Assembly (NCBI RefSeq): GCF_021431925.1
Contig: NZ_CP090371.1
Span: 992,001-1,056,000, forward strand
Source of the DNA: Halobaculum sp. CBA1158
GTDB lineage: Archaea; Halobacteriota; Halobacteria; Halobacteriales; Haloferacaceae
Length of the DNA stretch: 64,000 nucleotides
Direction of reading: 5' to 3'
In this document: one piece after another, positions 1-64,000 of the stretch
Position numbering within the stretch: the first letter of the stretch is position 1
How the letters are laid out: every line of letters begins with the position of its first letter
Notes under the pieces: generated by a model
The model's database searches: none
Seen by the model: the letters and a program-made list of their open reading frames with translations, nothing else
Told to the model about the DNA's origin: nothing
Program-made: the position numbers and the translations under genes

Positions 1-869
1 AGGACCGCGAACGGGTAGCGGTCCGTGGCGAGTTGGCCCCCGTAGGCGTCGACGACGGCCCCACGGAGGTCGCTCTCGCGCACCCAGCGGTCGTTGACGT
101 AGGTGGTGAGGTACTCCCGACTCGCCCGGGTCGTCTCCGGGTGCGAGACGAGCCCCGAGACGGCGATTCGCCCGTCCGCTGACTCGTGGTCGACCTCGAC
201 CATCGACTCGGCGACCTCGCGGCCGTACACCGCGAGTACCGCCGAGCGCCGGTTCCCGTCGCCGGGGGAGGCGAACACCTCGCGACCGTCGTGCTCCAGC
301 GAGACGGCCACGTCCGGGTTCGCCAGCGCGTACGCCGACACGACGCCGTTGACGCGGTCGAACTCCGTCGCGGGCGTCTTGAGGAACTTCCGGCGGGCGG
401 GCGTGCGCCCGAACAGGTCGCGCACCTCGACGGTCGTCCCGACGGGGCAGCCGGCCGGTTCGACCTCTCCCTCGTCGCCGTGGTCGACGGTCAACTCCGC
501 CCCGGTGTCGGCGTCGGGCGTTCGCGAGCGGACCGTCAGCCGAGCGACCGCGCCCACGGAGTGGAGCGCCTCGCCGCGAAAGCCGAGGGTTGCGACGCCC
601 GAGTCGAGGTCGTCCATGCCCTCGAGCTTGCTCGTCGCGTGTTTCGCCACCGCCATCGGGAGCTCCTCTGGAGGGATGCCCGCGCCGTCATCGCGCACCC
701 GGACGCCGTCGATCCCGCCGTTCTCGACGGCGACGGCGACTCGGCCCGCGCCCGCGTCCAGCGCGTTCTCGACGAGCTCCTTCACGACGGAGGCGGGTCG
801 CTCGACCACCTCGCCAGCGGCGATCTCGCGGACGGTTCGGTCGTCGAGCGAGCGTATCTCCCCGGTCAT
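1..869 (-). CDS. mutL: DNA mismatch repair protein MutL, N-terminal part (runs off left edge)
   Basis: GHKL ATPase subunit that couples MutS mismatch recognition to strand processing. The first ~289 residues are visible with no stop before the edge. The ATP-binding signature is complete: ELVENALDAGA near residues 31-41 (catalytic Glu31, Mg-binding Asn35), a DDGAGIP loop and a TLGFRGEAL lid motif. The last visible residues read RYPFAVL, conserved in the MutL transducer domain. The ATG at 869 is the first Met and matches the short MutL N-terminus (M-x-x-x-I-x-x-L). It is divergent from the gene at 1104. mutS is on the other strand about 28 kb away, so the two are not an operon here. The C-terminal dimerisation domain lies outside the window. 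Confidence 0.95.
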   Translation of the reverse strand, partial: MTGEIRSLDDRTVREIAAGEVVERPASVVKELVENALDAGAGRVAVAVENGGIDGVRVRDDGAGIPPEELPMAVAKHATSKLEGMDDLDSGVATLGFRGEALHSVGAVARLTVRSRTPDADTGAELTVDHGDEGEVEPAGCPVGTTVEVRDLFGRTPARRKFLKTPATEFDRVNGVVSAYALANPDVAVSLEHDGREVFASPGDGNRRSAVLAVYGREVAESMVEVDHESADGRIAVSGLVSHPETTRASREYLTTYVNDRWVRESDLRGAVVDAYGGQLATDRYPFAV

Positions 870-1103
870 CGACGGTACGTGGCGACGACGGGGTATCAAT
901 CCCGTGTTCCGTGCGCCCGCGGGGCGACACCGGGAGCCGCGGCGACGACACCGGGAGCCGCGTCGCCGCCGTCCCGAACCGCGCTGGCGACGAGTCGCGG
1001 TGAGACGCCGCCGTCGGCCTACAGGCCTGGGATCGCGTTACCGCGACTGAGAACGTCGGCGATCCGATTAAGTGGCGAGTTCGCACAGGAACTGCCAGCA
1101 CGC

Positions 1104-1784
1104 ATGAGTGGGAGCTCGCTCGAGGAACAGGACCGAACCGACGAACGCGACGCAGCCGCGGCGACGGACGGCGCGGGGGACGCCGTCGACGCGAGTCCGG
1201 ACGACGCGCACATCGCCGATACAGCCGGGGACGACACGGAGCGCCCCCGGTCGGCGCGCGCGGAACTGGTGTTGACGCCGCCGGGGCCGGAGCGTCGCGC
1301 GATGCTGAAGCGACAGGCGGTGACCGGCTACGTCGAACATCCGACGGTCGTGGAGTTCAGCTACGAGACCGACCCGGCGACGCTTCACGAGCGCTGGCGA
1401 GAGTCCGTCGGGTCGCCGCCGTGCCACATGGTCGTCGACGCCACCGGCAGCGGCGAGGTACCGGGCCCTCGGGTCGCCGCCGACGGGGGGTCATTCGCCG
1501 CGGAGGCGGCCCACCCGCAGGACCTCACCGGACTGTGCATGAAGTGGCAGGACGCCCTCGAGGAGGCGCGCGGCCGCGGCGACCTCTTCGTCGCGTTCGA
1601 CTCCGTGACGGCGCTGTTGCAGTACGTCGACCTCAGGGAGGCGTACCGCTTCCTGCACACCCTCGTCGCCGGCGTGCATCAGGCCGGCGCGCGCGCCCAG
1701 TTCTACCTCGACCCCGACGCCCACGACGAGCAGACCGTCTCGACGGTGCAGGGGCTGTTCGACGCCGTCCGACGGATCGGGTGA
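1104..1784 (+). CDS. RecA-superfamily-like haloarchaeal protein (DUF7504-type)
   Basis: Conserved haloarchaeal protein of 226 aa, function unknown. The N-terminal ~45 residues are acidic and low in complexity. The rest looks like a degenerate RecA/KaiC-like fold: a beta-strand ending HMVVDATG, then LFVAFDSVTALLQYVD (a Walker-B-like strand), then FLHTLVAGVHQAGARAQFYL and a DPDAHDEQT ending typical of the DUF7504 family. No Walker A lysine is visible, so ATPase activity is doubtful. Such proteins often lie near sensor or bacterio-opsin-activator regulators, but nothing of that kind is adjacent here. The ATG at 1104 was chosen because upstream codons in the same frame are only the antisense of mutL. 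The family name is from memory. Confidence 0.75.
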   Translation: MSGSSLEEQDRTDERDAAAATDGAGDAVDASPDDAHIADTAGDDTERPRSARAELVLTPPGPERRAMLKRQAVTGYVEHPTVVEFSYETDPATLHERWRESVGSPPCHMVVDATGSGEVPGPRVAADGGSFAAEAAHPQDLTGLCMKWQDALEEARGRGDLFVAFDSVTALLQYVDLREAYRFLHTLVAGVHQAGARAQFYLDPDAHDEQTVSTVQGLFDAVRRIG

Positions 1785-1858
1785 GTCGCGAAGGACCGAC
1801 GCGACGGGCGGCTTCCGGGCGCGAACACGGTTTTGTCGCCTGGGACCGTTCGGCCGAC

Positions 1859-2353
1859 ATGGACCTCACGCGCCGGTTCGCCGACTACGACGCCTTCTGG
1901 GAGCGTCACGCGAACCCGAAGAGCGGCTGGTCGCGGTTCCTGTCGGTCCCGCTGTTGGTGCTCGCGGCGTACACGCGCGACCGACGACTGTTCGCGGTCG
2001 CGCTCGGGTGGACGCTGGTGAACCCCGTCGCGTTCCCCCGGGTCGACCGGGGCGACGGCGACCGCGTTGGCGACGGTGACCGCGTTGGCGACGGTGACCG
2101 CGTTGGCGACGACCCGGCGTGGATGACCCGCGTCGTCGACGCCGAGCGGGCGTGGCTTCGCGGGGAGACATCCCCGGGGTCGTGGAGCCGCCTGAACGCG
2201 GTTTCCGGTCCCGTGACCGCCTACGCGCTGTACGCCGCCTACCGTCGACGGCCGGTCCGTGCGGTCGTCGCGGGCGCGGCGTCGATGGCGCTGAAACTGG
2301 CGTTCGTGTGGGGGCTGGAGCGGCGATGGGACGCGGGGACGGCCGGGCGGTGA
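1859..2353 (+). CDS. DUF6653-like membrane-associated protein
   Basis: Conserved haloarchaeal protein of 164 aa with no known role. It starts MDLTRRFADYDAFWERHANPK, resembling the DUF6653 family. It has a hydrophobic segment (residues ~25-55) and a second near the C-terminus, suggesting two or more membrane helices. The middle carries a G-D-G-D-R-V repeat encoded by three copies of an 18-bp unit, which probably sits in a loop. The ATG at 1859 lies below a TATA-like gttttgtc around 1830, fitting a leaderless start. Confidence 0.7.
   Translation: MDLTRRFADYDAFWERHANPKSGWSRFLSVPLLVLAAYTRDRRLFAVALGWTLVNPVAFPRVDRGDGDRVGDGDRVGDGDRVGDDPAWMTRVVDAERAWLRGETSPGSWSRLNAVSGPVTAYALYAAYRRRPVRAVVAGAASMALKLAFVWGLERRWDAGTAGR
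2051..2104 (+). repeat. 18-bp tandem repeat, three copies, in frame
   Basis: Three adjacent copies of an 18-base unit (ggcgacggtgaccgcgtt). Copies 2 and 3 are identical and copy 1 differs by one base. Because 18 is a multiple of 3, copy-number change would only add or remove six residues (GDGDRV) from the host protein. Confidence 0.9.
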
Positions 2354-2369
2354 ATCCTCGGGGACCGGC

Positions 2370-3317
2370 TCAGGGCTCGGGCAGGTCCACTTCCTCCCCG
2401 TCCGCCCATACGGTCGGTTCGGTCACGATCCCGTCGAGGTGCAGCGGCGCGTCGGTGTCGCCGCCGATGCCCGCGTCGTCGCCGATGGCGATGTGGACGG
2501 TGCCGGCCGCCTTCTCGTCGAGCAGCACGGAGCCGACGAGGTCGGTGACGCCGACGTTCGTACCGATACCCAACTCCGCGAGGTTGTACGCGTCGCGGCC
2601 GACCTCCTCGGCGGCGCACTCGACCTGCTCGCGCACCTCGTCGTCGGAGATCTCGGTGACGAAGCCGTCCTCGACCTCGAATCGGAGCTCCCGTCCCTCG
2701 AGCAGGCCGTACGGCATCATCGTCCCGTCGACGACGTAGGTTCCCTCGGCGGTCTCCGGGCTGACGAACACCTCGCCCGCCGGGAGGTTCGAGAACGACC
2801 CCGGCTCGCTCACGTCGCCTGTGTCCGACAGGAACTCGCGGTCGCCCGGCTCGAACGTGATGTCGGTGCCCGCCTCCGTCGTGACGCGGATCTCGTCGGC
2901 GTCGTCGACCTGCGCGCGTACGTCGGCGCAATGGCGCGCGATGGTCTCGTAGTCGGCGTCGAGGCCGGCGAGGAACACCTCGCGGGTGATCCCCGGCAGC
3001 GTCGCGCCGCGCGCGCCCGCCTCGCAGGCGTCCCCGCGGGCACGGGTGTGGCTCAGGCTCTTCGTCGTCGGCGCGAGGAAGGCGTCGGCCTCCCGCATCG
3101 CGGCGGCGACGGGGTCGGACGGCTCCGCGCCGTGCTGGCTCGCCGGCGGGTACCGGAGGATCGTCGCGTCTGCGGTCACCTCGCCGGCGACGGCGTAGAG
3201 CGCCTCGCCGATCGCCTCGCGCTCGTCGTCGGTGACGACCGCGAGCGACTCGTCGCTCGCGAGGTCGAGACACTGATGGATCGCCGTTTCCGCGGCCGAA
3301 CGGAGCTCCTCGTCCAT
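2370..3317 (-). CDS. M29-type aminopeptidase (aminopeptidase T family)
   Basis: Probable metallo-aminopeptidase of 315 aa that releases N-terminal amino acids from peptides in the cytoplasm. The second half carries the M29 signature blocks in order: NLPAGEVFVSPE (a metal-ligand Glu), AELGIGTN (Glu), LDEKAAGTVHIAIG (Glu and His) and PLHLDGIV (His and Asp). The N-terminal half has the usual Rossmann-like domain. Length is slightly below bacterial AmpS/AmpT (~400 aa), as is usual for haloarchaeal members. Transcribed convergently with the preceding gene (2353/2370). Confidence 0.85.
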   Translation of the reverse strand: MDEELRSAAETAIHQCLDLASDESLAVVTDDEREAIGEALYAVAGEVTADATILRYPPASQHGAEPSDPVAAAMREADAFLAPTTKSLSHTRARGDACEAGARGATLPGITREVFLAGLDADYETIARHCADVRAQVDDADEIRVTTEAGTDITFEPGDREFLSDTGDVSEPGSFSNLPAGEVFVSPETAEGTYVVDGTMMPYGLLEGRELRFEVEDGFVTEISDDEVREQVECAAEEVGRDAYNLAELGIGTNVGVTDLVGSVLLDEKAAGTVHIAIGDDAGIGGDTDAPLHLDGIVTEPTVWADGEEVDLPEP

Positions 3318-3495
3318 ACCCGACGTTCCCCGCCGCGGGGGTTTGGACCTATCGACCGCGTCGGCGATGCGGGGGCGGGGTCGGCCATCGTCGCCGTCGC
3401 GTTTCTGACGGGAGAGCTCTCGATCGATCGCGTATCGGTCGAATTCCGATGCCTTACTCGATCTGTAGTTGTTTCGGGGGTAGCAGTCCCGTAAC

Positions 3496-3502
3496 GATTA
3501 AC
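3496..3502 (+). promoter_or_regulatory. TATA-like element of gap
   Basis: The AT-rich gattaac in a GC-rich setting lies about 28 bases above the gap ATG at 3528, the spacing expected for a leaderless archaeal transcript. A purine-rich aaggag at about 3512-3517 could act as a Shine-Dalgarno if a longer leader exists. Confidence 0.6.
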
Positions 3503-3527
3503 CCCCGCCACGAAGGAGTTCCCGCCA

Positions 3528-4604
3528 ATGATACAGGTGGGCGTCAACGGCTACGGCACGATCGGCAAGCGTGTCGCCGACGCGGTGGCCGCACAGCCCG
3601 ACATGGATCTCACGGGCGTCGCGAAGACCCGACCGAACTTCGAGGCGGAGGCGGCCGTCCGCAAGGGGTACCCGCTGTACGCGGCGATCCCCGACCGGGC
3701 GGACCAGTTCCGCGAGGCGGGCATCGACCTGGCGGGCGAGGTCGAGGACATGGTGATGACCGCCGACGTGATCATCGACACCACGCCGTCCGGGATCGGT
3801 GCGGACAACCGGGAGCTGTACGAACGCTACGACACGCCGGCGATCTTCCAGGGCGGCGAGGACGCCGACGTGGCGGACGTGAGCTTCAACGCCCGGTCGA
3901 ACTACGACGCCGCGACCGGCGACGACGTGGAGACGGCGCGGGTCGTCTCCTGCAACACGACCGGCCTCTCGCGCCTGCTCGCCCCCCTGCGTGAGGAGTA
4001 CGGGGTCGAGAAGGCTCGCGTCACGCTGGTCCGGCGCGGAGGCGACCCCGGACAGACCTCCCGCGGCCCGATCAACGACATCCTGCCGGACCCCGTCGAG
4101 ATCCCCTCCCACCACGGTCCGGACGTGAACACCATCTTCCCGGACGTGGACATCGACACCCTCGGGGTGAAAGTGCCCGCGACGCTGATGCACCTCCACT
4201 CCGTGAACGTCACGCTGGAGTCGGAGCCGTCGGCCGAGGCGGTTCGAGAGCTACTCTCTGAGGAATCGCGGCTGTTTCTCGTCCCCGAGGAAACCGGGAT
4301 CGACGGCACGGGGAAGCTCAAGGAGTTCGCCATGGACACCGGCCGGCCCCGCGGCGACCTCTGGGAGAACTGCATCTGGGAGGAGTCCGTCTCGATGGAG
4401 GGCCGCGACATGTACCTCTTCCAGTCGATCCACCAGGAGTCCGACGTGATCCCGGAGAACATCGACGCGGTCCGCGCCCTGCTGAACCGCGAGGACCGCG
4501 AGACGAGCATGGCGACGACCGACGAGACGCTCGGCGTCGGCCTCGAGTCGCTGTTCGACGGCCAGCGACAGCGCGTGGTGCCGCGAAGCAACGGCGACGA
4601 TTGA
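3528..4604 (+). CDS. gap: Type II glyceraldehyde-3-phosphate dehydrogenase (archaeal)
   Basis: Interconverts glyceraldehyde-3-phosphate and 1,3-bisphosphoglycerate with NAD(P) in glycolysis/gluconeogenesis. The 358 aa show an N-terminal Rossmann motif ([16 protein letters not shown]), the catalytic Cys142 in SCNTTGL, and the archaeal-type RRGGDP block near residue 169. Length and motifs match archaeal type II GAPDH rather than the bacterial type I enzyme. It faces pgk, with only 15 bases between the two stop codons, so the next enzyme of the pathway is its convergent neighbour. Confidence 0.95.
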
Positions 4605-4619
4605 GGCGACCGGGTCGGC

Positions 4620-5849
4620 CTACCCGCTGGAGTCCGCCTCGGCGCTGCGGACGAGCAGCTCGACGGCCGGCAGCGGCTCCCCGGTCAGCGCGCGGATGTA
4701 CGCGCCGCCGGCGATGGAGACGTGCGAGAAGTCCCCCTCTGACATGCCGTACATCGTGATCGCCCGAGAGGTGTCGCCGCCGCCGACGACCGAGAAGCAG
4801 TCGGTGTCGGCGATGGCCTCCAGCACGCCGACGGTGCCGACGCTGAAGCGCTCGTCCTCGAAGACGCCCAGCGCGCCCTTCACGAAGACGGCCTCGGAGT
4901 CGCGGATCACGGGCTCGTAGTCTGCGACGGTGTCGGAGCCGATGTCGAGGAACGCGCGTTCTTTCGTCTCGATGTCGTCGACGGCGACCTCCGCGCGGTC
5001 GCCCTCGTCGCCCTCGAACGCGAGATCCGAAGGGAGCAGCACCCGGTCGCGCCGCTCCTCGAGCACGGCGCGGATCGTCTCTTCGTTGGCGTCCCACTGG
5101 TCGTCGAAGAGGTCCGTCTCCACGTCCTCACCGACCGGGTACCCCGCCGCGCGGAGGAACAGCTCGCCCGCGACGCCGCCGAGGAGGAACCGGTCGACCG
5201 TCTCGTCGAGCGCCTCCATCACGCCGATCACGTCGGTGGCTTTCGCCCCGCCGACGACCATCGTCACGTTCCCGTCGAACTCGCGGTCGGCGATGGCGGT
5301 ATTCGCCTCGTACTCCGTCTGCATTACCCGGCCAGCGTAGCTCGGGAGGCGCAGCGGGAAGCCGACCAGCGAGGCGTGTTTGCGGTGTGCGGCGGAGTAC
5401 GCGTCGTTGACGTACGCATCGAACTCCGGCGCGAGCGTCTCGACGAAGTCGCTCGCGGCGTGTTCCTCGGGCTCCCGCTCCGGCAGTTCGTCGTCGGTCA
5501 TCCGGGTGTTCTCAAGCAGGAGCACGTCGCCGGCGTCGAGATCGCGGACGGCTTCCAGCGCGTCGTCACCGAAGGTGTCGGCGACGAAGTCCACGTCGAC
5601 GCCGGCGTGTTCGGCGAGGACGTCGGCGTGCTGTGCCAGCGAGACGAAGGTGTCCCTACCGGGACGACCTTGGTGGGCCATGAGCGCGACGCGGTGGCCC
5701 GCCTCGGCGAGTTCCGCGACGGTCTCGGCGTGGCGGGAGAAGCGACGATTGTCGCGGACGACGCCGTCCTCGACCGGAGAGTTGAGGTCGAGGCGAACGA
5801 GGACGCGCTGGTCGGGTGGAAGATCGTCGAGGGTGCGGAAGGCGCTCAT
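4620..5849 (-). CDS. pgk: Phosphoglycerate kinase
   Basis: Transfers the acyl-phosphate of 1,3-bisphosphoglycerate to ADP (409 aa). Diagnostic segments are VLVRLDLNSPVEDG near the N-terminus, HQGRPG, the LLLENTR block, MVVGGAKATDVIGVM in the hinge region and FSVVGGGDTSRAI in the nucleotide site. A GTG codon immediately precedes the ATG at 5849; the ATG is preferred because a TATA-like tctaagt (5874-5880, minus strand) lies 28 bases above it. Convergent with gap. Confidence 0.95.
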   Translation of the reverse strand: MSAFRTLDDLPPDQRVLVRLDLNSPVEDGVVRDNRRFSRHAETVAELAEAGHRVALMAHQGRPGRDTFVSLAQHADVLAEHAGVDVDFVADTFGDDALEAVRDLDAGDVLLLENTRMTDDELPEREPEEHAASDFVETLAPEFDAYVNDAYSAAHRKHASLVGFPLRLPSYAGRVMQTEYEANTAIADREFDGNVTMVVGGAKATDVIGVMEALDETVDRFLLGGVAGELFLRAAGYPVGEDVETDLFDDQWDANEETIRAVLEERRDRVLLPSDLAFEGDEGDRAEVAVDDIETKERAFLDIGSDTVADYEPVIRDSEAVFVKGALGVFEDERFSVGTVGVLEAIADTDCFSVVGGGDTSRAITMYGMSEGDFSHVSIAGGAYIRALTGEPLPAVELLVRSAEADSSG

Positions 5850-6206
5850 CACGCGACCAGTCGGCGGTGGCGGACTTAGAAGACGCGGATGAAGCGGATA
5901 CCACGAACGCGGTCGCTGGCACGGCGGTGTGGCGTACAGGTGGCCGTGCTCGGGGCGGGGGTGAACCGGCTGGCGGCTTCGGTGCCCCCTCGGCGCGCCG
6001 TCGGGCCACGCAACCGCTTCCCGACGCGCCCTCGCGGTCAGCGCATCGGAAGGGCTGGTGCGGTATCGGATAAAAGGATTCGCCGTGACCGTCGCGAAGC
6101 CGGCTCGGTCGGCACACCGTTTCGATCGGTGCGGAGCGGTGCGGGACCGTCTCTCCGTCCCTCCGAAGCGCCCACCGCGCCTCGTCGCGCCTCGGCAGCC
6201 CTCGCC
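5850..6206. other. Intergenic region between pgk start and ABC exporter end
   Basis: No gene is supported in these 357 bases. The pgk end holds the pgk promoter. An AT-rich gataaaagga at 6069-6078, which reads as a T-rich tract on the minus strand, may terminate the ABC exporter transcript. The long plus-strand frame running through here continues antisense to the exporter and is a GC-bias artefact. Confidence 0.6.
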
Positions 6207-8138
6207 TCAGTCGTCGCCCGCTTCCGCCTCCGTCCGGGAGGTGCGTCGGGCCGCGCGGTCGATGAACTCCTGCGGGAGCTCGTCGATCTCGCCGGCCTGA
6301 ACGCCCCAGAGGTGAGCGTAGAGGCCGTCCTCGCTCAGCAGCTCCTCGTGGTTTCCGCGTTCGGCGATCCGGCCGTCCTCGAGGACGACGATCTGGTCGG
6401 CGTCCTTGATGGTCGAGAGCCGGTGAGCGATGGCGAAGGTGGTTCGATCCTCGGTGAGCTTGTCGATGGAGCGCTGGATCAGCATCTCGGTCTCGGTGTC
6501 GACGTCGGAGGTCGCCTCGTCGAGCACGAGGATGTCGGGGTCCTTCAGCATCGCGCGGGCGATGGAGAGGCGCTGGCGCTGGCCCCCCGAGAGCTTCACG
6601 CCGCGCTCGCCGATCTCGGTGTCGTAGCCCTCCGGGAGGTTCGTGATGAACTCGTGGGCCTCCGCGGCCTTCGCGGCCTCGACGACCGCGTCCTCGTCGG
6701 CCTCGAAGGTGCCGTACGCGATGTTGTCGCGGACGGTCCCGTAGAACATGAACGTGTCCTGGCTCACGTAGCCGAGGGACTGGCGCAGGCTCGGGATCGT
6801 CACGTCGCGGATGTCTTGCCCGTCGATCGTGATGCTTCCCTCGTCCACGTCATACATCCGGAGCAGGAGCTTGAGAACGGTCGACTTGCCGGCACCGGTC
6901 GGCCCGACGAGCGCGACCGTCTCGCCGCCGTCGACGTCGAAGGAGATGTCGTCAACGATCGTCTCCTCCTCGTCGTAGCCGAACGTCACGTCGTCGTAAA
7001 CGACCGAGCCGTCGCCGACGACGAGCTCCTCGGCCGCCGGGTCCTCTACGATCCGGGATGGGGTGTCCATCAGCCCGAACAGGCGGGCGCTGGAGGCGCG
7101 GGCGCGCTGGTACATGTTGATGATCGAGCCGAACTGCGCCATCGGCCAGATGAACCGCTGAGTGTAGAGGATGAACGTCGTGAACGTCCCGACCGTGAGG
7201 CTCCCACCACCGGTGATCCACGTCGGTGCGACCCCGAGCACCCAGAAACCGCCCACGCCGAAGGTGATGACGAAGCCGATGCCGGCGATGACCCGCAGGG
7301 CGGGGAAGAACTTGATCCGGGTGGTGATCGCGTCCCAGTTGGCGTCGTAGTACTCCCCGGAGACGTCGTCGACGCGGTCGGACTCGAAGCCCTCGGTGTT
7401 GAACGTCTTGATCACCTTGATACCGCCGAGGTTGTTCTCCAGCCGGGAGTTGAGGTGGCCGACCGTCGATCGGACCTCGGCGTACTTCGGCTGAATCACG
7501 TCGATGAACTTCCAGGTCACGGCGGCGATGATGGGCACCGGAAGCAACGAGACGAGCGCGAGCCGGGGATTAAGCCAGACCATGATGCCCGCGATACCGA
7601 GCACCATCACCGACAGACGAAACGCCGAGTTCATCCCGTCGTTGAGGAACCGCTCCAGTCGGTTCACGTCGTTCGAGAGCACGGACATCATCTCGCCGGT
7701 CTGCTTCTCGGCGAAGAAGTCCATGTTCAGCCGCTGCATCTTGTCGTAGGTGTCCGTGCGGATGTCGTGCTGGATGTTCTGTGCGAAGGAGTTCCAGCCG
7801 TAGTTGCGGATCCAGTGGAACACCGACCCGCCGAAGAACGCGAACGCTATCACGCCGAGGGTGAATACGAGTTGGCCGTTCGGCTCCGTCGGGAGCAACC
7901 CCTGCGGAACCAGCGGGAGCGCGAACTCGCGGTCGTTGCGGAAGATCGCGTCGATCGCCAGTCCGAGTAGCAGGGGAGGCAACAGGTCGAGCAACCGTGC
8001 GGCGACGCTCCCGAGGAACCCGAGGCTGAAGAACCGAACGTTCGGGACGCCGTACTCCGAGAACAACCGCTTCATCGGGTTTTCCGTCTTCTCACGGATG
8101 TCCTCGAAGGGGTCGTCTTCGTCGGAGGGATGACTCAT
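6207..8138 (-). CDS. ABC exporter, fused permease and ATPase (MsbA/MDR type)
   Basis: Half-transporter of 643 aa that would work as a homodimer exporting a lipid, drug or other hydrophobic substrate. Residues ~1-340 form the six-helix exporter domain. The C-terminal ATPase has Walker A ALVGPTGAGKST (~residue 413), the Q-loop GYVSQDTFMFYGTV, signature LSGGQRQR (~516), Walker B ILVLDEATSDVD (~536) and the switch IAHRLSTI. All catalytic residues are present. The substrate cannot be read from the sequence. It stands alone; the next gene, a lipoprotein at 8276-8767, is 137 bases upstream on the same strand. Confidence 0.93.
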   Translation of the reverse strand: MSHPSDEDDPFEDIREKTENPMKRLFSEYGVPNVRFFSLGFLGSVAARLLDLLPPLLLGLAIDAIFRNDREFALPLVPQGLLPTEPNGQLVFTLGVIAFAFFGGSVFHWIRNYGWNSFAQNIQHDIRTDTYDKMQRLNMDFFAEKQTGEMMSVLSNDVNRLERFLNDGMNSAFRLSVMVLGIAGIMVWLNPRLALVSLLPVPIIAAVTWKFIDVIQPKYAEVRSTVGHLNSRLENNLGGIKVIKTFNTEGFESDRVDDVSGEYYDANWDAITTRIKFFPALRVIAGIGFVITFGVGGFWVLGVAPTWITGGGSLTVGTFTTFILYTQRFIWPMAQFGSIINMYQRARASSARLFGLMDTPSRIVEDPAAEELVVGDGSVVYDDVTFGYDEEETIVDDISFDVDGGETVALVGPTGAGKSTVLKLLLRMYDVDEGSITIDGQDIRDVTIPSLRQSLGYVSQDTFMFYGTVRDNIAYGTFEADEDAVVEAAKAAEAHEFITNLPEGYDTEIGERGVKLSGGQRQRLSIARAMLKDPDILVLDEATSDVDTETEMLIQRSIDKLTEDRTTFAIAHRLSTIKDADQIVVLEDGRIAERGNHEELLSEDGLYAHLWGVQAGEIDELPQEFIDRAARRTSRTEAEAGDD

Positions 8139-8275
8139 TACGTACTCTCAGCGACACCAAGGCCCTAAACCGTTCGCTTCGAATCGAAACACGCGTCCGA
8201 TCGGCGCTCGAGCCGTTCTCGATCCGTTGTGACCCGATGGGGCTCGCGGGGTCTGCGGCGTTCGCGGCGGAGACG

Positions 8276-8767
8276 TCAGTAGTCGCCGGCGATCTCGATC
8301 CTGTCGCCCGTCTCCGCGCCCGCGTCGTCGGTCCAGTTGTACGGCACCTCGAGCACGTACTTCCCCAGACCGCGGTAGCGCTTCAGATCGCCCTCGTCGG
8401 TCCCCTCGGGCGGGAGTTCGGCGTGGTGGATCCGGGTGATCGTGCCGTTTGCGGCGACGAACACGATGTCGATCCGGAACGCCATGTCGCGCATCACGTA
8501 CGCCTGGGTGGCCTCGGCGTCGTGGACGAACAGCATGCCCTCGTCCTCGCCGAGCGATTCGGTGTTCGAGAGGCCGGTGTAGCGCTTCTCGTAGCTGTCG
8601 GCGACGCGGGCGTCGACGGACCCGAGTTCCGAGCCGTTCTCGTCGACGACCGAGACGGTGGTTCGGTCGTACTCGCCGTCGTTCGCGGCGTTCATCACCG
8701 CGCCGGTACACCCCGCCAGCGCGACGAGGAGCACGAGGAGGAGCGTGGCCGAGATCCGACCGTTCAT
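8276..8767 (-). CDS. DUF192 family lipoprotein
   Basis: Secreted, probably lipid-anchored DUF192 protein of 163 aa, function unknown. The N-terminus is a signal peptide ending in the lipobox LAGC, with Cys20 as likely lipidated residue. The DUF192 core follows: VDARVADSYEKRYTGLSNTE, GEDEGMLFVHD, YVMRDMAFRIDIVFVA and KYVLEVP. A TATA-like cgctttcac (minus strand, ~8791-8800) lies 28 bases above the start. Confidence 0.88.
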   Translation of the reverse strand: MNGRISATLLLVLLVALAGCTGAVMNAANDGEYDRTTVSVVDENGSELGSVDARVADSYEKRYTGLSNTESLGEDEGMLFVHDAEATQAYVMRDMAFRIDIVFVAANGTITRIHHAELPPEGTDEGDLKRYRGLGKYVLEVPYNWTDDAGAETGDRIEIAGDY

Positions 8768-8849
8768 GTCCCTACTGTCGGTGGCCTCGGGTGAAAGCGT
8801 GTCGGGGAAAAGTAAGCGTTATTCGACCGCGGCCGGTGTGTCCGGGCAC

Positions 8850-8922
8850 GGGCTCGTGGTCTAGTGGTTATGACGCTTCCCTTACAAGGAAGAGATCGGT
8901 GGTTCAACTCCGCCCGAGCCCA
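8850..8922 (+). tRNA. trnV-UAC: tRNA-Val (anticodon UAC)
   Basis: Full cloverleaf of 73 bases. The acceptor arm GGGCTCG (8850-8856) pairs with CGAGCCC (8915-8921), discriminator A at 8922, no encoded CCA. The anticodon loop is CTTACAA, giving UAC (reads GUA/GUG), closed by CTTCC/GGAAG. The T arm is GGTGG-TTCAACT-CCGCC. A TATA-like gttatt lies about 28 bases upstream (~8816-8821). No intron. Its 3' half is copied twice downstream. Confidence 0.95.
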
Positions 8923-8958
8923 GTCGAGTGCCGAGCGGAGCGAGCGCCGAGACGTTCT

Positions 8959-8983
8959 GCGAGGCGGAGTCTGAAGCAGGGAG
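8959..8983 (+). repeat. 25-bp direct repeat behind tRNA-Val, copy 1
   Basis: This 25-base sequence beginning gcgaggcggagtctg is repeated without mismatch at 9190-9214. In both places it is followed by an inverted repeat and then by a copy of the tRNA-Val 3' end, so it belongs to a compound repeat unit. Confidence 0.85.
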
Positions 8984-9039
8984 TGAAGCGAGTAGTGCGA
9001 GGTCGAGCGAAGCGAGACCTCGGCGCGAGCGGAACGACC

Positions 9040-9065
9040 GTGGTTCAACTCCGCCCGAGCCCAGT
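9040..9065 (+). repeat. Copy of the tRNA-Val 3' end (T arm and acceptor), copy B
   Basis: These 26 bases are identical to 8899-8924: the T arm, 3' acceptor strand, discriminator and the next two bases of tRNA-Val. It is preceded by an inverted repeat (cgaggtc ... gacctcg, ~9000-9022) rather than by an anticodon arm, so it is not a functional tRNA gene. Confidence 0.9.
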
Positions 9066-9069
9066 TCTA

Positions 9070-9110
9070 CCGCCGACACCGCGAGGATCGGAGCGACGAG
9101 CCGTCGGCGG
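9070..9110 (+). repeat. Hairpin element behind tRNA-Val copy B
   Basis: The stem CCGCCGAC (9070-9077) pairs perfectly with GTCGGCGG (9103-9110). The loop contains accgcga and agcga...gagcc, which recur in the hairpin behind tRNA-Phe (10060-10102). Probably a shared structured element; its role is unknown. Confidence 0.75.
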
Positions 9111-9189
9111 CGTCTGGCGTGCCAGAAGTTGAGCCCTGCAGCCCTGCAAGTCGCTCGCAACGAGTGAAACGAGTCGTATCTGGCATTCC

Positions 9190-9214
9190 GCGAGGCGGAG
9201 TCTGAAGCAGGGAG
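9190..9214 (+). repeat. 25-bp direct repeat behind tRNA-Val, copy 2
   Basis: Identical to 8959-8983. It is followed by a short hairpin (GCAGC-TTC-GCTGC) and by copy C of the tRNA-Val 3' end. Confidence 0.85.
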
Positions 9215-9230
9215 CAGCTTCGCTGCGACC

Positions 9231-9256
9231 GTGGTTCAACTCCGCCCGAGATCAGT
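9231..9256 (+). repeat. Copy of the tRNA-Val 3' end, copy C (two mismatches)
   Basis: Matches 8899-8924 except that gagcccagt reads gagatcagt, which breaks the acceptor sequence. The flanking gaccg just before it is shared with copy B, showing the copies arose as one compound unit and not as separate tRNA hits. Confidence 0.88.
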
Positions 9257-9258
9257 TC

Positions 9259-9290
9259 TGACGACAGCCGCGGCTCGTCACCCGTTTTTT
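9259..9290 (+). terminator. Hairpin plus T-run closing the tRNA-Val repeat array
   Basis: TGACGA (9259-9264) pairs with TCGTCA (9275-9280) and is followed by six T residues (9285-9290). The T-run is also well placed as the TATA element of the next gene, whose Shine-Dalgarno is at ~9334-9341. Confidence 0.6.
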
Positions 9291-9348
9291 ATCCCTCCCC
9301 GTGGAACGGCCGGTCGATGCACGAGCGCACGTCAGGAGGGGGGAGTCG

Positions 9349-9918
9349 ATGAACGGCAAGGCCATCGTCGCGGTGCTCGCGGTCGTCGTGATCGTCGCCG
9401 TCGGCGGCGCGGCGGCGTTCGTCGCCGGAATCGGCCCGATCGGAGACCTCGGTGGTGGCTCCGACGAGTCGACCGCCACGCCGCAGTCGACCGGGACCGT
9501 CTACGACGGGGCCGGCGGCTCGAACGACGGCGGTTCGGGAACGGAGGCCGATTCCGGCGGCGAGGAATCGATCCCACCGTACACCTTCGCGATCCAGTCG
9601 ATCGACGAGTGCGGACAGACCTGTCGTGACGTGACGGTCCGCCTCGACAACAACCGCGATCAGACGGCCGAGGACGTCTCGGTGTTCACGCAGATCTACG
9701 CGGGCAACTCCACCGACAGCGGCGACCGCGTCTGGCAGGGGAACGAAGACGTCGGGAGCATGGAACCGCAGGGGTCGGTGACGCGCACCAGCCGGGTCGA
9801 ACTCTCCTACTCGGAGGGGTATCAGGTGCAACAGGAGGACGGTTGGATCACCATCGTCACCACCGTCGAGTCGGCCGACGTGACGATCACGTTCCGGGAG
9901 CGTCGACAGGTCCTCTGA
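9349..9918 (+). CDS. Membrane-anchored extracellular protein, function unknown
   Basis: Protein of 189 aa with one N-terminal hydrophobic anchor (residues ~5-30) followed by a Gly/Ser/Thr/Asp-rich spacer and an exported beta-rich domain (~70-189). That domain begins around a C-x-x-x-C motif (CGQTC) and reads like an FxLYD/CARDB-type fold (VTVRLDNNRDQTAEDVSVF). The ATG at 9349 was chosen over an upstream GTG at 9301 because a strong Shine-Dalgarno (aggagggggg, 9335-9344) lies just above it. The family assignment is weak; the topology is clear. Confidence 0.8.
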   Translation: MNGKAIVAVLAVVVIVAVGGAAAFVAGIGPIGDLGGGSDESTATPQSTGTVYDGAGGSNDGGSGTEADSGGEESIPPYTFAIQSIDECGQTCRDVTVRLDNNRDQTAEDVSVFTQIYAGNSTDSGDRVWQGNEDVGSMEPQGSVTRTSRVELSYSEGYQVQQEDGWITIVTTVESADVTITFRERRQVL

Positions 9919-9933
9919 CCGCCAGCCGGCACG

Positions 9934-9952
9934 GCGTTTCGAAACGCTTTTT
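9934..9952 (+). terminator. Palindrome plus T5 terminator, also upstream element of tRNA-Phe
   Basis: A perfect palindrome GCGTTTCGAAACGC (9934-9947) is followed by TTTTT (9948-9952). This fits termination of the preceding gene. The same T tract, tttttcat, lies ~28 bases above the tRNA-Phe 5' end at 9979, the TATA position. Confidence 0.65.
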
Positions 9953-9978
9953 CATACCGCCGAGGTTCGTTGAGACGC

Positions 9979-10052
9979 GCCGCCTTAGCTCAGATTGGGA
10001 GAGCACTCGACTGAAGATCGAGCTGTCCCCCGTTCAAATCGGGGAGGCGGCA
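9979..10052 (+). tRNA. trnF-GAA: tRNA-Phe (anticodon GAA)
   Basis: Cloverleaf of 74 bases. Acceptor GCCGCCT (9979-9985) pairs with AGGCGGC (10045-10051), discriminator A at 10052, no encoded CCA. The anticodon stem CTCGA/TCGAG closes the loop CTGAAGA, giving GAA. The T arm is CCCCC-GTTCAAATC-GGGG. No intron. A 22-base copy of its 3' end lies ~145 bases downstream. Confidence 0.95.
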
Positions 10053-10059
10053 TTTTCTC

Positions 10060-10102
10060 CGGCCGACACCGCGAACGAGCGTAGCGAGTGAGCCGTCGGC
10101 CG
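10060..10102 (+). repeat. Hairpin element behind tRNA-Phe
   Basis: CGGCCGAC (10060-10067) pairs perfectly with GTCGGCCG (10095-10102). Its loop (accgcga ... agcga ... gagcc) matches the loop of the hairpin at 9070-9110 although the stem bases differ, so pairing is conserved while sequence is not. Confidence 0.75.
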
Positions 10103-10179
10103 ATGGTACTGCGTCCACGACACGATTTGAACACGGAAGTCGCAGCGCGCGAACGAAGTGAGCGCGACCGTCTTCGGGA

Positions 10180-10201
10180 GTTCAAATCGGGGAGGCGGCA
10201 T
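10180..10201 (+). repeat. Copy of the tRNA-Phe 3' end
   Basis: gttcaaatcggggaggcggc plus the next two bases repeats the T loop, T stem and acceptor strand of tRNA-Phe (10032-10053). As at the tRNA-Val copies, gcgaccg lies just upstream. A third hairpin (CGACGA 10213-10218 with TCGTCG 10235-10240) follows it. Confidence 0.88.
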
Positions 10202-10280
10202 ACTGCTCCGGGCGACGATGCGACGAGTGAGCCGTCGTCGAGGGACAACGACCTTGTCACCGGCTCACGATCACAGATCG

Positions 10281-10706
10281 ATGAGTGTCGACTCAGGCCG
10301 ACTCGATCGCCTCAAGCGACCGCTGTTGTACGTCATGGGACCGATCTACGTCGTCGCCGGTGTGTTGCACCTTCTCGCGCCCGAACCCTTCGCGCGGATC
10401 GTGCCGAGACGACTCCCGAAGCCTCGCCTGCTCGTGTACCTGTCGGGGCTGGCGGAGATCGCGCTCGGGATCGGCGTGTTGATCCCGCGGACGCGACGCG
10501 TCGCGGCGAAGGGGATCGCGCTCCTGTTGGTCGCGGTGTTTCCGGCGAACGTCAACATGGCCGTCAGCGACGCCGAACCCGAGGGACTCCCCGACTGGGC
10601 CGGCGGGATCTACCGCGCCGCGACGTGGGCGCGGCTCCCGCTGCAGTGGGTGTTGATCCGCTGGGCGTGGTGGTACACGACCCCGATGCCGGACGACAGA
10701 GAGTGA
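10281..10706 (+). CDS. DoxX-like small membrane protein
   Basis: Integral membrane protein of 141 aa with about four predicted helices: LLYVMGPIYVVAGVLHLLA, LLVYLSGLAEIALGIGVL, GIALLLVAVFPANVNMAV and a C-terminal helix. The GxxE...P-N-x-N-M pattern is typical of DoxX-like/DUF-type integral membrane proteins. The ATG at 10281 is used because the longer frame upstream runs back through the tRNA-Phe repeat. Function unknown; convergent with the formyltransferase gene. Confidence 0.78.
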   Translation: MSVDSGRLDRLKRPLLYVMGPIYVVAGVLHLLAPEPFARIVPRRLPKPRLLVYLSGLAEIALGIGVLIPRTRRVAAKGIALLLVAVFPANVNMAVSDAEPEGLPDWAGGIYRAATWARLPLQWVLIRWAWWYTTPMPDDRE

Positions 10707-10847
10707 TCGTGCGACGCGGGGGCTGCGGCGTGACCCGAGGATCGCGAACGCGACACCGGGCCGCGACCGCGACCCGGCGACCGTGAACGCGACACCGGAC
10801 CGCGGACGCGTGAGTCGCGGACCGTACCCGCCGGGTGCCGGCCGCGA

Positions 10848-11681
10848 TCATCGAAGCTCGCTTTCCCCCAGACGGGCCGGCGTGTCGCCGTCGGCGGTGC
10901 CGAACACCTCCCGAAGCCGTCCGAAGGCGTTCCTGACCGCGAACGTCGCGACCGGCCGGCCCCGAGGATGACTGTAGAGGTCGCCCAGCGACGCGGGCTC
11001 GCGGAGGTCCCCCCGCTCGGCGGCCCGAACCGCCCGCGTGAGCATGTCCTCCGAGGCGTCGAACTGCCGGCGCTTGACCGCCTCCCACGTGGGGGCGTCG
11101 TCGATGTCGACCCGCTTCAGCGCCGCTATCTCGCCGCCGTCGAGCGTCTCTGAGAGCCGCTGGACGGTGATTCCGGCGGTCGACTCGCCGTGGACGAACT
11201 CCCAGAAGCCCATCGGCTGGCCGCGGTACTCCCGGAGGTCGCCGTGGTGGAAGCTGACCACGCCGTGCTCCGGTGCAGAGAGCATCGCCCCGACGAGGAA
11301 GCCGAAGCCGAACCGCACGGCCACGTCGGCCTCCTCGGCGACCGCGTCGGCGACCCCTGCCGGGATCTCTCGCTTCCACCCGTCGACGATCCGGGGATCT
11401 ATCGAGCGCTCGCGGATCGCCCCGCGGTCGACGACCGACGAGAGGGGCACGTGCTCCTCGTGGGGGATCGGTCCCGCGACCGCGTCGTTGAGCGTCGCCA
11501 CGACGGCCCATTCGCGGAGTTCGAGCGCCCGTCGAATCGTCTCTGTGCGCGTGCGATCCGACTCGGGCTCGTCGTAGACAACTGTCGTGACCTCGCAGTC
11601 CGTGTGATCGAGGAGGTGCGCGAGCGCGTCCGCCTGCCACCGGGGGAGCGTTTCGCCGGCCGCGAGCAGGCACACTCTCAC
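10848..11681 (-). CDS. Formyltransferase-family protein (GART/ArnA-type fold)
   Basis: Protein of 277 aa with a formyl-transferase core: VVYDE, an Arg-rich helix, VAVRFGFGFLVG, then VVSFHHGDLREYRGQPMGFW and GITVQRLSETLDGGEI, which correspond to the region carrying the catalytic N-x-H-x-S...D residues of methionyl-tRNA and sugar-amine formyltransferases. Here the H-x-S stretch reads S-F-H-H-G, so the exact chemistry is uncertain. Start is GTG at 11681, whose bases overlap the TGA of the upstream deacetylase (GTGA, 4-base overlap), implying translational coupling. Likely formylates an amino-sugar or similar acceptor made available by its partner. Confidence 0.75.
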   Translation of the reverse strand: MRVCLLAAGETLPRWQADALAHLLDHTDCEVTTVVYDEPESDRTRTETIRRALELREWAVVATLNDAVAGPIPHEEHVPLSSVVDRGAIRERSIDPRIVDGWKREIPAGVADAVAEEADVAVRFGFGFLVGAMLSAPEHGVVSFHHGDLREYRGQPMGFWEFVHGESTAGITVQRLSETLDGGEIAALKRVDIDDAPTWEAVKRRQFDASEDMLTRAVRAAERGDLREPASLGDLYSHPRGRPVATFAVRNAFGRLREVFGTADGDTPARLGESELR

Positions 11682-12664
11682 GGCGACGCCCCCGCGGCGA
11701 CCGCGTCCGCGACGAGGTACTCGTCGGCGAGCGACGCCATCGTCCGGATCCGGAGATCCCCCTCGGGAACCGTCGCGAGGAACTCCAGGTACTCCGCCAC
11801 CACCGCCCACTGGTGGGGGTTGCTGAGGTCGTATAGGTGACACCACAGGTGCAGCGGCGTGCCGGTCTCGATCGCCCGTCGCGTGCTCCGGCGGAGATAC
11901 CGACCGTGGAGCCGCCGGCGCACCGCCGCCGGCACTGACCGAAACGGCGCGGGCGCGGGCGACTGCCCCGACGGGAGCGACGCCGCCGTCAGCGACGGGT
12001 ACGTCGTGCAGTACGTCTCCAGGACGCCGTCGACGACCGCGGGCTCCCACAGCGGATGCGGGCCGACAGTCAGCTCCCGTAGCCGTCGAAGCCTGCCGTT
12101 CCCGCTCGTGTCGACCGCGTACCGGGCCGCGCGGACGCCGTGTTCGCGGAGCAGGTCGTTCGGCGGCCGGGAGTGGCGCGGCGGCACGATCGACGCCGAT
12201 CCCGCATCGAGTTCGTCGTGGAGCGCCCGAGCGCGCCGGAGTTCGTGGTCGACGACCGCACGATCGACGCTGCCGCACAACACGTGCGAGAAGGTGTGGG
12301 TGCACAGTTCGTGGTCGACGGCGGCGTCGAGCACAGCCGGAGCGACCTCCGGGGCGTAGTAGAGCGGGTCGGCGGCGGCGTCCGTGCCCGGGTCGGCGTC
12401 GAACCACCCCGGCTCGTACGGCCCCGAATGGGACCCGTCGCAGTCGTCGAGGAGCAGATGTCCGACGACGTCGAAGGTGATCGGGACGCCGCACGCGTCG
12501 GCCGCTCGAAGGAGCTTCCGGAGGTGCGCGCGCTCGGGTGAGCCGTCCGTCGAGAGGTGTTCCGCGGCCGACCCAGAGAGGTCGTGAACGCCCCATCCCA
12601 ACTCGATCTCGACGCTGATGGTCAGCGTCCCCGGCGCGTCGCGCCGGGACGTGTTCGGTTGCAC
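11678..12664 (-). CDS. Polysaccharide deacetylase-like protein
   Basis: Protein of 328 aa of the NodB/carbohydrate-esterase type. It opens with a beta-strand TISVEIELGWG, contains GVPITFDVVGHLLL, then HELCTHTFSHVL, which corresponds to the H-x-x-x-H metal motif, and ends with LHLWCHLYDL. In the usual NodB motif 1 (T-F-D-D) the aspartates appear replaced by V-E-I-E, so the metal site is unusual. It is translationally coupled to the formyltransferase. The gene is divergent from 12758. Probable substrate: an N-acetylated sugar on a glycan or glycolipid (inference). Confidence 0.75.
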   Translation of the reverse strand: MQPNTSRRDAPGTLTISVEIELGWGVHDLSGSAAEHLSTDGSPERAHLRKLLRAADACGVPITFDVVGHLLLDDCDGSHSGPYEPGWFDADPGTDAAADPLYYAPEVAPAVLDAAVDHELCTHTFSHVLCGSVDRAVVDHELRRARALHDELDAGSASIVPPRHSRPPNDLLREHGVRAARYAVDTSGNGRLRRLRELTVGPHPLWEPAVVDGVLETYCTTYPSLTAASLPSGQSPAPAPFRSVPAAVRRRLHGRYLRRSTRRAIETGTPLHLWCHLYDLSNPHQWAVVAEYLEFLATVPEGDLRIRTMASLADEYLVADAVAAGASP

Positions 12665-12757
12665 TGTGCGGTCGGTGGTGCATCTCCGGCTTTGGTAGCC
12701 GGCCCGTAACGCCGATCACGGCCACGCTTATGCCGCGGGTCGGCGAACGCGGACCCG

Positions 12758-13072
12758 ATGACGAAGCTCGCGATCACCCTGCGACGGCGAGACGACGCGA
12801 CGTTCGAGGAGTTTCGGGAGCACTACCTCGAGGAACACGCGCCGCTGGCGGCCGACCTCCCCGGTCTGGAGCGGTACACGGTGTCCTTCCCGAACGACCC
12901 CGACGACGCCTCTTACGACGCGCTGGCGGAGCTGTACTTCGCAGACGACGAGGCGATGGCCGAGTCGTTCGCCTCCGAGATCGGCCGCGAGGTGACCGCC
13001 GACGCCGAGACGTTCGCCGACATGGACGCCGCCGAGCGGGTGGTCCTCGAAGAGCACGTCGAGGTGGCGTGA
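12758..13072 (+). CDS. EthD-domain dimeric alpha/beta-barrel protein
   Basis: Small protein of 104 aa of the EthD/dimeric alpha-beta barrel type (MTKLAITLRRRDD, FREHYLEEHAPLA with the characteristic H-x-P, ELYFADDEAM). Such proteins bind or act on small hydrophobic or quinone-like molecules, but substrate cannot be assigned. The start at 12758 lies 28 bases below a TATA-like cgcttatg (12727-12734), fitting a leaderless transcript. Confidence 0.78.
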   Translation: MTKLAITLRRRDDATFEEFREHYLEEHAPLAADLPGLERYTVSFPNDPDDASYDALAELYFADDEAMAESFASEIGREVTADAETFADMDAAERVVLEEHVEVA

Positions 13073-13249
13073 ACACCGGCGATCAGAGTCGTCAATCCGA
13101 CCCGACTCCGTGGGGACCGTCGCGACCGCAGCGACCGCGAGGACCGACGGAGCCGCCGTCAATTCCGTGGTACGCACGCGAGCGAGTCCAGCGAGCCGTC
13201 ACGCGGCGGAGCGCGCGGAGCGTTCACACGGGCGGCCGTGACTCGGAAG

Positions 13250-13256
13250 GGTTATC
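13250..13256 (+). promoter_or_regulatory. TATA-like element of cspA
   Basis: ggttatc is centred 28 bases above the ATG at 13281, so the cold-shock protein mRNA is probably leaderless. Confidence 0.55.
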
Positions 13257-13280
13257 CGTCGCCCTCCGCACGTAACGGGT

Positions 13281-13475
13281 ATGGCAACTGGGAAGGTCGA
13301 CTTCTTCAACGACACCGGCGGCTACGGATTCATCGATACTGAGGACGCGGACGAGGACGTCTTCTTCCACATGGAGGACGTTGGCGGCCCTGACCTGGAA
13401 GAGGGTCAGGAGGTCGAGTTCGACATCGAGGAGGCCGAGAAGGGCCCCCGCGCGACGAATCTGCAGCGCCTGTAA
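13281..13475 (+). CDS. cspA: Cold-shock domain protein
   Basis: Single cold-shock domain of 64 aa that binds single-stranded RNA/DNA. RNP-1 is GGYGFI (residues ~13-18) and RNP-2 is DVFFHM (~26-31), after the start MATGKVDFFNDTGG. Length is that of standard haloarchaeal CspA. A hairpin with a T-rich tail follows the stop, so it is transcribed alone. Confidence 0.95.
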   Translation: MATGKVDFFNDTGGYGFIDTEDADEDVFFHMEDVGGPDLEEGQEVEFDIEEAEKGPRATNLQRL

Positions 13476-13486
13476 GGCACCGACGA

Positions 13487-13524
13487 CACGGACGCAGTCC
13501 GTGCCGCAGTTTTCACCGTTTTTC
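13487..13524 (+). terminator. Hairpin and T-rich terminator of cspA
   Basis: CACGGAC (13487-13493) pairs with GTCCGTG (13497-13503) across a GCA loop, followed by two T tracts (tttt, ttttt) up to ~13523. Confidence 0.7.
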
Positions 13525-13674
13525 ACCCGATAGCGAGCGACCGTGCCGCCGTACGCACGGCCCCCGACGGCCGCTCGCCAGCGGCGGCCCCACGCCCCTC
13601 GGGATCAGCGCCGGGGTGCTTTTCCACATCGGTGCCGAAGCCCCCGACGTGACCGCGCTCGCACGAGGGGTACC

Positions 13675-14415
13675 GTGACGGCGACGACGCTCCACGAGCC
13701 GTCCCACCGGGAGGCGCTGTGGGCGCTCGAGGACGCCTTCGACCGCGGGGACCTGGTCTCGGTGTTCGGCACCTGCACCGTCGAGTACGACGGCCGGGCG
13801 GCCTCGTCGCTGGGGCCGGGCGCGCGCCTGCTGGTGCTCAAGCCCGACGGCGCGGCGCTGGTCCACACCGACGAGGGGCGGACGCCGGTGAACTGGCAGC
13901 CGCCGGGAAGCCGGCACCGCGCGGCCGTCAGCGACGGTCGCCTGCGCGTCCGTAGCGTCCGCACGTCGCCCGCGGAGACGCTCGACGTGCGCTTCTCGAC
14001 GGTCGAGCACCTCGCGGCCTACGGCGTCACCGGCGGGCGGGCCGTCGAGGTGGTCGGCAGCGAGGCCGACCTGAAGCGCCGCGTCGTCGCCGATCCCTCC
14101 GTGGTGGAACCGGGATTCGAGCCGCTGGCGACCGAGCGCGAGACCGAGGCCGGTCCCGTGGACGTGTTCGGGCGCGACGCCGAGGGTCGCCCCGTCGTGG
14201 TGGAGCTGAAGCGTCGCCGCGTCGGCCCCGACGCCGCCGGCCAGCTGGCTCGCTACGTCCGCGCCGTCGAGCGCGAGGAGCCCGACGGCACCGCAGTCCG
14301 CGGGATCCTCGTCGCGCCGTCGATCACCGACCGCGCGCGCGACGTGCTCTCCGAGGCCGGACTCGAACACGTCGCAGCCGATCCCCCCGACGAGCCGCCG
14401 GAACAGCACGAGTAG
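13675..14415 (+). CDS. nucS: Mismatch endonuclease NucS/EndoMS
   Basis: RecB-like nuclease of 246 aa that cleaves mismatched DNA (EndoMS) or branched substrates in archaea and actinobacteria. The N-terminal DNA-binding domain (residues ~1-120) includes TVEYDGRAASSLG and the conserved PVNWQPPG. The C-terminal nuclease domain has GPVDVFGRD and VVVELKRR, giving the D-(x)n-E-x-K triad, and QLARYV. Start is GTG at 13675 with gagggg just upstream; the longer frame above it is not conserved. Its presence with mutS and mutL means two mismatch-repair routes are encoded in this window. Confidence 0.93.
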   Translation: MTATTLHEPSHREALWALEDAFDRGDLVSVFGTCTVEYDGRAASSLGPGARLLVLKPDGAALVHTDEGRTPVNWQPPGSRHRAAVSDGRLRVRSVRTSPAETLDVRFSTVEHLAAYGVTGGRAVEVVGSEADLKRRVVADPSVVEPGFEPLATERETEAGPVDVFGRDAEGRPVVVELKRRRVGPDAAGQLARYVRAVEREEPDGTAVRGILVAPSITDRARDVLSEAGLEHVAADPPDEPPEQHE

Positions 14416-14511
14416 GGAGACGAGTCGACCGGGTCGGTCGCGTGGGCGACTCGGCCGCCGCGGGGATCTCCGTGCGGCCGACGCGCACGGTCGGGCCCGC
14501 GAAACGTAGGG

Positions 14512-14517
14512 TTTAAC
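14512..14517 (+). promoter_or_regulatory. TATA-like element of rpl10e
   Basis: tttaac lies 35 bases above the ATG at 14550, predicting a short leader of about 8-10 bases. Confidence 0.55.
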
Positions 14518-14549
14518 CACGGCACCGCCGTCGACTCGGACAAGTAACC

Positions 14550-15080
14550 ATGTCCGAGAAACCGGCCTCCATGTACCGGAAGATCGACAAGCCGTCGTAC
14601 ACGCGGCGCGACTACGTCACCGGTATTCCTGGCTCGAAGATCGCACAGCACAACATGGGCGACCTGACCACCGACCCCGAGGACTATCCGGTCCACATCT
14701 CGCTGGTCACCGAGGAGGACGTCCAGATCCGACACGGCTCGCTCGAGTCCGCGCGCCTGTCGGCCAACCGCCACCTCATCCGCGAACTCGGCGAGGGCAA
14801 CTACAAGATGGTCCTGCGGAAGTTCCCCCACCAGATCCTCCGGGAGAACAAGCAGGCGACCGGCGCGGGCGCGGACCGCGTCTCCGACGGAATGCGCCAG
14901 GCGTTCGGCAAGCCCGTCGGCACAGCCGCGCGCATGAACGCCGGCGAGATCGTCTTCACAGCGTACGTCGACGTCGACCAGGCCGACGCCGTCAAGGAGG
15001 CGTTCCGCCGCGCGTACAACAAGATGTCCCCGCCGTTCCGCGTCGTCGTGGAGAAGGGCGAGGACCTGCTGGTCCGGTAA
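14550..15080 (+). CDS. rpl10e: 50S ribosomal protein L10e (uL16)
   Basis: Large-subunit protein of 176 aa (archaeal L10e, equivalent of bacterial L16) near the A site and 5S rRNA. It starts [20 protein letters not shown] and has the family blocks [46 protein letters not shown] and [11 protein letters not shown]. Single gene with its own promoter. Confidence 0.97.
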
Positions 15081-15319
15081 CTCGGAGGACTCGCGGCCGC
15101 GGTTCCTCGATTCTCAGTCCGTAAGCGGCGGCGTATTCGGTCGCGTCGTTCACGTTGCCCGAGTCGATCGCGTCGTTCCGCCGTCCACGTCGCCGGAGTC
15201 GCTCGTTCGTCCCCGTCGTCCTCGAAACGACAACGCGAATCCGTGTGAACGACTGGACGCCGCCGGCAACGACGCCACACTCCGGCAGGCATTTGACCGC
15301 GGACCGAGCACTCTGGGGT

Positions 15320-16486
15320 ATGTCAGGAGTACGCGTGGCGGGCGTCGGTCTCACCCCGTTCGGCGAGCACGCCGGGCGGACCGGTCGCGACCTGTTCGCG
15401 GAGGCGTCGCTCGCGGCGCTCGAGGACGCCGGCGTCCCCAGGGACGACGTGGAACATCTCAACTACGGCAACTTCATGGGCGCGCTCGCCGAGCGACAGG
15501 GCCACCAGGCACCGCTGATGGCGGAGGCCGCGGGCCTTCGATGTGCGGGCACGCGCTACGAGGAGGCGTGCGCCTCCGCCGGCGTCGCGGTTCGGGAGGC
15601 CGTGCGGGCGGTCCGGTCGGGCGAGAACGACGTGATGCTCGCCGGCGGGATGGAGCGCATGACGAACCTCTCGACGGCGGAGGTGACCGAGTCGCTGGCG
15701 GTCGCCGCGGACGAGCTGTTCGAGGTGCGCGCGGGCGTCACCTTCCCCGGCGCGTACGCGCTGATGGCCCGGGCGTACTTCGACGAGCACGGCGGCGACC
15801 GGGAAGACCTCGCCCACGTCGCGGCCAAGAACCACGCGAACGCCGTCCCCAACGAGTACGCCCAGTACCGCCGGGAGGTGAGCGTCGAGGAGGCGCTCGA
15901 CTCCCCGCCGGTGGCGTCCCCGCTGCACCTGTTCGACGCGTGCCCGATCACCGACGGCGCGAGCGCGCTCGTGCTCGTCTCCGAGGAGTACGCCGAGGAA
16001 CACGACCTCGACGCACCGGTCGCAATAACCGGCACGGGGCAGGGCGGCGACCGCCTCGCGCTCCAGGACAGGCCGGAGATGTCCGGGACCCCGGCCGCCG
16101 CCGACGCCGCCGCCGAGGCGTACGACGACGCGGGGGTCACGAGCGACGAGGTCGAGGTCGCGGAGGTTCACGACTGCTTCACCATCGCCGAGGTCATGGC
16201 CATCGAGGCGCTGGGCTTCTTCGAACCCGGCGAGGGGATCGCCGCGGCCCGCCGCGGCGACACCACCCGAGAGGGCGACCTCCCGGTGAACCTCTCGGGC
16301 GGGCTGAAGGCGAAGGGCCACCCGGTCGGCGCGACCGGCGGCTCACAGATCGCCGAGATGACCCGACTCCTGCGGGGCGACCATCCCAACAGCGACGCGG
16401 TCGCGGACGCGGAGGTCGGCCTCACTCACAACGCGGGGGGAACGGTCGCCAGCGCCGTCGTCCACGTGCTGGAGGTGGCCGAATGA
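15320..16486 (+). CDS. Thiolase (acetyl-CoA C-acyltransferase, archaeal/SCP2 type)
   Basis: Protein of 388 aa that condenses or cleaves acyl-CoA thioesters. The nucleophilic Cys84 lies in EEACASAG, the catalytic His at ~284 in EVHDCFTIAE and the second His at ~334 in AKGHPVGATGG. The archaeal thiolase type normally works in complex with a DUF35 protein, which follows here with a 4-base ATGA overlap. In haloarchaea such pairs occur both in mevalonate synthesis and in fatty-acid oxidation; the surrounding acyl-CoA dehydrogenase genes favour oxidation. The ATG at 15320 has a TATA-like catttga 28 bases above. Confidence 0.92.
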   Translation: MSGVRVAGVGLTPFGEHAGRTGRDLFAEASLAALEDAGVPRDDVEHLNYGNFMGALAERQGHQAPLMAEAAGLRCAGTRYEEACASAGVAVREAVRAVRSGENDVMLAGGMERMTNLSTAEVTESLAVAADELFEVRAGVTFPGAYALMARAYFDEHGGDREDLAHVAAKNHANAVPNEYAQYRREVSVEEALDSPPVASPLHLFDACPITDGASALVLVSEEYAEEHDLDAPVAITGTGQGGDRLALQDRPEMSGTPAAADAAAEAYDDAGVTSDEVEVAEVHDCFTIAEVMAIEALGFFEPGEGIAAARRGDTTREGDLPVNLSGGLKAKGHPVGATGGSQIAEMTRLLRGDHPNSDAVADAEVGLTHNAGGTVASAVVHVLEVAE

Positions 16487-16878
16487 GCGACCCCGAGGCC
16501 GACGCCCCCGCGGACACCGGGTTCGACGACTGGGTCGAGTCGCTCGCGGACGGGGGGCGCTTCCTCGAGTGCGCGAACGGCCACGGGAGCCTGCCGCCCC
16601 GTCGCGTCTGCCCGGAGTGCGGAAGCACCGACCTCTCGGAGGCGTCGCTGCCCGACACCGGCGAGGTCGCGACGTTCTCCGAGATCCACGTCGCCCCGTC
16701 GGGCTTCGGCGAGGACCCGCCGTACGTCACCGCCGTCGTCGACTTCGGACCCGTCCGGCTCACCGGCGTCGTCCGCGGGCTGTCGGCCGACGAGGTGGCG
16801 ATCGGAACCCGGGTGCGGCCGGACGCCGAGCGCAACGAGGCGACCGGCAACCGGCTGGTCGTGTTCCGCCCGGCGTAG
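16483..16878 (+). CDS. DUF35 OB-fold, zinc-ribbon partner of thiolase
   Basis: Protein of 131 aa. A zinc ribbon (FLECANGHGS ... RRVCPECGS) is followed by an OB-fold (GEVATFSEIHVAPSGF, YVTAVVDFG, LTGVVRG). In archaea DUF35 proteins bridge thiolase and partner enzymes and channel the CoA intermediate. ATG overlaps the thiolase TGA, so the two are co-translated. Confidence 0.92.
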   Translation: MSDPEADAPADTGFDDWVESLADGGRFLECANGHGSLPPRRVCPECGSTDLSEASLPDTGEVATFSEIHVAPSGFGEDPPYVTAVVDFGPVRLTGVVRGLSADEVAIGTRVRPDAERNEATGNRLVVFRPA

Positions 16879-16997
16879 TCGACGGCGGACACCGCCCGGT
16901 CTGTCTCCTCGGGACGCTGAGGGCCCGGATACCGACTACATCGGTAGTATCGACTCCAAGGAATACAGTCATCACCTCCCCAGCCGGTGGGTGAGGT

Positions 16998-17414
16998 ATG
17001 ACTCGGGGCGAGCCGAACGAATTGGTGCAGTTCCTGCAACAGCAGGCGGGCGAATACCTCCGGGGTGTGGTCCACTACTCCGACGACGACTACGACGCCC
17101 TGTACCTCCGCGACGACGTGGCAGACATGTACACCGACGAGGAGCTGACGGAGTTCGTCGCGTACTACCGGGAGAAGAACCGGCAACTGGCTCCCGATCG
17201 CCCGTTCGATCTGGGAACCGACCACTGCACGATATCCATGTACGACGAGGCGATAATCTTCCACTTCACGCAGGGGACGGATGTCGGCACCGTCGTCACG
17301 CTCTCCCCGGAGGCCGGACGAGACGTCGTCCAGTTCACCACGGACTGCCTCGAACAACTGTACCACAACTCCCCCCAAGAGATCGACGACGTTCCGACGT
17401 GGCTGCGGAGTTGA
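16998..17414 (+). CDS. Conserved haloarchaeal protein (DUF7522-like)
   Basis: Soluble acidic protein of 138 aa, function unknown. The pattern YLRGVVHYSDDDYDALYLRDDV followed later by HFTQGTDVGTVVTLSPEA resembles the haloarchaeal DUF7522 family, which is often found near signalling genes. No catalytic motif is seen. ATG at 16998 follows a purine-rich gtgggtgagg. Confidence 0.68.
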   Translation: MTRGEPNELVQFLQQQAGEYLRGVVHYSDDDYDALYLRDDVADMYTDEELTEFVAYYREKNRQLAPDRPFDLGTDHCTISMYDEAIIFHFTQGTDVGTVVTLSPEAGRDVVQFTTDCLEQLYHNSPQEIDDVPTWLRS

Positions 17415-17445
17415 GGCCCGTCTCCGGAGGCGGTCCGGTCGTCCG

Positions 17446-18417
17446 TTACCGTTCGTTCTGCTGCTCGATGCTCACGGTACCCTCGGGGCGGTCGCCGGCG
17501 ACGACCGAGACGAACTCGTCGCCGAACTCCACGTGCGGAAGCAGCATCGCGTCGTCGAAGACGATCAGCTCGCAGTCGGCGTCGTCCGCGAGATCGCGCC
17601 CCGTCGCGAGCGGCGGGAGGTCCGCCTCTCGACCCCACACGATCGTCGTCGGCGCGTCCAGGCCCGCCAGCGCGCTCGCGAGGTCGACGTCGCTGTTGAG
17701 GTGCCCGGAAATGAACGAGGCGGGGGCGAAGCGCGCGCCCGGTTGGTGGGTGGTTCGCCACTCGTAGTCGGGCCAGTCCTCGCCGGCCTTCTCGGGGTCC
17801 CAGTAGCCGTGGTCGGCGTTGAAGTAGCGGATCGACGGCCGCGACGCGAGCAGGGCGAACGCCGCCTCGCCGATGACGGGCGCGCGCAGTAGCTCGCGCA
17901 CGGCGGTCTTGGGCGGCTCCGGCCCCGCGACCGCCGTCGGACACACGAGCGTCAGGTCCGCGATATCGAGGTCGCCGGCGACGCCGGCGACGTACGCCCC
18001 CGTCAGCGACGAGGCGACGACGCGAGCGCCGGGGTACTCGCTCAGGAAGTCGCGGACGAAGTCCTCGTACAGCGCCGCCGAGTAGCGAAGCGACGGGCGG
18101 TCCGAGCGGCCGAACCCGGGGAGGTCCGGGGCGACGACGTGGTACTCCCGCGAGAGGTCGACGAAGACCTCGCGCCACTCGCCCGCAGAGCCGGCGGCGT
18201 TGATGCCGTGCAGGAGGACGATCGTCTCGTCGTCCGCGTCGCCGGCCTCGGTGTAGGCGACGTCCATGCCGCGCCAGCGATAGGTCCGCTGGACGCCCTC
18301 GAGCGGCGGTTCGAGGCCGCCGGCTTTCGCCCGAAGCGCCCGCGTCGCCGCGACGGCGACGCCGGCACCGAGGGCGGCGTACTTCGCTGTCGAGGCGAGG
18401 GTGGATCGGAGAGTCAT
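17446..18417 (-). CDS. Alpha/beta hydrolase (Ser nucleophile)
   Basis: Hydrolase of 323 aa with a short hydrophobic N-terminus (residues ~10-30), possibly a membrane anchor. The oxyanion segment is IVLLHGINAAG, the nucleophile elbow VVASSLTGAY (probable Ser137) and the C-terminal His lies in LLPHVEFGDEF; WGREADLPP follows the usual acid position. Substrate unknown. Convergent with the DUF7522-like gene. Confidence 0.82.
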   Translation of the reverse strand: MTLRSTLASTAKYAALGAGVAVAATRALRAKAGGLEPPLEGVQRTYRWRGMDVAYTEAGDADDETIVLLHGINAAGSAGEWREVFVDLSREYHVVAPDLPGFGRSDRPSLRYSAALYEDFVRDFLSEYPGARVVASSLTGAYVAGVAGDLDIADLTLVCPTAVAGPEPPKTAVRELLRAPVIGEAAFALLASRPSIRYFNADHGYWDPEKAGEDWPDYEWRTTHQPGARFAPASFISGHLNSDVDLASALAGLDAPTTIVWGREADLPPLATGRDLADDADCELIVFDDAMLLPHVEFGDEFVSVVAGDRPEGTVSIEQQNER

Positions 18418-18511
18418 GGACGATCGTACGGCGGCCGTGAACTTAGTTCGCGTGGCGATTCCACGGGGGACGTGTGCGAACGCGCCGCCGGTGGCGACGG
18501 CGGACGCGCGC

Positions 18512-19591
18512 CTACAGCGGTTCCTCCCCGTCGACGATCCGCAGACACCGCTCGGCCAGCGCCGGCACCCGCGTCTCCATCGTCGGGTACAGCGGGTCGT
18601 CGCTGTTGCCCTCGAGGTAGCGCCGGTAGAACATCTCGCCGAGGGCGGCGAGCTTGTAGACGGCGAGGGTGCGGTAGAAGCGGTCGCGCTCGTAGTCGAT
18701 CCCGGTCGCGTCCTCGTAGCGCGCGACCAGGTCCCGACGGCTCGGATACCCCTCGCGCTCCATGAACGTCGAGGTGAGCTCCGGCGTCGCCGGCGCGGGA
18801 TCCCCGGGGTCGCGCCAGAAGGAGAGCATCCACCCCAGGTCCGTGAGCGGGTCGCCGAGCGCCGACAGCTCCCAGTCGAAGACGGCGACCAGCTCCGGGG
18901 GCGTCCCCGGCGCGAACATGACGTTGTCGAGCTTGTAGTCGCCGTGGACGAGCGCGTGCTCGTGCTCCGCGGGGCAGTTCTCCCGGAGCCACTCGGTCAC
19001 CTCCGCGATCTCGGGCACAGCGCGCTCCTCTGCGGTCACGTCGAACGCCCAACTGAACTGCTTCGCCCAGCGTTCGACCTGGCGCTCGGTGAATCCCGCG
19101 GGACGGCCGAAGTCGCCGAGGCCGACCGACTCGGGGTCGACGGCGTGGACCGCCGACAGCGTGTCGACCAGCTCCTCGCCGACTCGGCGGCGGTGCTCGG
19201 GCGCGGCGAATCGCTCCGGCTCCTCGTCCCGGAGCACGTCGCCGGCGCGCTTGCCCATCACGTAGAAGTCCGAGCCGACGACCGCGTGATCCTCGCACGC
19301 GAGCACGGTCTCGGGGAGCGGGACGGCGGTGTCCTGGAGCGCGTCCATCACGCGGTACTCGCGGAGCACGTCGTGTGCCGTGTCGGCCGTCTCGCCCGGC
19401 GGCGGCCGACGGATCACGAGTTCGCGGTCGCCGTGGGTGACGAACAGCGTCTCGTTGGAGTGGCCCTCGGCGTGGCGGCGCACGTCGAAGTCGTCGGCCG
19501 AACCGAGTTCCGCGGCGAGGTACTCGCGGAGTCGCTCGGGGTCGACGAGGCGGCTGAAGTACTCCTCGTCGCCGTCGGCGGGGTCTGTCAT
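18512..19591 (-). CDS. APH-type phosphotransferase (ACAD10/11 kinase-domain-like)
   Basis: Protein of 359 aa with the aminoglycoside/choline kinase fold. The catalytic loop is HALVHGDYKLDNVMF and the metal loop VFDWELSALGDPLTDLG; the lysine region precedes GETADTAHDVLREYRV. Sequence style matches the kinase domain of ACAD10/ACAD11, which phosphorylates 4-hydroxyacyl-CoA, rather than antibiotic kinases. The ATG at 19591 was chosen because cgcttttgcc on the minus strand provides a TATA element ~28 bases above. It is divergent from an acyl-CoA dehydrogenase, the domain to which it is fused in eukaryotes. Confidence 0.85.
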   Translation of the reverse strand: MTDPADGDEEYFSRLVDPERLREYLAAELGSADDFDVRRHAEGHSNETLFVTHGDRELVIRRPPPGETADTAHDVLREYRVMDALQDTAVPLPETVLACEDHAVVGSDFYVMGKRAGDVLRDEEPERFAAPEHRRRVGEELVDTLSAVHAVDPESVGLGDFGRPAGFTERQVERWAKQFSWAFDVTAEERAVPEIAEVTEWLRENCPAEHEHALVHGDYKLDNVMFAPGTPPELVAVFDWELSALGDPLTDLGWMLSFWRDPGDPAPATPELTSTFMEREGYPSRRDLVARYEDATGIDYERDRFYRTLAVYKLAALGEMFYRRYLEGNSDDPLYPTMETRVPALAERCLRIVDGEEPL

Positions 19592-19767
19592 GCGGCGGAG
19601 TTGCACACCGCCGGGCAAAAGCGACGGGGGTCCGCCGAGCACGGACATCGGGCTGTCGGAATCGGGGATGTCAGGGGTGGGTGGATACTGGGGATGTCGG
19701 AATACCGGGGACGTAGTGGACCCGAGCGCTGGGGTACTGTTTTGTCCCGGCGGCGGCACGCGATCGT

Positions 19768-20991
19768 ATGGACTACGACGACGGCGAGACGGCGAGTGCG
19801 CTCGCGGAGCGGACGCGCGAGTTCGTCGACAGCGAGGTCATCCCGGTCGAGCGGGCGGTGCTCGGGGACGGCCCCGTGAGCGGCGATCAGCTGGCGGATC
19901 TGCGCGAGACGGCTCGCGAGTACGACGTGTTCTGTCCGCAGATCGGCGAGGAGTTCGGCGGGATGGGGATGGACTTCCGCGACGTGTTGCCGATGTTCGA
20001 GCAGGCCGGCCGGTCGCTGCTGGGGGCCGCGGCGTGCCGGGTCGACGCGCCCGACGAGGGGAACATGCACACCCTGGAGCTGTTGGGGACCGACGAGCAA
20101 CAGGAGCGGTGGCTCAGACCGCTCGTCGCCGGCGACATCTCCTCGGGTTTCTCGATGACCGAGCCGATGCAGGGCGGCGGCTCGGACCCGAAGATGATCC
20201 AGACGAGCGCCGAGAAGGAGGGCGACGAGTGGGTCATCGACGGCCACAAGTGGTGGACCACCGGCGGGAGCGAGGCGGACGTGCTCATCGTGATGGCGCG
20301 CACCGACCCGGACGCGCACCCGTACGAGGGCTGTTCGCTGTTCCTCGTGCCGGCGGACGCGCCGGGCGTGAACGTCGTCCGCGACATCCCCCACGTCGGC
20401 GGCGAGGTCACCGGCGTCGGCCACGCGGAGATCGAGTACGACGGCGTGCGCGTCCCCGAGGAGAACCTCCTCGGGAGCCTGAACGAGGGGTTCGACCACG
20501 CCCAACAGCGCCTCGGCCCCGCCCGGCTCACCCACTGCATGCGCTTCGCGGGCATGGCCGAGCGCGCGCTCGACGTGGCGAAAGCCTACACCAGCGAGCG
20601 GCAGGCGTTCGGCGGGCCGATCGCCGACAAGCAGGCCGTCCGCCACGACGTCGCCGACGCCGAGACGGAGCTCCACGCCGTGCGGACGATGGTGCGCGAC
20701 GCCGCCGACCGGATCGCCCGGGGAGAGGAGGCGCGCGTGCAGGTGGCGATGAGCAAGAACTTCGCCGCCAACACGGTACAGGAGATCGTCGACACCGCCC
20801 TCCAGCTGTGCGGCGGCAACGGGATCGGGAAGGACCTCCCGATCGGCGACTTCTACGAGGCGGTCCGCCAGTTCCGGATCATCGACGGGGCCGACGAGGT
20901 CCACCGCCGGGTGATCGCTCGCGACGCGTTCGCGGACGTGGACGACTCCGAACTGGCGAACGTGACGCGCTACGGCGACCCGGGCGAGTAG
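19768..20991 (+). CDS. Acyl-CoA dehydrogenase (ACAD11-like)
   Basis: FAD enzyme of 407 aa. It has the flavin-binding GFSMTEPMQGG block, the WWTTGG motif, a QAFGGPIADKQAVRHD helix and the C-terminal LCGGNGIGKDLPIGDFYE. The end reads RIIDGADEVHRR, where most acyl-CoA dehydrogenases have IYEGTSEI; this resembles the ACAD10/11 group. Divergent from the kinase gene at 18512-19591, with a TATA-like ctgttttgtc 28 bases above the ATG. Together they could convert 4-hydroxyacyl-CoA to an enoyl-CoA (inference). Confidence 0.9.
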   Translation: MDYDDGETASALAERTREFVDSEVIPVERAVLGDGPVSGDQLADLRETAREYDVFCPQIGEEFGGMGMDFRDVLPMFEQAGRSLLGAAACRVDAPDEGNMHTLELLGTDEQQERWLRPLVAGDISSGFSMTEPMQGGGSDPKMIQTSAEKEGDEWVIDGHKWWTTGGSEADVLIVMARTDPDAHPYEGCSLFLVPADAPGVNVVRDIPHVGGEVTGVGHAEIEYDGVRVPEENLLGSLNEGFDHAQQRLGPARLTHCMRFAGMAERALDVAKAYTSERQAFGGPIADKQAVRHDVADAETELHAVRTMVRDAADRIARGEEARVQVAMSKNFAANTVQEIVDTALQLCGGNGIGKDLPIGDFYEAVRQFRIIDGADEVHRRVIARDAFADVDDSELANVTRYGDPGE

Positions 20992-21073
20992 CGCCCGCAA
21001 CCGGGCCGCGATCCGGGGGCGTTCACGGTAACCGCCGCACCGATTTTTGTCCCCCGCCGCCGACGGGGCTGTC

Positions 21074-21934
21074 ATGGTGGAACTCGACGCGGATCACGAG
21101 GCGTGGACGGCGGCCCAGTCGACGACGACGGCCGTCGTCGACGGGGACGAACTCGACGTAGCGTACTACGAGGCAGGCGGCGACAACGACGGCCCCCCGG
21201 TGATCTTCCTCCACGGCATCCCGACGTGGTCGTTCCTGTGGCGGGGGATCGCCCCCGCGGTCGCCGAGGACCGACACGTGATCGCTCCCGACCTCGTGGG
21301 CTACGGCAACTCCCAGCGCAGCGACGACTTCGACCGCTCCGTCCGGGCACAGACCAGCGTGCTCGCCGACCTGATCGCGGAGTCGCCCCACGACGCCGTC
21401 GACCTCGTCGCCCACGACATCGGCGGGGGCGTCGCCCTGCGCTATGCGGCCGCGCGGCCGGCACAGGTCCGCAAACTGGTGCTGTCGAACGCCGCCTGCT
21501 TCGACTCGTGGCCGGTGGAGTTCATCAACTCCCTGGGCGTACCCGGGGTGGTCGAGGGCTGGAGCGACGAGGAGTTCGACGAGAACATGGAGTTCCTCTT
21601 CGCCGAGGGCGCACACGGCGAGGCGGACCCCGCCTTCGTGGCGGGCATGCGGGCTCCCTGGGACCGCGAGGGCGGACGACGGGCGCTGGCGCGCGCGGCG
21701 GTGGCGACGAACACGAACCACACGACGGGCATCGACTACGACGACATCACCGCCGAGACGCTGTGCCTGTGGGGTGCAGACGACGTGCTCCAGCCGATCG
21801 ACAACGCCCACCGGCTCGCCGACGCCGTCGCCGGCGACGCCCGGGTCGTCGGCCTCGACGACGCCTACCACTGGGTCACCCACGATCGGACGGAGGCGTA
21901 CCGCGACGAGGTCCGCGCGTTCCTCACGGAGTGA
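21074..21934 (+). CDS. Alpha/beta hydrolase, haloalkane dehalogenase/epoxide hydrolase type
   Basis: Protein of 286 aa. The nucleophile elbow VAHDIGGGVAL puts an Asp (D115) in place of Ser, as in haloalkane dehalogenases, fluoroacetate dehalogenases and epoxide hydrolases. The oxyanion strand is FLHGIPTWSFLWR with the Trp of dehalogenases, and the catalytic His is probably H266 in DAYHWVTHD. Start at 21074 follows a TATA-like gatttttgt. Confidence 0.85.
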   Translation: MVELDADHEAWTAAQSTTTAVVDGDELDVAYYEAGGDNDGPPVIFLHGIPTWSFLWRGIAPAVAEDRHVIAPDLVGYGNSQRSDDFDRSVRAQTSVLADLIAESPHDAVDLVAHDIGGGVALRYAAARPAQVRKLVLSNAACFDSWPVEFINSLGVPGVVEGWSDEEFDENMEFLFAEGAHGEADPAFVAGMRAPWDREGGRRALARAAVATNTNHTTGIDYDDITAETLCLWGADDVLQPIDNAHRLADAVAGDARVVGLDDAYHWVTHDRTEAYRDEVRAFLTE

Positions 21935-22188
21935 CTCGACGAGCCCGCTTCCTGCCCGATAGAACCCCTCCTGTTCCGTTCACACCGTCGTCCGTTCGGC
22001 CGATGCAGACGTACGTCCACGACCGACGACGTGCGTGCCGGTGAACACACGCCATCTCCAACGACACGGTGACCGAATCGTGTGAGTGATCGAGGGCCTC
22101 AGCGGACCGTCCCGAAGCCGTTCGTCACGATCCCTCCGCGTCCGGGAATCGGCGGTGGCTATTTAGCGATGGAAAATCCAGAGCCGCT

Positions 22189-23337
22189 ATGTCGTTCCAG
22201 CTTTCGAGCGAGCAGGAGGCGATCCGCGACGTGGTCCGGGAGTTCGGGGAGAACGAGATCCGGCCCGTCGCTCGCGAGCACGACGAGGAACGCGAGTACC
22301 CCCACGACCTCGTCGAGCAGGCGGCGCAGTACGACCTGGTCGCGCCGACGATCCCCGAGGAGTACGGCGGCGCGGGGATGGACATGCTCTCGGCGGCGGT
22401 CGTGACCGAGGAGCTGTGGCGCGCGGACCCGGGGATCGGGAGCGCCATCGGCGCGCGCGGCTTCGGCACCACGATGATCCAGGAGTTCGGCGACGAGTGG
22501 ATGAAAGAGGAGTGGCTCCCGGAGGTCGCCGCCGGCGACGCCGCGACCTGCTCGTGCATCTCCGAGCCCGCCCACGGCTCGGACGTGGCGGGCATCGAGA
22601 CGCGCGCCGAGTTGGACGAGGACGCCGGCGAGTGGGTGCTCAACGGCGACAAGATGTGGATCACCAACGGTACTATCGCCGACGTGGCGGTGGTGATGGC
22701 GAAGACCTCTCCCGACGAGCGCCACCGCGGGATCACCGCGTTCCTCGTCGAGGCCGACCGCGACGGGTTCGAGCCCACGAAGATCGACAACAAACTCGGC
22801 ATCCGCGCGTCCGACCTGGCGGAGATCCGACTGAACGACGTGCGCGTCCCCGAGGATCACGTCATCGGCGCGGTCGACCAGGGCTTCTACCAGCTGATGG
22901 CGTTCTTCGCCGGCGGGCGGACCTCCGTCGCCGCGCAGGCGGTCGGAGCCGCCCAGGGGGCGCTGGACGCGGCCGTCGAGTACGCACAGGAGCGCGAGCA
23001 GGGCGGACAGGCGATCAAGGAGTATCAGGCGATCTCCCACAAGATCGCCGAGATGGCGACGAACGTCGAGGCGGCGCGGTCGCTCACCTACCGCGCGGCC
23101 TCCGTCGTCGATGCCGACGGCAACGACCAACTGGCGGCGAAGTTCGCCTCGATGGCGAAGCTGTTCGCCTCAGAGCGCGCCGTCGAGGTCGCGGACGAGG
23201 GGATCCAGGTCCACGGCGGCGCGGGGTTCGTCACCGACCACCCGGCCGAGCGGTTCTACCGCGACGCTCGGATCACCAAGATCTACGAGGGCACATCCGA
23301 GATCCAGAAGAACATCATCTCCGACCAGATATTCTGA
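22189..23337 (+). CDS. Acyl-CoA dehydrogenase (classical)
   Basis: FAD enzyme of 382 aa that introduces the alpha-beta double bond of acyl-CoA. Landmarks: the helix EYGGAGMDMLSAAVVTEEL, CSCISEPAHGSDVAG, KMWITNG, GIRASDLAEIRLNDVRVPEDH and the catalytic-base region KIYEGTSEIQKN. Leaderless: ctatttagc (22157-22165) lies ~28 bases above the ATG. A regulator gene follows 57 bases downstream on the same strand and may control it. Confidence 0.94.
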   Translation: MSFQLSSEQEAIRDVVREFGENEIRPVAREHDEEREYPHDLVEQAAQYDLVAPTIPEEYGGAGMDMLSAAVVTEELWRADPGIGSAIGARGFGTTMIQEFGDEWMKEEWLPEVAAGDAATCSCISEPAHGSDVAGIETRAELDEDAGEWVLNGDKMWITNGTIADVAVVMAKTSPDERHRGITAFLVEADRDGFEPTKIDNKLGIRASDLAEIRLNDVRVPEDHVIGAVDQGFYQLMAFFAGGRTSVAAQAVGAAQGALDAAVEYAQEREQGGQAIKEYQAISHKIAEMATNVEAARSLTYRAASVVDADGNDQLAAKFASMAKLFASERAVEVADEGIQVHGGAGFVTDHPAERFYRDARITKIYEGTSEIQKNIISDQIF

Positions 23338-23394
23338 CCGACGGTGCCGCCGGCACCTCGATAGCGCGATCCATCGACCACCACGACCGCGATC

Positions 23395-23952
23395 ATGACC
23401 GACGACGAACCCACGACCGGCACGGACGTGCCGCCGACCGACACCGACGACGCCCCCGACTGGGAGTTCTCCGAACGCGACGTCGCCATCCTGGAGGAAG
23501 TCGCCGCCGACCCGGGCGTCTCCTCGCGGGAACTCGCCGCGCTCCTGGCCGAGGAGTACGACATCGACGTGTCGCACGTCACCGTCAGCGAGACGCTCCG
23601 GAAGATGCGCGAGGCGGGGGTGTTTCGCGAGGCGATCGTCCCGAACGAGCGCTACTACGTGTTCGGCCTGTTCGAGTTCAAGTTCGACCCGTCGCACTTC
23701 GCCGACAGTTGGCGCGAGGCGATGACGTACATCCGCGACGACCCGCACACCCTGCTGTACTTCCTCTCGGACGGCGAGTACCAATGGAAGTCGGTGATGA
23801 TGTTCCCGACCCGGGAGGCCCAGTCGCGGTGGATACACGGGTTCTACAAGGCCCACGGCGCGGTCGTCTCGAACCTCCGAAACCACGTCGTCCACAACGT
23901 CCTGAAGTTCCGGACCGACCCCGAGATATTCCGGAGCCTGCGCGAGGAGTAG
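23395..23952 (+). CDS. Winged-helix transcriptional regulator
   Basis: DNA-binding protein of 185 aa. After an acidic N-terminus, residues ~25-75 form a winged helix (WEFSERDVAILEEVAADP, SRELAALLAEEY, HVTVSETLRKMREAGVF). The C-terminal part (YYVFGLFEFKF ... VLKFRTDPEIF) looks like a ligand or dimerisation domain. It follows an acyl-CoA dehydrogenase and may regulate fatty-acid genes by acyl-CoA binding (inference from position only). Confidence 0.82.
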   Translation: MTDDEPTTGTDVPPTDTDDAPDWEFSERDVAILEEVAADPGVSSRELAALLAEEYDIDVSHVTVSETLRKMREAGVFREAIVPNERYYVFGLFEFKFDPSHFADSWREAMTYIRDDPHTLLYFLSDGEYQWKSVMMFPTREAQSRWIHGFYKAHGAVVSNLRNHVVHNVLKFRTDPEIFRSLREE

Positions 23953-24138
23953 GGGCCATTCGACGCCCCTCTCCGGCCGTCGACCCGCTCGACCGGATTT
24001 ACCATCGGTAACTCGGTCTCGCCGATCGCCCCCTGGATTGATGTCGACGGCCCGCGCACCGATCCCCATGACGCACACGGCGTCTCCCACCGTACCGAAT
24101 CGGTCGTCGGCCGCACAGTCCACTCCGAGGTGGGCCGC

Positions 24139-24918
24139 GTGAGCGACCTCGTCGACCGCTTCTCGCTCGACGGCGAGGTCGCGGTCGTCACCGGCGCGTC
24201 CAGCGGGATCGGTCGGGCGATCGCCGAGGCGTTCGCCGCCGACGGCGCGGACGTGGTGATCTGCTCGCGCGAACAGGGGAACGTCGACCCGGTCGCCGAG
24301 GCGATCACCGAGCGGGACGGCGGTCGCGCGCTCGCCGTCGAGTGCGACGTGACGGACCGCGACGCCGTCGACGCGCTGGTCGAGGCGACCGTCGACGAGT
24401 TCGGCGGCCTGGACGTGCTCGTCAACAACGCGGGCGCGTCGTTCATGGCACCGTTCGAAGACATCTCCGAGAACGGCTGGGACACAGTCGTCGACATCAA
24501 CCTCGGCGGAACGTTCCAGTGTACGCAGGCAGCGGGCGAGCACCTCGCGGAGGACGGCGGCGCGGTCGTCAACCTCGCCAGCGTCGCGGGCCAGCGCGCC
24601 GCGGAGTACATGAGCCACTACGGCGCGGCGAAGGCGGGCGTGATCAACCTCACGGAGACGCTCGCGCTGGAGTGGGCCGGCCGCGACGTGCGGGTCAACT
24701 GCATCGCTCCCGGCTTCGTGGCGACGCCGGGCGTCGAACAGCAGATGGGGGTCTCCGCCGACGCGGTCGATCGCGACGCGGTCGATCGCCGGATCGGCAC
24801 GAGCGAGGAGATCGCCGACATCGCGCGGTTCCTCGCCAGCGACGCCGCCTCCTACATGACCGGCGAGACGGTCGCCGCGCAGGGCGTTCCGCAGGGCGAG
24901 CAGATGCCCCAGCAGTAG
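24139..24918 (+). CDS. Short-chain dehydrogenase/reductase
   Basis: NAD(P)-dependent oxidoreductase of 259 aa. The Rossmann motif is TGASSGIGRAIAEAF, the NAG motif VLVNNAGAS, the catalytic Ser in LASVAGQ and YGAAK contains the catalytic Tyr-x-x-x-Lys; it ends with SYMTGETVAAQG. Two GTG codons are possible starts (24130 and 24139); 24139 is chosen because gaggtg at 24127-24132 then has Shine-Dalgarno spacing and the protein begins MSDLVDRFSLDG, as in homologues. Could act as a 3-hydroxyacyl-CoA or ketoacyl reductase, given its neighbours. Confidence 0.9.
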   Translation: MSDLVDRFSLDGEVAVVTGASSGIGRAIAEAFAADGADVVICSREQGNVDPVAEAITERDGGRALAVECDVTDRDAVDALVEATVDEFGGLDVLVNNAGASFMAPFEDISENGWDTVVDINLGGTFQCTQAAGEHLAEDGGAVVNLASVAGQRAAEYMSHYGAAKAGVINLTETLALEWAGRDVRVNCIAPGFVATPGVEQQMGVSADAVDRDAVDRRIGTSEEIADIARFLASDAASYMTGETVAAQGVPQGEQMPQQ

Positions 24919-24942
24919 CCGGAGCGGAGTTCCGACCCCGGC

Positions 24943-25047
24943 TCAGACGGCGATGCTCGCCAGGCCGAGCGCGGCCAGCGCCGTCACCGCGAACACCGCG
25001 GCCGTGGCGAGGCCGATCCGGACGCGGACGGCTGTCTCTGTGCGCAT
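24943..25047 (-). CDS. Very small single-span membrane protein (34 aa)
   Basis: A 34-residue frame from ATG (25047) to TGA. It has three charged residues at the start (MRTETAVRVR) followed by an uninterrupted hydrophobic stretch of ~22 residues rich in Ala, Leu and Val: a positive-inside single transmembrane helix. A TATA-like gattgaagta lies ~28 bases above. Similar tiny membrane proteins are common in haloarchaea, but no function can be given and chance is not excluded. Confidence 0.5.
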   Translation of the reverse strand: MRTETAVRVRIGLATAAVFAVTALAALGLASIAV

Positions 25048-25109
25048 ACCCGGGCCTCTCGGATCGCGTACTTCAATCCTCGCTCTCGAGTATCGGAATG
25101 GATAATTTG

Positions 25110-26141
25110 TCACTCGTCGGCGACGGCGGCGTCGACGACCTCGTAGTCGACGGCGGTCTCGCGGAGGCCGTCGGCGTGCGCCGAGAGGTCGCCGGCGACG
25201 GCCACCAACAGCACGTCGAGCCCGCGCATCGCCGCCTCGCGGACCGCGTCGGCCGTCCCGAAGCGGGCGTCGGGCTCGCGATCCGCGCGCCGGACGGCCG
25301 CCAGCGCTTCCGTGCCGGCGGCCACGAGCAGGTCCGCGCCGTCGGCCAGCGTCGCGAGGCGGTCGGCGTCGACCGCGCGACTCCCGCCGTCGCGCACCGA
25401 CGGCACGGCGACCGCCGTCACCGCGCCGAGTTCGTAGTCGACGACGCCCTCGAAGTCCGCGACGCCGACGTCCTGCCCGGCCTCCGCGGCCGTCACCGCG
25501 ACCGCGGTCGCCGACCCGCTGTCACCGCCTCCGCCGCCGTCGCCGGCCGACGGCGCGGGCGACGCGTGGAGCACCCCCTCGCGCATCGAAAGTGCGACGC
25601 GGTCGCCGTCATCGATCGCGGCGTCGGCGATGGCGGTCTCGACCTCCACGTCGCCGATCACGTCGCCGGCGACGTGATCGAGATACTCGCGAAGCTCGTC
25701 CGTCCGGGTGATGAGCCAGTCGACGCCCTCTTTCGTCACTCGATAGCGACCGCGACCCTCGCGGTCGACGTACCCGCCCTCGACGAGGTCACCGAGGTGT
25801 TCGGAGACGGCCTGCGCGGTGATACCGATGGCGTCGGCGATCTCGCGCTGGCTCACGGCGGGCTGACGCTCGGCGATCTCAGCCAGGATCCGGTAGCGCG
25901 TCGCCTCGCGCTTGTACCGCAGGACGCCGAGTCCGTCCGCGTCGCCGGTGTTCGCGTCGCCGGTGTTCGCGTCGCCGGTGTTCGCGTCGCCGGTGTTCGC
26001 GTCGTCGGCGTTCGCGTCGCTCCCGCCGGAGTCGCCGTCGCGGTCATCGGTCGGGTCGCGCCCGTCGGCGGACTCGCGGTCGTCCCCGGAGGCGAACTCG
26101 CCGGTGTCGCCGGCGGACTCGCCGGCTCCGTCGTCGCTCAC
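25110..26141 (-). CDS. Winged-helix regulator with a C-terminal sensor domain (DUF7839-like)
   Basis: Protein of 343 aa. Residues ~1-60 are an acidic low-complexity linker with a D-A-N-T-G repeat. The wHTH follows (LRYKREATRYRILAEIAERQPAVS, QREIADAIGITAQAVSEHL, YVDREGRGRYRVTKEG). The C-terminal ~200 residues form an alpha/beta domain that looks like a small-molecule binding module, interrupted by a Gly/Ser linker. Start is GTG at 26141; the longer upstream frame is antisense to the DsbA-like gene. The target genes are unknown. Confidence 0.8.
   Translation of the reverse strand: MSDDGAGESAGDTGEFASGDDRESADGRDPTDDRDGDSGGSDANADDANTGDANTGDANTGDANTGDADGLGVLRYKREATRYRILAEIAERQPAVSQREIADAIGITAQAVSEHLGDLVEGGYVDREGRGRYRVTKEGVDWLITRTDELREYLDHVAGDVIGDVEVETAIADAAIDDGDRVALSMREGVLHASPAPSAGDGGGGGDSGSATAVAVTAAEAGQDVGVADFEGVVDYELGAVTAVAVPSVRDGGSRAVDADRLATLADGADLLVAAGTEALAAVRRADREPDARFGTADAVREAAMRGLDVLLVAVAGDLSAHADGLRETAVDYEVVDAAVADE
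25941..26015 (-). repeat. 15-bp tandem repeat in a regulator gene (4 perfect + 1 degenerate)
   Basis: Four identical 15-base units (gtcgccggtgttcgc on the plus strand) followed by one with two changes. They encode D-A-N-T-G pentapeptides in the N-terminal linker of the regulator. Unit length keeps the frame whatever the copy number. Confidence 0.93.
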
Positions 26142-26256
26142 GATCTGATTGCGGGCGCGCGAACACAAGTAGGTTTGTGGTCGGCGTCGCCGCCGAGCGG
26201 CCCGTCCTCGCGGTCGCCGCCACCGTCGCCGTCGTCTACCGTCGCCCCGCCCGGAC

Positions 26257-26976
26257 TCAGACGCCCTCGAGCAGGCGACGGAGATGCGCGGGCGGGACCG
26301 CCCCCCGGGCGGCGTGCCCGTCGGCCGTGAACGTCGGAACCCCGGTGACGCCGCGCTGTCGAGCCTCCTCGAACCGGGTCTCCAACTCCTCGGACAGCGC
26401 GTCGTCCGCCACGGCGGCGCGTACGTCGTCGGCGTCGACGCCGACGGACTCGGCGATCTCGACGAGCGTGTCGCGGTCGTCGATCTCTCGGCCCTCCTCC
26501 CAGTGGGCGTCGAGCAGGGCGTCGTACAGCGCACGGAACGTCTCGTCGTCGTACGACTCCGACTCCTTCACCGCCAGCGCGACCTGCTGTGCGTCCCACG
26601 AGTCGGCGTCGTGGACCTCGTCGAACTCGAGCATCGCGTCGGCGTCGTACTCCTCGCGCAGGCGCTCGACGTTCTCGCGGACCTGGTCGTAGTAGTCCTC
26701 GTCCTTGCCGTCGTCCACGTCGTCGCGGATCTCCCCGTCGGGATCGCGCTTGTGGCCTCGGAGGTCGAAGAACCGCCACTCCACCTCGAGGTCGGGCAGC
26801 CCCCGCTCGTCGCGGTCGGCCCGGTACTGCTGCAGCGACGCCCGCCCGAGATAACAGAACGGGCAGACGAAATCCGAGTAGATCGCGACGCTGTCCTCCG
26901 TTTCGTCCTGGGAGCTGGTTTCCGACTCGTCGGTGGCGTCGGCTGCTCGATCGGCGGCGTTCGCGTCCGTGGTCAT
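26257..26976 (-). CDS. DsbA-family thiol oxidoreductase (FrnE-like)
   Basis: Thioredoxin-fold protein of 239 aa with an inserted helical domain. The redox motif is CPFC (Cys38, Cys41) after VAIYSDFV, and the cis-Pro loop is VTGVPTF. No signal peptide: the first 30 residues are acidic, so it acts in the cytoplasm like FrnE. Transcribed away from 27215. Confidence 0.9.
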   Translation of the reverse strand: MTTDANAADRAADATDESETSSQDETEDSVAIYSDFVCPFCYLGRASLQQYRADRDERGLPDLEVEWRFFDLRGHKRDPDGEIRDDVDDGKDEDYYDQVRENVERLREEYDADAMLEFDEVHDADSWDAQQVALAVKESESYDDETFRALYDALLDAHWEEGREIDDRDTLVEIAESVGVDADDVRAAVADDALSEELETRFEEARQRGVTGVPTFTADGHAARGAVPPAHLRRLLEGV

Positions 26977-27214
26977 GGTCGGTGTGAGGGGCCCGCGGCT
27001 TTAGGGTTCGTTGGTCGCGGCACCCGGCGGCTCGGCGACCTGACGGCGACCCGCTCCCGTTCTGTCGACACCGGCGACGGTGACGACGACCGCGGGAGAA
27101 CGGACGACTTCGACGCTGCCGCCGACCGCGACGACCCGGTGCTGGCCGACGACGCCCGCCGACCGCGACGACGCCACCGGCGGGTTTTTCATGAGTGGCC
27201 ACCGGATTTCGGGT

Positions 27215-27688
27215 ATGAACCTCTCTCGTTTCACGCGCCCGACGGGCCCGAAGCGGCCCTGGCTCGCCGGGGTGCTGGCGCTCGCCGTGACCGGCCTCGG
27301 CCACGCGTACCTCCGGCGCTGGCTGCGGGGCTTCGGCTGGCTCGCGGTGACGTACGCCGCCGCCCTCCTGTTGGTGCCGCCGGAGGCGATCGAGGCGCTG
27401 GCCGCCGGCGACCCGAGCGCGGACCCGACTCAGGTGCTCCCGCCGCTGATCGTGATCGTCGCGAGCGCGGTCGACGCGTACGTGCTCGCCCGTCGGACGC
27501 GCTCGAACGCGGTCCACGTCTCGGCGGCCGAGTTCGAGGAGGCGGCCGCCGGCGGCGAGGCCGCCGAGCAGCCCGCGTGCCCCTCCTGCGGGCGGGAACT
27601 CGACGCCGACCTCGACTTCTGTCCGTGGTGCTCGACGGAACTCGACCGTCCGGGGCCGAACGGACCCGGCGGCGACGGCGGCGGGTAG
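27215..27688 (+). CDS. Membrane protein with C-terminal zinc ribbon (DUF7575-like)
   Basis: Protein of 157 aa with two or three N-terminal helices (WLAGVLALAVTGLGHAYL, GWLAVTYAAALLLV, PLIVIVASAVDAYVLA) and a C-terminal zinc ribbon with two C-x-x-C pairs (CPSC and CPWC). The ATG at 27215 is preferred over one at 27191 because gtttttcat at 27183-27191 is a TATA box ~28 bases above 27215; the upstream ATG would lie inside the promoter. Function unknown. Confidence 0.8.
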   Translation: MNLSRFTRPTGPKRPWLAGVLALAVTGLGHAYLRRWLRGFGWLAVTYAAALLLVPPEAIEALAAGDPSADPTQVLPPLIVIVASAVDAYVLARRTRSNAVHVSAAEFEEAAAGGEAAEQPACPSCGRELDADLDFCPWCSTELDRPGPNGPGGDGGG

Positions 27689-27763
27689 CGCTCGGCGGCC
27701 GCCCCCGAGGTCGGAACCGGATCCGCCGACATCTTTTCGTGTTCGCCGTGAGGACACTATGGC

Positions 27764-28129
27764 ATGGTCTCGGGAGTCATCGACTCGGTCGTCGTGTTCG
27801 TCGTGAGCGCGCTCGTGGGGGGACTCGGTATCTACGTCGGCGCGAGGCTCCTCTCGAACGCCAGGGGGTACGAACACGCGGTGTGGACCGCGCTGTTCGG
27901 CGCGCTGGCGTGGGTAGTCGCCTCGGCGCTGTTCGGGTGGCTCCCGCTGCTGGGCACGGTGCTCACGTACCTCGCGTATCTCGGCGTGATCAAGTGGCGC
28001 TACCGCGGCGGCTGGCTCACGGCCGCCGGCATCGCGCTCGTCGGGTGGCTCGCCGCCTCGCTCGTGCTCGAACTCCTGTCGACGCTCGGGGTCGGCGGCT
28101 TCTCGGCGCTGGGCGTTCCCGGCGTGTGA
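27764..28129 (+). CDS. Small multi-span membrane protein
   Basis: Protein of 121 aa, almost wholly hydrophobic, with about four predicted transmembrane helices and no recognised motif. It follows the zinc-ribbon membrane gene by 75 bases with its own TATA-like catcttttcg ~28 bases above the ATG. Conserved hypothetical in style. Confidence 0.72.
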   Translation: MVSGVIDSVVVFVVSALVGGLGIYVGARLLSNARGYEHAVWTALFGALAWVVASALFGWLPLLGTVLTYLAYLGVIKWRYRGGWLTAAGIALVGWLAASLVLELLSTLGVGGFSALGVPGV

Positions 28130-28380
28130 GCCCCTCGGCGGCGGCGCGTACCGGACCGGCCGAAGGCGAAACGTAGAAGCGCACGCCGCCACGCAGTACC
28201 GCCCGTCGCCGTCGCTCGCGGGCATCGGGTAGGGGCGCTGTCCCGGGCGACGGCGGCTACGTGATCGACGCCCGCCGAGCGATCGCTGGGGCGCGACCGC
28301 GGCGGCGACGCGGCGTCGGTCCCAGCAGCGAGCGTCGCCATCGCGGTACGGTCCTCGCTGCTCCGCGCCGGACCCGTAGC

Positions 28381-28388
28381 GTTTTACC
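28381..28388 (+). promoter_or_regulatory. TATA-like element of mutS
   Basis: gttttacc lies ~29 bases above the ATG at 28414, so the start there is leaderless and the longer upstream frame is rejected. Confidence 0.6.
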
Positions 28389-28413
28389 CGAAGACGGCCC
28401 CAGCCAGTACCAC

Positions 28414-31299
28414 ATGACGACCGACGCCGGCGGCATCGTGGGCGAGTTCCTCTCGCTGAAGGAGTCCACGGACGCGGACGTGCTCGCGATGCAGTGCGGC
28501 GACTTCTACGAGTTCTTCGCCGAGGACGCCGAACTCGTCGCCGACGAACTCGACCTCAAGATGTCCCAGAAGTCGAGCCACGGCTCCTCGTACCCGATGG
28601 CCGGCGTCCCCCTCTCGGAGCTGACCCCGTACCTGACGGCGCTCGTCGAGCGGGGGTATCGGGTCGCCGTCGCCGAGCAGTACGAGACCGACGACGGTCA
28701 CGCCCGCGAGATCGAGCGCGTCGTCTCCCCCGGCACCGTGATCGACCCCGACGGGGCGGCCGCCCGCTGGCTCGCCGCCGTCGAGCACGACCGCGCGGGC
28801 GAGCGCCCGTGGGGGCTCGCGCTCGCGGAGGTGACGACCGGCCGCTTCCACGCGGCCGCGCTGGAGGACCTCGACGCCGTGCGGGCCGAACTCCACCGCT
28901 TCGCGCCGGTCGAACTGCTCCCGGGACCCGGCGTCCGCGACGACGACGCCCGACTCGCGGAGCTCCGGGACGGAACGGACGCTCGACTCACGCTCCACGA
29001 GGCGGAGGCGTTCGCGCCCGGCCGCGCCCGCCACCGCCTCGGCGACCAGTTCGGGACGCAGGCGCTCGCGGCGGTCGGGCTCGACGCCGACCCCGCCGTC
29101 GCCGCGGCGGGCGCGGTGTTGCACTACGTCGAAGAGACGGGCGCGGGCGTCCTCGCGTCGATGACACGCCTCGGCGGGCTGGACCCCGGTGGACGCGTCG
29201 CGCTCGACGCGACGACCCAGCGTAACCTCGAACTCGTGGAGACGATGCAGGGGGAGCGCGACGGCACGCTTCTGTCGACGCTGGATCACACCGAGACGGC
29301 CGCCGGGAGCCGGCTGTTGCGCGAGTGGCTCACCCGCCCGCGACGCGACCGCGAGGAGTTGGAGCGCCGGGGCGCGGCCGTGGAGGCGTTCGCGAGCGCC
29401 GCCCTCGCTCGCGACCGCCTGCTCGACGCGCTCGACGGCACCGCCGACCTGGAACGACTCGCGGCCCGGGCGACCAGCGGATCGGCGGGCCCGCGCGACC
29501 TTGCGGCCGTCCGCGAGGCGCTGGGGAGGCTCCCGGAGCTCGCGTCGGCCATCGACGGCACCGAACTCGCCGACTCACCTGTGCCGGACGTGCTCGCGCG
29601 TCCCGACCAGGGGGCCGCACGCGAGCTTCACGACGACCTGGCGGCGGCGCTCGCGGCGGACCCACCGGGGAGTATCGGCGGCGACGGCGGCGTGATCGCC
29701 CGCGGCTACGACGAGGAACTGGACGGGCTGGTGACAGAGTACGAGGAGGCCGTCGAGTGGCTCGACGGGCTCGCCGAGCGCGAGAAGCGTCGGCACGACC
29801 TGAGTCACGTCACGGTCGACCGCAACAAGACGGACGGCTACTACATTCAGGTGGGGAAGTCCGTCGCGAGCGAGGTCCCGGACCACTACCGCGAGATCAA
29901 GACGCTGAAGAACTCCAAGCGGTTCGTCACCGACGAACTCGCCGAGCGCGAGCGGACGGTCCTCCGGATGGAGGAGCGCCGCGAGGAACTGGAGCGGCGC
30001 ATCTTCGAGGAGGTCCGCGACCGGGTCGCCGGCGACGCCGAACTCCTGCAGGACGTGGGCCGCGCGCTCGCCGAACTGGACGCGCTGGCCGCGCTGGGCC
30101 ACCACGCCGCCGCCAACGACTGGACGCGCCCCGAGTTCACAGACGGCGACGAGCTTCACATCGAGGCGGGGCGACACCCCGTCGTCGAGCAGACGACGGA
30201 GTTCGTGCCCAACGACCTCCGGTTGGACCGCGAGCGCGGATTCCTCATCGTGACGGGGCCGAACATGAGCGGGAAGTCGACGTACATGCGCCAGTGTGCG
30301 CTGATATCGCTGCTCGCGCAGGCCGGTTCGTTCGTCCCCGCCGACTCGGCGACGCTCCCGCTCGTCGACGGCGTGTACACCCGCGTCGGCGCGCTCGACG
30401 AACTCGCCCAGGGGCGGTCGACGTTCATGGTCGAGATGCAGGAGCTGTCGAACATCCTCCACTCGGCCACGGAGGACTCGCTGGTGATCCTCGACGAGGT
30501 CGGCCGCGGCACGGCCACGTACGACGGCATCTCCATCGCCTGGGCGGCGACCGAGTACCTCCACAACGAGGTGCGCGCGAAGACGCTGTTCGCGACGCAC
30601 TACCACGAACTGACCGCCCTGGCCGAGCACCTCCCCCGGGTCGCGAACGTCCACGTCGCCGTCGACGGCGAACCGAGTTCGCCGTCTTCAAGCGGGACTT
30701 CGTCCCGCACCGCCGAGGAGCGCGACGGCGTTCGCGGGAGCGAAGCTCCCGCGAGCCAACCAGAAACGCCCCGCGTTTCTGGTGACGACGTGACGTTCCT
30801 GCGTCGCGTGCGAGAGGGGCCGACGGACCGGAGCTACGGCGTCCACGTCGCCGACCTCGCGGGCGTGCCCGACCCGGTCGTCGGGCGCGCGGACGAGGTG
30901 CTCGACCGCCTGCGCGCGGAGAAGGCTATCGAGGCGAGAGGGTCGGACGCCGCCGGCGACGACGACGCTGACACCGAACAGGCGGTGTTCGACCTCTCGG
31001 CCGGCGAGTTCGTCGCGGAGGGCGACGACCGCGACGACGACGCGGACGCGACCACCGACGCCGCGGGTCGGTCGGGGACCGTCGCGGGCAACGGCACAGC
31101 GGCCGCGACGTCCGGCCGCGAGGCCGCAGACGACGCCGCCGGCAACGGACCGGGCGACGCCGTCGACGGCGGACCGACCCGCGACCCGGCGGCCGCGGCG
31201 GTCCTCGACGAGATCCGCGAGACCGACGTGAACGAGACGGCCCCGGTCGAACTGCTGACGAAGCTTCAGGAGTGGCAGGCGCGCCTCGAGGAGGAGTGA
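28414..31299 (+). CDS. mutS: DNA mismatch repair protein MutS
   Basis: Mismatch-recognition ATPase of 961 aa. Domain I has the mismatch-wedge motif GDFYEFF (~residues 30-36). Walker A is GPNMSGKST (~615), Walker B LVILDEVGRGT (~690-700), then FATHYHEL. Between VAVDGEP and DDVTFLRRV (residues ~755-790) there is an extra ~36-residue Ser/Pro/Thr-rich insertion that coincides with three DNA hairpins (see 30692-30783). A second non-conserved, Ala/Asp/Gly-rich linker (~855-930) precedes the C-terminal helix. The ATPase core is intact, so the protein should be active. All ATPase motifs precede the insertion. Confidence 0.95.
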   Translation: MTTDAGGIVGEFLSLKESTDADVLAMQCGDFYEFFAEDAELVADELDLKMSQKSSHGSSYPMAGVPLSELTPYLTALVERGYRVAVAEQYETDDGHAREIERVVSPGTVIDPDGAAARWLAAVEHDRAGERPWGLALAEVTTGRFHAAALEDLDAVRAELHRFAPVELLPGPGVRDDDARLAELRDGTDARLTLHEAEAFAPGRARHRLGDQFGTQALAAVGLDADPAVAAAGAVLHYVEETGAGVLASMTRLGGLDPGGRVALDATTQRNLELVETMQGERDGTLLSTLDHTETAAGSRLLREWLTRPRRDREELERRGAAVEAFASAALARDRLLDALDGTADLERLAARATSGSAGPRDLAAVREALGRLPELASAIDGTELADSPVPDVLARPDQGAARELHDDLAAALAADPPGSIGGDGGVIARGYDEELDGLVTEYEEAVEWLDGLAEREKRRHDLSHVTVDRNKTDGYYIQVGKSVASEVPDHYREIKTLKNSKRFVTDELAERERTVLRMEERREELERRIFEEVRDRVAGDAELLQDVGRALAELDALAALGHHAAANDWTRPEFTDGDELHIEAGRHPVVEQTTEFVPNDLRLDRERGFLIVTGPNMSGKSTYMRQCALISLLAQAGSFVPADSATLPLVDGVYTRVGALDELAQGRSTFMVEMQELSNILHSATEDSLVILDEVGRGTATYDGISIAWAATEYLHNEVRAKTLFATHYHELTALAEHLPRVANVHVAVDGEPSSPSSSGTSSRTAEERDGVRGSEAPASQPETPRVSGDDVTFLRRVREGPTDRSYGVHVADLAGVPDPVVGRADEVLDRLRAEKAIEARGSDAAGDDDADTEQAVFDLSAGEFVAEGDDRDDDADATTDAAGRSGTVAGNGTAAATSGREAADDAAGNGPGDAVDGGPTRDPAAAAVLDEIRETDVNETAPVELLTKLQEWQARLEEE
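30692..30783 (+). repeat. Three consecutive perfect hairpins inside mutS
   Basis: Hairpin 1: GCGGGAC-TTC-GTCCCGC (30692-30708). Hairpin 2: TCGCGGGAGC-GAA-GCTCCCGCGA (30732-30754). Hairpin 3: ACCAGAAACG-CCCCG-CGTTTCTGGT (30759-30783). All stems pair without mismatch. The block is in frame and translated as a low-complexity loop. It looks like a short palindromic repeat cassette of the kind scattered through haloarchaeal genomes, here inserted into a gene. Confidence 0.85.
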
Positions 31300-31453
31300 G
31301 CCGCCGGCCGGCCGCGAGCCGGTCCGGGTCCGCACCGCACCACCCGCCGATCCGGGACGAATTTTGGAGAGAGTTCGCCCGCAAGCCGGCCGGAGTCACG
31401 TGGGAGTTCGGAAATCCTACTTGTACTGATAGGTCGTGGCGAGTAGTGTAGCA

Positions 31454-32800
31454 ATGACGGACTCACGACGCGGCTCGAACGCGACCGACGACACGACCTC
31501 GGATCGACTCTCCCGCCGCCGCTTCACCGGCGCGCTCGCGGCCGCCGGGGCCGTGGGGCTCGCCGGCTGTTCCGGCACCGACGGCGAGGCGACGACCGGG
31601 GAGCCGACCGACGAGATGGACACGCCGATGGACACGCCCACGGAGACCGAGGCGGGGACGGAGACGGACGAGCCCACCGAGGAGCCGGCCCCGAACCCGG
31701 ACGTGGACGTGTTGAACTACGCGCTGACGCTGGAGCACCTGGAGAACGCCTTCTACCGCGAGGGGCTCGCGGAGTTCTCCGACGACGAGATCATGATGGC
31801 CGACTCGCTGTCGGAGTTCGGGGAGACGCTGCGGATGCAGGTGCCGGAGTACCTCGCGCTGGCCGGCGAGCACGAGGCGGCCCACGTCGACGCCATCTCG
31901 GCGACGATCGAGGACCTCGGCGGCACCCCCGTCGGTGAGGCCGACTACGACTTCGGCTACTCGACCCCCTCGGAGTTCCTCGCGACCGCCGGAGCCCTCG
32001 AGAACACCGGCGTCGCCGCCTACACCGGCGCGGCCGGGGCGATCAAGGCGAACGCGGTGCTGGGCGCGGCCGCCGGCATCCAGAGCGTCGAGGCGCGCCA
32101 CGCCTCCTTCCTGAACGTCATCAACGGCGAGATGCCGTACCCCGCGGGTGTCGAGGAGGCCGCGAGCGTCGAGGAGGTCTTCGAGATCGCCGGACAGTTC
32201 ATCACCAGCGAGGTCTCCTCGCCGGCACCCCTGGACGGCGAGGACGAGCCGACGGCCGAGCGGAAGGCCGACGACGACACCAGCGACGTGGACGTGTTGA
32301 ACTACGCGCTGACGCTGGAGCACCTGGAGAACGCCTTCTACCGCGAGGGGCTCGCGGAGTTCTCCGACGACGAACTGATGAACGCGAGCGCGCTGTCGGA
32401 GTACGGCGAGACGCTCCGGATGACCGTGCCCGACCGGCTCCGGACCGCGGGCGCACACGAGGCGGCCCACGTCGACGCCATCGCCGACACGGTCGAGCAG
32501 TTGGGCGGCACGCCCGTCGAGGAGGCCGAGTACGACTTCGGCTACACGAACCCCTCGGAGTTCCTCGGGGTCGCCCGCGCGCTGGAGAACACCGGCGTCT
32601 CGGCGTACGCCGGACAGGCGGGCACGGTCTCTGCCGATGCGGTCTTCGACGCCGCCGTCGGCATCCACGCGGTCGAGGCGCGCCACGCCTCGTTCCTCAA
32701 CGAGTTGAACGTCGAGTCGCCGTTCCCGATGGCGGTCGACGAGCCGCGGACGATGGAGGAGGTCACCGAGATCGCCGGCCAGTTCATCGTCGAGGAGTGA
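31454..32800 (+). CDS. Tat-exported lipoprotein with two ferritin-like domains
   Basis: Protein of 448 aa. A twin-arginine signal (LSRRRFTGALAAAG) ends in a lipobox LAGC (Cys39), so it is exported folded and lipid-anchored. A Thr/Glu/Pro-rich stalk follows (~45-80). Two homologous ferritin-like domains (~83-245 and ~278-445) each carry LEHLENAFYREGL, GEHEAAHVDAI or GAHEAAHVDAI and VEARHASFLN, giving the E...E-x-x-H pattern of a di-iron-type helical bundle. The coding DNA of the two domains shares an identical 89-bp stretch. Possible role: metal handling or oxidative protection at the cell surface. Confidence 0.88.
   Translation: MTDSRRGSNATDDTTSDRLSRRRFTGALAAAGAVGLAGCSGTDGEATTGEPTDEMDTPMDTPTETEAGTETDEPTEEPAPNPDVDVLNYALTLEHLENAFYREGLAEFSDDEIMMADSLSEFGETLRMQVPEYLALAGEHEAAHVDAISATIEDLGGTPVGEADYDFGYSTPSEFLATAGALENTGVAAYTGAAGAIKANAVLGAAAGIQSVEARHASFLNVINGEMPYPAGVEEAASVEEVFEIAGQFITSEVSSPAPLDGEDEPTAERKADDDTSDVDVLNYALTLEHLENAFYREGLAEFSDDELMNASALSEYGETLRMTVPDRLRTAGAHEAAHVDAIADTVEQLGGTPVEEAEYDFGYTNPSEFLGVARALENTGVSAYAGQAGTVSADAVFDAAVGIHAVEARHASFLNELNVESPFPMAVDEPRTMEEVTEIAGQFIVEE
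31700..31788 (+). repeat. 89-bp perfect direct repeat, copy 1
   Basis: Identical base for base to 32285-32373. It encodes the start of ferritin-like domain 1. Flanking bases diverge immediately, as expected from gene conversion or a selected recent duplication. Confidence 0.92.
32285..32373 (+). repeat. 89-bp perfect direct repeat, copy 2
   Basis: Identical to 31700-31788, encoding the start of ferritin-like domain 2. Confidence 0.92.
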
Positions 32801-33123
32801 GCGTGCTCGAGCGCGACGCGCGGTTCGGTCCCGAATCCGACCGGTCGACTGCGCTCGCCTCCCCGGTCACGCCTGCTCGACCGACCGCGCTCGACCGCCC
32901 CCGGGCACTCGATCTGCCGTCGACGGTGCTCGGTTCCCCGCTGACGGCCTCGGGCGAGTTCGGGCGGACCGACGGGTCACCGGCTCGATGTCCGTCGTCG
33001 ACCGCCTCCGAGTCGTCGATCGCCTCTGAGCGGTCGACCGCTCCCGAGCAGTCGACTGGCTCCCCGACGCCGGCGACTCGCCCCGTCCGATCGCCCGTCG
33101 CGACAGGGGACGAGGGGTAGCGC
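32801..33123. other. Gap between ferritin-like gene and a membrane gene; doubtful 107-aa frame
   Basis: A GTG frame at 32797-33120 overlaps the preceding stop and would encode a 107-aa Ser/Pro/Thr-rich protein. It has no domain, signal peptide or promoter, and its third codon positions are less GC-biased than in real genes nearby. The last third has an irregular repeat (tcgaccgctcccgagcag and variants). Best read as non-coding or as the remains of a decayed gene. Confidence 0.4.
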
Positions 33124-33432
33124 GTGAGCGCGCTCTGGGGAACGGTCGCGGCGGTCGCGGTCGCCGCCAACCTCGGACTCCTGCTCGTCCTGCTGGTCGT
33201 GTGGGGGCGAAACGCGGTTCGGCTCCGCTCGTCGCACGCGATCGGGCTGAGCACGTTCGCCGCGCTCCTGTTCGCCGAGAACGCCATCGCGCTGTACTAC
33301 TACCTCGTCGACCCGACGCTGTCGGCGTGGTTCGCCTCGGCCGTGCCGCCGGTCGCCTGGCGTGCGATGGTGACGCTGCACCTGCTGGAGACGGTCGCGC
33401 TCGCGGCGCTGATCCGGATCACGCTGGATTGA
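33124..33432 (+). CDS. Small membrane protein, three predicted helices
   Basis: Protein of 102 aa starting at GTG 33124. Helices: TVAAVAVAANLGLLLVLLVVW, HAIGLSTFAALLFAENAIAL and MVTLHLLETVALAALIRI. The short H-x-x-G-L...E-N pattern is shared by conserved haloarchaeal membrane proteins of unknown function that may pair with regulators. Only topology can be stated. Confidence 0.7.
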   Translation: MSALWGTVAAVAVAANLGLLLVLLVVWGRNAVRLRSSHAIGLSTFAALLFAENAIALYYYLVDPTLSAWFASAVPPVAWRAMVTLHLLETVALAALIRITLD

Positions 33433-33468
33433 CCTGCGACCTCGGCGGCGGCAGCACCGCCGTCGGCC

Positions 33469-34887
33469 TCAGTCCCGCGTCTCCCGTTCCTCGTCGGCCG
33501 ACCGGCGAAACAGCAGCGTGACCCGGTTTCCGCCGTCCGGTCCGTGCTCGAATCGGACCTCGCCGTTGGACAGTTCCGCGATCCAATGGACGAGCCAGAG
33601 CCCGAGGCCGGACCCGTGGCTGAGGCGGTCGATATCGCGCTCGCCGACCAGGACGGCGTACTCGTCTCTCGGGATCGGCGGCCCCTCGTCGGCGACGACG
33701 ATCCCGGTCAGATCGCCCTCCTCGACGGCCGACACCGATACGACCGGCTCGTCGGTCCCGGCGTGGGACACCGCGTTCGTCAACAGCTCCTCTACGGCGA
33801 CGACGAGGTCGGGAAGCGCGAGCACCACGTGTCCGGCCTCGATGTCGATCGACACGGTCGCGTTCGGGTGGTCCTCGCCGACCCGTCTGGCGGCGAGCCG
33901 AACCGTCTCCGCCAGGTCGACGCGGACGAGTTCCTCGTTTTCGGCGAGCGTCTCGACGATGACGCGTTCCTTGTCCGCGGTGTCGAGCAGCGACTCGGCG
34001 GTGTCGAGCAGCGACTCGAGGGTGGCGTCAGTCGGCACCTCGCCGCGCTGGTGCAGGAGTTCGACCTGCCCGATGATCACGTTGAGGTCGTTGCGGAGGT
34101 TGTGCCGGAGGAGTCGACCGATCACGCGGAGGTGTTGCTCGCGGCGTCGCCGATCGGTTACGTCGCGGACGAAGCCGGTGACGCGGACGGCTTCGCCGTC
34201 CTCGAACACGGGGCGGCCCTGCACCCAGACCCAGCGCCGATAGCCGATGTCGGGGCCGATCCGGTACTCGATGTCGACCGCCTCGCCGGCCGAGAGCTCC
34301 CGCATCGCCGCCCGAACCTGTCGGCGATCGTCCGGGTGGATTCCCTCGAGGAACGCGCGCGGATCCTCACGGAGTTCGTCGACCGACATCCCCCAGAGGT
34401 CCTCGTAGGCGTCGTTGACGAACAGCAACTCCGACCAGTCGGCGTCGAACATCCACAACACCTCGGTCGTGTTCGCGGCGATCTCCCGCAGCCGCGACTG
34501 GATCTCCTCGCGATCGGCCTCGGCCTGGCGGCGCTTGCTCACGTCCGTCGAGCTGACGACGTAGCCGTCGAGGCGCTCGTCGGCCGAGTTCGCGATGCGG
34601 CTCCGCAGCCAGACGTACTCCCCGTCAGCTGTGCGGTGACGGTACTCGACCTCCGCGGTCGCGCCGTCCTCGTCGGCGACGAGGCCCTCGAACGTCGACC
34701 GCACCCGATCGCGGTCGTCCGGGTGTACGTACTCGAAGCTGACAGTCCCGAGGAGCTCCTCCGGTTCGAAACCGATGACGCGCTCGGTGGCGGCGTTGGC
34801 GTATCGAAAGGTCCCGTCGTCGTCGATGACGACGATCTTGTCGTGGGCGTTGTCGAGTAACGCCAACAGCTCCTCGGAGCCGTACAT
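33469..34887 (-). CDS. Cytoplasmic sensor histidine kinase with two PAS domains
   Basis: Protein of 472 aa with no membrane helix. PAS 1 covers ~5-118 (HDKIVVIDDDGTFRYANAA), PAS 2 ~125-245 (VLWMFDADWSELLFVNDAYE, GIHPDDRRQV). The phospho-acceptor is His262 in LLRHNLRNDLNV, typical of haloarchaeal kinases. The ATPase has the N box EELLTNAVSHA, G1 VADEGPPIP and G2 GSGLGLWLV. Start ATG 34887 lies ~28 bases below a minus-strand TATA aactttacc (34912-34920). No receiver-domain gene is adjacent; it is divergent from the rpa operon. Confidence 0.93.
   Translation of the reverse strand: MYGSEELLALLDNAHDKIVVIDDDGTFRYANAATERVIGFEPEELLGTVSFEYVHPDDRDRVRSTFEGLVADEDGATAEVEYRHRTADGEYVWLRSRIANSADERLDGYVVSSTDVSKRRQAEADREEIQSRLREIAANTTEVLWMFDADWSELLFVNDAYEDLWGMSVDELREDPRAFLEGIHPDDRRQVRAAMRELSAGEAVDIEYRIGPDIGYRRWVWVQGRPVFEDGEAVRVTGFVRDVTDRRRREQHLRVIGRLLRHNLRNDLNVIIGQVELLHQRGEVPTDATLESLLDTAESLLDTADKERVIVETLAENEELVRVDLAETVRLAARRVGEDHPNATVSIDIEAGHVVLALPDLVVAVEELLTNAVSHAGTDEPVVSVSAVEEGDLTGIVVADEGPPIPRDEYAVLVGERDIDRLSHGSGLGLWLVHWIAELSNGEVRFEHGPDGGNRVTLLFRRSADEERETRD
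33977..34018 (-). repeat. 21-bp tandem duplication in the histidine kinase gene
   Basis: Two adjacent identical 21-base units. They encode the repeat seen as E-S-L-L-D-T-A twice, in the helix between the H box and the ATPase domain. In frame. Confidence 0.9.
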
Positions 34888-34911
34888 TCCGTGATGTCTA
34901 AGACGACCTGC

Positions 34912-34968
34912 GGTAAAGTTCATACCCTTACTTCCCGACCGCGCGGTCCACGGGGCCGTGAGTTTAAC
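34912..34968. promoter_or_regulatory. Divergent promoters: histidine kinase and rpa1
   Basis: On the minus strand aactttacc (34912-34920) is the TATA element of the kinase; on the plus strand agtttaac (34961-34968) is that of rpa1, whose ATG is at 35000. The 112-base gap between the two ATGs contains both. Confidence 0.6.
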
Positions 34969-34999
34969 ACGAGTCGGGGGGTACGATCGGACGGAACAC

Positions 35000-36268
35000 A
35001 TGGACATCGACGAACACGCCGAGGAGCTCGCCTCCGCCCTCGGCGAGGACACAGCGGAGGTCAAACGCGACTTGGAGAATCTCCTGGAGTACAGCGTCCC
35101 GATCGACGAGGCCAAGCAGTCCGTCCGCCGGAAGTACGGCGGCGGGGGCGGCGGCGACGACGCGACCCCCGAGTCCGTCGACATCGCTGAGATCACCACG
35201 GAGTCGGGCAACATCACCGTCACGGCGCGCGTGCTGACGGTCGGTCGGCGGTCGATCCGCTATCAGGGCGACGACACCGTCATCCGCGAGGGAGAACTCG
35301 CCGACGAGACCGGGCGGATCAGCTACACCGCCTGGCAGGACTTCGGCTTCGAGGCGGGCGACACCGTCACGATCGGCAACGCGGGCGTCCGCGAGTGGGA
35401 GGGCGAGCCCGAGCTCAACGTCGGGCAGTCCTCCTCGGTGGCGATGGAACAGGAGGCGCTCGACGTGCCGTACGAGGTGGGCGGCGGGCGCGACCTCGTC
35501 GACCTCGCGGCGGGCGACCGCGGCCGCACGGTCGAGGCGAAGGTGCTCGAGATCGAACAGCGCACCATCGACGGCCGCGACGGCGAGACGACGATCCACT
35601 CGGGCGTCCTCGGCGACGAGACCGCCCGGCTCCCGTTCACCGACTGGCAGGCCCGCGAGGCGGTCACAGAGGGCGCAGAGCTCCGCATGGAGGACGTGTA
35701 CGTCCGGGAGTTCCGCGGCGTTCCCTCGGTGAACCTCACCGAGTTCACCGAGGTGTCGCCCGCGAGCGTCGAGGTGAGCGACGAGGCCCCGCGCGTCGAC
35801 GTCGCCGAGGCGGTCGCCTCCGGCGGGATGTACGACGTCGAGGTGCGCGGCAACGTCCTCGAGGTCCGCGACGGCTCCGGCCTCATCGAGCGGTGTCCTG
35901 ACTGCGGGCGGCTCGTCCAGAACGGCCAATGCCGCAGCCACGGCCAGGTCGAGCCCGAGGACGACCTCCGGATCAAGGCGATCCTCGACGACGGCACGGC
36001 GACCGTCACCGCGATCCTCGACCGCGACCTCACCGAGGAGATCTACGGCGGCACTCTGGAGGACGCCCTCGAGGCCGCCCGCGACGCGATGAGCCGCGAG
36101 GTCGTCGCCGACGAGATCAGCGAGACGCTCGTGGGACGCGAGTACCGCGTGCGCGGACACCTCTCGGTCGACGAGTACGGCGCGAACCTCGACGCGACGG
36201 AGTTCGCCGCCAGCGACGAGGACCCGAGGGCGCGTGCCGCCGACCTCCTCGCGGAGGTGGGCGCGTGA
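35000..36268 (+). CDS. rpa1: Single-stranded DNA-binding protein, RPA large-subunit type
   Basis: Replication protein A homologue of 422 aa, coating ssDNA in replication and repair. Three OB folds: ~65-160 (ITTESGNITVTARVL), ~170-255 (RGRTVEAKVLEIEQRT) and ~275-390, the last with a zinc finger C-P-D-C ... C-x-x-H (~298-314, RCPDCGRLVQNGQCRSHG). This architecture matches Haloferax Rpa1, and the order rpa1-rpap1-phosphoesterase is that of the Haloferax rpa1 operon. The start at 35000 is preferred over 34958 because the latter lies at the TATA element. Confidence 0.93.
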   Translation: MDIDEHAEELASALGEDTAEVKRDLENLLEYSVPIDEAKQSVRRKYGGGGGGDDATPESVDIAEITTESGNITVTARVLTVGRRSIRYQGDDTVIREGELADETGRISYTAWQDFGFEAGDTVTIGNAGVREWEGEPELNVGQSSSVAMEQEALDVPYEVGGGRDLVDLAAGDRGRTVEAKVLEIEQRTIDGRDGETTIHSGVLGDETARLPFTDWQAREAVTEGAELRMEDVYVREFRGVPSVNLTEFTEVSPASVEVSDEAPRVDVAEAVASGGMYDVEVRGNVLEVRDGSGLIERCPDCGRLVQNGQCRSHGQVEPEDDLRIKAILDDGTATVTAILDRDLTEEIYGGTLEDALEAARDAMSREVVADEISETLVGREYRVRGHLSVDEYGANLDATEFAASDEDPRARAADLLAEVGA

Positions 36269-37989
36269 GCTCCAGCGACGCGAACGGCGACGACGGAAGC
36301 GACGACAGCGGGCCAGGAACTCGGGAGGTCGCCCACCGCGTGTTCGCCGCGGAGTTCGACGACGCCGACCTCGACCACTCCGAGAGCGACGAGGAGCGCG
36401 CGCCGAACTACGTCGTCACCCCGACCGGCCTGCGCGTCAACCGACTGTTCGCGGTCGGCGTGCTCACGGAGGTCGAGTCCGTGAACGAGCAGACGCTGCG
36501 CGGTCGCGTCGTCGACCCGACGGGCGCGTTCGTCACCTACGCCGGCCAGTACCAGCCCGACGAGGCGGCGTTTCTCGACCGGACGACCCCGCCGGAGTTC
36601 GTCGCACTCACGGGGAAGGCGCGGACGTTCGAGCCCGACGACGCCGACGTGGTGTACACCTCGGTCCGGCCCGAGAGCCTCGCGACCGTCGACGCCGACA
36701 CGCGCGACCGCTGGGTCGTCTCCGCCGCCGAGGCGACGCTCCGCCGGATCGCGGTGTTCGCAGCCGCGCTCGAGGCGGACGAGCGCGGCGACGACCTCCG
36801 CGTCCGCCTCGAGAACGCCGGCGTGCCGACGGCGCTCGCCGCCGGAATCCCCCTCGCGATCGACCACTACGGTACCGGCGCGCGCTATCTGGAGGCGGTC
36901 CGGACGCTCGCCGTCGACGCGCTCGAAGTCGTCGCCGACGAGCGCGAGGAGGTGGGTGACCTGACGGCCGACCCCGCCGACACCGGCGCGGTCGAGCTCG
37001 GTCCGCTCCCCGAGGTCCCGTACGACCTCGAGGCCGCGAGCAGTCCTGATATCGCAGCCGGCGACGCCTCCGACGTTACCGACGCCGATGTCGACACCGA
37101 CGCGGACGCCGACGCCGACGCGGCCGACACCGACGCGGCCGACACCGACGCGGCCGCGGAACCGGCCGAAGCGGCCGGGCTGGACACGGACGCCGACGCC
37201 GAGGCGGATTCGGGTGTGGATGCGACACCCGAATCTCCGGAATCGGCGGACGCGACCGAGACCGAGTCCGCGAGCGAGGATCCGACCGAGGAACTCGACG
37301 ACTTCGACGCGGGAGACGGCGGTGTCGCTGGCGACGCCGACGACGACGGTGTCGGGGGCGGCCCGGACGACGCCCTCGGAGACTTCGAGGCGGGAGACGA
37401 CGACCCCCTCGAGGACTTCGACGCCGGCGACACCGACCCGGAGGACATCGAGAACGCGATCACCGAGGAGGAGCGCCGCGAGGTCGAGGAGGAACACGGC
37501 GTTGAGTTCTCTACTGGGAGCGAGGTTCCCGGTCCCGGCGAGGTGGACATCGAGACGCCGGATCCGGACGCGACCGACGCCGGCGATGACCGCGATCCGG
37601 GCGACCCCGATGCCGAACCCGAGACGGGAGGCGCTGGAACCGAGCCGACGACCGGGGCGGACTTCGAACCCGACGCCGCCGGCGAGGTAGATGACTCGGC
37701 GGTCGACGAGTCGATCGACGAGCAGACCGGCGACGCCGTCGACGACGACGCTGATGACGCCGTCGACGCCGCTGACGGCACCGACGACGCTGACGTGGAT
37801 CTGGAGACGGCGGTCGTCGACGCGATGGCGACCCTCGACGACGGCGACGGGGCCGACCGCGAGGCGGTCGTGGCGGCGGTCGTCGACGACCACGGCGTCG
37901 ACCCGAGCGACGCTGAGGACGCGATACAGGAGGCGCTGATGAGCGGAAAGTGCTACGAGCCGGCCGACGGGACCCTCAAGCCGATCTGA
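36265..37989 (+). CDS. rpap1: RPA-associated protein (COG3390) with long acidic linker
   Basis: Partner of Rpa1, 574 aa, starting at GTG inside the rpa1 stop (GTGA overlap). The N-terminal ~250 residues hold the conserved OB-fold region (APNYVVTPTGLRVNRLFAVGVLTE, RGRVVDPTGAFVTYAGQYQ). Residues ~265-510 are a very acidic Asp/Ala/Glu linker with D-A-D and A-A-D-T-D repeats. A C-terminal ~65-residue winged-helix-like domain closes the protein (AVVDAMATLDDG ... SGKCYEPADGTLKPI). The linker is long for the family. Confidence 0.9.
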   Translation: MSSSDANGDDGSDDSGPGTREVAHRVFAAEFDDADLDHSESDEERAPNYVVTPTGLRVNRLFAVGVLTEVESVNEQTLRGRVVDPTGAFVTYAGQYQPDEAAFLDRTTPPEFVALTGKARTFEPDDADVVYTSVRPESLATVDADTRDRWVVSAAEATLRRIAVFAAALEADERGDDLRVRLENAGVPTALAAGIPLAIDHYGTGARYLEAVRTLAVDALEVVADEREEVGDLTADPADTGAVELGPLPEVPYDLEAASSPDIAAGDASDVTDADVDTDADADADAADTDAADTDAAAEPAEAAGLDTDADAEADSGVDATPESPESADATETESASEDPTEELDDFDAGDGGVAGDADDDGVGGGPDDALGDFEAGDDDPLEDFDAGDTDPEDIENAITEEERREVEEEHGVEFSTGSEVPGPGEVDIETPDPDATDAGDDRDPGDPDAEPETGGAGTEPTTGADFEPDAAGEVDDSAVDESIDEQTGDAVDDDADDAVDAADGTDDADVDLETAVVDAMATLDDGDGADREAVVAAVVDDHGVDPSDAEDAIQEALMSGKCYEPADGTLKPI

Positions 37990-38769
37990 ATGGACGATCC
38001 CCCCGCGAACGCACCCGGATCGCTGGTCGAACCGGTTCCGGACGCGCCGGCGGCCGTCGCCGACCTGGGCGATGAGACGGGACTGCTCGTCGCCGACTAC
38101 CACGCCGGCATCGAGGTCGGCCTCCGGTACGAGCGCGGGATCGAACTCGACAGCGCGGCCGACGAGCGTCGCGAGCGCGTGTGCGACCTGCTGGCGCGGA
38201 CGGACGCCGACAGGCTGGTGGTGCTCGGCGACCTCGGCCACCGGATCGGCGGCGCGGGCGACGCCGAGGTCGCCGAGGTCGACGCGCTGGCGTCGGCCGT
38301 CGGCGTCCCGGTGACGCTCGCGCTCGGCAACCACGACGCCGGACTCGCTGACGCGCTCGGCGATAGACTGACCGTGACGCCGCCGGGCGGTGCCCGCTTG
38401 GGCGACGTGGGGATCGTCCACGGACACACCTGGCCCGATCCGGGGGTGCTCGCCGCCCGCGTGGTCTGCATGGGCCACGAACACCCGACCGTCCGCCTGG
38501 CGGACGCCGTGGGCGGCGGTCGCACGGAGCGGGCGTGGCTCCGGGGACCCCTCGATCGCGACGCGTTCGCCGACGCGGTCGGACTCGAGGGCGTCGACTG
38601 GCGAGACCCGGAACTGGTCGTGTTCCCGGCGTTCAACGACCGCTCCGGCGGGAGCAGGATCAACGTCGAGGGACGGCGGTTCCTCGCGCCCTTCCTCCCG
38701 GAGGGTCTGGCGTCGGGGGAGGCGTACCTGTTCGACGGCACCCGCCTCGGCGACTACCGTCGGGTGTGA
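37990..38769 (+). CDS. rpe: Calcineurin-like metallophosphoesterase of the rpa1 operon
   Basis: Protein of 259 aa that begins directly after the rpap1 stop with no gap. All metal motifs are present: LLVADYHAG (D-x-H), VVLGDLGHR (G-D), ALGNHDAG (G-N-H-D), VHGHTWP and MGHEHPTV. Corresponds to rpe of the Haloferax rpa1 operon, a predicted nuclease or phosphatase tied to ssDNA metabolism. Confidence 0.92.
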   Translation: MDDPPANAPGSLVEPVPDAPAAVADLGDETGLLVADYHAGIEVGLRYERGIELDSAADERRERVCDLLARTDADRLVVLGDLGHRIGGAGDAEVAEVDALASAVGVPVTLALGNHDAGLADALGDRLTVTPPGGARLGDVGIVHGHTWPDPGVLAARVVCMGHEHPTVRLADAVGGGRTERAWLRGPLDRDAFADAVGLEGVDWRDPELVVFPAFNDRSGGSRINVEGRRFLAPFLPEGLASGEAYLFDGTRLGDYRRV

Positions 38770-38835
38770 TCCGCACCGATCGACATCGGTTCGGAATCCG
38801 GTCCGGTTCGTGCGCTTCTCCCGAACCGTGCCGCG

Positions 38836-38854
38836 CGTGTGACCGGATCACACG
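38836..38854. promoter_or_regulatory. Inverted repeat upstream of the coiled-coil gene
   Basis: CGTGTGA-CCGGA-TCACACG is a perfect 7-bp inverted repeat, ~60 bases above the strong TATA at 38910-38921. Size and place fit an operator, or alternatively the rpe transcript end. Confidence 0.45.
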
Positions 38855-38909
38855 TTCTCAGGGGTATGAGAGCCCGTACCACGTGTTTTCGCCCGAAAAC
38901 AGCGAAGGA

Positions 38910-38921
38910 GTTATATATATC
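38910..38921 (+). promoter_or_regulatory. Unusually AT-rich TATA box of the coiled-coil gene
   Basis: gttatatatatc is the longest uninterrupted AT tract in the window. It is ~145 bases above the ATG at 39061, predicting a 5' leader of ~120 bases, unlike the leaderless genes around it. Confidence 0.65.
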
Positions 38922-39060
38922 TACCCTGTATGAACAGGTACCAGACGCCTTCGGGCGTGGTGGCATCGATCGCCGAATGACACGGTGTTCTCACCTACAC
39001 GGACGCACGCACTCGCATAGCGTCCGCTCCCGAAGCAGGATGGTGTCGAGGTAACGAATC

Positions 39061-39984
39061 ATGGTAACGAAAGAGGAAGTTCTCGAAGAATACGGTCTCG
39101 ATCAGCTAGATGAATCCCGAAACGTCTCCCTCTCCGAGGAGGAGTTGGAGAACGATTCCAAGGGGCAGCTGATCAAGAAGGCCGGCCAGCTCCGCGACCG
39201 ACGTAACGAACTCAATCAGATGGCGTCCGAGCGCGCGTCCAAGCGCGACGACCTGAACGCGAAGACTCGCGAGCAGGTCGACGAGGCCCAAGAGCACCGC
39301 GAGAAGCGGGACGAGCTCAACGAGCAGGTCCAGGAGCACAAGGAGTCGCGCAACGAGCTGAACGCCGAGGCCAACGAGCTGTTCGACGAGGTCGAGCAGA
39401 TGAAACAGGACCTCGAGCTCGGCTCGGGTAAATCGATCGAGGAACTCAAAGAGGAGATCGAGGACCTCGAGTTCAAACAGCAGACCGAGGTGCTCGGCAC
39501 CGACGAGGAGCGCGAACTCATCGAGAAGATCGAGAACAAGCGCGAGAAGCTCGCCGAGAAGAAGGGCAAGGTCGACCAGAGCGGCGAACTCGAGGAGCTC
39601 ATCGAGGAGGCTGAGGAGGTCCGCTCGGAGGCGTCCAATCACCACCAGAAGGTGACCGAGCTGGCCGACGAGGCCCAGGAGCACCACAACCAGATGATCG
39701 AGGCCTACCGCGAGGCCGACGAGATCCGCGACGAGGCCGACGCCATGCACGAGCTGTTCGTGGAGGCGCAGGAGGCCGCCGACCAACACCACGAGGACTT
39801 CGTCCGCGTCCAGAAGCGCCTGCGCGAACTGGACAAGGAGGAGGAGGAAGAGAAGAAGGAAGAGCGCGAGGCCAAGATGGAAGAGGAGCGCGAGGAGGCC
39901 GAGGAGATCTACCAGAAGTTCAAGGAAGGCGAGACCCTCGACACCGAGGACCTGATGAAGCTCCAGAAGACGGGGCTTCTGTAA
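39061..39984 (+). CDS. Long coiled-coil protein (DUF7121-like)
   Basis: Protein of 307 aa, ~80% predicted heptad coiled coil, very rich in Glu, Lys, Arg, Asn and Gln. It has unusually many lysines for a haloarchaeon (e.g. EEEEEKKEEREAKMEEEREE). The motif LGSGKSIEELKEEIEDLEFKQ (~120-140) followed by LGTDEERELIEKI matches a conserved haloarchaeal coiled-coil family that older annotations misname phosphoserine phosphatase; no phosphatase motif exists here. gaggtaa at 39049-39055 is a Shine-Dalgarno. Probably structural or scaffolding. Confidence 0.82.
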   Translation: MVTKEEVLEEYGLDQLDESRNVSLSEEELENDSKGQLIKKAGQLRDRRNELNQMASERASKRDDLNAKTREQVDEAQEHREKRDELNEQVQEHKESRNELNAEANELFDEVEQMKQDLELGSGKSIEELKEEIEDLEFKQQTEVLGTDEERELIEKIENKREKLAEKKGKVDQSGELEELIEEAEEVRSEASNHHQKVTELADEAQEHHNQMIEAYREADEIRDEADAMHELFVEAQEAADQHHEDFVRVQKRLRELDKEEEEEKKEEREAKMEEEREEAEEIYQKFKEGETLDTEDLMKLQKTGLL

Positions 39985-40142
39985 GTCCGCAACTCGCCGT
40001 TCGACCGACGCACGGGTTCCGTCATCGTTTTCTCTCAGCGCGTCGCCGCCGATCGGAAGCCGCGCCGCTCCCGGTCGCGAGTCGCACCGCTGTCGTTCGG
40101 GAGTTGCGTCGCCGGAGGCGAGCGTGCGCTCGGATGACACCC

Positions 40143-40151
40143 GATCTTATC
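40143..40151 (+). promoter_or_regulatory. TATA-like element of sppA
   Basis: gatcttatc lies ~28 bases above the ATG at 40175, supporting this start over 40124. Confidence 0.55.
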
Positions 40152-40174
40152 CCGGATCCGACCCAAGCGCCGCC

Positions 40175-41194
40175 ATGTCGGATTCAGACTCCACCGCTCG
40201 CTCCGCCGCGGTCGCGGCCGCCCTCCTCGTCGCCGCGGCGGTCGCGGCCGTCGTCGGCTACCTGTTGTTCGTCGCGTTCCCGGCAGACCTCGCGGACCTG
40301 TTCGGCGTCCTGTTGACGCTCGTCGTCGTCGCCGTCGGGGTCAGGCTCGCCTCCGGGGCGCTCTCGCCGCGTTTCGCCGACTATTCCGTCGCCGAGGTGG
40401 CCGTCGAGGGACCGATCACCCGCGACGGCGGGACCGGGACGCTCCCGTCGTCGCCGACGACCCCCGGCGCGGACGACGTGGTCGACCAGATCGAGCGCGC
40501 CGACGAGGACCCGAACGCCGAGGCGCTGCTGGTGAAGCTGAACACGCCCGGCGGCGAGATCGTCCCCAGCGAGGACATCCGACTCGCGGCCGAGCGCTTC
40601 GACGGCCCGACCGTCGGCTACGCGACCGACACCTGCGCCAGCGGCGGCTACGCGATCGCCGCCGGCTGCGACGAGCTGTGGGCCCGTGAGGGGAGCGTCG
40701 TCGGCTCGATCGGCGTCATCGGCTCCCGGCCGAACGTCAGCGAGTTGGCCGACCGCCTCGGCGTCAGCTACGAGCAGTTCACCGCCGGCGAGTACAAGGA
40801 CGCCGGCCTCCCGCTGAAGGAGATCGACCCCGACGAGCGGGCGTACCTCCAGGGCATCGTCGACGACTACTACGACCAGTTCGTCGAGCAGGTCGCCGCC
40901 GGCCGCGACATGGAGGAAGAGGCCGTCCGCGATACCGAAGCCCGGGTGTTCCTCGGAACGGAGGCGCACGAACGCGGCCTCGTCGACGGGCTCGGGGACC
41001 GCGAGGCAGTCCTGGATCGCATCGAGGAACTGACCGGTCGTGAGGCCGTCGTCGAGGAGTTCACGCCCAACCGGGGCGTGATGGCCCGGGTCCGCGGCGG
41101 TGCCGCCGCCGTCGCGTACGCCCTCGGCGCGGGCGCGGCCAGCCGGGTCGCCGGCGACGGGGCCGGTCCCGACGACGTTCGCTTCCGCCGGTAA
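40175..41194 (+). CDS. sppA: Signal peptide peptidase SppA-like serine protease
   Basis: Membrane protease of 339 aa in the S49/ClpP fold that degrades cleaved signal peptides. Two N-terminal helices (AAVAAALLVAAAVAAVVGYLL and LFGVLLTLVVVAVGV). The catalytic Ser156 is in DTCASGGYAIA and the general-base Lys208 in AGEYKDAGLP. The S-I-G-V-I-G strand and GTEAHERGLVDGLGDREAV end are typical. Length corresponds to the short archaeal form. Confidence 0.92.
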   Translation: MSDSDSTARSAAVAAALLVAAAVAAVVGYLLFVAFPADLADLFGVLLTLVVVAVGVRLASGALSPRFADYSVAEVAVEGPITRDGGTGTLPSSPTTPGADDVVDQIERADEDPNAEALLVKLNTPGGEIVPSEDIRLAAERFDGPTVGYATDTCASGGYAIAAGCDELWAREGSVVGSIGVIGSRPNVSELADRLGVSYEQFTAGEYKDAGLPLKEIDPDERAYLQGIVDDYYDQFVEQVAAGRDMEEEAVRDTEARVFLGTEAHERGLVDGLGDREAVLDRIEELTGREAVVEEFTPNRGVMARVRGGAAAVAYALGAGAASRVAGDGAGPDDVRFRR

Positions 41195-41269
41195 AGCGGG
41201 TCCCGCGCTCTGGCTACCCGGTCGCTCCCGCTCTCGCGCACGCGTCGACCGGCTCCGGCCCATGGTGGC

Positions 41270-41279
41270 CTTTTTCATC
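41270..41279 (+). promoter_or_regulatory. TATA-like element of the first DUF373 gene
   Basis: ctttttcatc lies ~28 bases above a GTG at 41301, making that codon the likely leaderless start. An ATG at 41262 would lie upstream of the transcription start. Confidence 0.6.
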
Positions 41280-41300
41280 CGGGGGGGCCTGCGATCGCAC

Positions 41301-42449
41301 GTGACGACGCTGGTCCTGTGCGTGGACCGTTCGAACGACGTGGGTCGGAAGGCGGGCGTCGAGACCCCGATCGTCGGCTGGGAGGCGGTGCGCTCGCTCG
41401 TGACCGACCTAGGACTCGCAGACCCCGAGGACGCTGGCGTCAACTCCCTGCTCGAGTCGCTTCGCGTCGCGCGCGACCTCTCCGACGAGGGCGAGGAATC
41501 GGTCGTGGCGGTCGTCTCCGGAGCCGGCGAGTCGGCGGTACGGGCCGATCGGGCGCTCGCCCGCCAACTCGACGAGGTCGTCGCCGCCCGGGAGTTCGAC
41601 TCGGCGATCGTCGTCATCGACTCGGCGGCCGACGAGCGCGCGGTGCCGATGGTCGAGTCGCGGCTCCCCGTCGACGCCGTCGACCGCGTGGTCGTCCGAC
41701 AGGCCCGGGACCTGGAGTCGACGTACTACCTCCTGAAGCAGTTCATGGCCGACGAGGAGCTCCGCGAGACCGTGCTGGTCCCGATCGGGATCGGCCTGTT
41801 GATCCTCCCGGCGCTTTTGGTGTACGCCTCGCCGGCGGTCGCGCTCGCGGGCGTCGCGACCCTGCTCGGGGCGACGCTGCTGTACTACGGACTGGGCATC
41901 GACGACCTGGTCGACGCCGCGCCCGACCGCGCCCGCGAGGCGCTGTACTCCGGCCAGGTGTCGGTCGTGACGTACGTCGCCGGGCTCGGGCTGTCGGTCG
42001 TCGGGGCGTTCCTCGGCGTCATCTCCGCGACGCCGGTCACCGACGGCGAGTTCGTCGCCGCGATGCGGTTCACCTACGCGGCGGTCCCGTGGCTGGCGCT
42101 GGCGGCGCTGACGGCGTCGTTCGGTCGCCTGCTCGACGAGCTGATCAGAGACGAGGGCGTGCGCTCGCCGTATCTGAACCTCCCGTTCGGCGTCGTCGCC
42201 GTCGGCCTGTTGCTCCGCGGGTTCGCCGGGTACTTCCTCGAGCGCGAGGACGGGTGGAGCCAGCTCCGGCTGCTCGGCTACGAACTCGCCCCGACCGAGC
42301 GCCTCGCGGTGTTCATCGTCGGAAGCATCGCGCTCGCGCTCGTCGGCGTCCGCGTCGCCTCCAGCGTCACCGACGAGACGCTCGACGACGTCATCGAGGA
42401 CGCGGGCTCGCCGAACGAGGCGAACCGCGGCGGCGACGGCGGCCGGTAG
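41301..42449 (+). CDS. DUF373 membrane protein, paralogue 1
   Basis: Protein of 382 aa. The N-terminal ~150 residues are soluble and carry the family blocks LVLCVDRSNDVGRKAGVETP, DPEDAGVNSLLESL and VVVRQARDLESTYYLLKQF; the rest has about six membrane helices. Function unknown. A paralogue of similar length lies at 49546-50685 on the other strand. GTG 41301 is the likely start from promoter spacing. Confidence 0.88.
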   Translation: MTTLVLCVDRSNDVGRKAGVETPIVGWEAVRSLVTDLGLADPEDAGVNSLLESLRVARDLSDEGEESVVAVVSGAGESAVRADRALARQLDEVVAAREFDSAIVVIDSAADERAVPMVESRLPVDAVDRVVVRQARDLESTYYLLKQFMADEELRETVLVPIGIGLLILPALLVYASPAVALAGVATLLGATLLYYGLGIDDLVDAAPDRAREALYSGQVSVVTYVAGLGLSVVGAFLGVISATPVTDGEFVAAMRFTYAAVPWLALAALTASFGRLLDELIRDEGVRSPYLNLPFGVVAVGLLLRGFAGYFLEREDGWSQLRLLGYELAPTERLAVFIVGSIALALVGVRVASSVTDETLDDVIEDAGSPNEANRGGDGGR

Positions 42450-42535
42450 CGAGCGGCCACCCGAAGCGCAGCGCCCGCGCAGCCCCCGTGCACCGGACGA
42501 CTCCCTCGATCAGATCCCGGCCCTCTCGGGTTCCA

Positions 42536-43294
42536 TCAGATCCGCGCACCGGACGACTGCTCGCGCTTCGGGCGGACCACGTCCGCCAGCGCGACGAGCA
42601 CGCCGAACAGCCAGCCGACGGGGACGGAGATACCGATCCACATCAGCACGTACGCCGTCCCCTGCAGTTCGAACCGCGCGCGGATCACCTCGCTGATCCC
42701 GCCGACTGCGAGCGGACCGTCGAGGATCCACACCGCGAGCGACGTGGTGTTCGGGAATATGACGTCCGCGAGCGCCGGCGAGTACAGCGCCGCCACCACC
42801 GGCGGGAGGAGGAAGGCGGTCACGCCCGCCGGGTACGCGATCAGGACGCTCGTCCCCCTCCCCCCGAGGCGCGAGCCACCGACCGCGACCGCGGCGGCGA
42901 CGGTCGCGACCGCGCCGGCGGCCGCCACGGCGATCAGGCCGCCGGTCGAGAACTCCCGGAGCCACGCGGCGACCGTGAGCAGCCCCCACGCGAGTATCGA
43001 GACGAGGACGACGCCGACGACGCCTAGGCGCGTCGCCGCCGAGTCGACGCGCGCGGCGTAAAACCGGGCGGCGAACCCGAACAGCAACAGCGGGTAGCCG
43101 ACCGCGACGAGCGGGACGCCGAGGGCGGCCCAGAGCGCGTACGCGACCCGCTGGGGACCCGTCTCGGGCGTCCACTTCCCGACGACTCGACCGGGGTCGA
43201 GCTGGCGGGGAAACACCAGCTCCATCCAGGTGGCGTGCAGCCGCGCGATGTCGATCCGGACGGCGTCGGCCAACCCCGTCGAGCGTCGTTCCAT
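42536..43294 (-). CDS. Multi-span membrane protein, function unknown
   Basis: Protein of 252 aa. Residues ~1-45 are cytoplasmic and basic/acidic (RIDIARLHATWMELVFPRQ), followed by about six transmembrane helices in pairs. No catalytic or transport motif recognised. Convergent with the DUF373 gene. Confidence 0.72.
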   Translation of the reverse strand: MERRSTGLADAVRIDIARLHATWMELVFPRQLDPGRVVGKWTPETGPQRVAYALWAALGVPLVAVGYPLLLFGFAARFYAARVDSAATRLGVVGVVLVSILAWGLLTVAAWLREFSTGGLIAVAAAGAVATVAAAVAVGGSRLGGRGTSVLIAYPAGVTAFLLPPVVAALYSPALADVIFPNTTSLAVWILDGPLAVGGISEVIRARFELQGTAYVLMWIGISVPVGWLFGVLVALADVVRPKREQSSGARI

Positions 43295-43412
43295 CGAGCG
43301 AGGGAAGCAGCGGACGCCGATTGAAGGTTTCGCTCGCGTCCGCGTCGTCGGGTCGTGCGGTCGTCGGCCGTCGTCGACCGCTATCCGCGACGCGACGCCG
43401 GCGACCGGCCGA

Positions 43413-44249
43413 TCAGTTCCAGGGAGCGAACCCGGGGTCGACGCGACGGTCCCTGCGGTCGATGGCGTCGATCGCCGCCACGTCCTCGTCGTCGAGGTCC
43501 AGCGCGAGCGACTCCCAGTTGTCGCGGATGTGGCCCTCGCTCGTCGCCTTCGGGATGGCGGTGACGCCCTTCTCGCGGAGCCACGCGAGGCTGACCTGCG
43601 CCTCGCTGGCGTCGTGCTTCTCCGCGATCTCGGTCAGCTCGGGCACGTCGAACACCTTGCCGCGCGCCAGCGGCGAGTACGCGACGAGCTCCACGTCGTG
43701 TTCGGCACACGCCTCGCGAAGCCTCGTCTGCTGGAGGAGGGGGTGGAGCTCGACCTGGTTGGCGAAGATCGGCACGTCGCTGAGCTCGACGGCCTCCGCG
43801 ACCTGCTCCGGCTCGAAGTTGGAGATCCCGATCCGGTCGATCAGCCCCTCGTCGTACAGCTCGTTGAACGCCTCCAGGGTGGCCTCGGCGTCGTACTCGC
43901 GGGCCGGCCAATGGACGTACATGAGGTCGACGGCGTCGACGCCGAGCCGGTCGAGGCTCTCCTCGGTCGTCCGCCGCACGTCCTCGGGCGCGAGGTTGTC
44001 GATCCACACCTTCGTCGCGAGGAACACGTCCTCGCGGTCCACGTCGGCGCGGGCGATGCCGTCGCCGACCTCCGCCTCGTTGCCGTAGATCTGCGCGGTG
44101 TCGACGTGGCGATACCCCATCTCCAGGGCCGTTTCGACCGCGTCCCGGCACTCCTCGGGAACGTCGTTCTCCCAGGTGCCGAGTCCGAGCCTCGGCATCC
44201 CGTCGGCCGTCGGTACGTCCGCCGCGGCGAGCGTCTGCTGGTCTGTCAT
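43413..44249 (-). CDS. Aldo/keto reductase
   Basis: NADPH-dependent carbonyl reductase of 278 aa. The catalytic tetrad is complete: Asp50 and Tyr55 (GYRHVDTAQIYGNE), Lys80 (VFLATKVW) and His113 (DLMYVHWP). The NADPH site IPKATSEGHIRDN near the C-terminus and GISNFEPEQV are typical of the 2,5-diketogluconate reductase-like group. Substrate not deducible. Confidence 0.93.
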   Translation of the reverse strand: MTDQQTLAAADVPTADGMPRLGLGTWENDVPEECRDAVETALEMGYRHVDTAQIYGNEAEVGDGIARADVDREDVFLATKVWIDNLAPEDVRRTTEESLDRLGVDAVDLMYVHWPAREYDAEATLEAFNELYDEGLIDRIGISNFEPEQVAEAVELSDVPIFANQVELHPLLQQTRLREACAEHDVELVAYSPLARGKVFDVPELTEIAEKHDASEAQVSLAWLREKGVTAIPKATSEGHIRDNWESLALDLDDEDVAAIDAIDRRDRRVDPGFAPWN

Positions 44250-44355
44250 CGATCTATCCGTGGCGGCTCGCGCGAAAAGGCGTTGTGGCAGGCGCGGTCG
44301 GTGCCGGTATGTGGATCGATCCCACTACTCGATCGCGCCCGGAGTTTCTCCCCTC

Positions 44356-45123
44356 TCAGCCGATGTAGCGGAGTTCGTCCTCGCTGGGCATCCCGCCGCC
44401 GCCGCTCCCCTGCATCTCCTGGATCTTGCCGACGACCTCCTCCATCTCCTCGGCGCGCTCTTCGAGTTCGGAGAAGTCGACTTCGATGTCGAGCAGCGAC
44501 TGCAGCACCTCCAACACCGCCTGTGCGCTCTTGGGGTCGACGAGGTAGCCGGAGGTCTCGCCCATCAGGCACGCCGCCGGGAGGCCGCGACGGCTGCCGA
44601 GGCCGAGCACGAGGCCGGAGACGCCGACGATGCCGCCGGCGGGCTCGTCGGCGCGGAACTCGACGCCGGCGTCCTCGTACTCGTCGCGGTCGGCGGCGTC
44701 CGTGAGCGCGCCCAGCACGTCGTACTCGTCGTCCTCGATCAGCTCTCCGGTGGGGACGCCGCCGAGCGCGAACGCGCGCTCGCAGCCGAACTCCTCGGCG
44801 ACGTCGAGGAACGCCGTCGTCAGGGTGTAGTGGCCCTGGTTGCTGGCGGCCTGGTGATCGCCCGTGAGCACGAGCAGATCGCGCCCGTCGGCGTCGACGT
44901 GGTGGAACTGCGCGTGCGTGAGTTCGGCCGCGCCCTCGTCGTCGACGGTCACCTGCGGGGGGAACTCGGTCGTGTAGACGCGCCGCACGAGGTCGCCGTC
45001 GAACTCCTCGAGAAGGTGCTCGGCGACGAGCTTGCCGACGTGACCGACGCCGGGGAGCCCCTCGATGAACACCGGGTCCTCGAGGTCGGGGTCGGCGACG
45101 GTCTCGATGTCGATGTCGTCCAT
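44356..45123 (-). CDS. PAC2 family protein (proteasome assembly chaperone-like)
   Basis: Protein of 255 aa matching COG2047/PAC2 (FIEGLPGVGHVGKLVAEHLLEEF, LVLTGDHQA, GGVPTGEL, GLVLGLG, GETSGYLVDPKSA). The C-terminal ~40 residues are a coiled coil. Its position after eif2a-nop10 is the usual one in euryarchaea. Own TATA ctttacc (minus strand, 45147-45153) sits ~27 bases above the ATG, so it can be expressed separately. Confidence 0.9.
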   Translation of the reverse strand: MDDIDIETVADPDLEDPVFIEGLPGVGHVGKLVAEHLLEEFDGDLVRRVYTTEFPPQVTVDDEGAAELTHAQFHHVDADGRDLLVLTGDHQAASNQGHYTLTTAFLDVAEEFGCERAFALGGVPTGELIEDDEYDVLGALTDAADRDEYEDAGVEFRADEPAGGIVGVSGLVLGLGSRRGLPAACLMGETSGYLVDPKSAQAVLEVLQSLLDIEVDFSELEERAEEMEEVVGKIQEMQGSGGGGMPSEDELRYIG

Positions 45124-45256
45124 GCTCGTTGCTGGCGGGCGGGGGAGGTAAAGACGCGTCGGCTCGATCCGGTCGATCCGACGTCGTCGCTCCCGGCAGA
45201 CGGCGTGCACGCTATCGCTCGGTCGAGGTCGTCGTGGGCGGACGACCGGACCGGCG

Positions 45257-45481
45257 TTACTCGCCGTCAGTAACGGTCGCGTCGTCGCGGTCACCCGTGT
45301 CGTCGCGAGCGCGAAGGCGCGCTCGACGACGGTACTCGCCGTGGGGGTCCTCCGGATTGAACGGCGCGGGCGCGGAGTTGACCGCATCAGCACCGCACTC
45401 GGGGCAGGCGTCGCCGAGGGTGTAGACCGGGCGCTCGTGAGCCGTCTCCCACGCCGAACACACCCGGATGTCCGATTTCAC
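45257..45481 (-). CDS. nop10: H/ACA ribonucleoprotein subunit Nop10
   Basis: Small zinc-binding component of the H/ACA pseudouridylation complex (74 aa). It begins MKSDIRVC, continues with YTLGDACPECGADAVNSAPAPFNPEDPHGEYRRR, the family signature. Starts at GTG 45481, 21 bases below the eif2a stop. The C-terminal acidic tail is longer than usual (~60 aa in most archaea). Confidence 0.93.
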   Translation of the reverse strand: MKSDIRVCSAWETAHERPVYTLGDACPECGADAVNSAPAPFNPEDPHGEYRRRARLRARDDTGDRDDATVTDGE

Positions 45482-45502
45482 GAATCGAGTCCTCGCCGGG
45501 GG

Positions 45503-46303
45503 TTACTCGTCCTCGGTCTCGCGCTCGCGGTGGAAGCCGCCGGTGCCGCCCTTCGCCTCGATCGCCTCGCGGGCGCGCTCGGCGGAGGCCTCGAGTTCGG
45601 TCTCGGCGGTCTTGTAGTCGGGTGCGCGGACGCGGATGCGGTACTCGGGGGAGCCGACGTACGACACGTCGAGTTCGATCTCGTCGGGCACCTCGCCGTT
45701 GCCCTCGGCGGCCTCCAGCGCCTCGCGCACGTCGTCGACGCCGTCGTGGCCCGGCGACTCCAGGTTGACGTAGCCCGTGACGTTCACGTACGGCACCGAG
45801 ACGTTCTCGCGGGCGGTCTCGACGATGGCCTCGATCTGCTCGTCGGCGAGGTCGACGTCCTCGAGCGCCTCCTCGCCGTGGATGGCGGCGGCCTCGAAGC
45901 CGTCGTACATCGAGCCGAACTCGGCGTACAGCGCCTCCGCGACCGTCGTGTACGTCTCGTCGTCGACGTCCTCGCCGAAGGCGATGCCCATCCAGTTGTC
46001 GGCCTTGCGCTCGTTCTTCCACTCCTGGATCTTGTCCGAGCGCTGGTGGTCGTTGACGTCTTTGATCGACAGGTCGATCTGCTGGCTCGACTCGTCCACG
46101 TCGAGCACCTTCGCGACGACCCGGTCGCCGACGTTGACGTGGTCGCGGATGTTCTTGATCCACCCGGAGGCGACCTCCGAGACGTGACACAGTCCGCGCT
46201 TGTCCTCGTACTCGTCGAGGTCGACGAACACGCCGAAGTCGGCGATCTCGTCGATCTCGCCGACGACGAGTTCGCCCTGCTCGGGCCAGCCGGTGAATTT
46301 CAT
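45503..46303 (-). CDS. eif2a: Translation initiation factor aIF2 subunit alpha
   Basis: Subunit of the archaeal initiator-tRNA carrier, 266 aa. The N-terminal S1 domain is [42 protein letters not shown], followed by the [15 protein letters not shown] linker and a C-terminal alpha/beta domain. A leaderless start at 46303 is supported by a TATA element at 46324-46333. Confidence 0.96.
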
Positions 46304-46652
46304 GTCGGAGCGTTACGGACCGAGGCTAATACCGTTTGTCAATCGAGGGGCCGATACCTCGCGGTGCGGGCTGTCGGATTGTCGGGTCGTCGCGTTGTTG
46401 GACCGCCGTGTGGGACTGAAACGGGCCGGCAGGAGGGTTCGAGGACGGCCTTTCAGAGGCTAAGCACCACAGAACTCAGCGCCGATCTCCACGACGGGTA
46501 CCCTTCACTCGAACAGACGGGCAGTCGATACTCGACCGAAGAACGACCTCAGCGGCTCTGCTGAATACGCACCGCGAATCAGTTATCGATCGGCCGCCAC
46601 CGCCGGTCGCGATAAGTGGCGGTGACTGTCCCACGTTCTCTCAGATTGCGGG
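46304..46652. other. Gap between eif2a and the DUF2306 gene
   Basis: 349 bases without a gene. The eif2a end holds a TATA-like ggtattagcc (minus strand, 46324-46333) 28 bases above the start. A 7-bp inverted repeat CCGCCAC/GTGGCGG (46594-46622) may end the DUF2306 transcript. The rest is lower in GC than the flanks and shows no coding signal. Confidence 0.6.
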
Positions 46653-47291
46653 CTACTCGAGGCTGTACTCGTTTGACCAGTAGGCGATGAGTGGGACACC
46701 GAGGAGGGTCGGCCAGAGCCACGCCGACACGCCGATCAGCGGCGTCAGATTGACCGCCGAGACCGCACTGACCGTCGCGATGAACGCGGCGATCATCCGC
46801 TGGAGGTGGCTTACCATCCACTCGTCCGTCCCGTCGCTGCGAAACGCTCGGATGTCGATCGCGCCGAACGCGATCCCGATCGCACCGAACACCGCCATCA
46901 CGATCCCGAACGACCGCCCGTCGAGATACCAACCGAGGCCCCACACGCCCAGGACGAGACAGGCGAGAACGACCGACCCCGTCGCGATCCAGTCGATCGA
47001 GTGTGTCCGATCGCTCGGTCGCTTCCGGGAGAGCGCCCGATACCCCGAGAACGCGAGGTAGCCGCTGAAGACCGCGACGAGCGTGAGAACGATCCGGAGG
47101 GTTGTCGGATCGAACGCCAGCAGGACGAACACGGTCGCAACGACGACGCCCATCGCCAGCAGGAACACCGTCCCGGCCGTGCGATGTCGCGTCCCCCCCT
47201 TGGCCGTCACGAGCGCACCGACTCCGGCGAAGACGGCGACCGCTCCCGCGGCGACGTGCAGCCAAAGCGTCCACGCTTCGACTGCCGCCAT
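46653..47291 (-). CDS. DUF2306-like membrane protein
   Basis: Integral membrane protein of 212 aa with about seven helices. LHVAAGAVAVFAGVGALVTAKGGTRHRTAG is the DUF2306 signature, with a conserved H and K-G-x-x-x-H-R loop; a second conserved loop is RMIAAFIATVSAVSAVNL. Function unknown. It lies between rps27e and eif2a, genes that are adjacent in most haloarchaea, and has its own TATA (ttagttaaat, minus strand, 47310-47320). Looks inserted. Confidence 0.83.
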   Translation of the reverse strand: MAAVEAWTLWLHVAAGAVAVFAGVGALVTAKGGTRHRTAGTVFLLAMGVVVATVFVLLAFDPTTLRIVLTLVAVFSGYLAFSGYRALSRKRPSDRTHSIDWIATGSVVLACLVLGVWGLGWYLDGRSFGIVMAVFGAIGIAFGAIDIRAFRSDGTDEWMVSHLQRMIAAFIATVSAVSAVNLTPLIGVSAWLWPTLLGVPLIAYWSNEYSLE

Positions 47292-47468
47292 ATCGACACC
47301 TGTGGCGGGTATTTAACTAAAGGTGTGGGAATTTCAGAGTGATACCGTTCGTTCGGTATGAGCCCTCGATAGATACGCACGCAACTCGTCTCCACTATGG
47401 GGGGTCAACCGAGCCGAGGGCATCGCCACTCCGCACCGACGAGAAACCGCGAACCGCAGAAGCCGACG

Positions 47469-47642
47469 TTACCGCGCTTCGACGGTCTCGACGACCTCGC
47501 CGGCGAACTCCGCGTCGCCGCCGGTGGGTCGGGCCAGCGTCGTCCCGCAGACGGCGCAGTTGACCTCGGTGGACGCCTTGCCGAAGACGACCTGCTCGTT
47601 CTCGCAGTCCGAACACGCGACGCGGAAGAAGCTCCCTGCCAT
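47469..47642 (-). CDS. rps27e: 30S ribosomal protein S27e
   Basis: Small-subunit protein of 57 aa with a C4 zinc ribbon (VACSDCENEQVVFGKAST, VNCAVCGTTLARPTGG). Starts three bases after the rpl44e stop codon region, so the two are co-translated. Confidence 0.96.
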   Translation of the reverse strand: MAGSFFRVACSDCENEQVVFGKASTEVNCAVCGTTLARPTGGDAEFAGEVVETVEAR

Positions 47643-47644
47643 AC

Positions 47645-47926
47645 TTACTCCTGGAAGGTGAGCCGACCGGCGCGCCATCCCTCGCGCATGTGGGCCTTGC
47701 CGCAGTCGCCGCAGCGGTACTTGAGGTGGGTCTTCTTGGTCGGCTTGTCGCCACCGGGCACCTTCGAGAACTTGCCGGCGTTCCCGATGACGGACGTGCC
47801 GCGGGCCTGCTGGCGGTCGGTCCACTTCATGCCGGTCTGGCGGCCGGTTCGGACCTTCTCGACCTCGTGTTCGTGGTGAGCGTTGCAGTGCGGACAGTAC
47901 GTGTTCATCCGGCGTGGCATCTCCAT
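47645..47926 (-). CDS. rpl44e: 50S ribosomal protein L44e
   Basis: Large-subunit zinc protein of 93 aa ([44 protein letters not shown]). First gene of the L44e-S27e pair. A TATA gttttaag (minus strand, 47964-47973) and a Shine-Dalgarno gaggag precede the ATG, giving a short leader. Confidence 0.97.
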
Positions 47927-48057
47927 AGCGGGATCTCCTCTTGCCAGCGACTACTGTGTGGGCGCTTAAAACCCATACGGTACGGTGGCGACCGCGTGGG
48001 ATTCGGTCGCACGGTCCGGTGGGTGGATCGGGCGTCCGCGACGGTCGCGACCGCGAC

Positions 48058-49434
48058 TCAGTACTTCGGGTCCGCGCCCGAGACCTCGTACAGTTCGTCC
48101 ATCAGGTCGTCGCGCCGCTCGCGCCAGCCCTCGAAGCCGCCGACGCGGGTCGGGTAGCGGTCGTAGTGCTCCTTCAGTCGGCCGGCGATATCGCGGACCT
48201 CGTACAGCTCCCACAGCGTCCCCCAGTGGCCGTACGTCTCGACGAGCGTCCGCAGCTTCAGCCGGAGGCTCATTGAGGTCTCGCCTTTCGTCATCGCGTT
48301 CAGGAGCTGCTGGCCCGGCAGCGCCGCGACGATGTCGGTCAGCTCGTCCACCTCGTGGGCCGTGCCCCAGACGTTGTACACGTCCATCGCGGCGAAGCGC
48401 TTCCCGAAGTCCGTCATCACGTCGTGGTTGTACGTCCACAGCCGTTCCTCCGTCGTGTCGCCCTCGACGACCGCGTCGATGGCGCGCTTGATCGCCCAGT
48501 GGGCGGACTTGGCCGCGCCGGGGATGCCGCCGCCCGTCGTGGGGTTGACGTGGCCGGCGGCGTCGCCGACGGCGACGAAGCCGTCCGCGACCGCCGAGTC
48601 GTACGGCCGGCGGGTCGGCAGCGCCGCGCCCAGCTTGTCCTTCACGGTCGCGCCCTGGAACTCCGGTCGCCGTCGCATGTCGCGCTTGAGTACCTCGACG
48701 AGCTTCATCGGCGGCTCGGTCATCTGGAAGCCGAGGCCGGCGTTGATCTCGGTGCCCGTGCGCGGGAAGTACCAGAGGTAGCCCAGTTCCTCCGTCGGCT
48801 TGAACACGATCGCGTCCTCGTAGTCGACGGGCTCGGGCACCTCGACGACCTCGCGGTAGGCCGAACAGAACTGCGAGTAGGAGACGTTCGTATCGAAGGT
48901 GGCGTCGTCGAAGTCGCCCTTGTCCTGGAGGATCGACAGCGCGCCGGCGGCGTCGACCGTGAGCTCGGCGTCGTAGGCGACCACCTCGCCGTCGCGGGTG
49001 GCCCGAACGCCGGTGACGGTCCCGTCGTCGTCCTGCGTCACGTCCTGGACGACGGTGTCGTAGTGGATCTCCGCGCCGGTTCGTTCGGTCTCCTCGAGGA
49101 TCACCTCGCCGTAGCGCTTGCGGTCGATCACGGCCCCGGCGTCGGCGAACGGCACGTCGAGTTCCTCGCCGGTCTTGGGGTTCTCGAACACCGCCCGGCT
49201 GATGCTCTGGTTCGTGAACGACTCCTCGCGGAGGTAGTCGAGGTCGATCACGTCCGGGAACGTCGATTTTCCCTTGATCGCGTCACCGCAGGCGATGTGC
49301 CCGGCCTCCTCCTCGGGCTTTCGCTCGAGAATGACGACGTCGAGCCCCTCGCTGGCGGCCGTCGAGGCGGCGAAGGCTCCCGCCGTGCCCGCGCCGACGA
49401 CGACGATATCGTACGAGTTCGCTGCCGCAGACAT
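48058..49434 (-). CDS. Geranylgeranyl reductase family FAD protein
   Basis: Flavoprotein of 458 aa that reduces double bonds of geranylgeranyl chains in archaeal membrane lipids (digeranylgeranylglycerophospholipid reductase type). FAD motifs: YDIVVVGAGTAGAFAA at the N-terminus, ERKPEEEAGHIACGDAIKG and VAVGDAAGHVNPTTGGGIPGA. Start ATG 49434 fits a TATA cttttttgg (minus strand, ~49459-49467). Other GGR-family members (e.g. menaquinone side-chain reductases) cannot be excluded. Confidence 0.9.
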   Translation of the reverse strand: MSAAANSYDIVVVGAGTAGAFAASTAASEGLDVVILERKPEEEAGHIACGDAIKGKSTFPDVIDLDYLREESFTNQSISRAVFENPKTGEELDVPFADAGAVIDRKRYGEVILEETERTGAEIHYDTVVQDVTQDDDGTVTGVRATRDGEVVAYDAELTVDAAGALSILQDKGDFDDATFDTNVSYSQFCSAYREVVEVPEPVDYEDAIVFKPTEELGYLWYFPRTGTEINAGLGFQMTEPPMKLVEVLKRDMRRRPEFQGATVKDKLGAALPTRRPYDSAVADGFVAVGDAAGHVNPTTGGGIPGAAKSAHWAIKRAIDAVVEGDTTEERLWTYNHDVMTDFGKRFAAMDVYNVWGTAHEVDELTDIVAALPGQQLLNAMTKGETSMSLRLKLRTLVETYGHWGTLWELYEVRDIAGRLKEHYDRYPTRVGGFEGWRERRDDLMDELYEVSGADPKY

Positions 49435-49545
49435 TGTCTCCCCTTTCGGATCGGCCCCCAAAAAAGGCGCGTATCCGCCGCGTGGGGTGTGTCCGCGGGC
49501 TCGGCTCGGCCCGCGGCCAGCAGTCTCCGTCGATCGCTCTCGGGG

Positions 49546-50685
49546 TCAGACGGCCTCGGGGTCGGCGTCGCCGCGGGGGAACCGCGATTCGACGACTGCG
49601 AACGTCAGCGTCGAAAGCACGCCCAACAGCGTCCCCGCGGTGAGCGCGAACGCCAGTCTGGTGAGCGACAGCGGCTCGACGCCGAGCGCCGGGAGCCGCG
49701 GCAGGAAGTACCCCGACAGGCCGTACAGCACGACCGCGATCGCGACGACGTAGAAGGGGGCGTTCAGGTACCGCCAGCGGAACCGCTCGGCGAGGTACTC
49801 GTCGGTCACCTGCCCCAGCGAGGACGTGATCCCCGCGGCCGCGGCCCACTGGACGGCCGCGTGGACGAACGCGGCGGCCGACTGCGTCGGCGAGAGCCCG
49901 GCGGACCCCGCGGCGTCCCGCGCGGCCGCGAGCGCCTCGTACCCCTGTACGCCGCCGATGACCAGCAGCGCGATCGCCACCAGATAGGTGACGATCGTCA
50001 CCCGGCCGGCGTACAGACCGCTGCGGACGCGCTCTGCGATCCCGTCGACGGTCTCCTCCAGACCGAGCCCGCGCCACAGCGAGTACAGCCCCAGCAGCGT
50101 CGACAGCCCGCCGACCACGACCGCCCCCGGGAGGTCCAACATCCCGGCGATGACCGAGAAGGGATAGACGAGCAGCAGCACCCCTAGTGGGATGAGGATC
50201 GTCCCGCGGGTCTCGGGGTCGTCGAGCACCTGTTTCATCGTGTAGTAGATCGACTCCAGGTCCTGCGCCTGCCGAACGACGACCCGACGGACGCCGTCCA
50301 GGGGGACTCGCGAGCGGATCACAGGGAGGACGGACTCGTCTTGTGCCCCGTCGGTGATCACGATCGCGCGGACCTCCTCGCCGGTGGACAGCGCCGCGAG
50401 GACGGTGTCGATCTCCTCGCCGACCGCGCGGTTCGCCTTCACGTCGCCCTCGTCGACGCCGGTGACGGCCGCGACGGCGACCTCCTCGTCGACGGTCGGG
50501 TCGGCCAGCAGGTCGTCGTAGGCGTTGATCGCCTGGAACAGCACGTTCACGTCGGAGTCCTCCGGGTCGGCGGTCGCGAGCTTCACCGCCGCCTCCTCGA
50601 CGGCGTCCCGACCGACGACCGGCGTGCGGACGCCGGTCTTGCGGCCGAGGTCGTCGTCGAGGTCGACGGGGAGGACGAGGATCAT
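49546..50685 (-). CDS. DUF373 membrane protein, paralogue 2
   Basis: Protein of 379 aa paralogous to 41301-42449: LVLPVDLDDDLGRKTGVRTPVVG, DPEDSDVNVLFQAI and VVVRQAQDLESIYYTMKQVL, then about six membrane helices. The TATA agatatacc (50711-50719, minus strand) lies 28 bases above the ATG. An 18-bp tandem repeat lies just upstream of this promoter. Function unknown. Confidence 0.88.
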   Translation of the reverse strand: MILVLPVDLDDDLGRKTGVRTPVVGRDAVEEAAVKLATADPEDSDVNVLFQAINAYDDLLADPTVDEEVAVAAVTGVDEGDVKANRAVGEEIDTVLAALSTGEEVRAIVITDGAQDESVLPVIRSRVPLDGVRRVVVRQAQDLESIYYTMKQVLDDPETRGTILIPLGVLLLVYPFSVIAGMLDLPGAVVVGGLSTLLGLYSLWRGLGLEETVDGIAERVRSGLYAGRVTIVTYLVAIALLVIGGVQGYEALAAARDAAGSAGLSPTQSAAAFVHAAVQWAAAAGITSSLGQVTDEYLAERFRWRYLNAPFYVVAIAVVLYGLSGYFLPRLPALGVEPLSLTRLAFALTAGTLLGVLSTLTFAVVESRFPRGDADPEAV

Positions 50686-50710
50686 TGCCGTGCGGCGCGT
50701 TGTCGCTCCG

Positions 50711-50719
50711 GGTATATCT
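50711..50719 (-). promoter_or_regulatory. TATA element of DUF373 paralogue 2
   Basis: Minus-strand agatatacc, 28 bases above the ATG at 50685; the start is therefore leaderless. Confidence 0.65.
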
Positions 50720-50742
50720 GCCTTCGGGCGATCATCGGGATC

Positions 50743-50814
50743 GGTCGGTGTCGGTGGGTCGGTTGGTGTCGGTGGGTCGGTTGGTGTCGGTGGGTCGGTT
50801 GGTGTCGGTGGGTC
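50743..50814. repeat. 18-bp tandem repeat, four copies, upstream of DUF373 paralogue 2
   Basis: Four adjacent 18-base units (ggttggtgtcggtgggtc); the first differs by one base. Located 24 bases above the TATA element of the DUF373 gene, in the place where activator sites would be. Confidence 0.93.
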
Positions 50815-50884
50815 GGTCGATACCGTCGGATCGGGAGACTCTAGCACGTGGACGGCTCCAACCACGGCGACCCCGGTGTCGACC

Positions 50885-51012
50885 GCGAAAGCCCCCACGG
50901 CCGTGGACTCGGTGCGACCGCTGCGCTCCTCAGTCGCTCCCTTCGGTCGCTCCCTGCGGTGCTTGTCGGTTCGCGCCGTCGTCCACGGCCGTGGCCCCTT
51001 TCAGTCCCACCC
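50885..51012 (-). repeat. ~125-bp element with terminal inverted repeats, copy 1
   Basis: Read on the minus strand it starts cgggtgggactgaaagggg and ends in a matching complement (tccacggccgtgggggcttt on that strand). Its two ends form a near-perfect 21-bp terminal inverted repeat (GAAAG-GGGCC/CCCCC-ACGGCCGTGGA). The centre holds gcaagcaccgca or its variant and gactgaggagcgcag. Copy 2 lies at 51208-51330 in opposite orientation. Confidence 0.75.
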
Positions 51013-51207
51013 GACCGCGACCGCACCCCTTCCTCCCCAGCCGACTCGCCTCGCTTGCTCGCGGCCTCGCTGCGCTCGACCGCGCGCCGCTCGGCTCGTC
51101 CCTCGCACGCTTCCGGCGGGCACGGAGGCCCGCCGGCGCGCGCCACCGCCTGGTACGGTTCGCGCACACCGTACAACGGGCTACGGCGCTCGGCCCGTCA
51201 GATCCAC

Positions 51208-51330
51208 GGGCGGGAATGAAAGGGGCCGCGGCTCTCGGGGAAGCACGACCCCGCAAGCACCGCAACGAACGGAGTGAGTGAGGAGCGCAGAGCGGGTCGC
51301 GCGAGCCGAGCGCCGCGGGGGCTTTCGGGA
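51208..51330 (+). repeat. ~125-bp element with terminal inverted repeats, copy 2
   Basis: On the plus strand: cgggcgggaatgaaagggg, then gcaagcaccgca, tgaggagcgcag, and ccgcgggggctttcggg at the end. It aligns along its length with the reverse complement of 50885-51012 while the middle has diverged. Its ends again complement each other. Confidence 0.75.
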
Positions 51331-51436
51331 ACTGTGACGAGTCGATCCCGACCGAGTTTCCGACGATACCGCACCCCGATGGTCGCAGGAACCGACGCAG
51401 TCAACACGCCGCCAGCGAAACCAACGACCAACGACC

Positions 51437-52969
51437 ATGAGAGCGGCGCTCGTTATCCTCGACGGCTGGGGGCTCGCAGACCACGACCGGCGCGACGCCG
51501 TGCGGGCCGCCGACACCCCGAACTTCGACCGACTCAGGGACGCCGGCGCGTTCGGGACGCTCACCGCCTGGGGGCGCGACGTGGGGCTCCCGGACGACCA
51601 GATGGGCAACTCCGAGGTCGGCCACATGAACATCGGCGCGGGCCGAACCGTCTACCAGGAGTACACCCGGATCAACGACGCGATCGAGGCCGACGAGTTC
51701 GTCGAGGGCACCGCCATCGGCCGGGCGTTCGACCGCGCCGCCGCCAGCGACGGCCGCGTCCACCTCCTCGGCCTCGTCAGCGACGGCGGCGTCCACAGCG
51801 ATCAGGCGCACCTCCACGCGCTGATCGACGCCGCCGCCGACAGGGGGGTCGAGGCGGTCACCCACGCCTTCACCGACGGCCGCGACACAGCGCCGAAGTC
51901 CGGGCGGGACTTCCTCGCGAGGCTCGACGCCCACGCCGTCGACCGCGGCACCGGCGACGCCGCGACCGTTTCCGGGCGCTACTACGCGATGGACCGCGAC
52001 CGCAACTGGGAGCGGACGAAGCGGGCCTACGACGCGATCGTGAACCGCGAGGCCGACCACGCCGCTCCCTCGGCGGTCGCGGCTGTCGAGGACAGCTACG
52101 AGCGCGGCGATACCGACGAGTTCGTCGAGCCGACGACGATAGACGGCGAGCCGGGGATCGAGGACGGCGACGGCGTCGTGTTCTTCAACTTCCGCGCCGA
52201 CCGCGCCCGTCAGCTCACTCGGATGCTCGCCGACATCGACCCGGAGCCGTGGGAGGCCGAGGGGATCGAGACGAGCCCGCCCGACGCGGAGCTCGTGACG
52301 ATGACCGAGTACGACGAGGAGTTCGGGCTGCCGGTCGCGTTCCCGCCCACACAGCCAGAGGACACCCTCGGCGAGGTACTCTCCGGTGCGGGGCTCACGC
52401 AGCTCCGGATGGCCGAGTCCGAGAAGTACGCCCACGTCACCTACTTCCTCAACGGCGGTCGAGAGGTAGAGTTCGACGGGGAGGTTCGTCGGATCGTCGA
52501 GTCACCGGACGTGCCCACCTACGACGAGACGCCGGAGATGAGCGCCGTCGAGCTCACCGACACCGCGATCGACGTGATCGACGCCGAGGACCCCGACGTG
52601 CTCGTACTCAACTACGCGAACCCGGACATGGTCGGCCACACCGGCGACTTCGACGCGGCCGTCGCCGCCGTGGAGGCCGTCGACCGCGAACTCGGTCGCC
52701 TCGCCGAGGCGGTCCGCGCCGCCGGCGGCCACCTGCTGGTCACGGCAGACCACGGCAACGCCGACGACATGGGGACCCCCGAGGATCCCCACACGGCTCA
52801 CACGTTCGCGCCGGTGCCGTTCGTCTCGGTCACGGCCGAGAGCGACGCCGGCGGGATGCGGATCCGAGAGGGCGGGTCGCTGATCGACATCGCGCCGACG
52901 CTGCTGTCGCTCGTGGGCGTCGCTCGGCCGGAGTCGATGACGGGCGAGTCGCTGCTGGTCGAGCGGTAG
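51437..52969 (+). CDS. gpmI: 2,3-bisphosphoglycerate-independent phosphoglycerate mutase
   Basis: Interconverts 3- and 2-phosphoglycerate; 510 aa of the alkaline-phosphatase superfamily. The metal/nucleophile regions are ALVILDGWG (Asp9), GNSEVGHMNIGAGR (phosphorylated Ser59), FTDGRDTAPKSG, VFFNFRADRARQL, NYANPDMVGHTGD and LLVTADHGNADDM. All ligands are present. It is the bacterial-type enzyme common in haloarchaea. Confidence 0.96.
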   Translation: MRAALVILDGWGLADHDRRDAVRAADTPNFDRLRDAGAFGTLTAWGRDVGLPDDQMGNSEVGHMNIGAGRTVYQEYTRINDAIEADEFVEGTAIGRAFDRAAASDGRVHLLGLVSDGGVHSDQAHLHALIDAAADRGVEAVTHAFTDGRDTAPKSGRDFLARLDAHAVDRGTGDAATVSGRYYAMDRDRNWERTKRAYDAIVNREADHAAPSAVAAVEDSYERGDTDEFVEPTTIDGEPGIEDGDGVVFFNFRADRARQLTRMLADIDPEPWEAEGIETSPPDAELVTMTEYDEEFGLPVAFPPTQPEDTLGEVLSGAGLTQLRMAESEKYAHVTYFLNGGREVEFDGEVRRIVESPDVPTYDETPEMSAVELTDTAIDVIDAEDPDVLVLNYANPDMVGHTGDFDAAVAAVEAVDRELGRLAEAVRAAGGHLLVTADHGNADDMGTPEDPHTAHTFAPVPFVSVTAESDAGGMRIREGGSLIDIAPTLLSLVGVARPESMTGESLLVER

Positions 52970-52993
52970 GAAAGCCGAACCCGGACCGCTACC

Positions 52994-54541
52994 TCACGCC
53001 GAGAGCATCCGGTCGGCGGTCACGACGCGGACGCTCGTGGGCCGTTTCACGTACTCGCCCTCCGCCTCGGCGACGACCTGGGCGACGCCGCGCTGGGCGG
53101 CCACGTCGAGCAGGCGCTGGGAGAGCTGCCCGTCGAGCACGAGCGCGACCGCCGAGCCGTCGCTCTCGGAGACCGCCTCGAACGCGTCGGCCGCGGGGAC
53201 TTCCCTGACGACGCCGTACTCTGAGTCGAGGAGGCGCGCGCGGTTCGACCCGCCGGCGACGACCTCGCGGGCGTGTTCACGGAGCGTCGACGCCTCGCCG
53301 GTGTCACCGGAGCCGTCGGCGTCAGCGGGGTCGTCTGATTCGGCGGAGCCGACGGACTCGGTTGAATCGACGGGCTCGACGGAGTCGTCGGCGTCGTCGG
53401 ATTTGACGGCGTCGTCGGAGTCGACGGGCTCCGGCGTCCCGGGCGATTCCGGGGTCTCGGTCGTCGCCGGCGCGTCGGCCGCCGAGTCGCCGGCGTCGGC
53501 GTCGGGCGCGGGTTGGGTGCTCCCGTCGGTCGCTGCGACCGTCTCGACCGCGTCCGGGTCGCCCCGTTCCGGGGTCTGTTCGCTCCGCTCGGCCCCGGAG
53601 TCGTCCCGAGTCGCGCCGTCCGAGTCCGACCCGTCGCCGTTGCGGCGCGCGTCGGCCCCGTCGGCCCCGTCGGCCCCGTTGCGATCCGATCGTCCCGACG
53701 CGTCCGCCCCGTCGCCGTCGAATCCGCCGACTCCGTCGAGGTCGACGGACTCGAACGGCACCTTCTCGCGGAGGGCGGCCATCAGCTCGTGGCGCGACAG
53801 GTCCTCGACCGACCGGCCCTCGGGCGCGAACGCGACGTAGTCCACCTCGCCCACCTGCGCGAGCTCTCTGAGGATGAGTTCGCCGCCGCGGTCGCCGTCG
53901 AGGAACGCGGTGACGGTGCGCTCGCGGGTGAGATCCGCGATCTCGTCCGGGACGTTGGTCCCCTCGACGGCGACCCCGTTCTTGATCCCGTACTTGAGCA
54001 GCGAGAGCACGTCCGCGCGCCCCTCGACCACGATGACGGCGTCGGAGTCGTGGACGCGCGGCCCGGCGGGGTACTCTCGGTACTCGTCGATCCGCTCGAC
54101 GCGGTTGGCCTCGCGGACCTCCGTGAGGATCTCCGCGGAGTTCATCACCGAGTCGTCGAAGGAGTCGGCGAGCAGCTCCTTCGCGCGCTCGACGACCTCC
54201 CGGCGCTGGGCCGCCCGCATGTCCTCGATCTCCGTCACCTCGACGCGGGCCTCGCAGGGTCCCACGCGGTTGATCGACTCCAGGCTCGCCGCGAGGATGG
54301 AGGTCTCCACCTTGTCGAGGCCGGAGGCGATGGTGATCTCGCCGAAGCTCTGTCCGTTCTCGCTGTCGATTCGAACGTCGATGCGACCGATCTTGGAGGA
54401 CTGCTGGAGGTCCCTGAGATCCAGCTCGTCGCCGAGCAGGCCCTCCGTCTGTCCGAACACGGCACCGACCACGTCGCTGCGTTCGACGACGCCGTCGGCC
54501 GTGATCCGCGCGTGAATGAGGTATTTTGCTGTGTCGTCCAT
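52994..54541 (-). CDS. dnaG: Archaeal DnaG primase-like protein
   Basis: Toprim protein of 515 aa; in archaea DnaG joins the exosome for poly(A)-tail handling and may prime replication. The N-terminal domain is KYLIHARITADGVVERSDVVGAVFGQTEGLLGDELDLRDLQ. Toprim motifs are VVEGRADVL (Glu173) and AFLDGDRGG (Asp215, Asp217). Residues ~265-425 are a very long Ser/Asp/Glu linker with S-x-D repeats and a 9-bp GAD repeat (53651-53677), before a conserved C-terminal domain (LLDSEYGVVREVPA). The linker is much longer than in non-haloarchaeal DnaG. TATA at 54596-54605 and a Shine-Dalgarno ggagggg give a ~30-base leader. Confidence 0.94.
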   Translation of the reverse strand: MDDTAKYLIHARITADGVVERSDVVGAVFGQTEGLLGDELDLRDLQQSSKIGRIDVRIDSENGQSFGEITIASGLDKVETSILAASLESINRVGPCEARVEVTEIEDMRAAQRREVVERAKELLADSFDDSVMNSAEILTEVREANRVERIDEYREYPAGPRVHDSDAVIVVEGRADVLSLLKYGIKNGVAVEGTNVPDEIADLTRERTVTAFLDGDRGGELILRELAQVGEVDYVAFAPEGRSVEDLSRHELMAALREKVPFESVDLDGVGGFDGDGADASGRSDRNGADGADGADARRNGDGSDSDGATRDDSGAERSEQTPERGDPDAVETVAATDGSTQPAPDADAGDSAADAPATTETPESPGTPEPVDSDDAVKSDDADDSVEPVDSTESVGSAESDDPADADGSGDTGEASTLREHAREVVAGGSNRARLLDSEYGVVREVPAADAFEAVSESDGSAVALVLDGQLSQRLLDVAAQRGVAQVVAEAEGEYVKRPTSVRVVTADRMLSA

Positions 54542-54595
54542 GTGAATCCCCTCCCGGGGTGTGATGGTGATGTGAAGGTGGCGTGCGCCACCGGG

Positions 54596-54605
54596 CGATA
54601 TATAA
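54596..54605 (-). promoter_or_regulatory. TATA element of dnaG
   Basis: Minus-strand cttatatatc lies ~57 bases above the ATG at 54541; with transcription ~27 bases downstream the leader is ~30 bases and carries ggagggg. Confidence 0.65.
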
Positions 54606-54808
54606 GGTCTACGGGGTGGATATAGCTGTCGTCAGACGGCCGTCGCGACTCGCCCGGCGAGCGGTGGATCGATCGACCTCATTCCGAAAGCATCGATCGA
54701 ACGATCACTCCATCGTCGGATCGGAAGCTCGAAAGAGCCATACTTCTCCGGTCCATTACGCCGATACCCATCGATTCGACCGCACGAATCCGCGGTCGGA
54801 ATCTCATC

Positions 54809-55630
54809 ATGAACGAGGACCACCCACAGGCGCTGTTCGACCAGGCGACGATGGCGCGGCGGGCGCGCGACGACGACACGCCGGACTGGCTGACCCGCCA
54901 CTTCGAGACGTTCACCGGGGCGCTCACCGGCGATCGAGACGGCACGCCGTTCCCGTGTCACTTCGGGACGAACGCCGTCGACCGCGGCGACCTGCTGTAC
55001 ACCGCGGTCCCGTCGTTCACGGACCCCGAGGCGCTGTTCGCCTTCCGGGACACCCTGCTCGAGTACCTCGAGACCTACCGGGACCACGCGGAACTCGCGC
55101 CGCTCGTGACGTTCTTCGCGCCCCCCGAGGAGGGCGTCGACGCCCTCGCTGAGGCCGACTGGCACGAGGCGCTGTGGCACGTCCTCCAGTTCCTCCACGT
55201 CAACGACACCGAACCGTGGCCCGCGGACGTGCCGACCGACCCCGACGACCCCTACTGGGAGTTCTGCTTCGGCGGGGAGGCGATGTTCCCCACCTGCCGC
55301 GCGCCGTTCTACGACGACCGGAAGAGCCGCTACTGCCCGGTGAGCCTCGAGATCACGTTCCAGCCCCGGACGGTCTTCGAGGGCCTCACCCACGACACCG
55401 AGGCCGGCGCGCACGCCCGTGAGGTCATCCAGGACCGTCTCGGGGAGTACGACGGCGTCTGTCCGCACGCCGACCTGGGCGACTACGGCGTCGAGAGCGA
55501 CCGCGAGTGGCGGCAGTACCTCTTCTCGGCCGACGAGTCGCAGTTCCCCGACGAGTGCCCGCTGACCGTGACGCCGGAGGTGACCGCCCTCGACGCCGGC
55601 ACGCCCGGTCCGGGCGTCGGAGCCGACTGA
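54809..55630 (+). CDS. YqcI/YcgG family protein
   Basis: Protein of 273 aa of the YqcI/YcgG family, function unknown. The conserved blocks are [57 protein letters not shown] and [20 protein letters not shown]. Cys and His residues (CHFG, CFGG, C-P) could bind metal. Its stop shares one base with the next gene's ATG, so the two are a translationally coupled pair. Confidence 0.88.
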
Positions 55631-56190
55631 TGGCCGATCTCCCCGCGCTCCTGTTGATCGACTTCCAGACCGGGTTCGACGACCCCGCCTACGGCGAGCG
55701 CAACAACCCCGGCGCGGAGGCGAACGCGGCGCGACTCCTCTCGGCGTGGCGCGAGCGCGACGGCCCCCGCTTCCACGTCCGTCACGACTCGACGGAGCCC
55801 GACTCGCCGCTCCGCGGCGACGCGCCGGGGTTCGGGTTCAAAGAGGCGTTCGTCCCCGACGCCGGCGAACCCGAGGTCGTCAAGCAGGTCAACTCGGCGT
55901 TCGTCGACACCGATCTCGAGGCACGACTGCACGAGGGCGGTCACGACCGGCTGGTCGTCGCCGGACTCACCACCGACCACTGCGTGTCGACGACGACTCG
56001 GATGGCCGAGAACCTCGGGTTCGCGCCGACGGTCGTCACCGACGCGACCGCGACGCACGCCCGGACGGGGCCCGACGGCGAGTCGTTCGATCCGGAGACG
56101 GTCCACCGGACGGCGCTCGCACACCTCCGCGGGGAGTTCGCGTCGCTGGCGACGACCGACGAGGTGCTGGCGTCGCTGTCGGCCGAGTGA
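55630..56190 (+). CDS. Isochorismatase-like cysteine hydrolase
   Basis: Protein of 186 aa with the Asp11-Lys85-Cys118 triad ([40 protein letters not shown]). Such enzymes hydrolyse small amides or ring compounds such as nicotinamide or biuret; the actual substrate is unknown. ATG overlaps the preceding stop by one base (TGATG). Confidence 0.9.
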
Positions 56191-56235
56191 CCGTCGGAGA
56201 GCGGTTCGAGACTGGCCCGGTCGACGAGTCGCCGT

Positions 56236-56847
56236 TCAGCCGTCGTAGCTGATGAACTCCGCGGCGTCGTCGGCGAACGCGACGGCGTCCGGGCCGAACG
56301 AGTCGGCGTAGCGCACCACCAGCGCGATGAGCACCTCGGGCCGGGTGACGCGGTAGCCGCCGTCGGTGTCGAGTAGCCCGGCCTCGGCGAGGTCGCCCGC
56401 GTGCGTCGAGACGGTCGGCCGCGACACGCCGAGCGCGCGGGCCAGGTCCGCACCCGAGGCCCCCGGGTCGCGAAGCAGACCGAGCAGCATCCCTCGCGGG
56501 GTGTCGCGTCGGAGGTAGCCGAGCGCGCGCCGCTGGAAGGCCGAGAAGCGCCCCGCCGGGAAGTAGCGCCGGTAGTCGCCGTCCTTCCGGGAGGTCACCT
56601 CCTCGGCGGACTCCAGGTGCCGCAGGTGGTGTTGGGTCTCGCCGGTCGCCAGCGAGAGGTCGTCCCGGAGCTTCGAGAAGTGGGCTCCGGGCGTCGTCGC
56701 GAGGTAGCCCCGGATGGCGTCGCGGGCGGCCGAGTCGTCGCCGTCGGCGGCCGCGGCCGTGCCGCTGGTCGCCAGCGACGTAGCCGTGCCCAGCGCCGCG
56801 AAGCGACGGAGCGTGGCGCGCTTGTCCGGATCGACCTCGCGTGTCAC
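56236..56847 (-). CDS. Two-winged-helix transcriptional regulator
   Basis: Regulator of 203 aa with two consecutive wHTH units: ~45-105 (GAHFSKLRDDLSLATGETQHHLRHLE, KDGDYRRYFP) and ~120-175 (GASGADLARALGVSRPTVSTHAGDLAEAGLLD). An ancestral membrane-like or signal-like stretch lies at ~15-30. GTG 56847 is chosen because cttttgcg (minus strand, ~56873-56880) is a TATA element 28 bases above; the ATG at 56874 would lie in that box. Convergent with the hydrolase. Confidence 0.82.
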   Translation of the reverse strand: MTREVDPDKRATLRRFAALGTATSLATSGTAAAADGDDSAARDAIRGYLATTPGAHFSKLRDDLSLATGETQHHLRHLESAEEVTSRKDGDYRRYFPAGRFSAFQRRALGYLRRDTPRGMLLGLLRDPGASGADLARALGVSRPTVSTHAGDLAEAGLLDTDGGYRVTRPEVLIALVVRYADSFGPDAVAFADDAAEFISYDG

Positions 56848-57012
56848 GACCGCTGATAGCCAGGTAGCACGCAAAAGCGTTCCGTTATGTCAACCGGTGA
56901 CAAGGTGGAATCCGACAGACAGCGAGCCTGCAACAACGCGGACGCCGATCGGTCACCGAGCGCCGGTCGATCGACGACCGACCGTCGTCGCCGGCCGTCG
57001 TCGACGGGTCAG

Positions 57013-58200
57013 CTACTCCGTCTCGGTTTCGGGTTCGGCGGCCGCACCGTCGTCGGTCTCGGCGTCGGCGACGGCTTCGTCGGCCGACGCGATCGTGTCC
57101 TCGGAGTCGGCGTCGGCGACGACCTCGTCGGCTGACTTGATCGAGCCGCCGATGTCGCCCTCCTTCACGGCGGCGGCCTCCTGTTCGAGCGCCTCGGTGT
57201 CCATCTGGGCGGCCTCGTCGATCTCGCCGAGGATGTCCTCGATGTCGTCGAGCCCGAGCATCTCGCGGGTCTCGCTGTCGAAGTCGAGCGAATCGAGCCC
57301 CTCGGAGTCCTGCACGTCCGAGCCGGTCAGCTGCTTGCCGTAGCGGCCGACGAGGCTCGTGAGCTCCTGCGGGAGGATGAACGTGGAGGAGTCGCCCTGG
57401 CCGATGCGCTCGAGCGTCTCCATTCCCTTGTCGATGATGGCGCGCTCGCCCATCGACTCGGCGGACTTCGCGCGGAGGACGGTGGAGATGGCGTCACCCT
57501 GCGCCTCCAGGATCTGGCTCTGCTTTTCACCCTGCGCGCGGATGATGTTCGACTGCTTCTCACCCTCGGCGGACTCGACGGCGGAGCGCCGCTCACCCTG
57601 CGCCTCGAGGATCATGGCGCGGCGACGGCGCTCGGCGGAGGTCTGCTGCTCCATCGCCTGCTGGACGTCCTTCGAGGGATTGACCTCGCGCACCTCGACG
57701 GACTCGACGCGGATCCCCCACTCGTCGGTGGGCTCGTCGAGTTCCTTCCGGATGCGGGCGTTGATCTCCTGGCGCTTGTTCAGCGTGTCGTCCAGTTCCA
57801 TGTCGCCCAGCACGGCGCGAAGCGTCGTCTGCGCGAGGTTGGAGACGGCGGTCTTGTAGTCCTCGACCTCCAGGAACGCCTTCTTGGCGTCCATCACCTT
57901 GATGTAGACGACGGCGTCGGCGGTCACCGGGGAGTTGTCGCGGGTGATCGCCTCCTGACGGGGCACGTCGAGGGTCTGCGTCCGCATGTCGAAGGTGTAC
58001 GTCCGCGAGACGAACGGCGGGACGACGTTGATACCCGGTTCGAGCAGCTTTCGGTACTCGCCGAACACAGTGAGCGCCTTCTTCTCGTAGGCGTCGACGA
58101 TGACGATCGCCTGATAGACGGCGACGATCGCGACGAGCAGAAACAGCAGCCCGATCGTCGCGGCACCGACGCCGGCGAACTGGAGTGGTACGAGGACCAT
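57013..58200 (-). CDS. SPFH-domain (stomatin/prohibitin) membrane protein
   Basis: Protein of 395 aa. One N-terminal helix (VGAATIGLLFLLVAIVAVYQAIVIV), the SPFH domain (~30-200: GEYRKLLEPGINVVPPFVSRTYTFDMRTQTLDVPRQE, ALGDMELDDTLNKRQEINARI), a coiled coil with EAQGE-type repeats, and an acidic tail with A-D-E/V-A-D repeats. Stomatin-type scaffold that pairs with an NfeD protein, which lies upstream. The ATG at 58200 is preferred over 58227 because the TATA aacccttat (58226-58234) overlaps the latter. Confidence 0.93.
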   Translation of the reverse strand: MVLVPLQFAGVGAATIGLLFLLVAIVAVYQAIVIVDAYEKKALTVFGEYRKLLEPGINVVPPFVSRTYTFDMRTQTLDVPRQEAITRDNSPVTADAVVYIKVMDAKKAFLEVEDYKTAVSNLAQTTLRAVLGDMELDDTLNKRQEINARIRKELDEPTDEWGIRVESVEVREVNPSKDVQQAMEQQTSAERRRRAMILEAQGERRSAVESAEGEKQSNIIRAQGEKQSQILEAQGDAISTVLRAKSAESMGERAIIDKGMETLERIGQGDSSTFILPQELTSLVGRYGKQLTGSDVQDSEGLDSLDFDSETREMLGLDDIEDILGEIDEAAQMDTEALEQEAAAVKEGDIGGSIKSADEVVADADSEDTIASADEAVADAETDDGAAAEPETETE

Positions 58201-58386
58201 GCCCGCAATCTTCGACCGACGGGGCATAAGGGTTCGGCCGCTTTCGCCTGCGACTGCCGGACGGTGGCGGGGTCGGTGGCGCGGTCGCCGACGCTGAATC
58301 GAGGTGTCAGGGGATCCTGGCGGGCGGTAGGAAGTGGGCGAGTCGGACGGATCTGACTGGCGGTAGGGATCCGTCGCCCGCCGCCG

Positions 58387-59013
58387 TCACTCTCGCTCGA
58401 ACTCGCGTTCGCCGGCGGCGTTCTCGTCGTCTCCGCCGGTCGCGACCTCGTCGGCTCCGGACTCGGACCGCTCGGCCTCGGATCGACGGTCGCGAGCGAG
58501 TTCCCGGTCGATGTCGTCGACCCCGCCCGACAGCGACTCGACGGTGACGACGTTGCCGCCGCCCGGATCGACGACCATCACCTCCGTGCCCACGGGGATC
58601 TCGCCGTCGACCGACCGGGCGGAGTAATGCGGGCTGAAGCCGCCCTGGTCGAGCTTCACCTCGCCCCCGGTCGGCGTGACCGTCTCGGTGACGCGGCCCG
58701 TCTCCCCTCGAAGCGACTGGGAGTCGGAGGTCTGTGCTTGCCCCTTTCCGCCGTAGAAGTCGAACTCGTGGTAGGCGTAGTACGCCAACGCGCCGAACAC
58801 GAGGACGAGCAGGCCGAGGACGAACGGGCCGAGCACGACACCGAGGACCGGTCCCAACGCGAGGCCGACGAGCCCCGCCGCCAGCAGCGCGACGCCGATG
58901 ACGACGAAGTGCGCGCCGGGGGCCAGCGCCTCCGCGATCGACAGCGCCAGCCCCGCCGCTATCAACAGGAGCGGAAGCGTCTCGGGGGCGACGAGCCCCG
59001 ACTGAAGCAGCAT
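58387..59013 (-). CDS. NfeD-family membrane protein
   Basis: Protein of 208 aa. Three N-terminal helices (LPLLLIAAGLALSIAEALAPG, FVVIGVALLAAGLVGLALGPVLG, FVLGLLVLVFGALAYYAY) and a C-terminal OB-fold (GETGRVTETVTPTGGEVKLDQ, GTEVMVVDPGGGNVVTVES). Forms the usual pair with the SPFH protein, thought to act in membrane quality control. Acidic C-terminal tail as usual for haloarchaea. Confidence 0.93.
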   Translation of the reverse strand: MLLQSGLVAPETLPLLLIAAGLALSIAEALAPGAHFVVIGVALLAAGLVGLALGPVLGVVLGPFVLGLLVLVFGALAYYAYHEFDFYGGKGQAQTSDSQSLRGETGRVTETVTPTGGEVKLDQGGFSPHYSARSVDGEIPVGTEVMVVDPGGGNVVTVESLSGGVDDIDRELARDRRSEAERSESGADEVATGGDDENAAGEREFERE

Positions 59014-59037
59014 GGGCGATCCTCGGGGGCGCGGGGG

Positions 59038-59286
59038 TTAAAGGGTCACCGAGAGGACGAACAGGAGCGTCCCGAGCACGCCGGCGACGACGAACAGCGC
59101 GTTCTCGGCGTCGACGGACTCCGGCTCGATGGGGGGCCGTTCGGGCCCGTCCGGCTCGGCATCGGGACCGACCTCGTCGAGCGCGAACCGCCACTCGTCG
59201 CCGGCGTCGTCGGCGTCGTCCCCGACGGTCGCGGCGTCCGTGGCGTCGTCGCCGGCGTTCGGGTCGCGTCCGGCGTCGGTTGGCAT
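59038..59286 (-). CDS. Small C-tail-anchored acidic protein (DUF7312-like)
   Basis: Protein of 82 aa. The first ~55 residues are very acidic (DDATDAATVGDDADDAGDEW), then a proline hinge and a single C-terminal helix (ENALFVVAGVLGTLLFVLSV). The E-W-R-F...D-E-V-G-P-D pattern resembles DUF7312 proteins seen near pyk in haloarchaea. No function. Confidence 0.78.
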   Translation of the reverse strand: MPTDAGRDPNAGDDATDAATVGDDADDAGDEWRFALDEVGPDAEPDGPERPPIEPESVDAENALFVVAGVLGTLLFVLSVTL

Positions 59287-59371
59287 GGTACCGGGTTGCC
59301 GACGCGCGGGTAAAGAGGTGTCGTCGGAGGCTCCCGGTCGACCTCGTCGGACCGGAGACGCCGACTCGCCG

Positions 59372-61135
59372 TTACTGCCGGCGTCCGTGGCCGATCACGT
59401 CGCCCTCGTAGACGACGCCGCGCTCGCCGTCGACGGTGACGACGGTGTCGTCCGCGACAGCGGAGGAGAGGGTCGCTCCGGAGATCATCGGAACCCCGAC
59501 CTCGCGAGCGACGAGGGCGGGATAGCCAGTCATCCCCGATCGCGCGTCGACGACCCCCGCCAGCCGGTCGGTGTCGCCGACGAACTCGGCGTCGAACCCC
59601 GGCGGGAGGTACGCGATCCCGCCGTCGGGGAACGCCGAGAGGTCGCCGTCGGGGACCCGCGCGAGGGGGCCGACCGCGCGGCCGCCGACGACGTGGCGGC
59701 CGGTCGCGACCGTCTCGGCGGCGACGTGGAGCTTCAGGGTATTCGTCGTGTTCGTCCCCTCCAGTTCGGTCATCATGCCGGAGAGCACGACCAGCGTGTC
59801 GCCGGACTCGGCCGCGCCGGCCTCCAGCGCCGCTGTGACCGCCGAGTCCATCACCTCCTCGATGCTCGCGGAGTAGTCGGCGTACATCGGCCGCACGCCC
59901 CACGAGAGCGCGAGCTGTCGACGCACCCGGTTGCTGGGGGTCGTCGAGACGATCGGAACTCCGGGACGGAACTTCGCGGTCTTGCGGGCGGTGTACCCCG
60001 ACTCGGAGGCGGCGACGATCGCCGCGGCGTCGGTGTCGCGGGCGAGAAACCGGGCCGAGCGCGCCAGCGGCTCCGTCCGCGATCCCGTCTCCGCCAGCGG
60101 GACGCGCTCCTCGCGTGTCTCGGCGTACTCGGCGCTGGTCTCCACCTGCTGGACGATCCGGTCCATCGTCTCGACGACCCGGACCGGGTGGTCGCCGATC
60201 GCGGTCTCCCCGGAGAGCATCACGGCGTCCGTCCCGTCGAGGACCGCGTTCGCGACGTCGGATGCCTCCGCGCGCGTCGGGCGGCGCGAGCGGACCATCG
60301 AGTCGAGCATCTCCGTGGCGGTGATGACGGGGGTCCCCGTCTCGACGCACTTGCGGATGATGCGCTTCTGGATCATCGGCACGTCCTCGAGGGGACACTC
60401 GACGCCGAGGTCGCCTCGGGCGACCATCACGCCGTAGGCGGCGTCGACGATCCCCGCGAGGTTCTCGACGGCGTCGGCGCGCTCGATCTTCGCGACGACC
60501 GGCACGTCGCCGGCACCGCGCTCCTCCAGCGCGTCTGCGACGGCGTACACGTCGCCGGCGTCTCCGATGAACGAGGCGGCGACGAAGTCGACGTCGTGGT
60601 CGGCCGCCAGGTCCAACTCGCGCTCGTCGCGCTCTGTGATCGTCGGCAGACCGAGGTCGACGCCCGGGACGTTCACGCCCTTGCGCGAGCCGAGTTCGCC
60701 CCCGGAGTCGACGCGGGCGACGACGCCCTCGTCGCCGACGCGGATCACCGTCGTCTCGATGCGGCCGTCGTCCAGGAGCACGCGGTCGCCGGGCGCAGCC
60801 GCGGAGAGCCCGTTGTTCACGCCGATCTCCGCGGGCGTGGCGTCGTCGCCCTCGACGAACCGCACCTCGGAGTCGGTCGCGACGTCGATCGGTGCGTCGA
60901 GTTCGGCGGTTCGGACCTCCGGTCCCTGGAGGTCGAGCATCGCCGCCAGCGGCTCCGCGGTCGCGTTGTCGACCGCCCTGATGCGGTCGATCACCTCCCC
61001 CCGGTGTGCTGTGTCGCCGTGGCTCGCGTTGAGCCTGGCGACCGACATACCGGCGTCCGCGAGCGCCCGGATCGTCCCCCGGTCGTCGGAGGCCGGCCCG
61101 AGCGTGCAGACGATCTTGGCTCGTCGTATGGTCAT
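59372..61135 (-). CDS. pyk: Pyruvate kinase with C-terminal PEP-utiliser-like domain
   Basis: Makes pyruvate and ATP from PEP; 587 aa. The barrel has the N-terminal RRAKIVCTLGPAS, ARLNASHG, the catalytic-lysine strand VVAKIER (~ residue 225), VMVARGDLGVECP and TATEMLDSM. The C-terminal domain begins near KTAKFRPGVPIV. The last ~100 residues are a PEP-utiliser mobile-like domain (DARSGMTGYPALVAREVGVPMISG), in which the usual T-x-H histidine is Tyr, so it cannot be phosphorylated on His. TATA at 61158-61168 fits the ATG at 61135. Confidence 0.95.
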   Translation of the reverse strand: MTIRRAKIVCTLGPASDDRGTIRALADAGMSVARLNASHGDTAHRGEVIDRIRAVDNATAEPLAAMLDLQGPEVRTAELDAPIDVATDSEVRFVEGDDATPAEIGVNNGLSAAAPGDRVLLDDGRIETTVIRVGDEGVVARVDSGGELGSRKGVNVPGVDLGLPTITERDERELDLAADHDVDFVAASFIGDAGDVYAVADALEERGAGDVPVVAKIERADAVENLAGIVDAAYGVMVARGDLGVECPLEDVPMIQKRIIRKCVETGTPVITATEMLDSMVRSRRPTRAEASDVANAVLDGTDAVMLSGETAIGDHPVRVVETMDRIVQQVETSAEYAETREERVPLAETGSRTEPLARSARFLARDTDAAAIVAASESGYTARKTAKFRPGVPIVSTTPSNRVRRQLALSWGVRPMYADYSASIEEVMDSAVTAALEAGAAESGDTLVVLSGMMTELEGTNTTNTLKLHVAAETVATGRHVVGGRAVGPLARVPDGDLSAFPDGGIAYLPPGFDAEFVGDTDRLAGVVDARSGMTGYPALVAREVGVPMISGATLSSAVADDTVVTVDGERGVVYEGDVIGHGRRQ

Positions 61136-61157
61136 ACCCCGAGTTCTGCGTCGCCGC

Positions 61158-61168
61158 GTATAAAATAT
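61158..61168 (-). promoter_or_regulatory. TATA element of pyk
   Basis: Minus-strand atattttatac, centred 28 bases above the ATG at 61135: a strong leaderless promoter. Confidence 0.7.
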
Positions 61169-61267
61169 CGTGAACGGAACTCGGACGCGAGTGAACTGTT
61201 GACCCACCGGACAGCCGTCGTCCCACCCCAGAGGTCGTCGGTCTCTCGTCGGGCGACGGTCGTCGCG

Positions 61268-61534
61268 CTACCGGGTGACCATCCAGGTCGTCCCGGAGGA
61301 GTAGCCCCACTTCTCCACGTCGATGTCGCCGGCGGCGTCGGCGACGGCGGCCATGTTCGCGCCCACCTCCTTCGCTGAGAGTCCGAGTTCCTCGGCGATG
61401 AGTCGGGACTTGAAGTACGTCCGCTCGCCGGCGTGATCGCGGAGGTACGAGAGGATGCGTCCCTGCTTGTCGCTCAGGTTCCCCCTCGAGGCGTCCACGC
61501 TGTCTGACTGGTCGACGGCGGTGCTCGCGCTCAT
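61268..61534 (-). CDS. Small helical DNA-binding-like protein (DUF7123-like)
   Basis: Protein of 88 aa. After a short acidic N-terminus, residues ~18-75 look like a winged helix: LSDKQGRILSYLRDHAGERTYFKSRLIAEELGLSAKEVGANMAAVAD, then a wing with GYSSGTTWMVTR. This matches a haloarchaeal wHTH family (DUF7123). The ATG at 61534 is used because the upstream frame runs into the 19-bp repeat. Confidence 0.82.
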   Translation of the reverse strand: MSASTAVDQSDSVDASRGNLSDKQGRILSYLRDHAGERTYFKSRLIAEELGLSAKEVGANMAAVADAAGDIDVEKWGYSSGTTWMVTR

Positions 61535-61690
61535 ACAGCGGTCCACGTACCGGCCATCAATAGGGAGTTTGGTACGCGGGGTTAACACCGCGCAGTCGTG
61601 CGATCGTCGCGCGATTTGCGGTCCGCAACGCAGCCGTTGGCTCCCCCGGCGGTACGGTCGCCTAACACCGTGGATCCGGACCGGTGACCC

Positions 61691-61766
61691 AACCGGTGAC
61701 CGGCGACCCAACCGGTGACCGGCGACCCAACCGGTGACCGGCGACCCAACCGGTGACCGGCGACCC
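61691..61766. repeat. 19-bp iteron-like tandem array (4 perfect units)
   Basis: Four identical 19-base units (aaccggtgaccggcgaccc), preceded by a partial unit and followed by 2-3 decayed ones to ~61795. Each unit contains the 11-base palindrome CCGGT-G-ACCGG. It lies in the divergent gap between the DUF7123-like gene and the glycosyltransferase gene. Confidence 0.93.
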
Positions 61767-61917
61767 CCAACCGGCGACACCCAACCGTCGACCGGCGACT
61801 GACGGATCCGGGGTCCGGAAACCGTCGGGGTCCGCCCGACAGCCCCAGTCGAGACTGCTTCGCGTCGAACGGGAAGTACAGAAGGTTCTTATTCGGGCGA
61901 GCGCCACCGAGTGGGTA

Positions 61918-63843
61918 ATGAGCGACCCGGACGGTGACTCCGCGAGCGCCGACGGCGACACCGCCGACACCGACGGCACCGACGCAAGCGGAGCCGCCGA
62001 CGGGGTCCGCGTTAGCGTCGTCCTCCCGGCGTACAACGAGGAGGACACCATCGAGTCGACCGTTCGGACGACCGTCGAGGCGCTGGAGGGGTTCCTTCCG
62101 CGCGACGCGTTCGAAGTCATCGTCGCCGAGGACGGCTGTGACGACCGGACGCCCGAGATCGCCGACCGGCTGGCCCAGGAGGACGTCCGGGTCAAGCACT
62201 TCCACAGCGACCGCAGGCTCGGTCGCGGGGGGGCGTTGGCGCTCGCGTTCGAGCGCGCCGCCGGCGACACCCTCGTCTACTTCGACACGGACCTCGCGAC
62301 GGACATGCGTCACCTGGAGGAACTGGTGGCCCAGATCGAACGCGACGGCTACGACGTGGCGACCGGATCGCGGTGGATGCCGGGCGACGAGGCCGACCGG
62401 CCGGCCAAGCGCGGCGTCCCCTCGCGAGGATTCAACGCCCTCGTCCGGACGATGCTGGGGTCGCGGCTGCGCGACCACCAGTGCGGATTCAAGGCGCTGT
62501 CGCGAGAGGCCTTCGAGGAGCTGAACGACGCTGTGGAGGACAAGCACTGGTTCTGGGACACCGAACTGCTCGTGCGCGCTCAGCGGCGCGGCATGCGCGT
62601 CGCCGAGTTCCCCGTCGACTGGGAGCCGAAGGGCGACTCGAAGGTCGACCTCGTGCGCGACGTGTTCGGCATGGGCAGTCAGATCCTCCGGCTGTGGTGG
62701 CAGCTGTCGGTGTCGCCGCGGATCACCCGGCGGAGAACCGTCGCCGCCGGCGTCGCCCTGACGGTGGCCGCGCTCGCGCTGATGACGGTGTATCTCGATC
62801 CCTCGGCCGTGCTCGATGCGTTCCGCGACGCCGACCCCGTGCCGGTGGCGGTCGCGACCGTCGTGTACGTCCTCTCGTGGCCGCTGCGGGGGCTTCGCTA
62901 CCGCGACATCCTGGACGAGCTCGGCTATCGCGAGCGCGTGAGCTTCCTCACGGGCGCGGTGTTCATCAGCCAGACCGGGAACCTCGTGTTCCCCGCACGC
63001 GCCGGCGACGCCGTCCGCGCGTACGTGCTGAAGGCCCGCCGCGGGATCCCGTATCCGACGGGGTTCGCGTCGCTGGCGGCCGAGCGCGTGTTCGACTTAC
63101 TCACGATCACAGCGATGGCGGGGGCCGTGCTCGCGGGGCTGCTCGCGACCGACGGGACCGGCGCGCTCGCGGCGGCCGTCTCGACGAACGTCCCCGGGGT
63201 CCCGCCCAGCGCGATCGCGAGGGCGATGCAGGTCTCGGCCCTCATCGGCGTTGTCGCCGTGCTCGCGCTGCTGTTCATCGTCGCCACCGCCCGAAGCGAC
63301 CGCAACTACGTCCGCGACGTGATCGCCCGCTTCTCGGAGGACAGCTACGTCGAGTACGTCGTCGGCGTGGTCGAGGAGTTCGCCGCCGGCGTCCAGACCG
63401 TGGCCGGCACCCGTGAGTCGTTCCTCCGCGTGGGCGGCGTCTCGGTGATCGTGTGGACGCTCGACGTGATCACTGCGCTGCTCGTGCTCTCGGCGTTCGG
63501 CGACGCCACGGCGGCGATGACGACGACCCAGCTCGTCGTCGTCGGCTTCTTCGCCGTCTCCGTCGGCAACCTCGCGAAGGTGCTCCCGCTGTCGCCCGGC
63601 GGCGTCGGCCTGTACGAGGCGGCGTTCACCGTGTTCGTCGTCGGCCTCGGCGGCGTCCCCGCGGCGGTCGCGTTCGCCGCGGCGGTGCTCGACCACGGCG
63701 TGAAGAACCTCGTCACGGTCATCGGCGGCGTCGCGTCGATGATCGGATTCAACGTCTCGCTCACCGCCGCCGTCGACGAGACCGACGAGATCGACGAGTC
63801 CGAGACGGACCTCGAAGGCGCGGAGTTCACCGGCGACGACTGA
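61918..63843 (+). CDS. aglD: AglD-like glycosyltransferase with flippase-like membrane domain
   Basis: Two-domain protein of 641 aa. Residues ~30-260 are a family 2 glycosyltransferase: VRVSVVLPAYNEEDTIEST, VIVAEDGCDD, YFDTDLATDM (the D-x-D metal motif), GSRWMPG, HQCGFKALSR. Residues ~275-620 form about eight helices of the UPF0104/LPG-synthase type (LSWPLRGLRYRDIL, SQTGNLVFPARAGDAVRAYVL, LPLSPGGVGLYEAAF). This is the layout of Haloferax AglD, which charges dolichol phosphate with mannose for the last sugar of the S-layer glycan. Leaderless: gttcttatt 28 bases above ATG 61918. Confidence 0.87.
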   Translation: MSDPDGDSASADGDTADTDGTDASGAADGVRVSVVLPAYNEEDTIESTVRTTVEALEGFLPRDAFEVIVAEDGCDDRTPEIADRLAQEDVRVKHFHSDRRLGRGGALALAFERAAGDTLVYFDTDLATDMRHLEELVAQIERDGYDVATGSRWMPGDEADRPAKRGVPSRGFNALVRTMLGSRLRDHQCGFKALSREAFEELNDAVEDKHWFWDTELLVRAQRRGMRVAEFPVDWEPKGDSKVDLVRDVFGMGSQILRLWWQLSVSPRITRRRTVAAGVALTVAALALMTVYLDPSAVLDAFRDADPVPVAVATVVYVLSWPLRGLRYRDILDELGYRERVSFLTGAVFISQTGNLVFPARAGDAVRAYVLKARRGIPYPTGFASLAAERVFDLLTITAMAGAVLAGLLATDGTGALAAAVSTNVPGVPPSAIARAMQVSALIGVVAVLALLFIVATARSDRNYVRDVIARFSEDSYVEYVVGVVEEFAAGVQTVAGTRESFLRVGGVSVIVWTLDVITALLVLSAFGDATAAMTTTQLVVVGFFAVSVGNLAKVLPLSPGGVGLYEAAFTVFVVGLGGVPAAVAFAAAVLDHGVKNLVTVIGGVASMIGFNVSLTAAVDETDEIDESETDLEGAEFTGDD

Positions 63844-63925
63844 CGCTCCCGCGAGGATCAGATCTCTCGAGAGCGTGGATCGCCGCCGACCGCGAGAGCG
63901 AGAGTCCCCACCGACCGCGACCGCG

Positions 63926-64000
63926 TCACTCGTACAGACCGGTGACGAACGGTCCGAGCGCGCCCGCGACCGCGGTCCGGAGCGCGTCGGTCCGGTCGAC
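63926..64000 (-). CDS. C-terminal end of a gene entering from the right edge
   Basis: On the minus strand an open frame enters at 64000 and stops at TGA (63926-63928), giving 24 residues ending RTAVAGALGPFVTGLYE. Codon use agrees with a real gene. Too short to identify. Confidence 0.5.
   Translation of the reverse strand, partial: VDRTDALRTAVAGALGPFVTGLYE

Follow-up and report, generated by a model that had tools for sequence, protein, structure and literature searches.

Two palindromic dimers inserted in frame in a haloarchaeal mutS gene and the dispersed family to which one of them belongs

In its architecture, the element analyzed here comes closest, among the kinds described so far, to bacterial REP dimers with CGTC tags (Di Nocera et al., 2013, PMC3733652). 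These repeats are pairs of short perfect hairpins, also found as heterodimers, with stems of 8-9 bp, loops of 4-5 nt, a tail that is mostly CCA, and unpaired CGTC tags on the outside (head-head). They are mostly intergenic and sometimes in frame in genes, notably in DNA repair genes, and no dedicated transposase is known for them; archaeal repeats and mutS are both absent from the main text of that study. In terms of function, the nearest analogues would be the palindromic elements of Rickettsia and Wolbachia (RPEs), which are described in passages of PMC3733652 and PMC10969869 as palindromes of about 150 bp that repeatedly entered unrelated functional proteins in frame and added a short segment that is missing from empty homologues. 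In REPINs, two inverted hairpins form one mobile unit that is mobilized by RAYT, an IS200-like TnpA, and a phylogenomic study detected no subclass of Y1 transposases other than IS200 in Archaea (PMC6006769). Short, non-autonomous, dispersed MITEs are mentioned for Haloquadratum and Halobacterium in a passage of PMC10969869. A 2025 survey of REPs, in which intergenic regions were searched, covers archaea, and its main text contains no word starting with "halo" (PMC12306157). The literature searched, whose scope ended at subscription journals, contained no account of protein-coding palindromes from Archaea.

The window, a haloarchaeal, GC-rich stretch of 64,000 nucleotides from a genome of 3.32 Mb in 4 contigs (G000), contains a mutS gene whose coding sequence extends from the ATG at 28414 to the end of the stop codon at 31299 and whose product matches the E. 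coli MutS in the PDB with an E value of 3e-154. The relevant features, in window positions, are the following.

28414..31299, + strand: mutS, MutS1-type mismatch-repair ATPase, with an ORF that is intact despite both inserts (NF003810 equivalog, 891.6 bits)
30661..30711, + strand: insertion 1, 51 bp coding for 17 residues (VDGEPSSPSSSGTSSRT), a palindromic dimer of H0 and H1 with the linker TTCAA
30664..30686, + strand: hairpin H0, perfect, stem 10 bp, loop CGA
30692..30708, + strand: hairpin H1, perfect, stem 7 bp, loop TTC
30729..30730, + strand: left CG tag or target dinucleotide; CG at this position in 116 of 120 parsed copies of the family, although absent from the search pattern
30730..30786, + strand: insertion 2, 57 bp coding for 19 residues (VRGSEAPASQPETPRVSGD), a member of a dispersed haloarchaeal dimer family
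30732..30754, + strand: hairpin H2, perfect, stem 10 bp, loop GAA
30753..30758, + strand: linker GAGCCA, constant in the element alignments (and contained in the search pattern); its initial GA closes H2
30759..30783, + strand: hairpin H3, perfect, stem 11 bp, loop CCC
30786..30787, + strand: right CG tag (TGACG; CGTC on the other strand), contained in the search pattern and seen in the empty-site comparisons

The hairpins in mutS are genuine and far beyond chance. With stems of at least 10 bp and loops of 3-8 nt, the gene has three perfect hairpins, whereas 300 shuffles of its synonymous codons produced 0.33 on average and never more than 2, which rules out pure chance or codon bias as their cause. 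RNA folding of the hairpin block had a z-score of -8.7 and that of the 57-bp unit one of -8.1; with DNA folding, z was likewise -8.1, and no shuffle was as good in either case. The preliminary description had placed three perfect hairpins at 30676-30790. Two of these are present as described (H1 with 7 bp and TTC, H2 with 10 bp and GAA), the third has an 11-bp stem with the loop CCC rather than 10 bp with CCCCG, and a fourth hairpin at 30664-30686 had been cut by the start coordinate. The stem of H3 consists of the usual 10 bp and one additional A-T pair, as a result of which the 57-bp unit amounts to 19 codons while the stem is still perfect. More perfect hairpins, with stems of 10-11 bp and loops of 7-8 nt, are found in neighboring coding sequences of the window at 35724-35753, 36763-36789, and 37207-37235; they look like ordinary coding repeats outside the mutS element family.

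Comparison with relatives resolved the inserted region into two parts, which add 17 and 19 residues, and thus the 36 residues that had been estimated, to a single surface loop of MutS. At the mutS site, nine congeners without either insert read ...HVAAEERDG-DVTFL..., and the mutS of the congener G006 contains only insertion 1 (...VDGEPSSPSSSGTSSRTAEERDG-DVTFL). The site of insertion 2, which in the window lies between GACGGC and GACGTG, is empty in ten congeners, G006 among them; as alternative limits, this insertion can be read as TTC...TGA at 30731-30785, flanked by two CG dinucleotides. Overall, the mutS DNA of G000 and G006 is 85.5% identical, with 97% identity across the H0-H1 query, and H0-H1 was either gained in a lineage common to both or transferred between these two. 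The inserts are two separate events that involved two different palindromic dimers, and the 57-bp insert is the later one. The idea that mutS had captured a palindromic repeat with the frame kept is thus upheld by the empty sites and by the dispersal of the repeat, mostly outside genes, except that there were two captures and not one. Close relatives lack the insert at exactly that point, and none of those compared had the same residues encoded by unpaired DNA.

The alignment with E. coli MutS is interrupted by the inserts at 747/752, in a short turn after the THYFEL motif, and the insertion site would correspond to the turn of residues 748-751 beside the ATPase domain. To the left and right of the inserts, the conserved motifs of MutS are preserved. 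An AlphaFold2 prediction of MutS from a 21-sequence alignment reached a mean pLDDT of 60.6, with the ATPase half mostly below 50, and was too poor for the loop. The length of this loop varies in haloarchaea, with VDGEP... variants in G012 and G039, and most likely the effect of the inserts on MutS is near-neutral. In Halobacterium salinarum, deletions of mutS1A and mutS1B caused little change in mutation rate (PMC2816208), which makes it plausible that MutS tolerates the inserts and leaves the earlier designation of mutS as essential unsupported.

When 40 relatives were searched at the DNA level, many genomes showed partial matches, and G009 had a 78-bp match at 99%. The strict signature, consisting of the GAGCCA linker, the second hairpin, and GACG, was detected in 94 of 394 Halobacteriales genomes and in 38 of 95 genera, with 0 hits for the reversed pattern that served as a control. 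A scan with one genome per species yielded at least 80 loci, and among the matches listed nearly all were from haloarchaea, chiefly Halorubrum; 2.9 million viral contigs were searched and contained no copy. Genomes have 0-20 strict copies, the highest number being 20 in one genome of g13, and the window's own genome has a single one. The 146 copies that were parsed have the consensus CG-TTC-[arm NNN arm]-GAGCCA-[AYCAGAA.. NNN ..TTCTGRT]-GACG, with stems mostly of 10 bp and loops mostly of 3 nt in both hairpins. Every parsed copy has the order hairpin-linker-hairpin with CG tags outermost, in a search that was limited to dimers with the GAGCCA linker. At the left end, the 116 conforming copies read CG(T/A/G), and the right end, TGACG (CGTC on the other strand), is contained in the search pattern. 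Most copies are outside genes (129 of the 146 sampled were not clearly intragenic), and the suspicion that the H2-H3 string might be a dispersed repeat is thereby confirmed. The dominant unit length is 55 bp outside genes, and the gene-internal copies have 54 or 57 bp. The congener G005 (L073) has the same element core as Halobaculum saliterrae (L122), which makes Halobaculum the most likely genus of the window.

The paired positions of the second hairpin covary; at pair 31/51, for example, 56 distinct copies have T-A and 38 have C-G. Over the structure, 150 two-sided pair changes were counted in 95 distinct copies, as compared to a mean of 44 and a maximum of 60 in 500 shuffles, a comparison that ignores kinship among copies. 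This evidence relates to the second hairpin, since the first hairpin differs in length among copies and was parsed separately, and it indicates that base pairing and not the peptide is conserved.

Intragenic copies were called by a codon-usage score that was trained on the long ORFs of the loci. This score placed 17 copies inside genes and in frame, each of them in sense orientation. The requirement for one frame on both sides builds in part of the preference for lengths divisible by three, and a symmetric test with free left and right frames, which does not have this bias, gave 16 frame-keeping and 2 frame-breaking copies (L101, L102) and 0 independent antisense copies. Hosts with Pfam assignments include NAD-dependent DNA ligase, acyl-CoA dehydrogenase, PurK, P-type ATPase, carboxyl transferase, molybdopterin oxidoreductase, M20 and S9 peptidases, a macro domain protein, and TnpB. 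Judged from sequence, the family repeatedly inserts in frame into unrelated protein genes. In the ligase gene (L097, G169), a second DNA repair/replication host, the element is in frame in the helix-hairpin-helix region. The N-terminal part of a tnpB-like gene (L047:1470-1545, G031) holds an in-frame, more symmetrical dimer of two ACCAGA/TCTGGT hairpins with tags on both sides, and its hairpin matches H3 of mutS with 97%.

Filled and empty sites were also found in two peptidase genes. The S9 peptidase gene contains the element in G007, with intact hairpins, and in G003, where the second hairpin has decayed and the frame is kept, and it is empty in six congeners. In the M24 peptidase gene of G007, a 45-bp dimer with the H1-like end GCGGGACTTCGTCCCGCAC is present in frame, and the site is empty in ten congeners, which indicates that the H0-H1 type is a mobile palindromic dimer as well, of a second kind. 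This second, H1-like dimer type in the M24 peptidase gene was recorded as L250 (G007:C1:2336764-2336798; GCGGGACTTCGTCCCGC). At the mutS and S9 sites, TTC...TGA may have entered at CG with duplication of 2 bp or, equally well, as a plain insertion, and no clear target-site duplication beyond CG was seen at the compared sites. A 4-bp GACG duplication was considered and discarded, as it would account for the S9 site only and disagrees with mutS (GGCG/GACG).

Our main reading, to which we assign a probability of about 0.8, is that short, mobile, non-autonomous palindromes entered one exposed MutS loop in two successive events and that the 57-bp unit represents a family dispersed through Halobacteriales. 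In this mechanism, an enzyme supplied in trans would recognize the hairpins in their folded state, probably in single-stranded DNA, and the unit would be inserted at CG-containing targets in a way equivalent to a 2-bp CG duplication. Copies in genes would survive only if their length is a multiple of three, the peptide is hydrophilic, and the site is a surface turn, and the tolerated orientation would yield the hydrophilic peptide V-R/H-x-S...S-Q-x-E...S-G/D-D. The element would gain persistence, and the host would gain 36 loop residues. The abundance of Y1 (IS200-type, PF01797) transposases was rejected as a sign of the mobilizer, as it did not correlate with copy number in 20 genomes; G066, for example, has 9 copies and no Y1 gene, and G268 has 3 Y1 genes and no copy.

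The strongest alternative concerns the 78-bp match in G009. There, a mutS paralogue with 45-48% protein identity to the window's mutS contains the identical 57 bp at the homologous codon, and both the mutS of G009 and the paralogue of G000 are empty. The locus of the G009 paralogue is 96.5% identical to the empty G007 locus, and the insertion in G009 is therefore recent. A recent event had also been proposed for mutS, in agreement with its perfect stems and with the same 57 bp being present without mismatch in two species. The sharing between G000 and G009 reflects either a double insertion at one target or recombination across about 12 bp of flank identity. It is possible, although we lean against it, that the 57 bp entered one mutS-type gene only once and then spread by gene transfer and conversion via the short identical flanks, with no transposition at this place. 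The identical codon position would be accounted for in this way, as would the exact insert/DVTFL junction, found in these two of 394 genomes only, and the lack of any other identical copy in G000 or G009. However, the flanks belong to each gene, with a common identity of only about 12 bp on the left and 11-13 bp on the right, and the dispersal to unrelated genes still requires a mobile origin. That a site-preferring palindrome hit the same codon of two mutS paralogues independently in two species, with mutS-type genes as a preferred landing site, appears rather unlikely to us. The mutS paralogue of G006 (G006:C1:1542437-1544986) was matched in several separate stretches and may have diverged or be damaged.

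The 3' end of tnpB, before the right end of the insertion sequence (IS), is where omega RNAs are encoded, and about 15 copies of the unit are at just this place. Together with the mostly noncoding location of the copies and the covariation of the second hairpin, this would fit an origin as functional RNA (a 3' end, a processing signal, or an omega-RNA scaffold part of IS605-type tnpB transposons), with the mutS copy as an accident of dispersal. We consider this decidedly unlikely, as most copies do not adjoin tnpB, arms and loops vary freely, and an Rfam search of the window and 20 family loci gave no relevant match above the gathering score; moreover, the tnpB copies belong to few recurrent IS types and may be one insertion that was copied with the IS. 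A tRNA/tmRNA search detected unrelated tRNAs only. The unit at the 3' end of tnpB (Cas12f1-like/OrfB_IS605) is found in at least two IS types (L128:3846-5075, L084, L086, L096, L148, L208, and others). A conserved block, ACGTGCGTGTGAATGGTGGGACGTTC...GACGTTGAACGGCRAGAGTCACC, surrounds the element in L083, L084, L094, L128, L129, L136, L154, L161, and L216 from several haloarchaeal genera, and these blocks are probably copies of one IS. The tnpB copies make an IS605-linked origin worth testing and do not demonstrate it. Finally, the surface loop, which is of low complexity and Ser/Pro-rich, could have drifted in the ordinary way while selection acted on the protein, with the hairpins as a by-product of GC-rich codons. 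This would suit the variable loop length in haloarchaea but is highly improbable in view of the shuffle results, the recurrence of the same DNA unit, in differing frames, both in unrelated genes and between genes, and the clean gap in relatives.

Like the CGTC-tagged REPs, the haloarchaeal family consists of head-head dimers with outside tags, as far as the GAGCCA-linked dimers that were searched are concerned, and it has multiple, mainly extragenic copies, up to 20 per genome, with one strict copy in the window's genome. Other features in common are the pairing of short perfect hairpins, also as heterodimers, and the occasional in-frame copies within genes. The right end reads TGACG, which is CGTC on the other strand and part of the search pattern. 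The family differs from these REPs by its archaeal host, by its low copy number (0-20 with the strict pattern), by a left tag CGTT, by stems of 10-11 bp and loops of 3 nt, and by TGGCTC, the complement of GAGCCA, where the tail is read from the CGTC tag. Because stem length, loop length, and tail differ, we do not file the family as a CGTC-tagged REP. As in RPEs, there is repeated in-frame insertion into unrelated genes with empty homologues, here with empty sites in the mutS, S9, and M24 genes; the unit of about 57 bp belongs to another domain of life, and the likeness to RPEs, as they are portrayed in the passages cited, is one of function only. As in REPINs, two inverted hairpins act together as a unit; no RAYT could be linked to the family from the Y1 counts per genome, which do not track its copies. 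In contrast to haloarchaeal MITEs, it is only about 55 bp long and has neither IS terminal inverted repeats nor a clear target duplication.

Protein-coding palindromes are known in Rickettsia, Wolbachia, and REP-rich bacteria, and the haloarchaeal family works likewise in Archaea. DNA repair genes recur as hosts. They are mutS, its paralogue, and ligA here, and the survey of bacteria lists uvrABCD, recBCD, dnaE2, and DNA polymerase I, which constitutes a parallel between two domains of life. As haloarchaea are genetically tractable, both the movement of the element and the relevance of the peptide are directly testable. Should mutS indeed be a preferred landing site, mismatch repair or the barriers to recombination may be modulated by the element.
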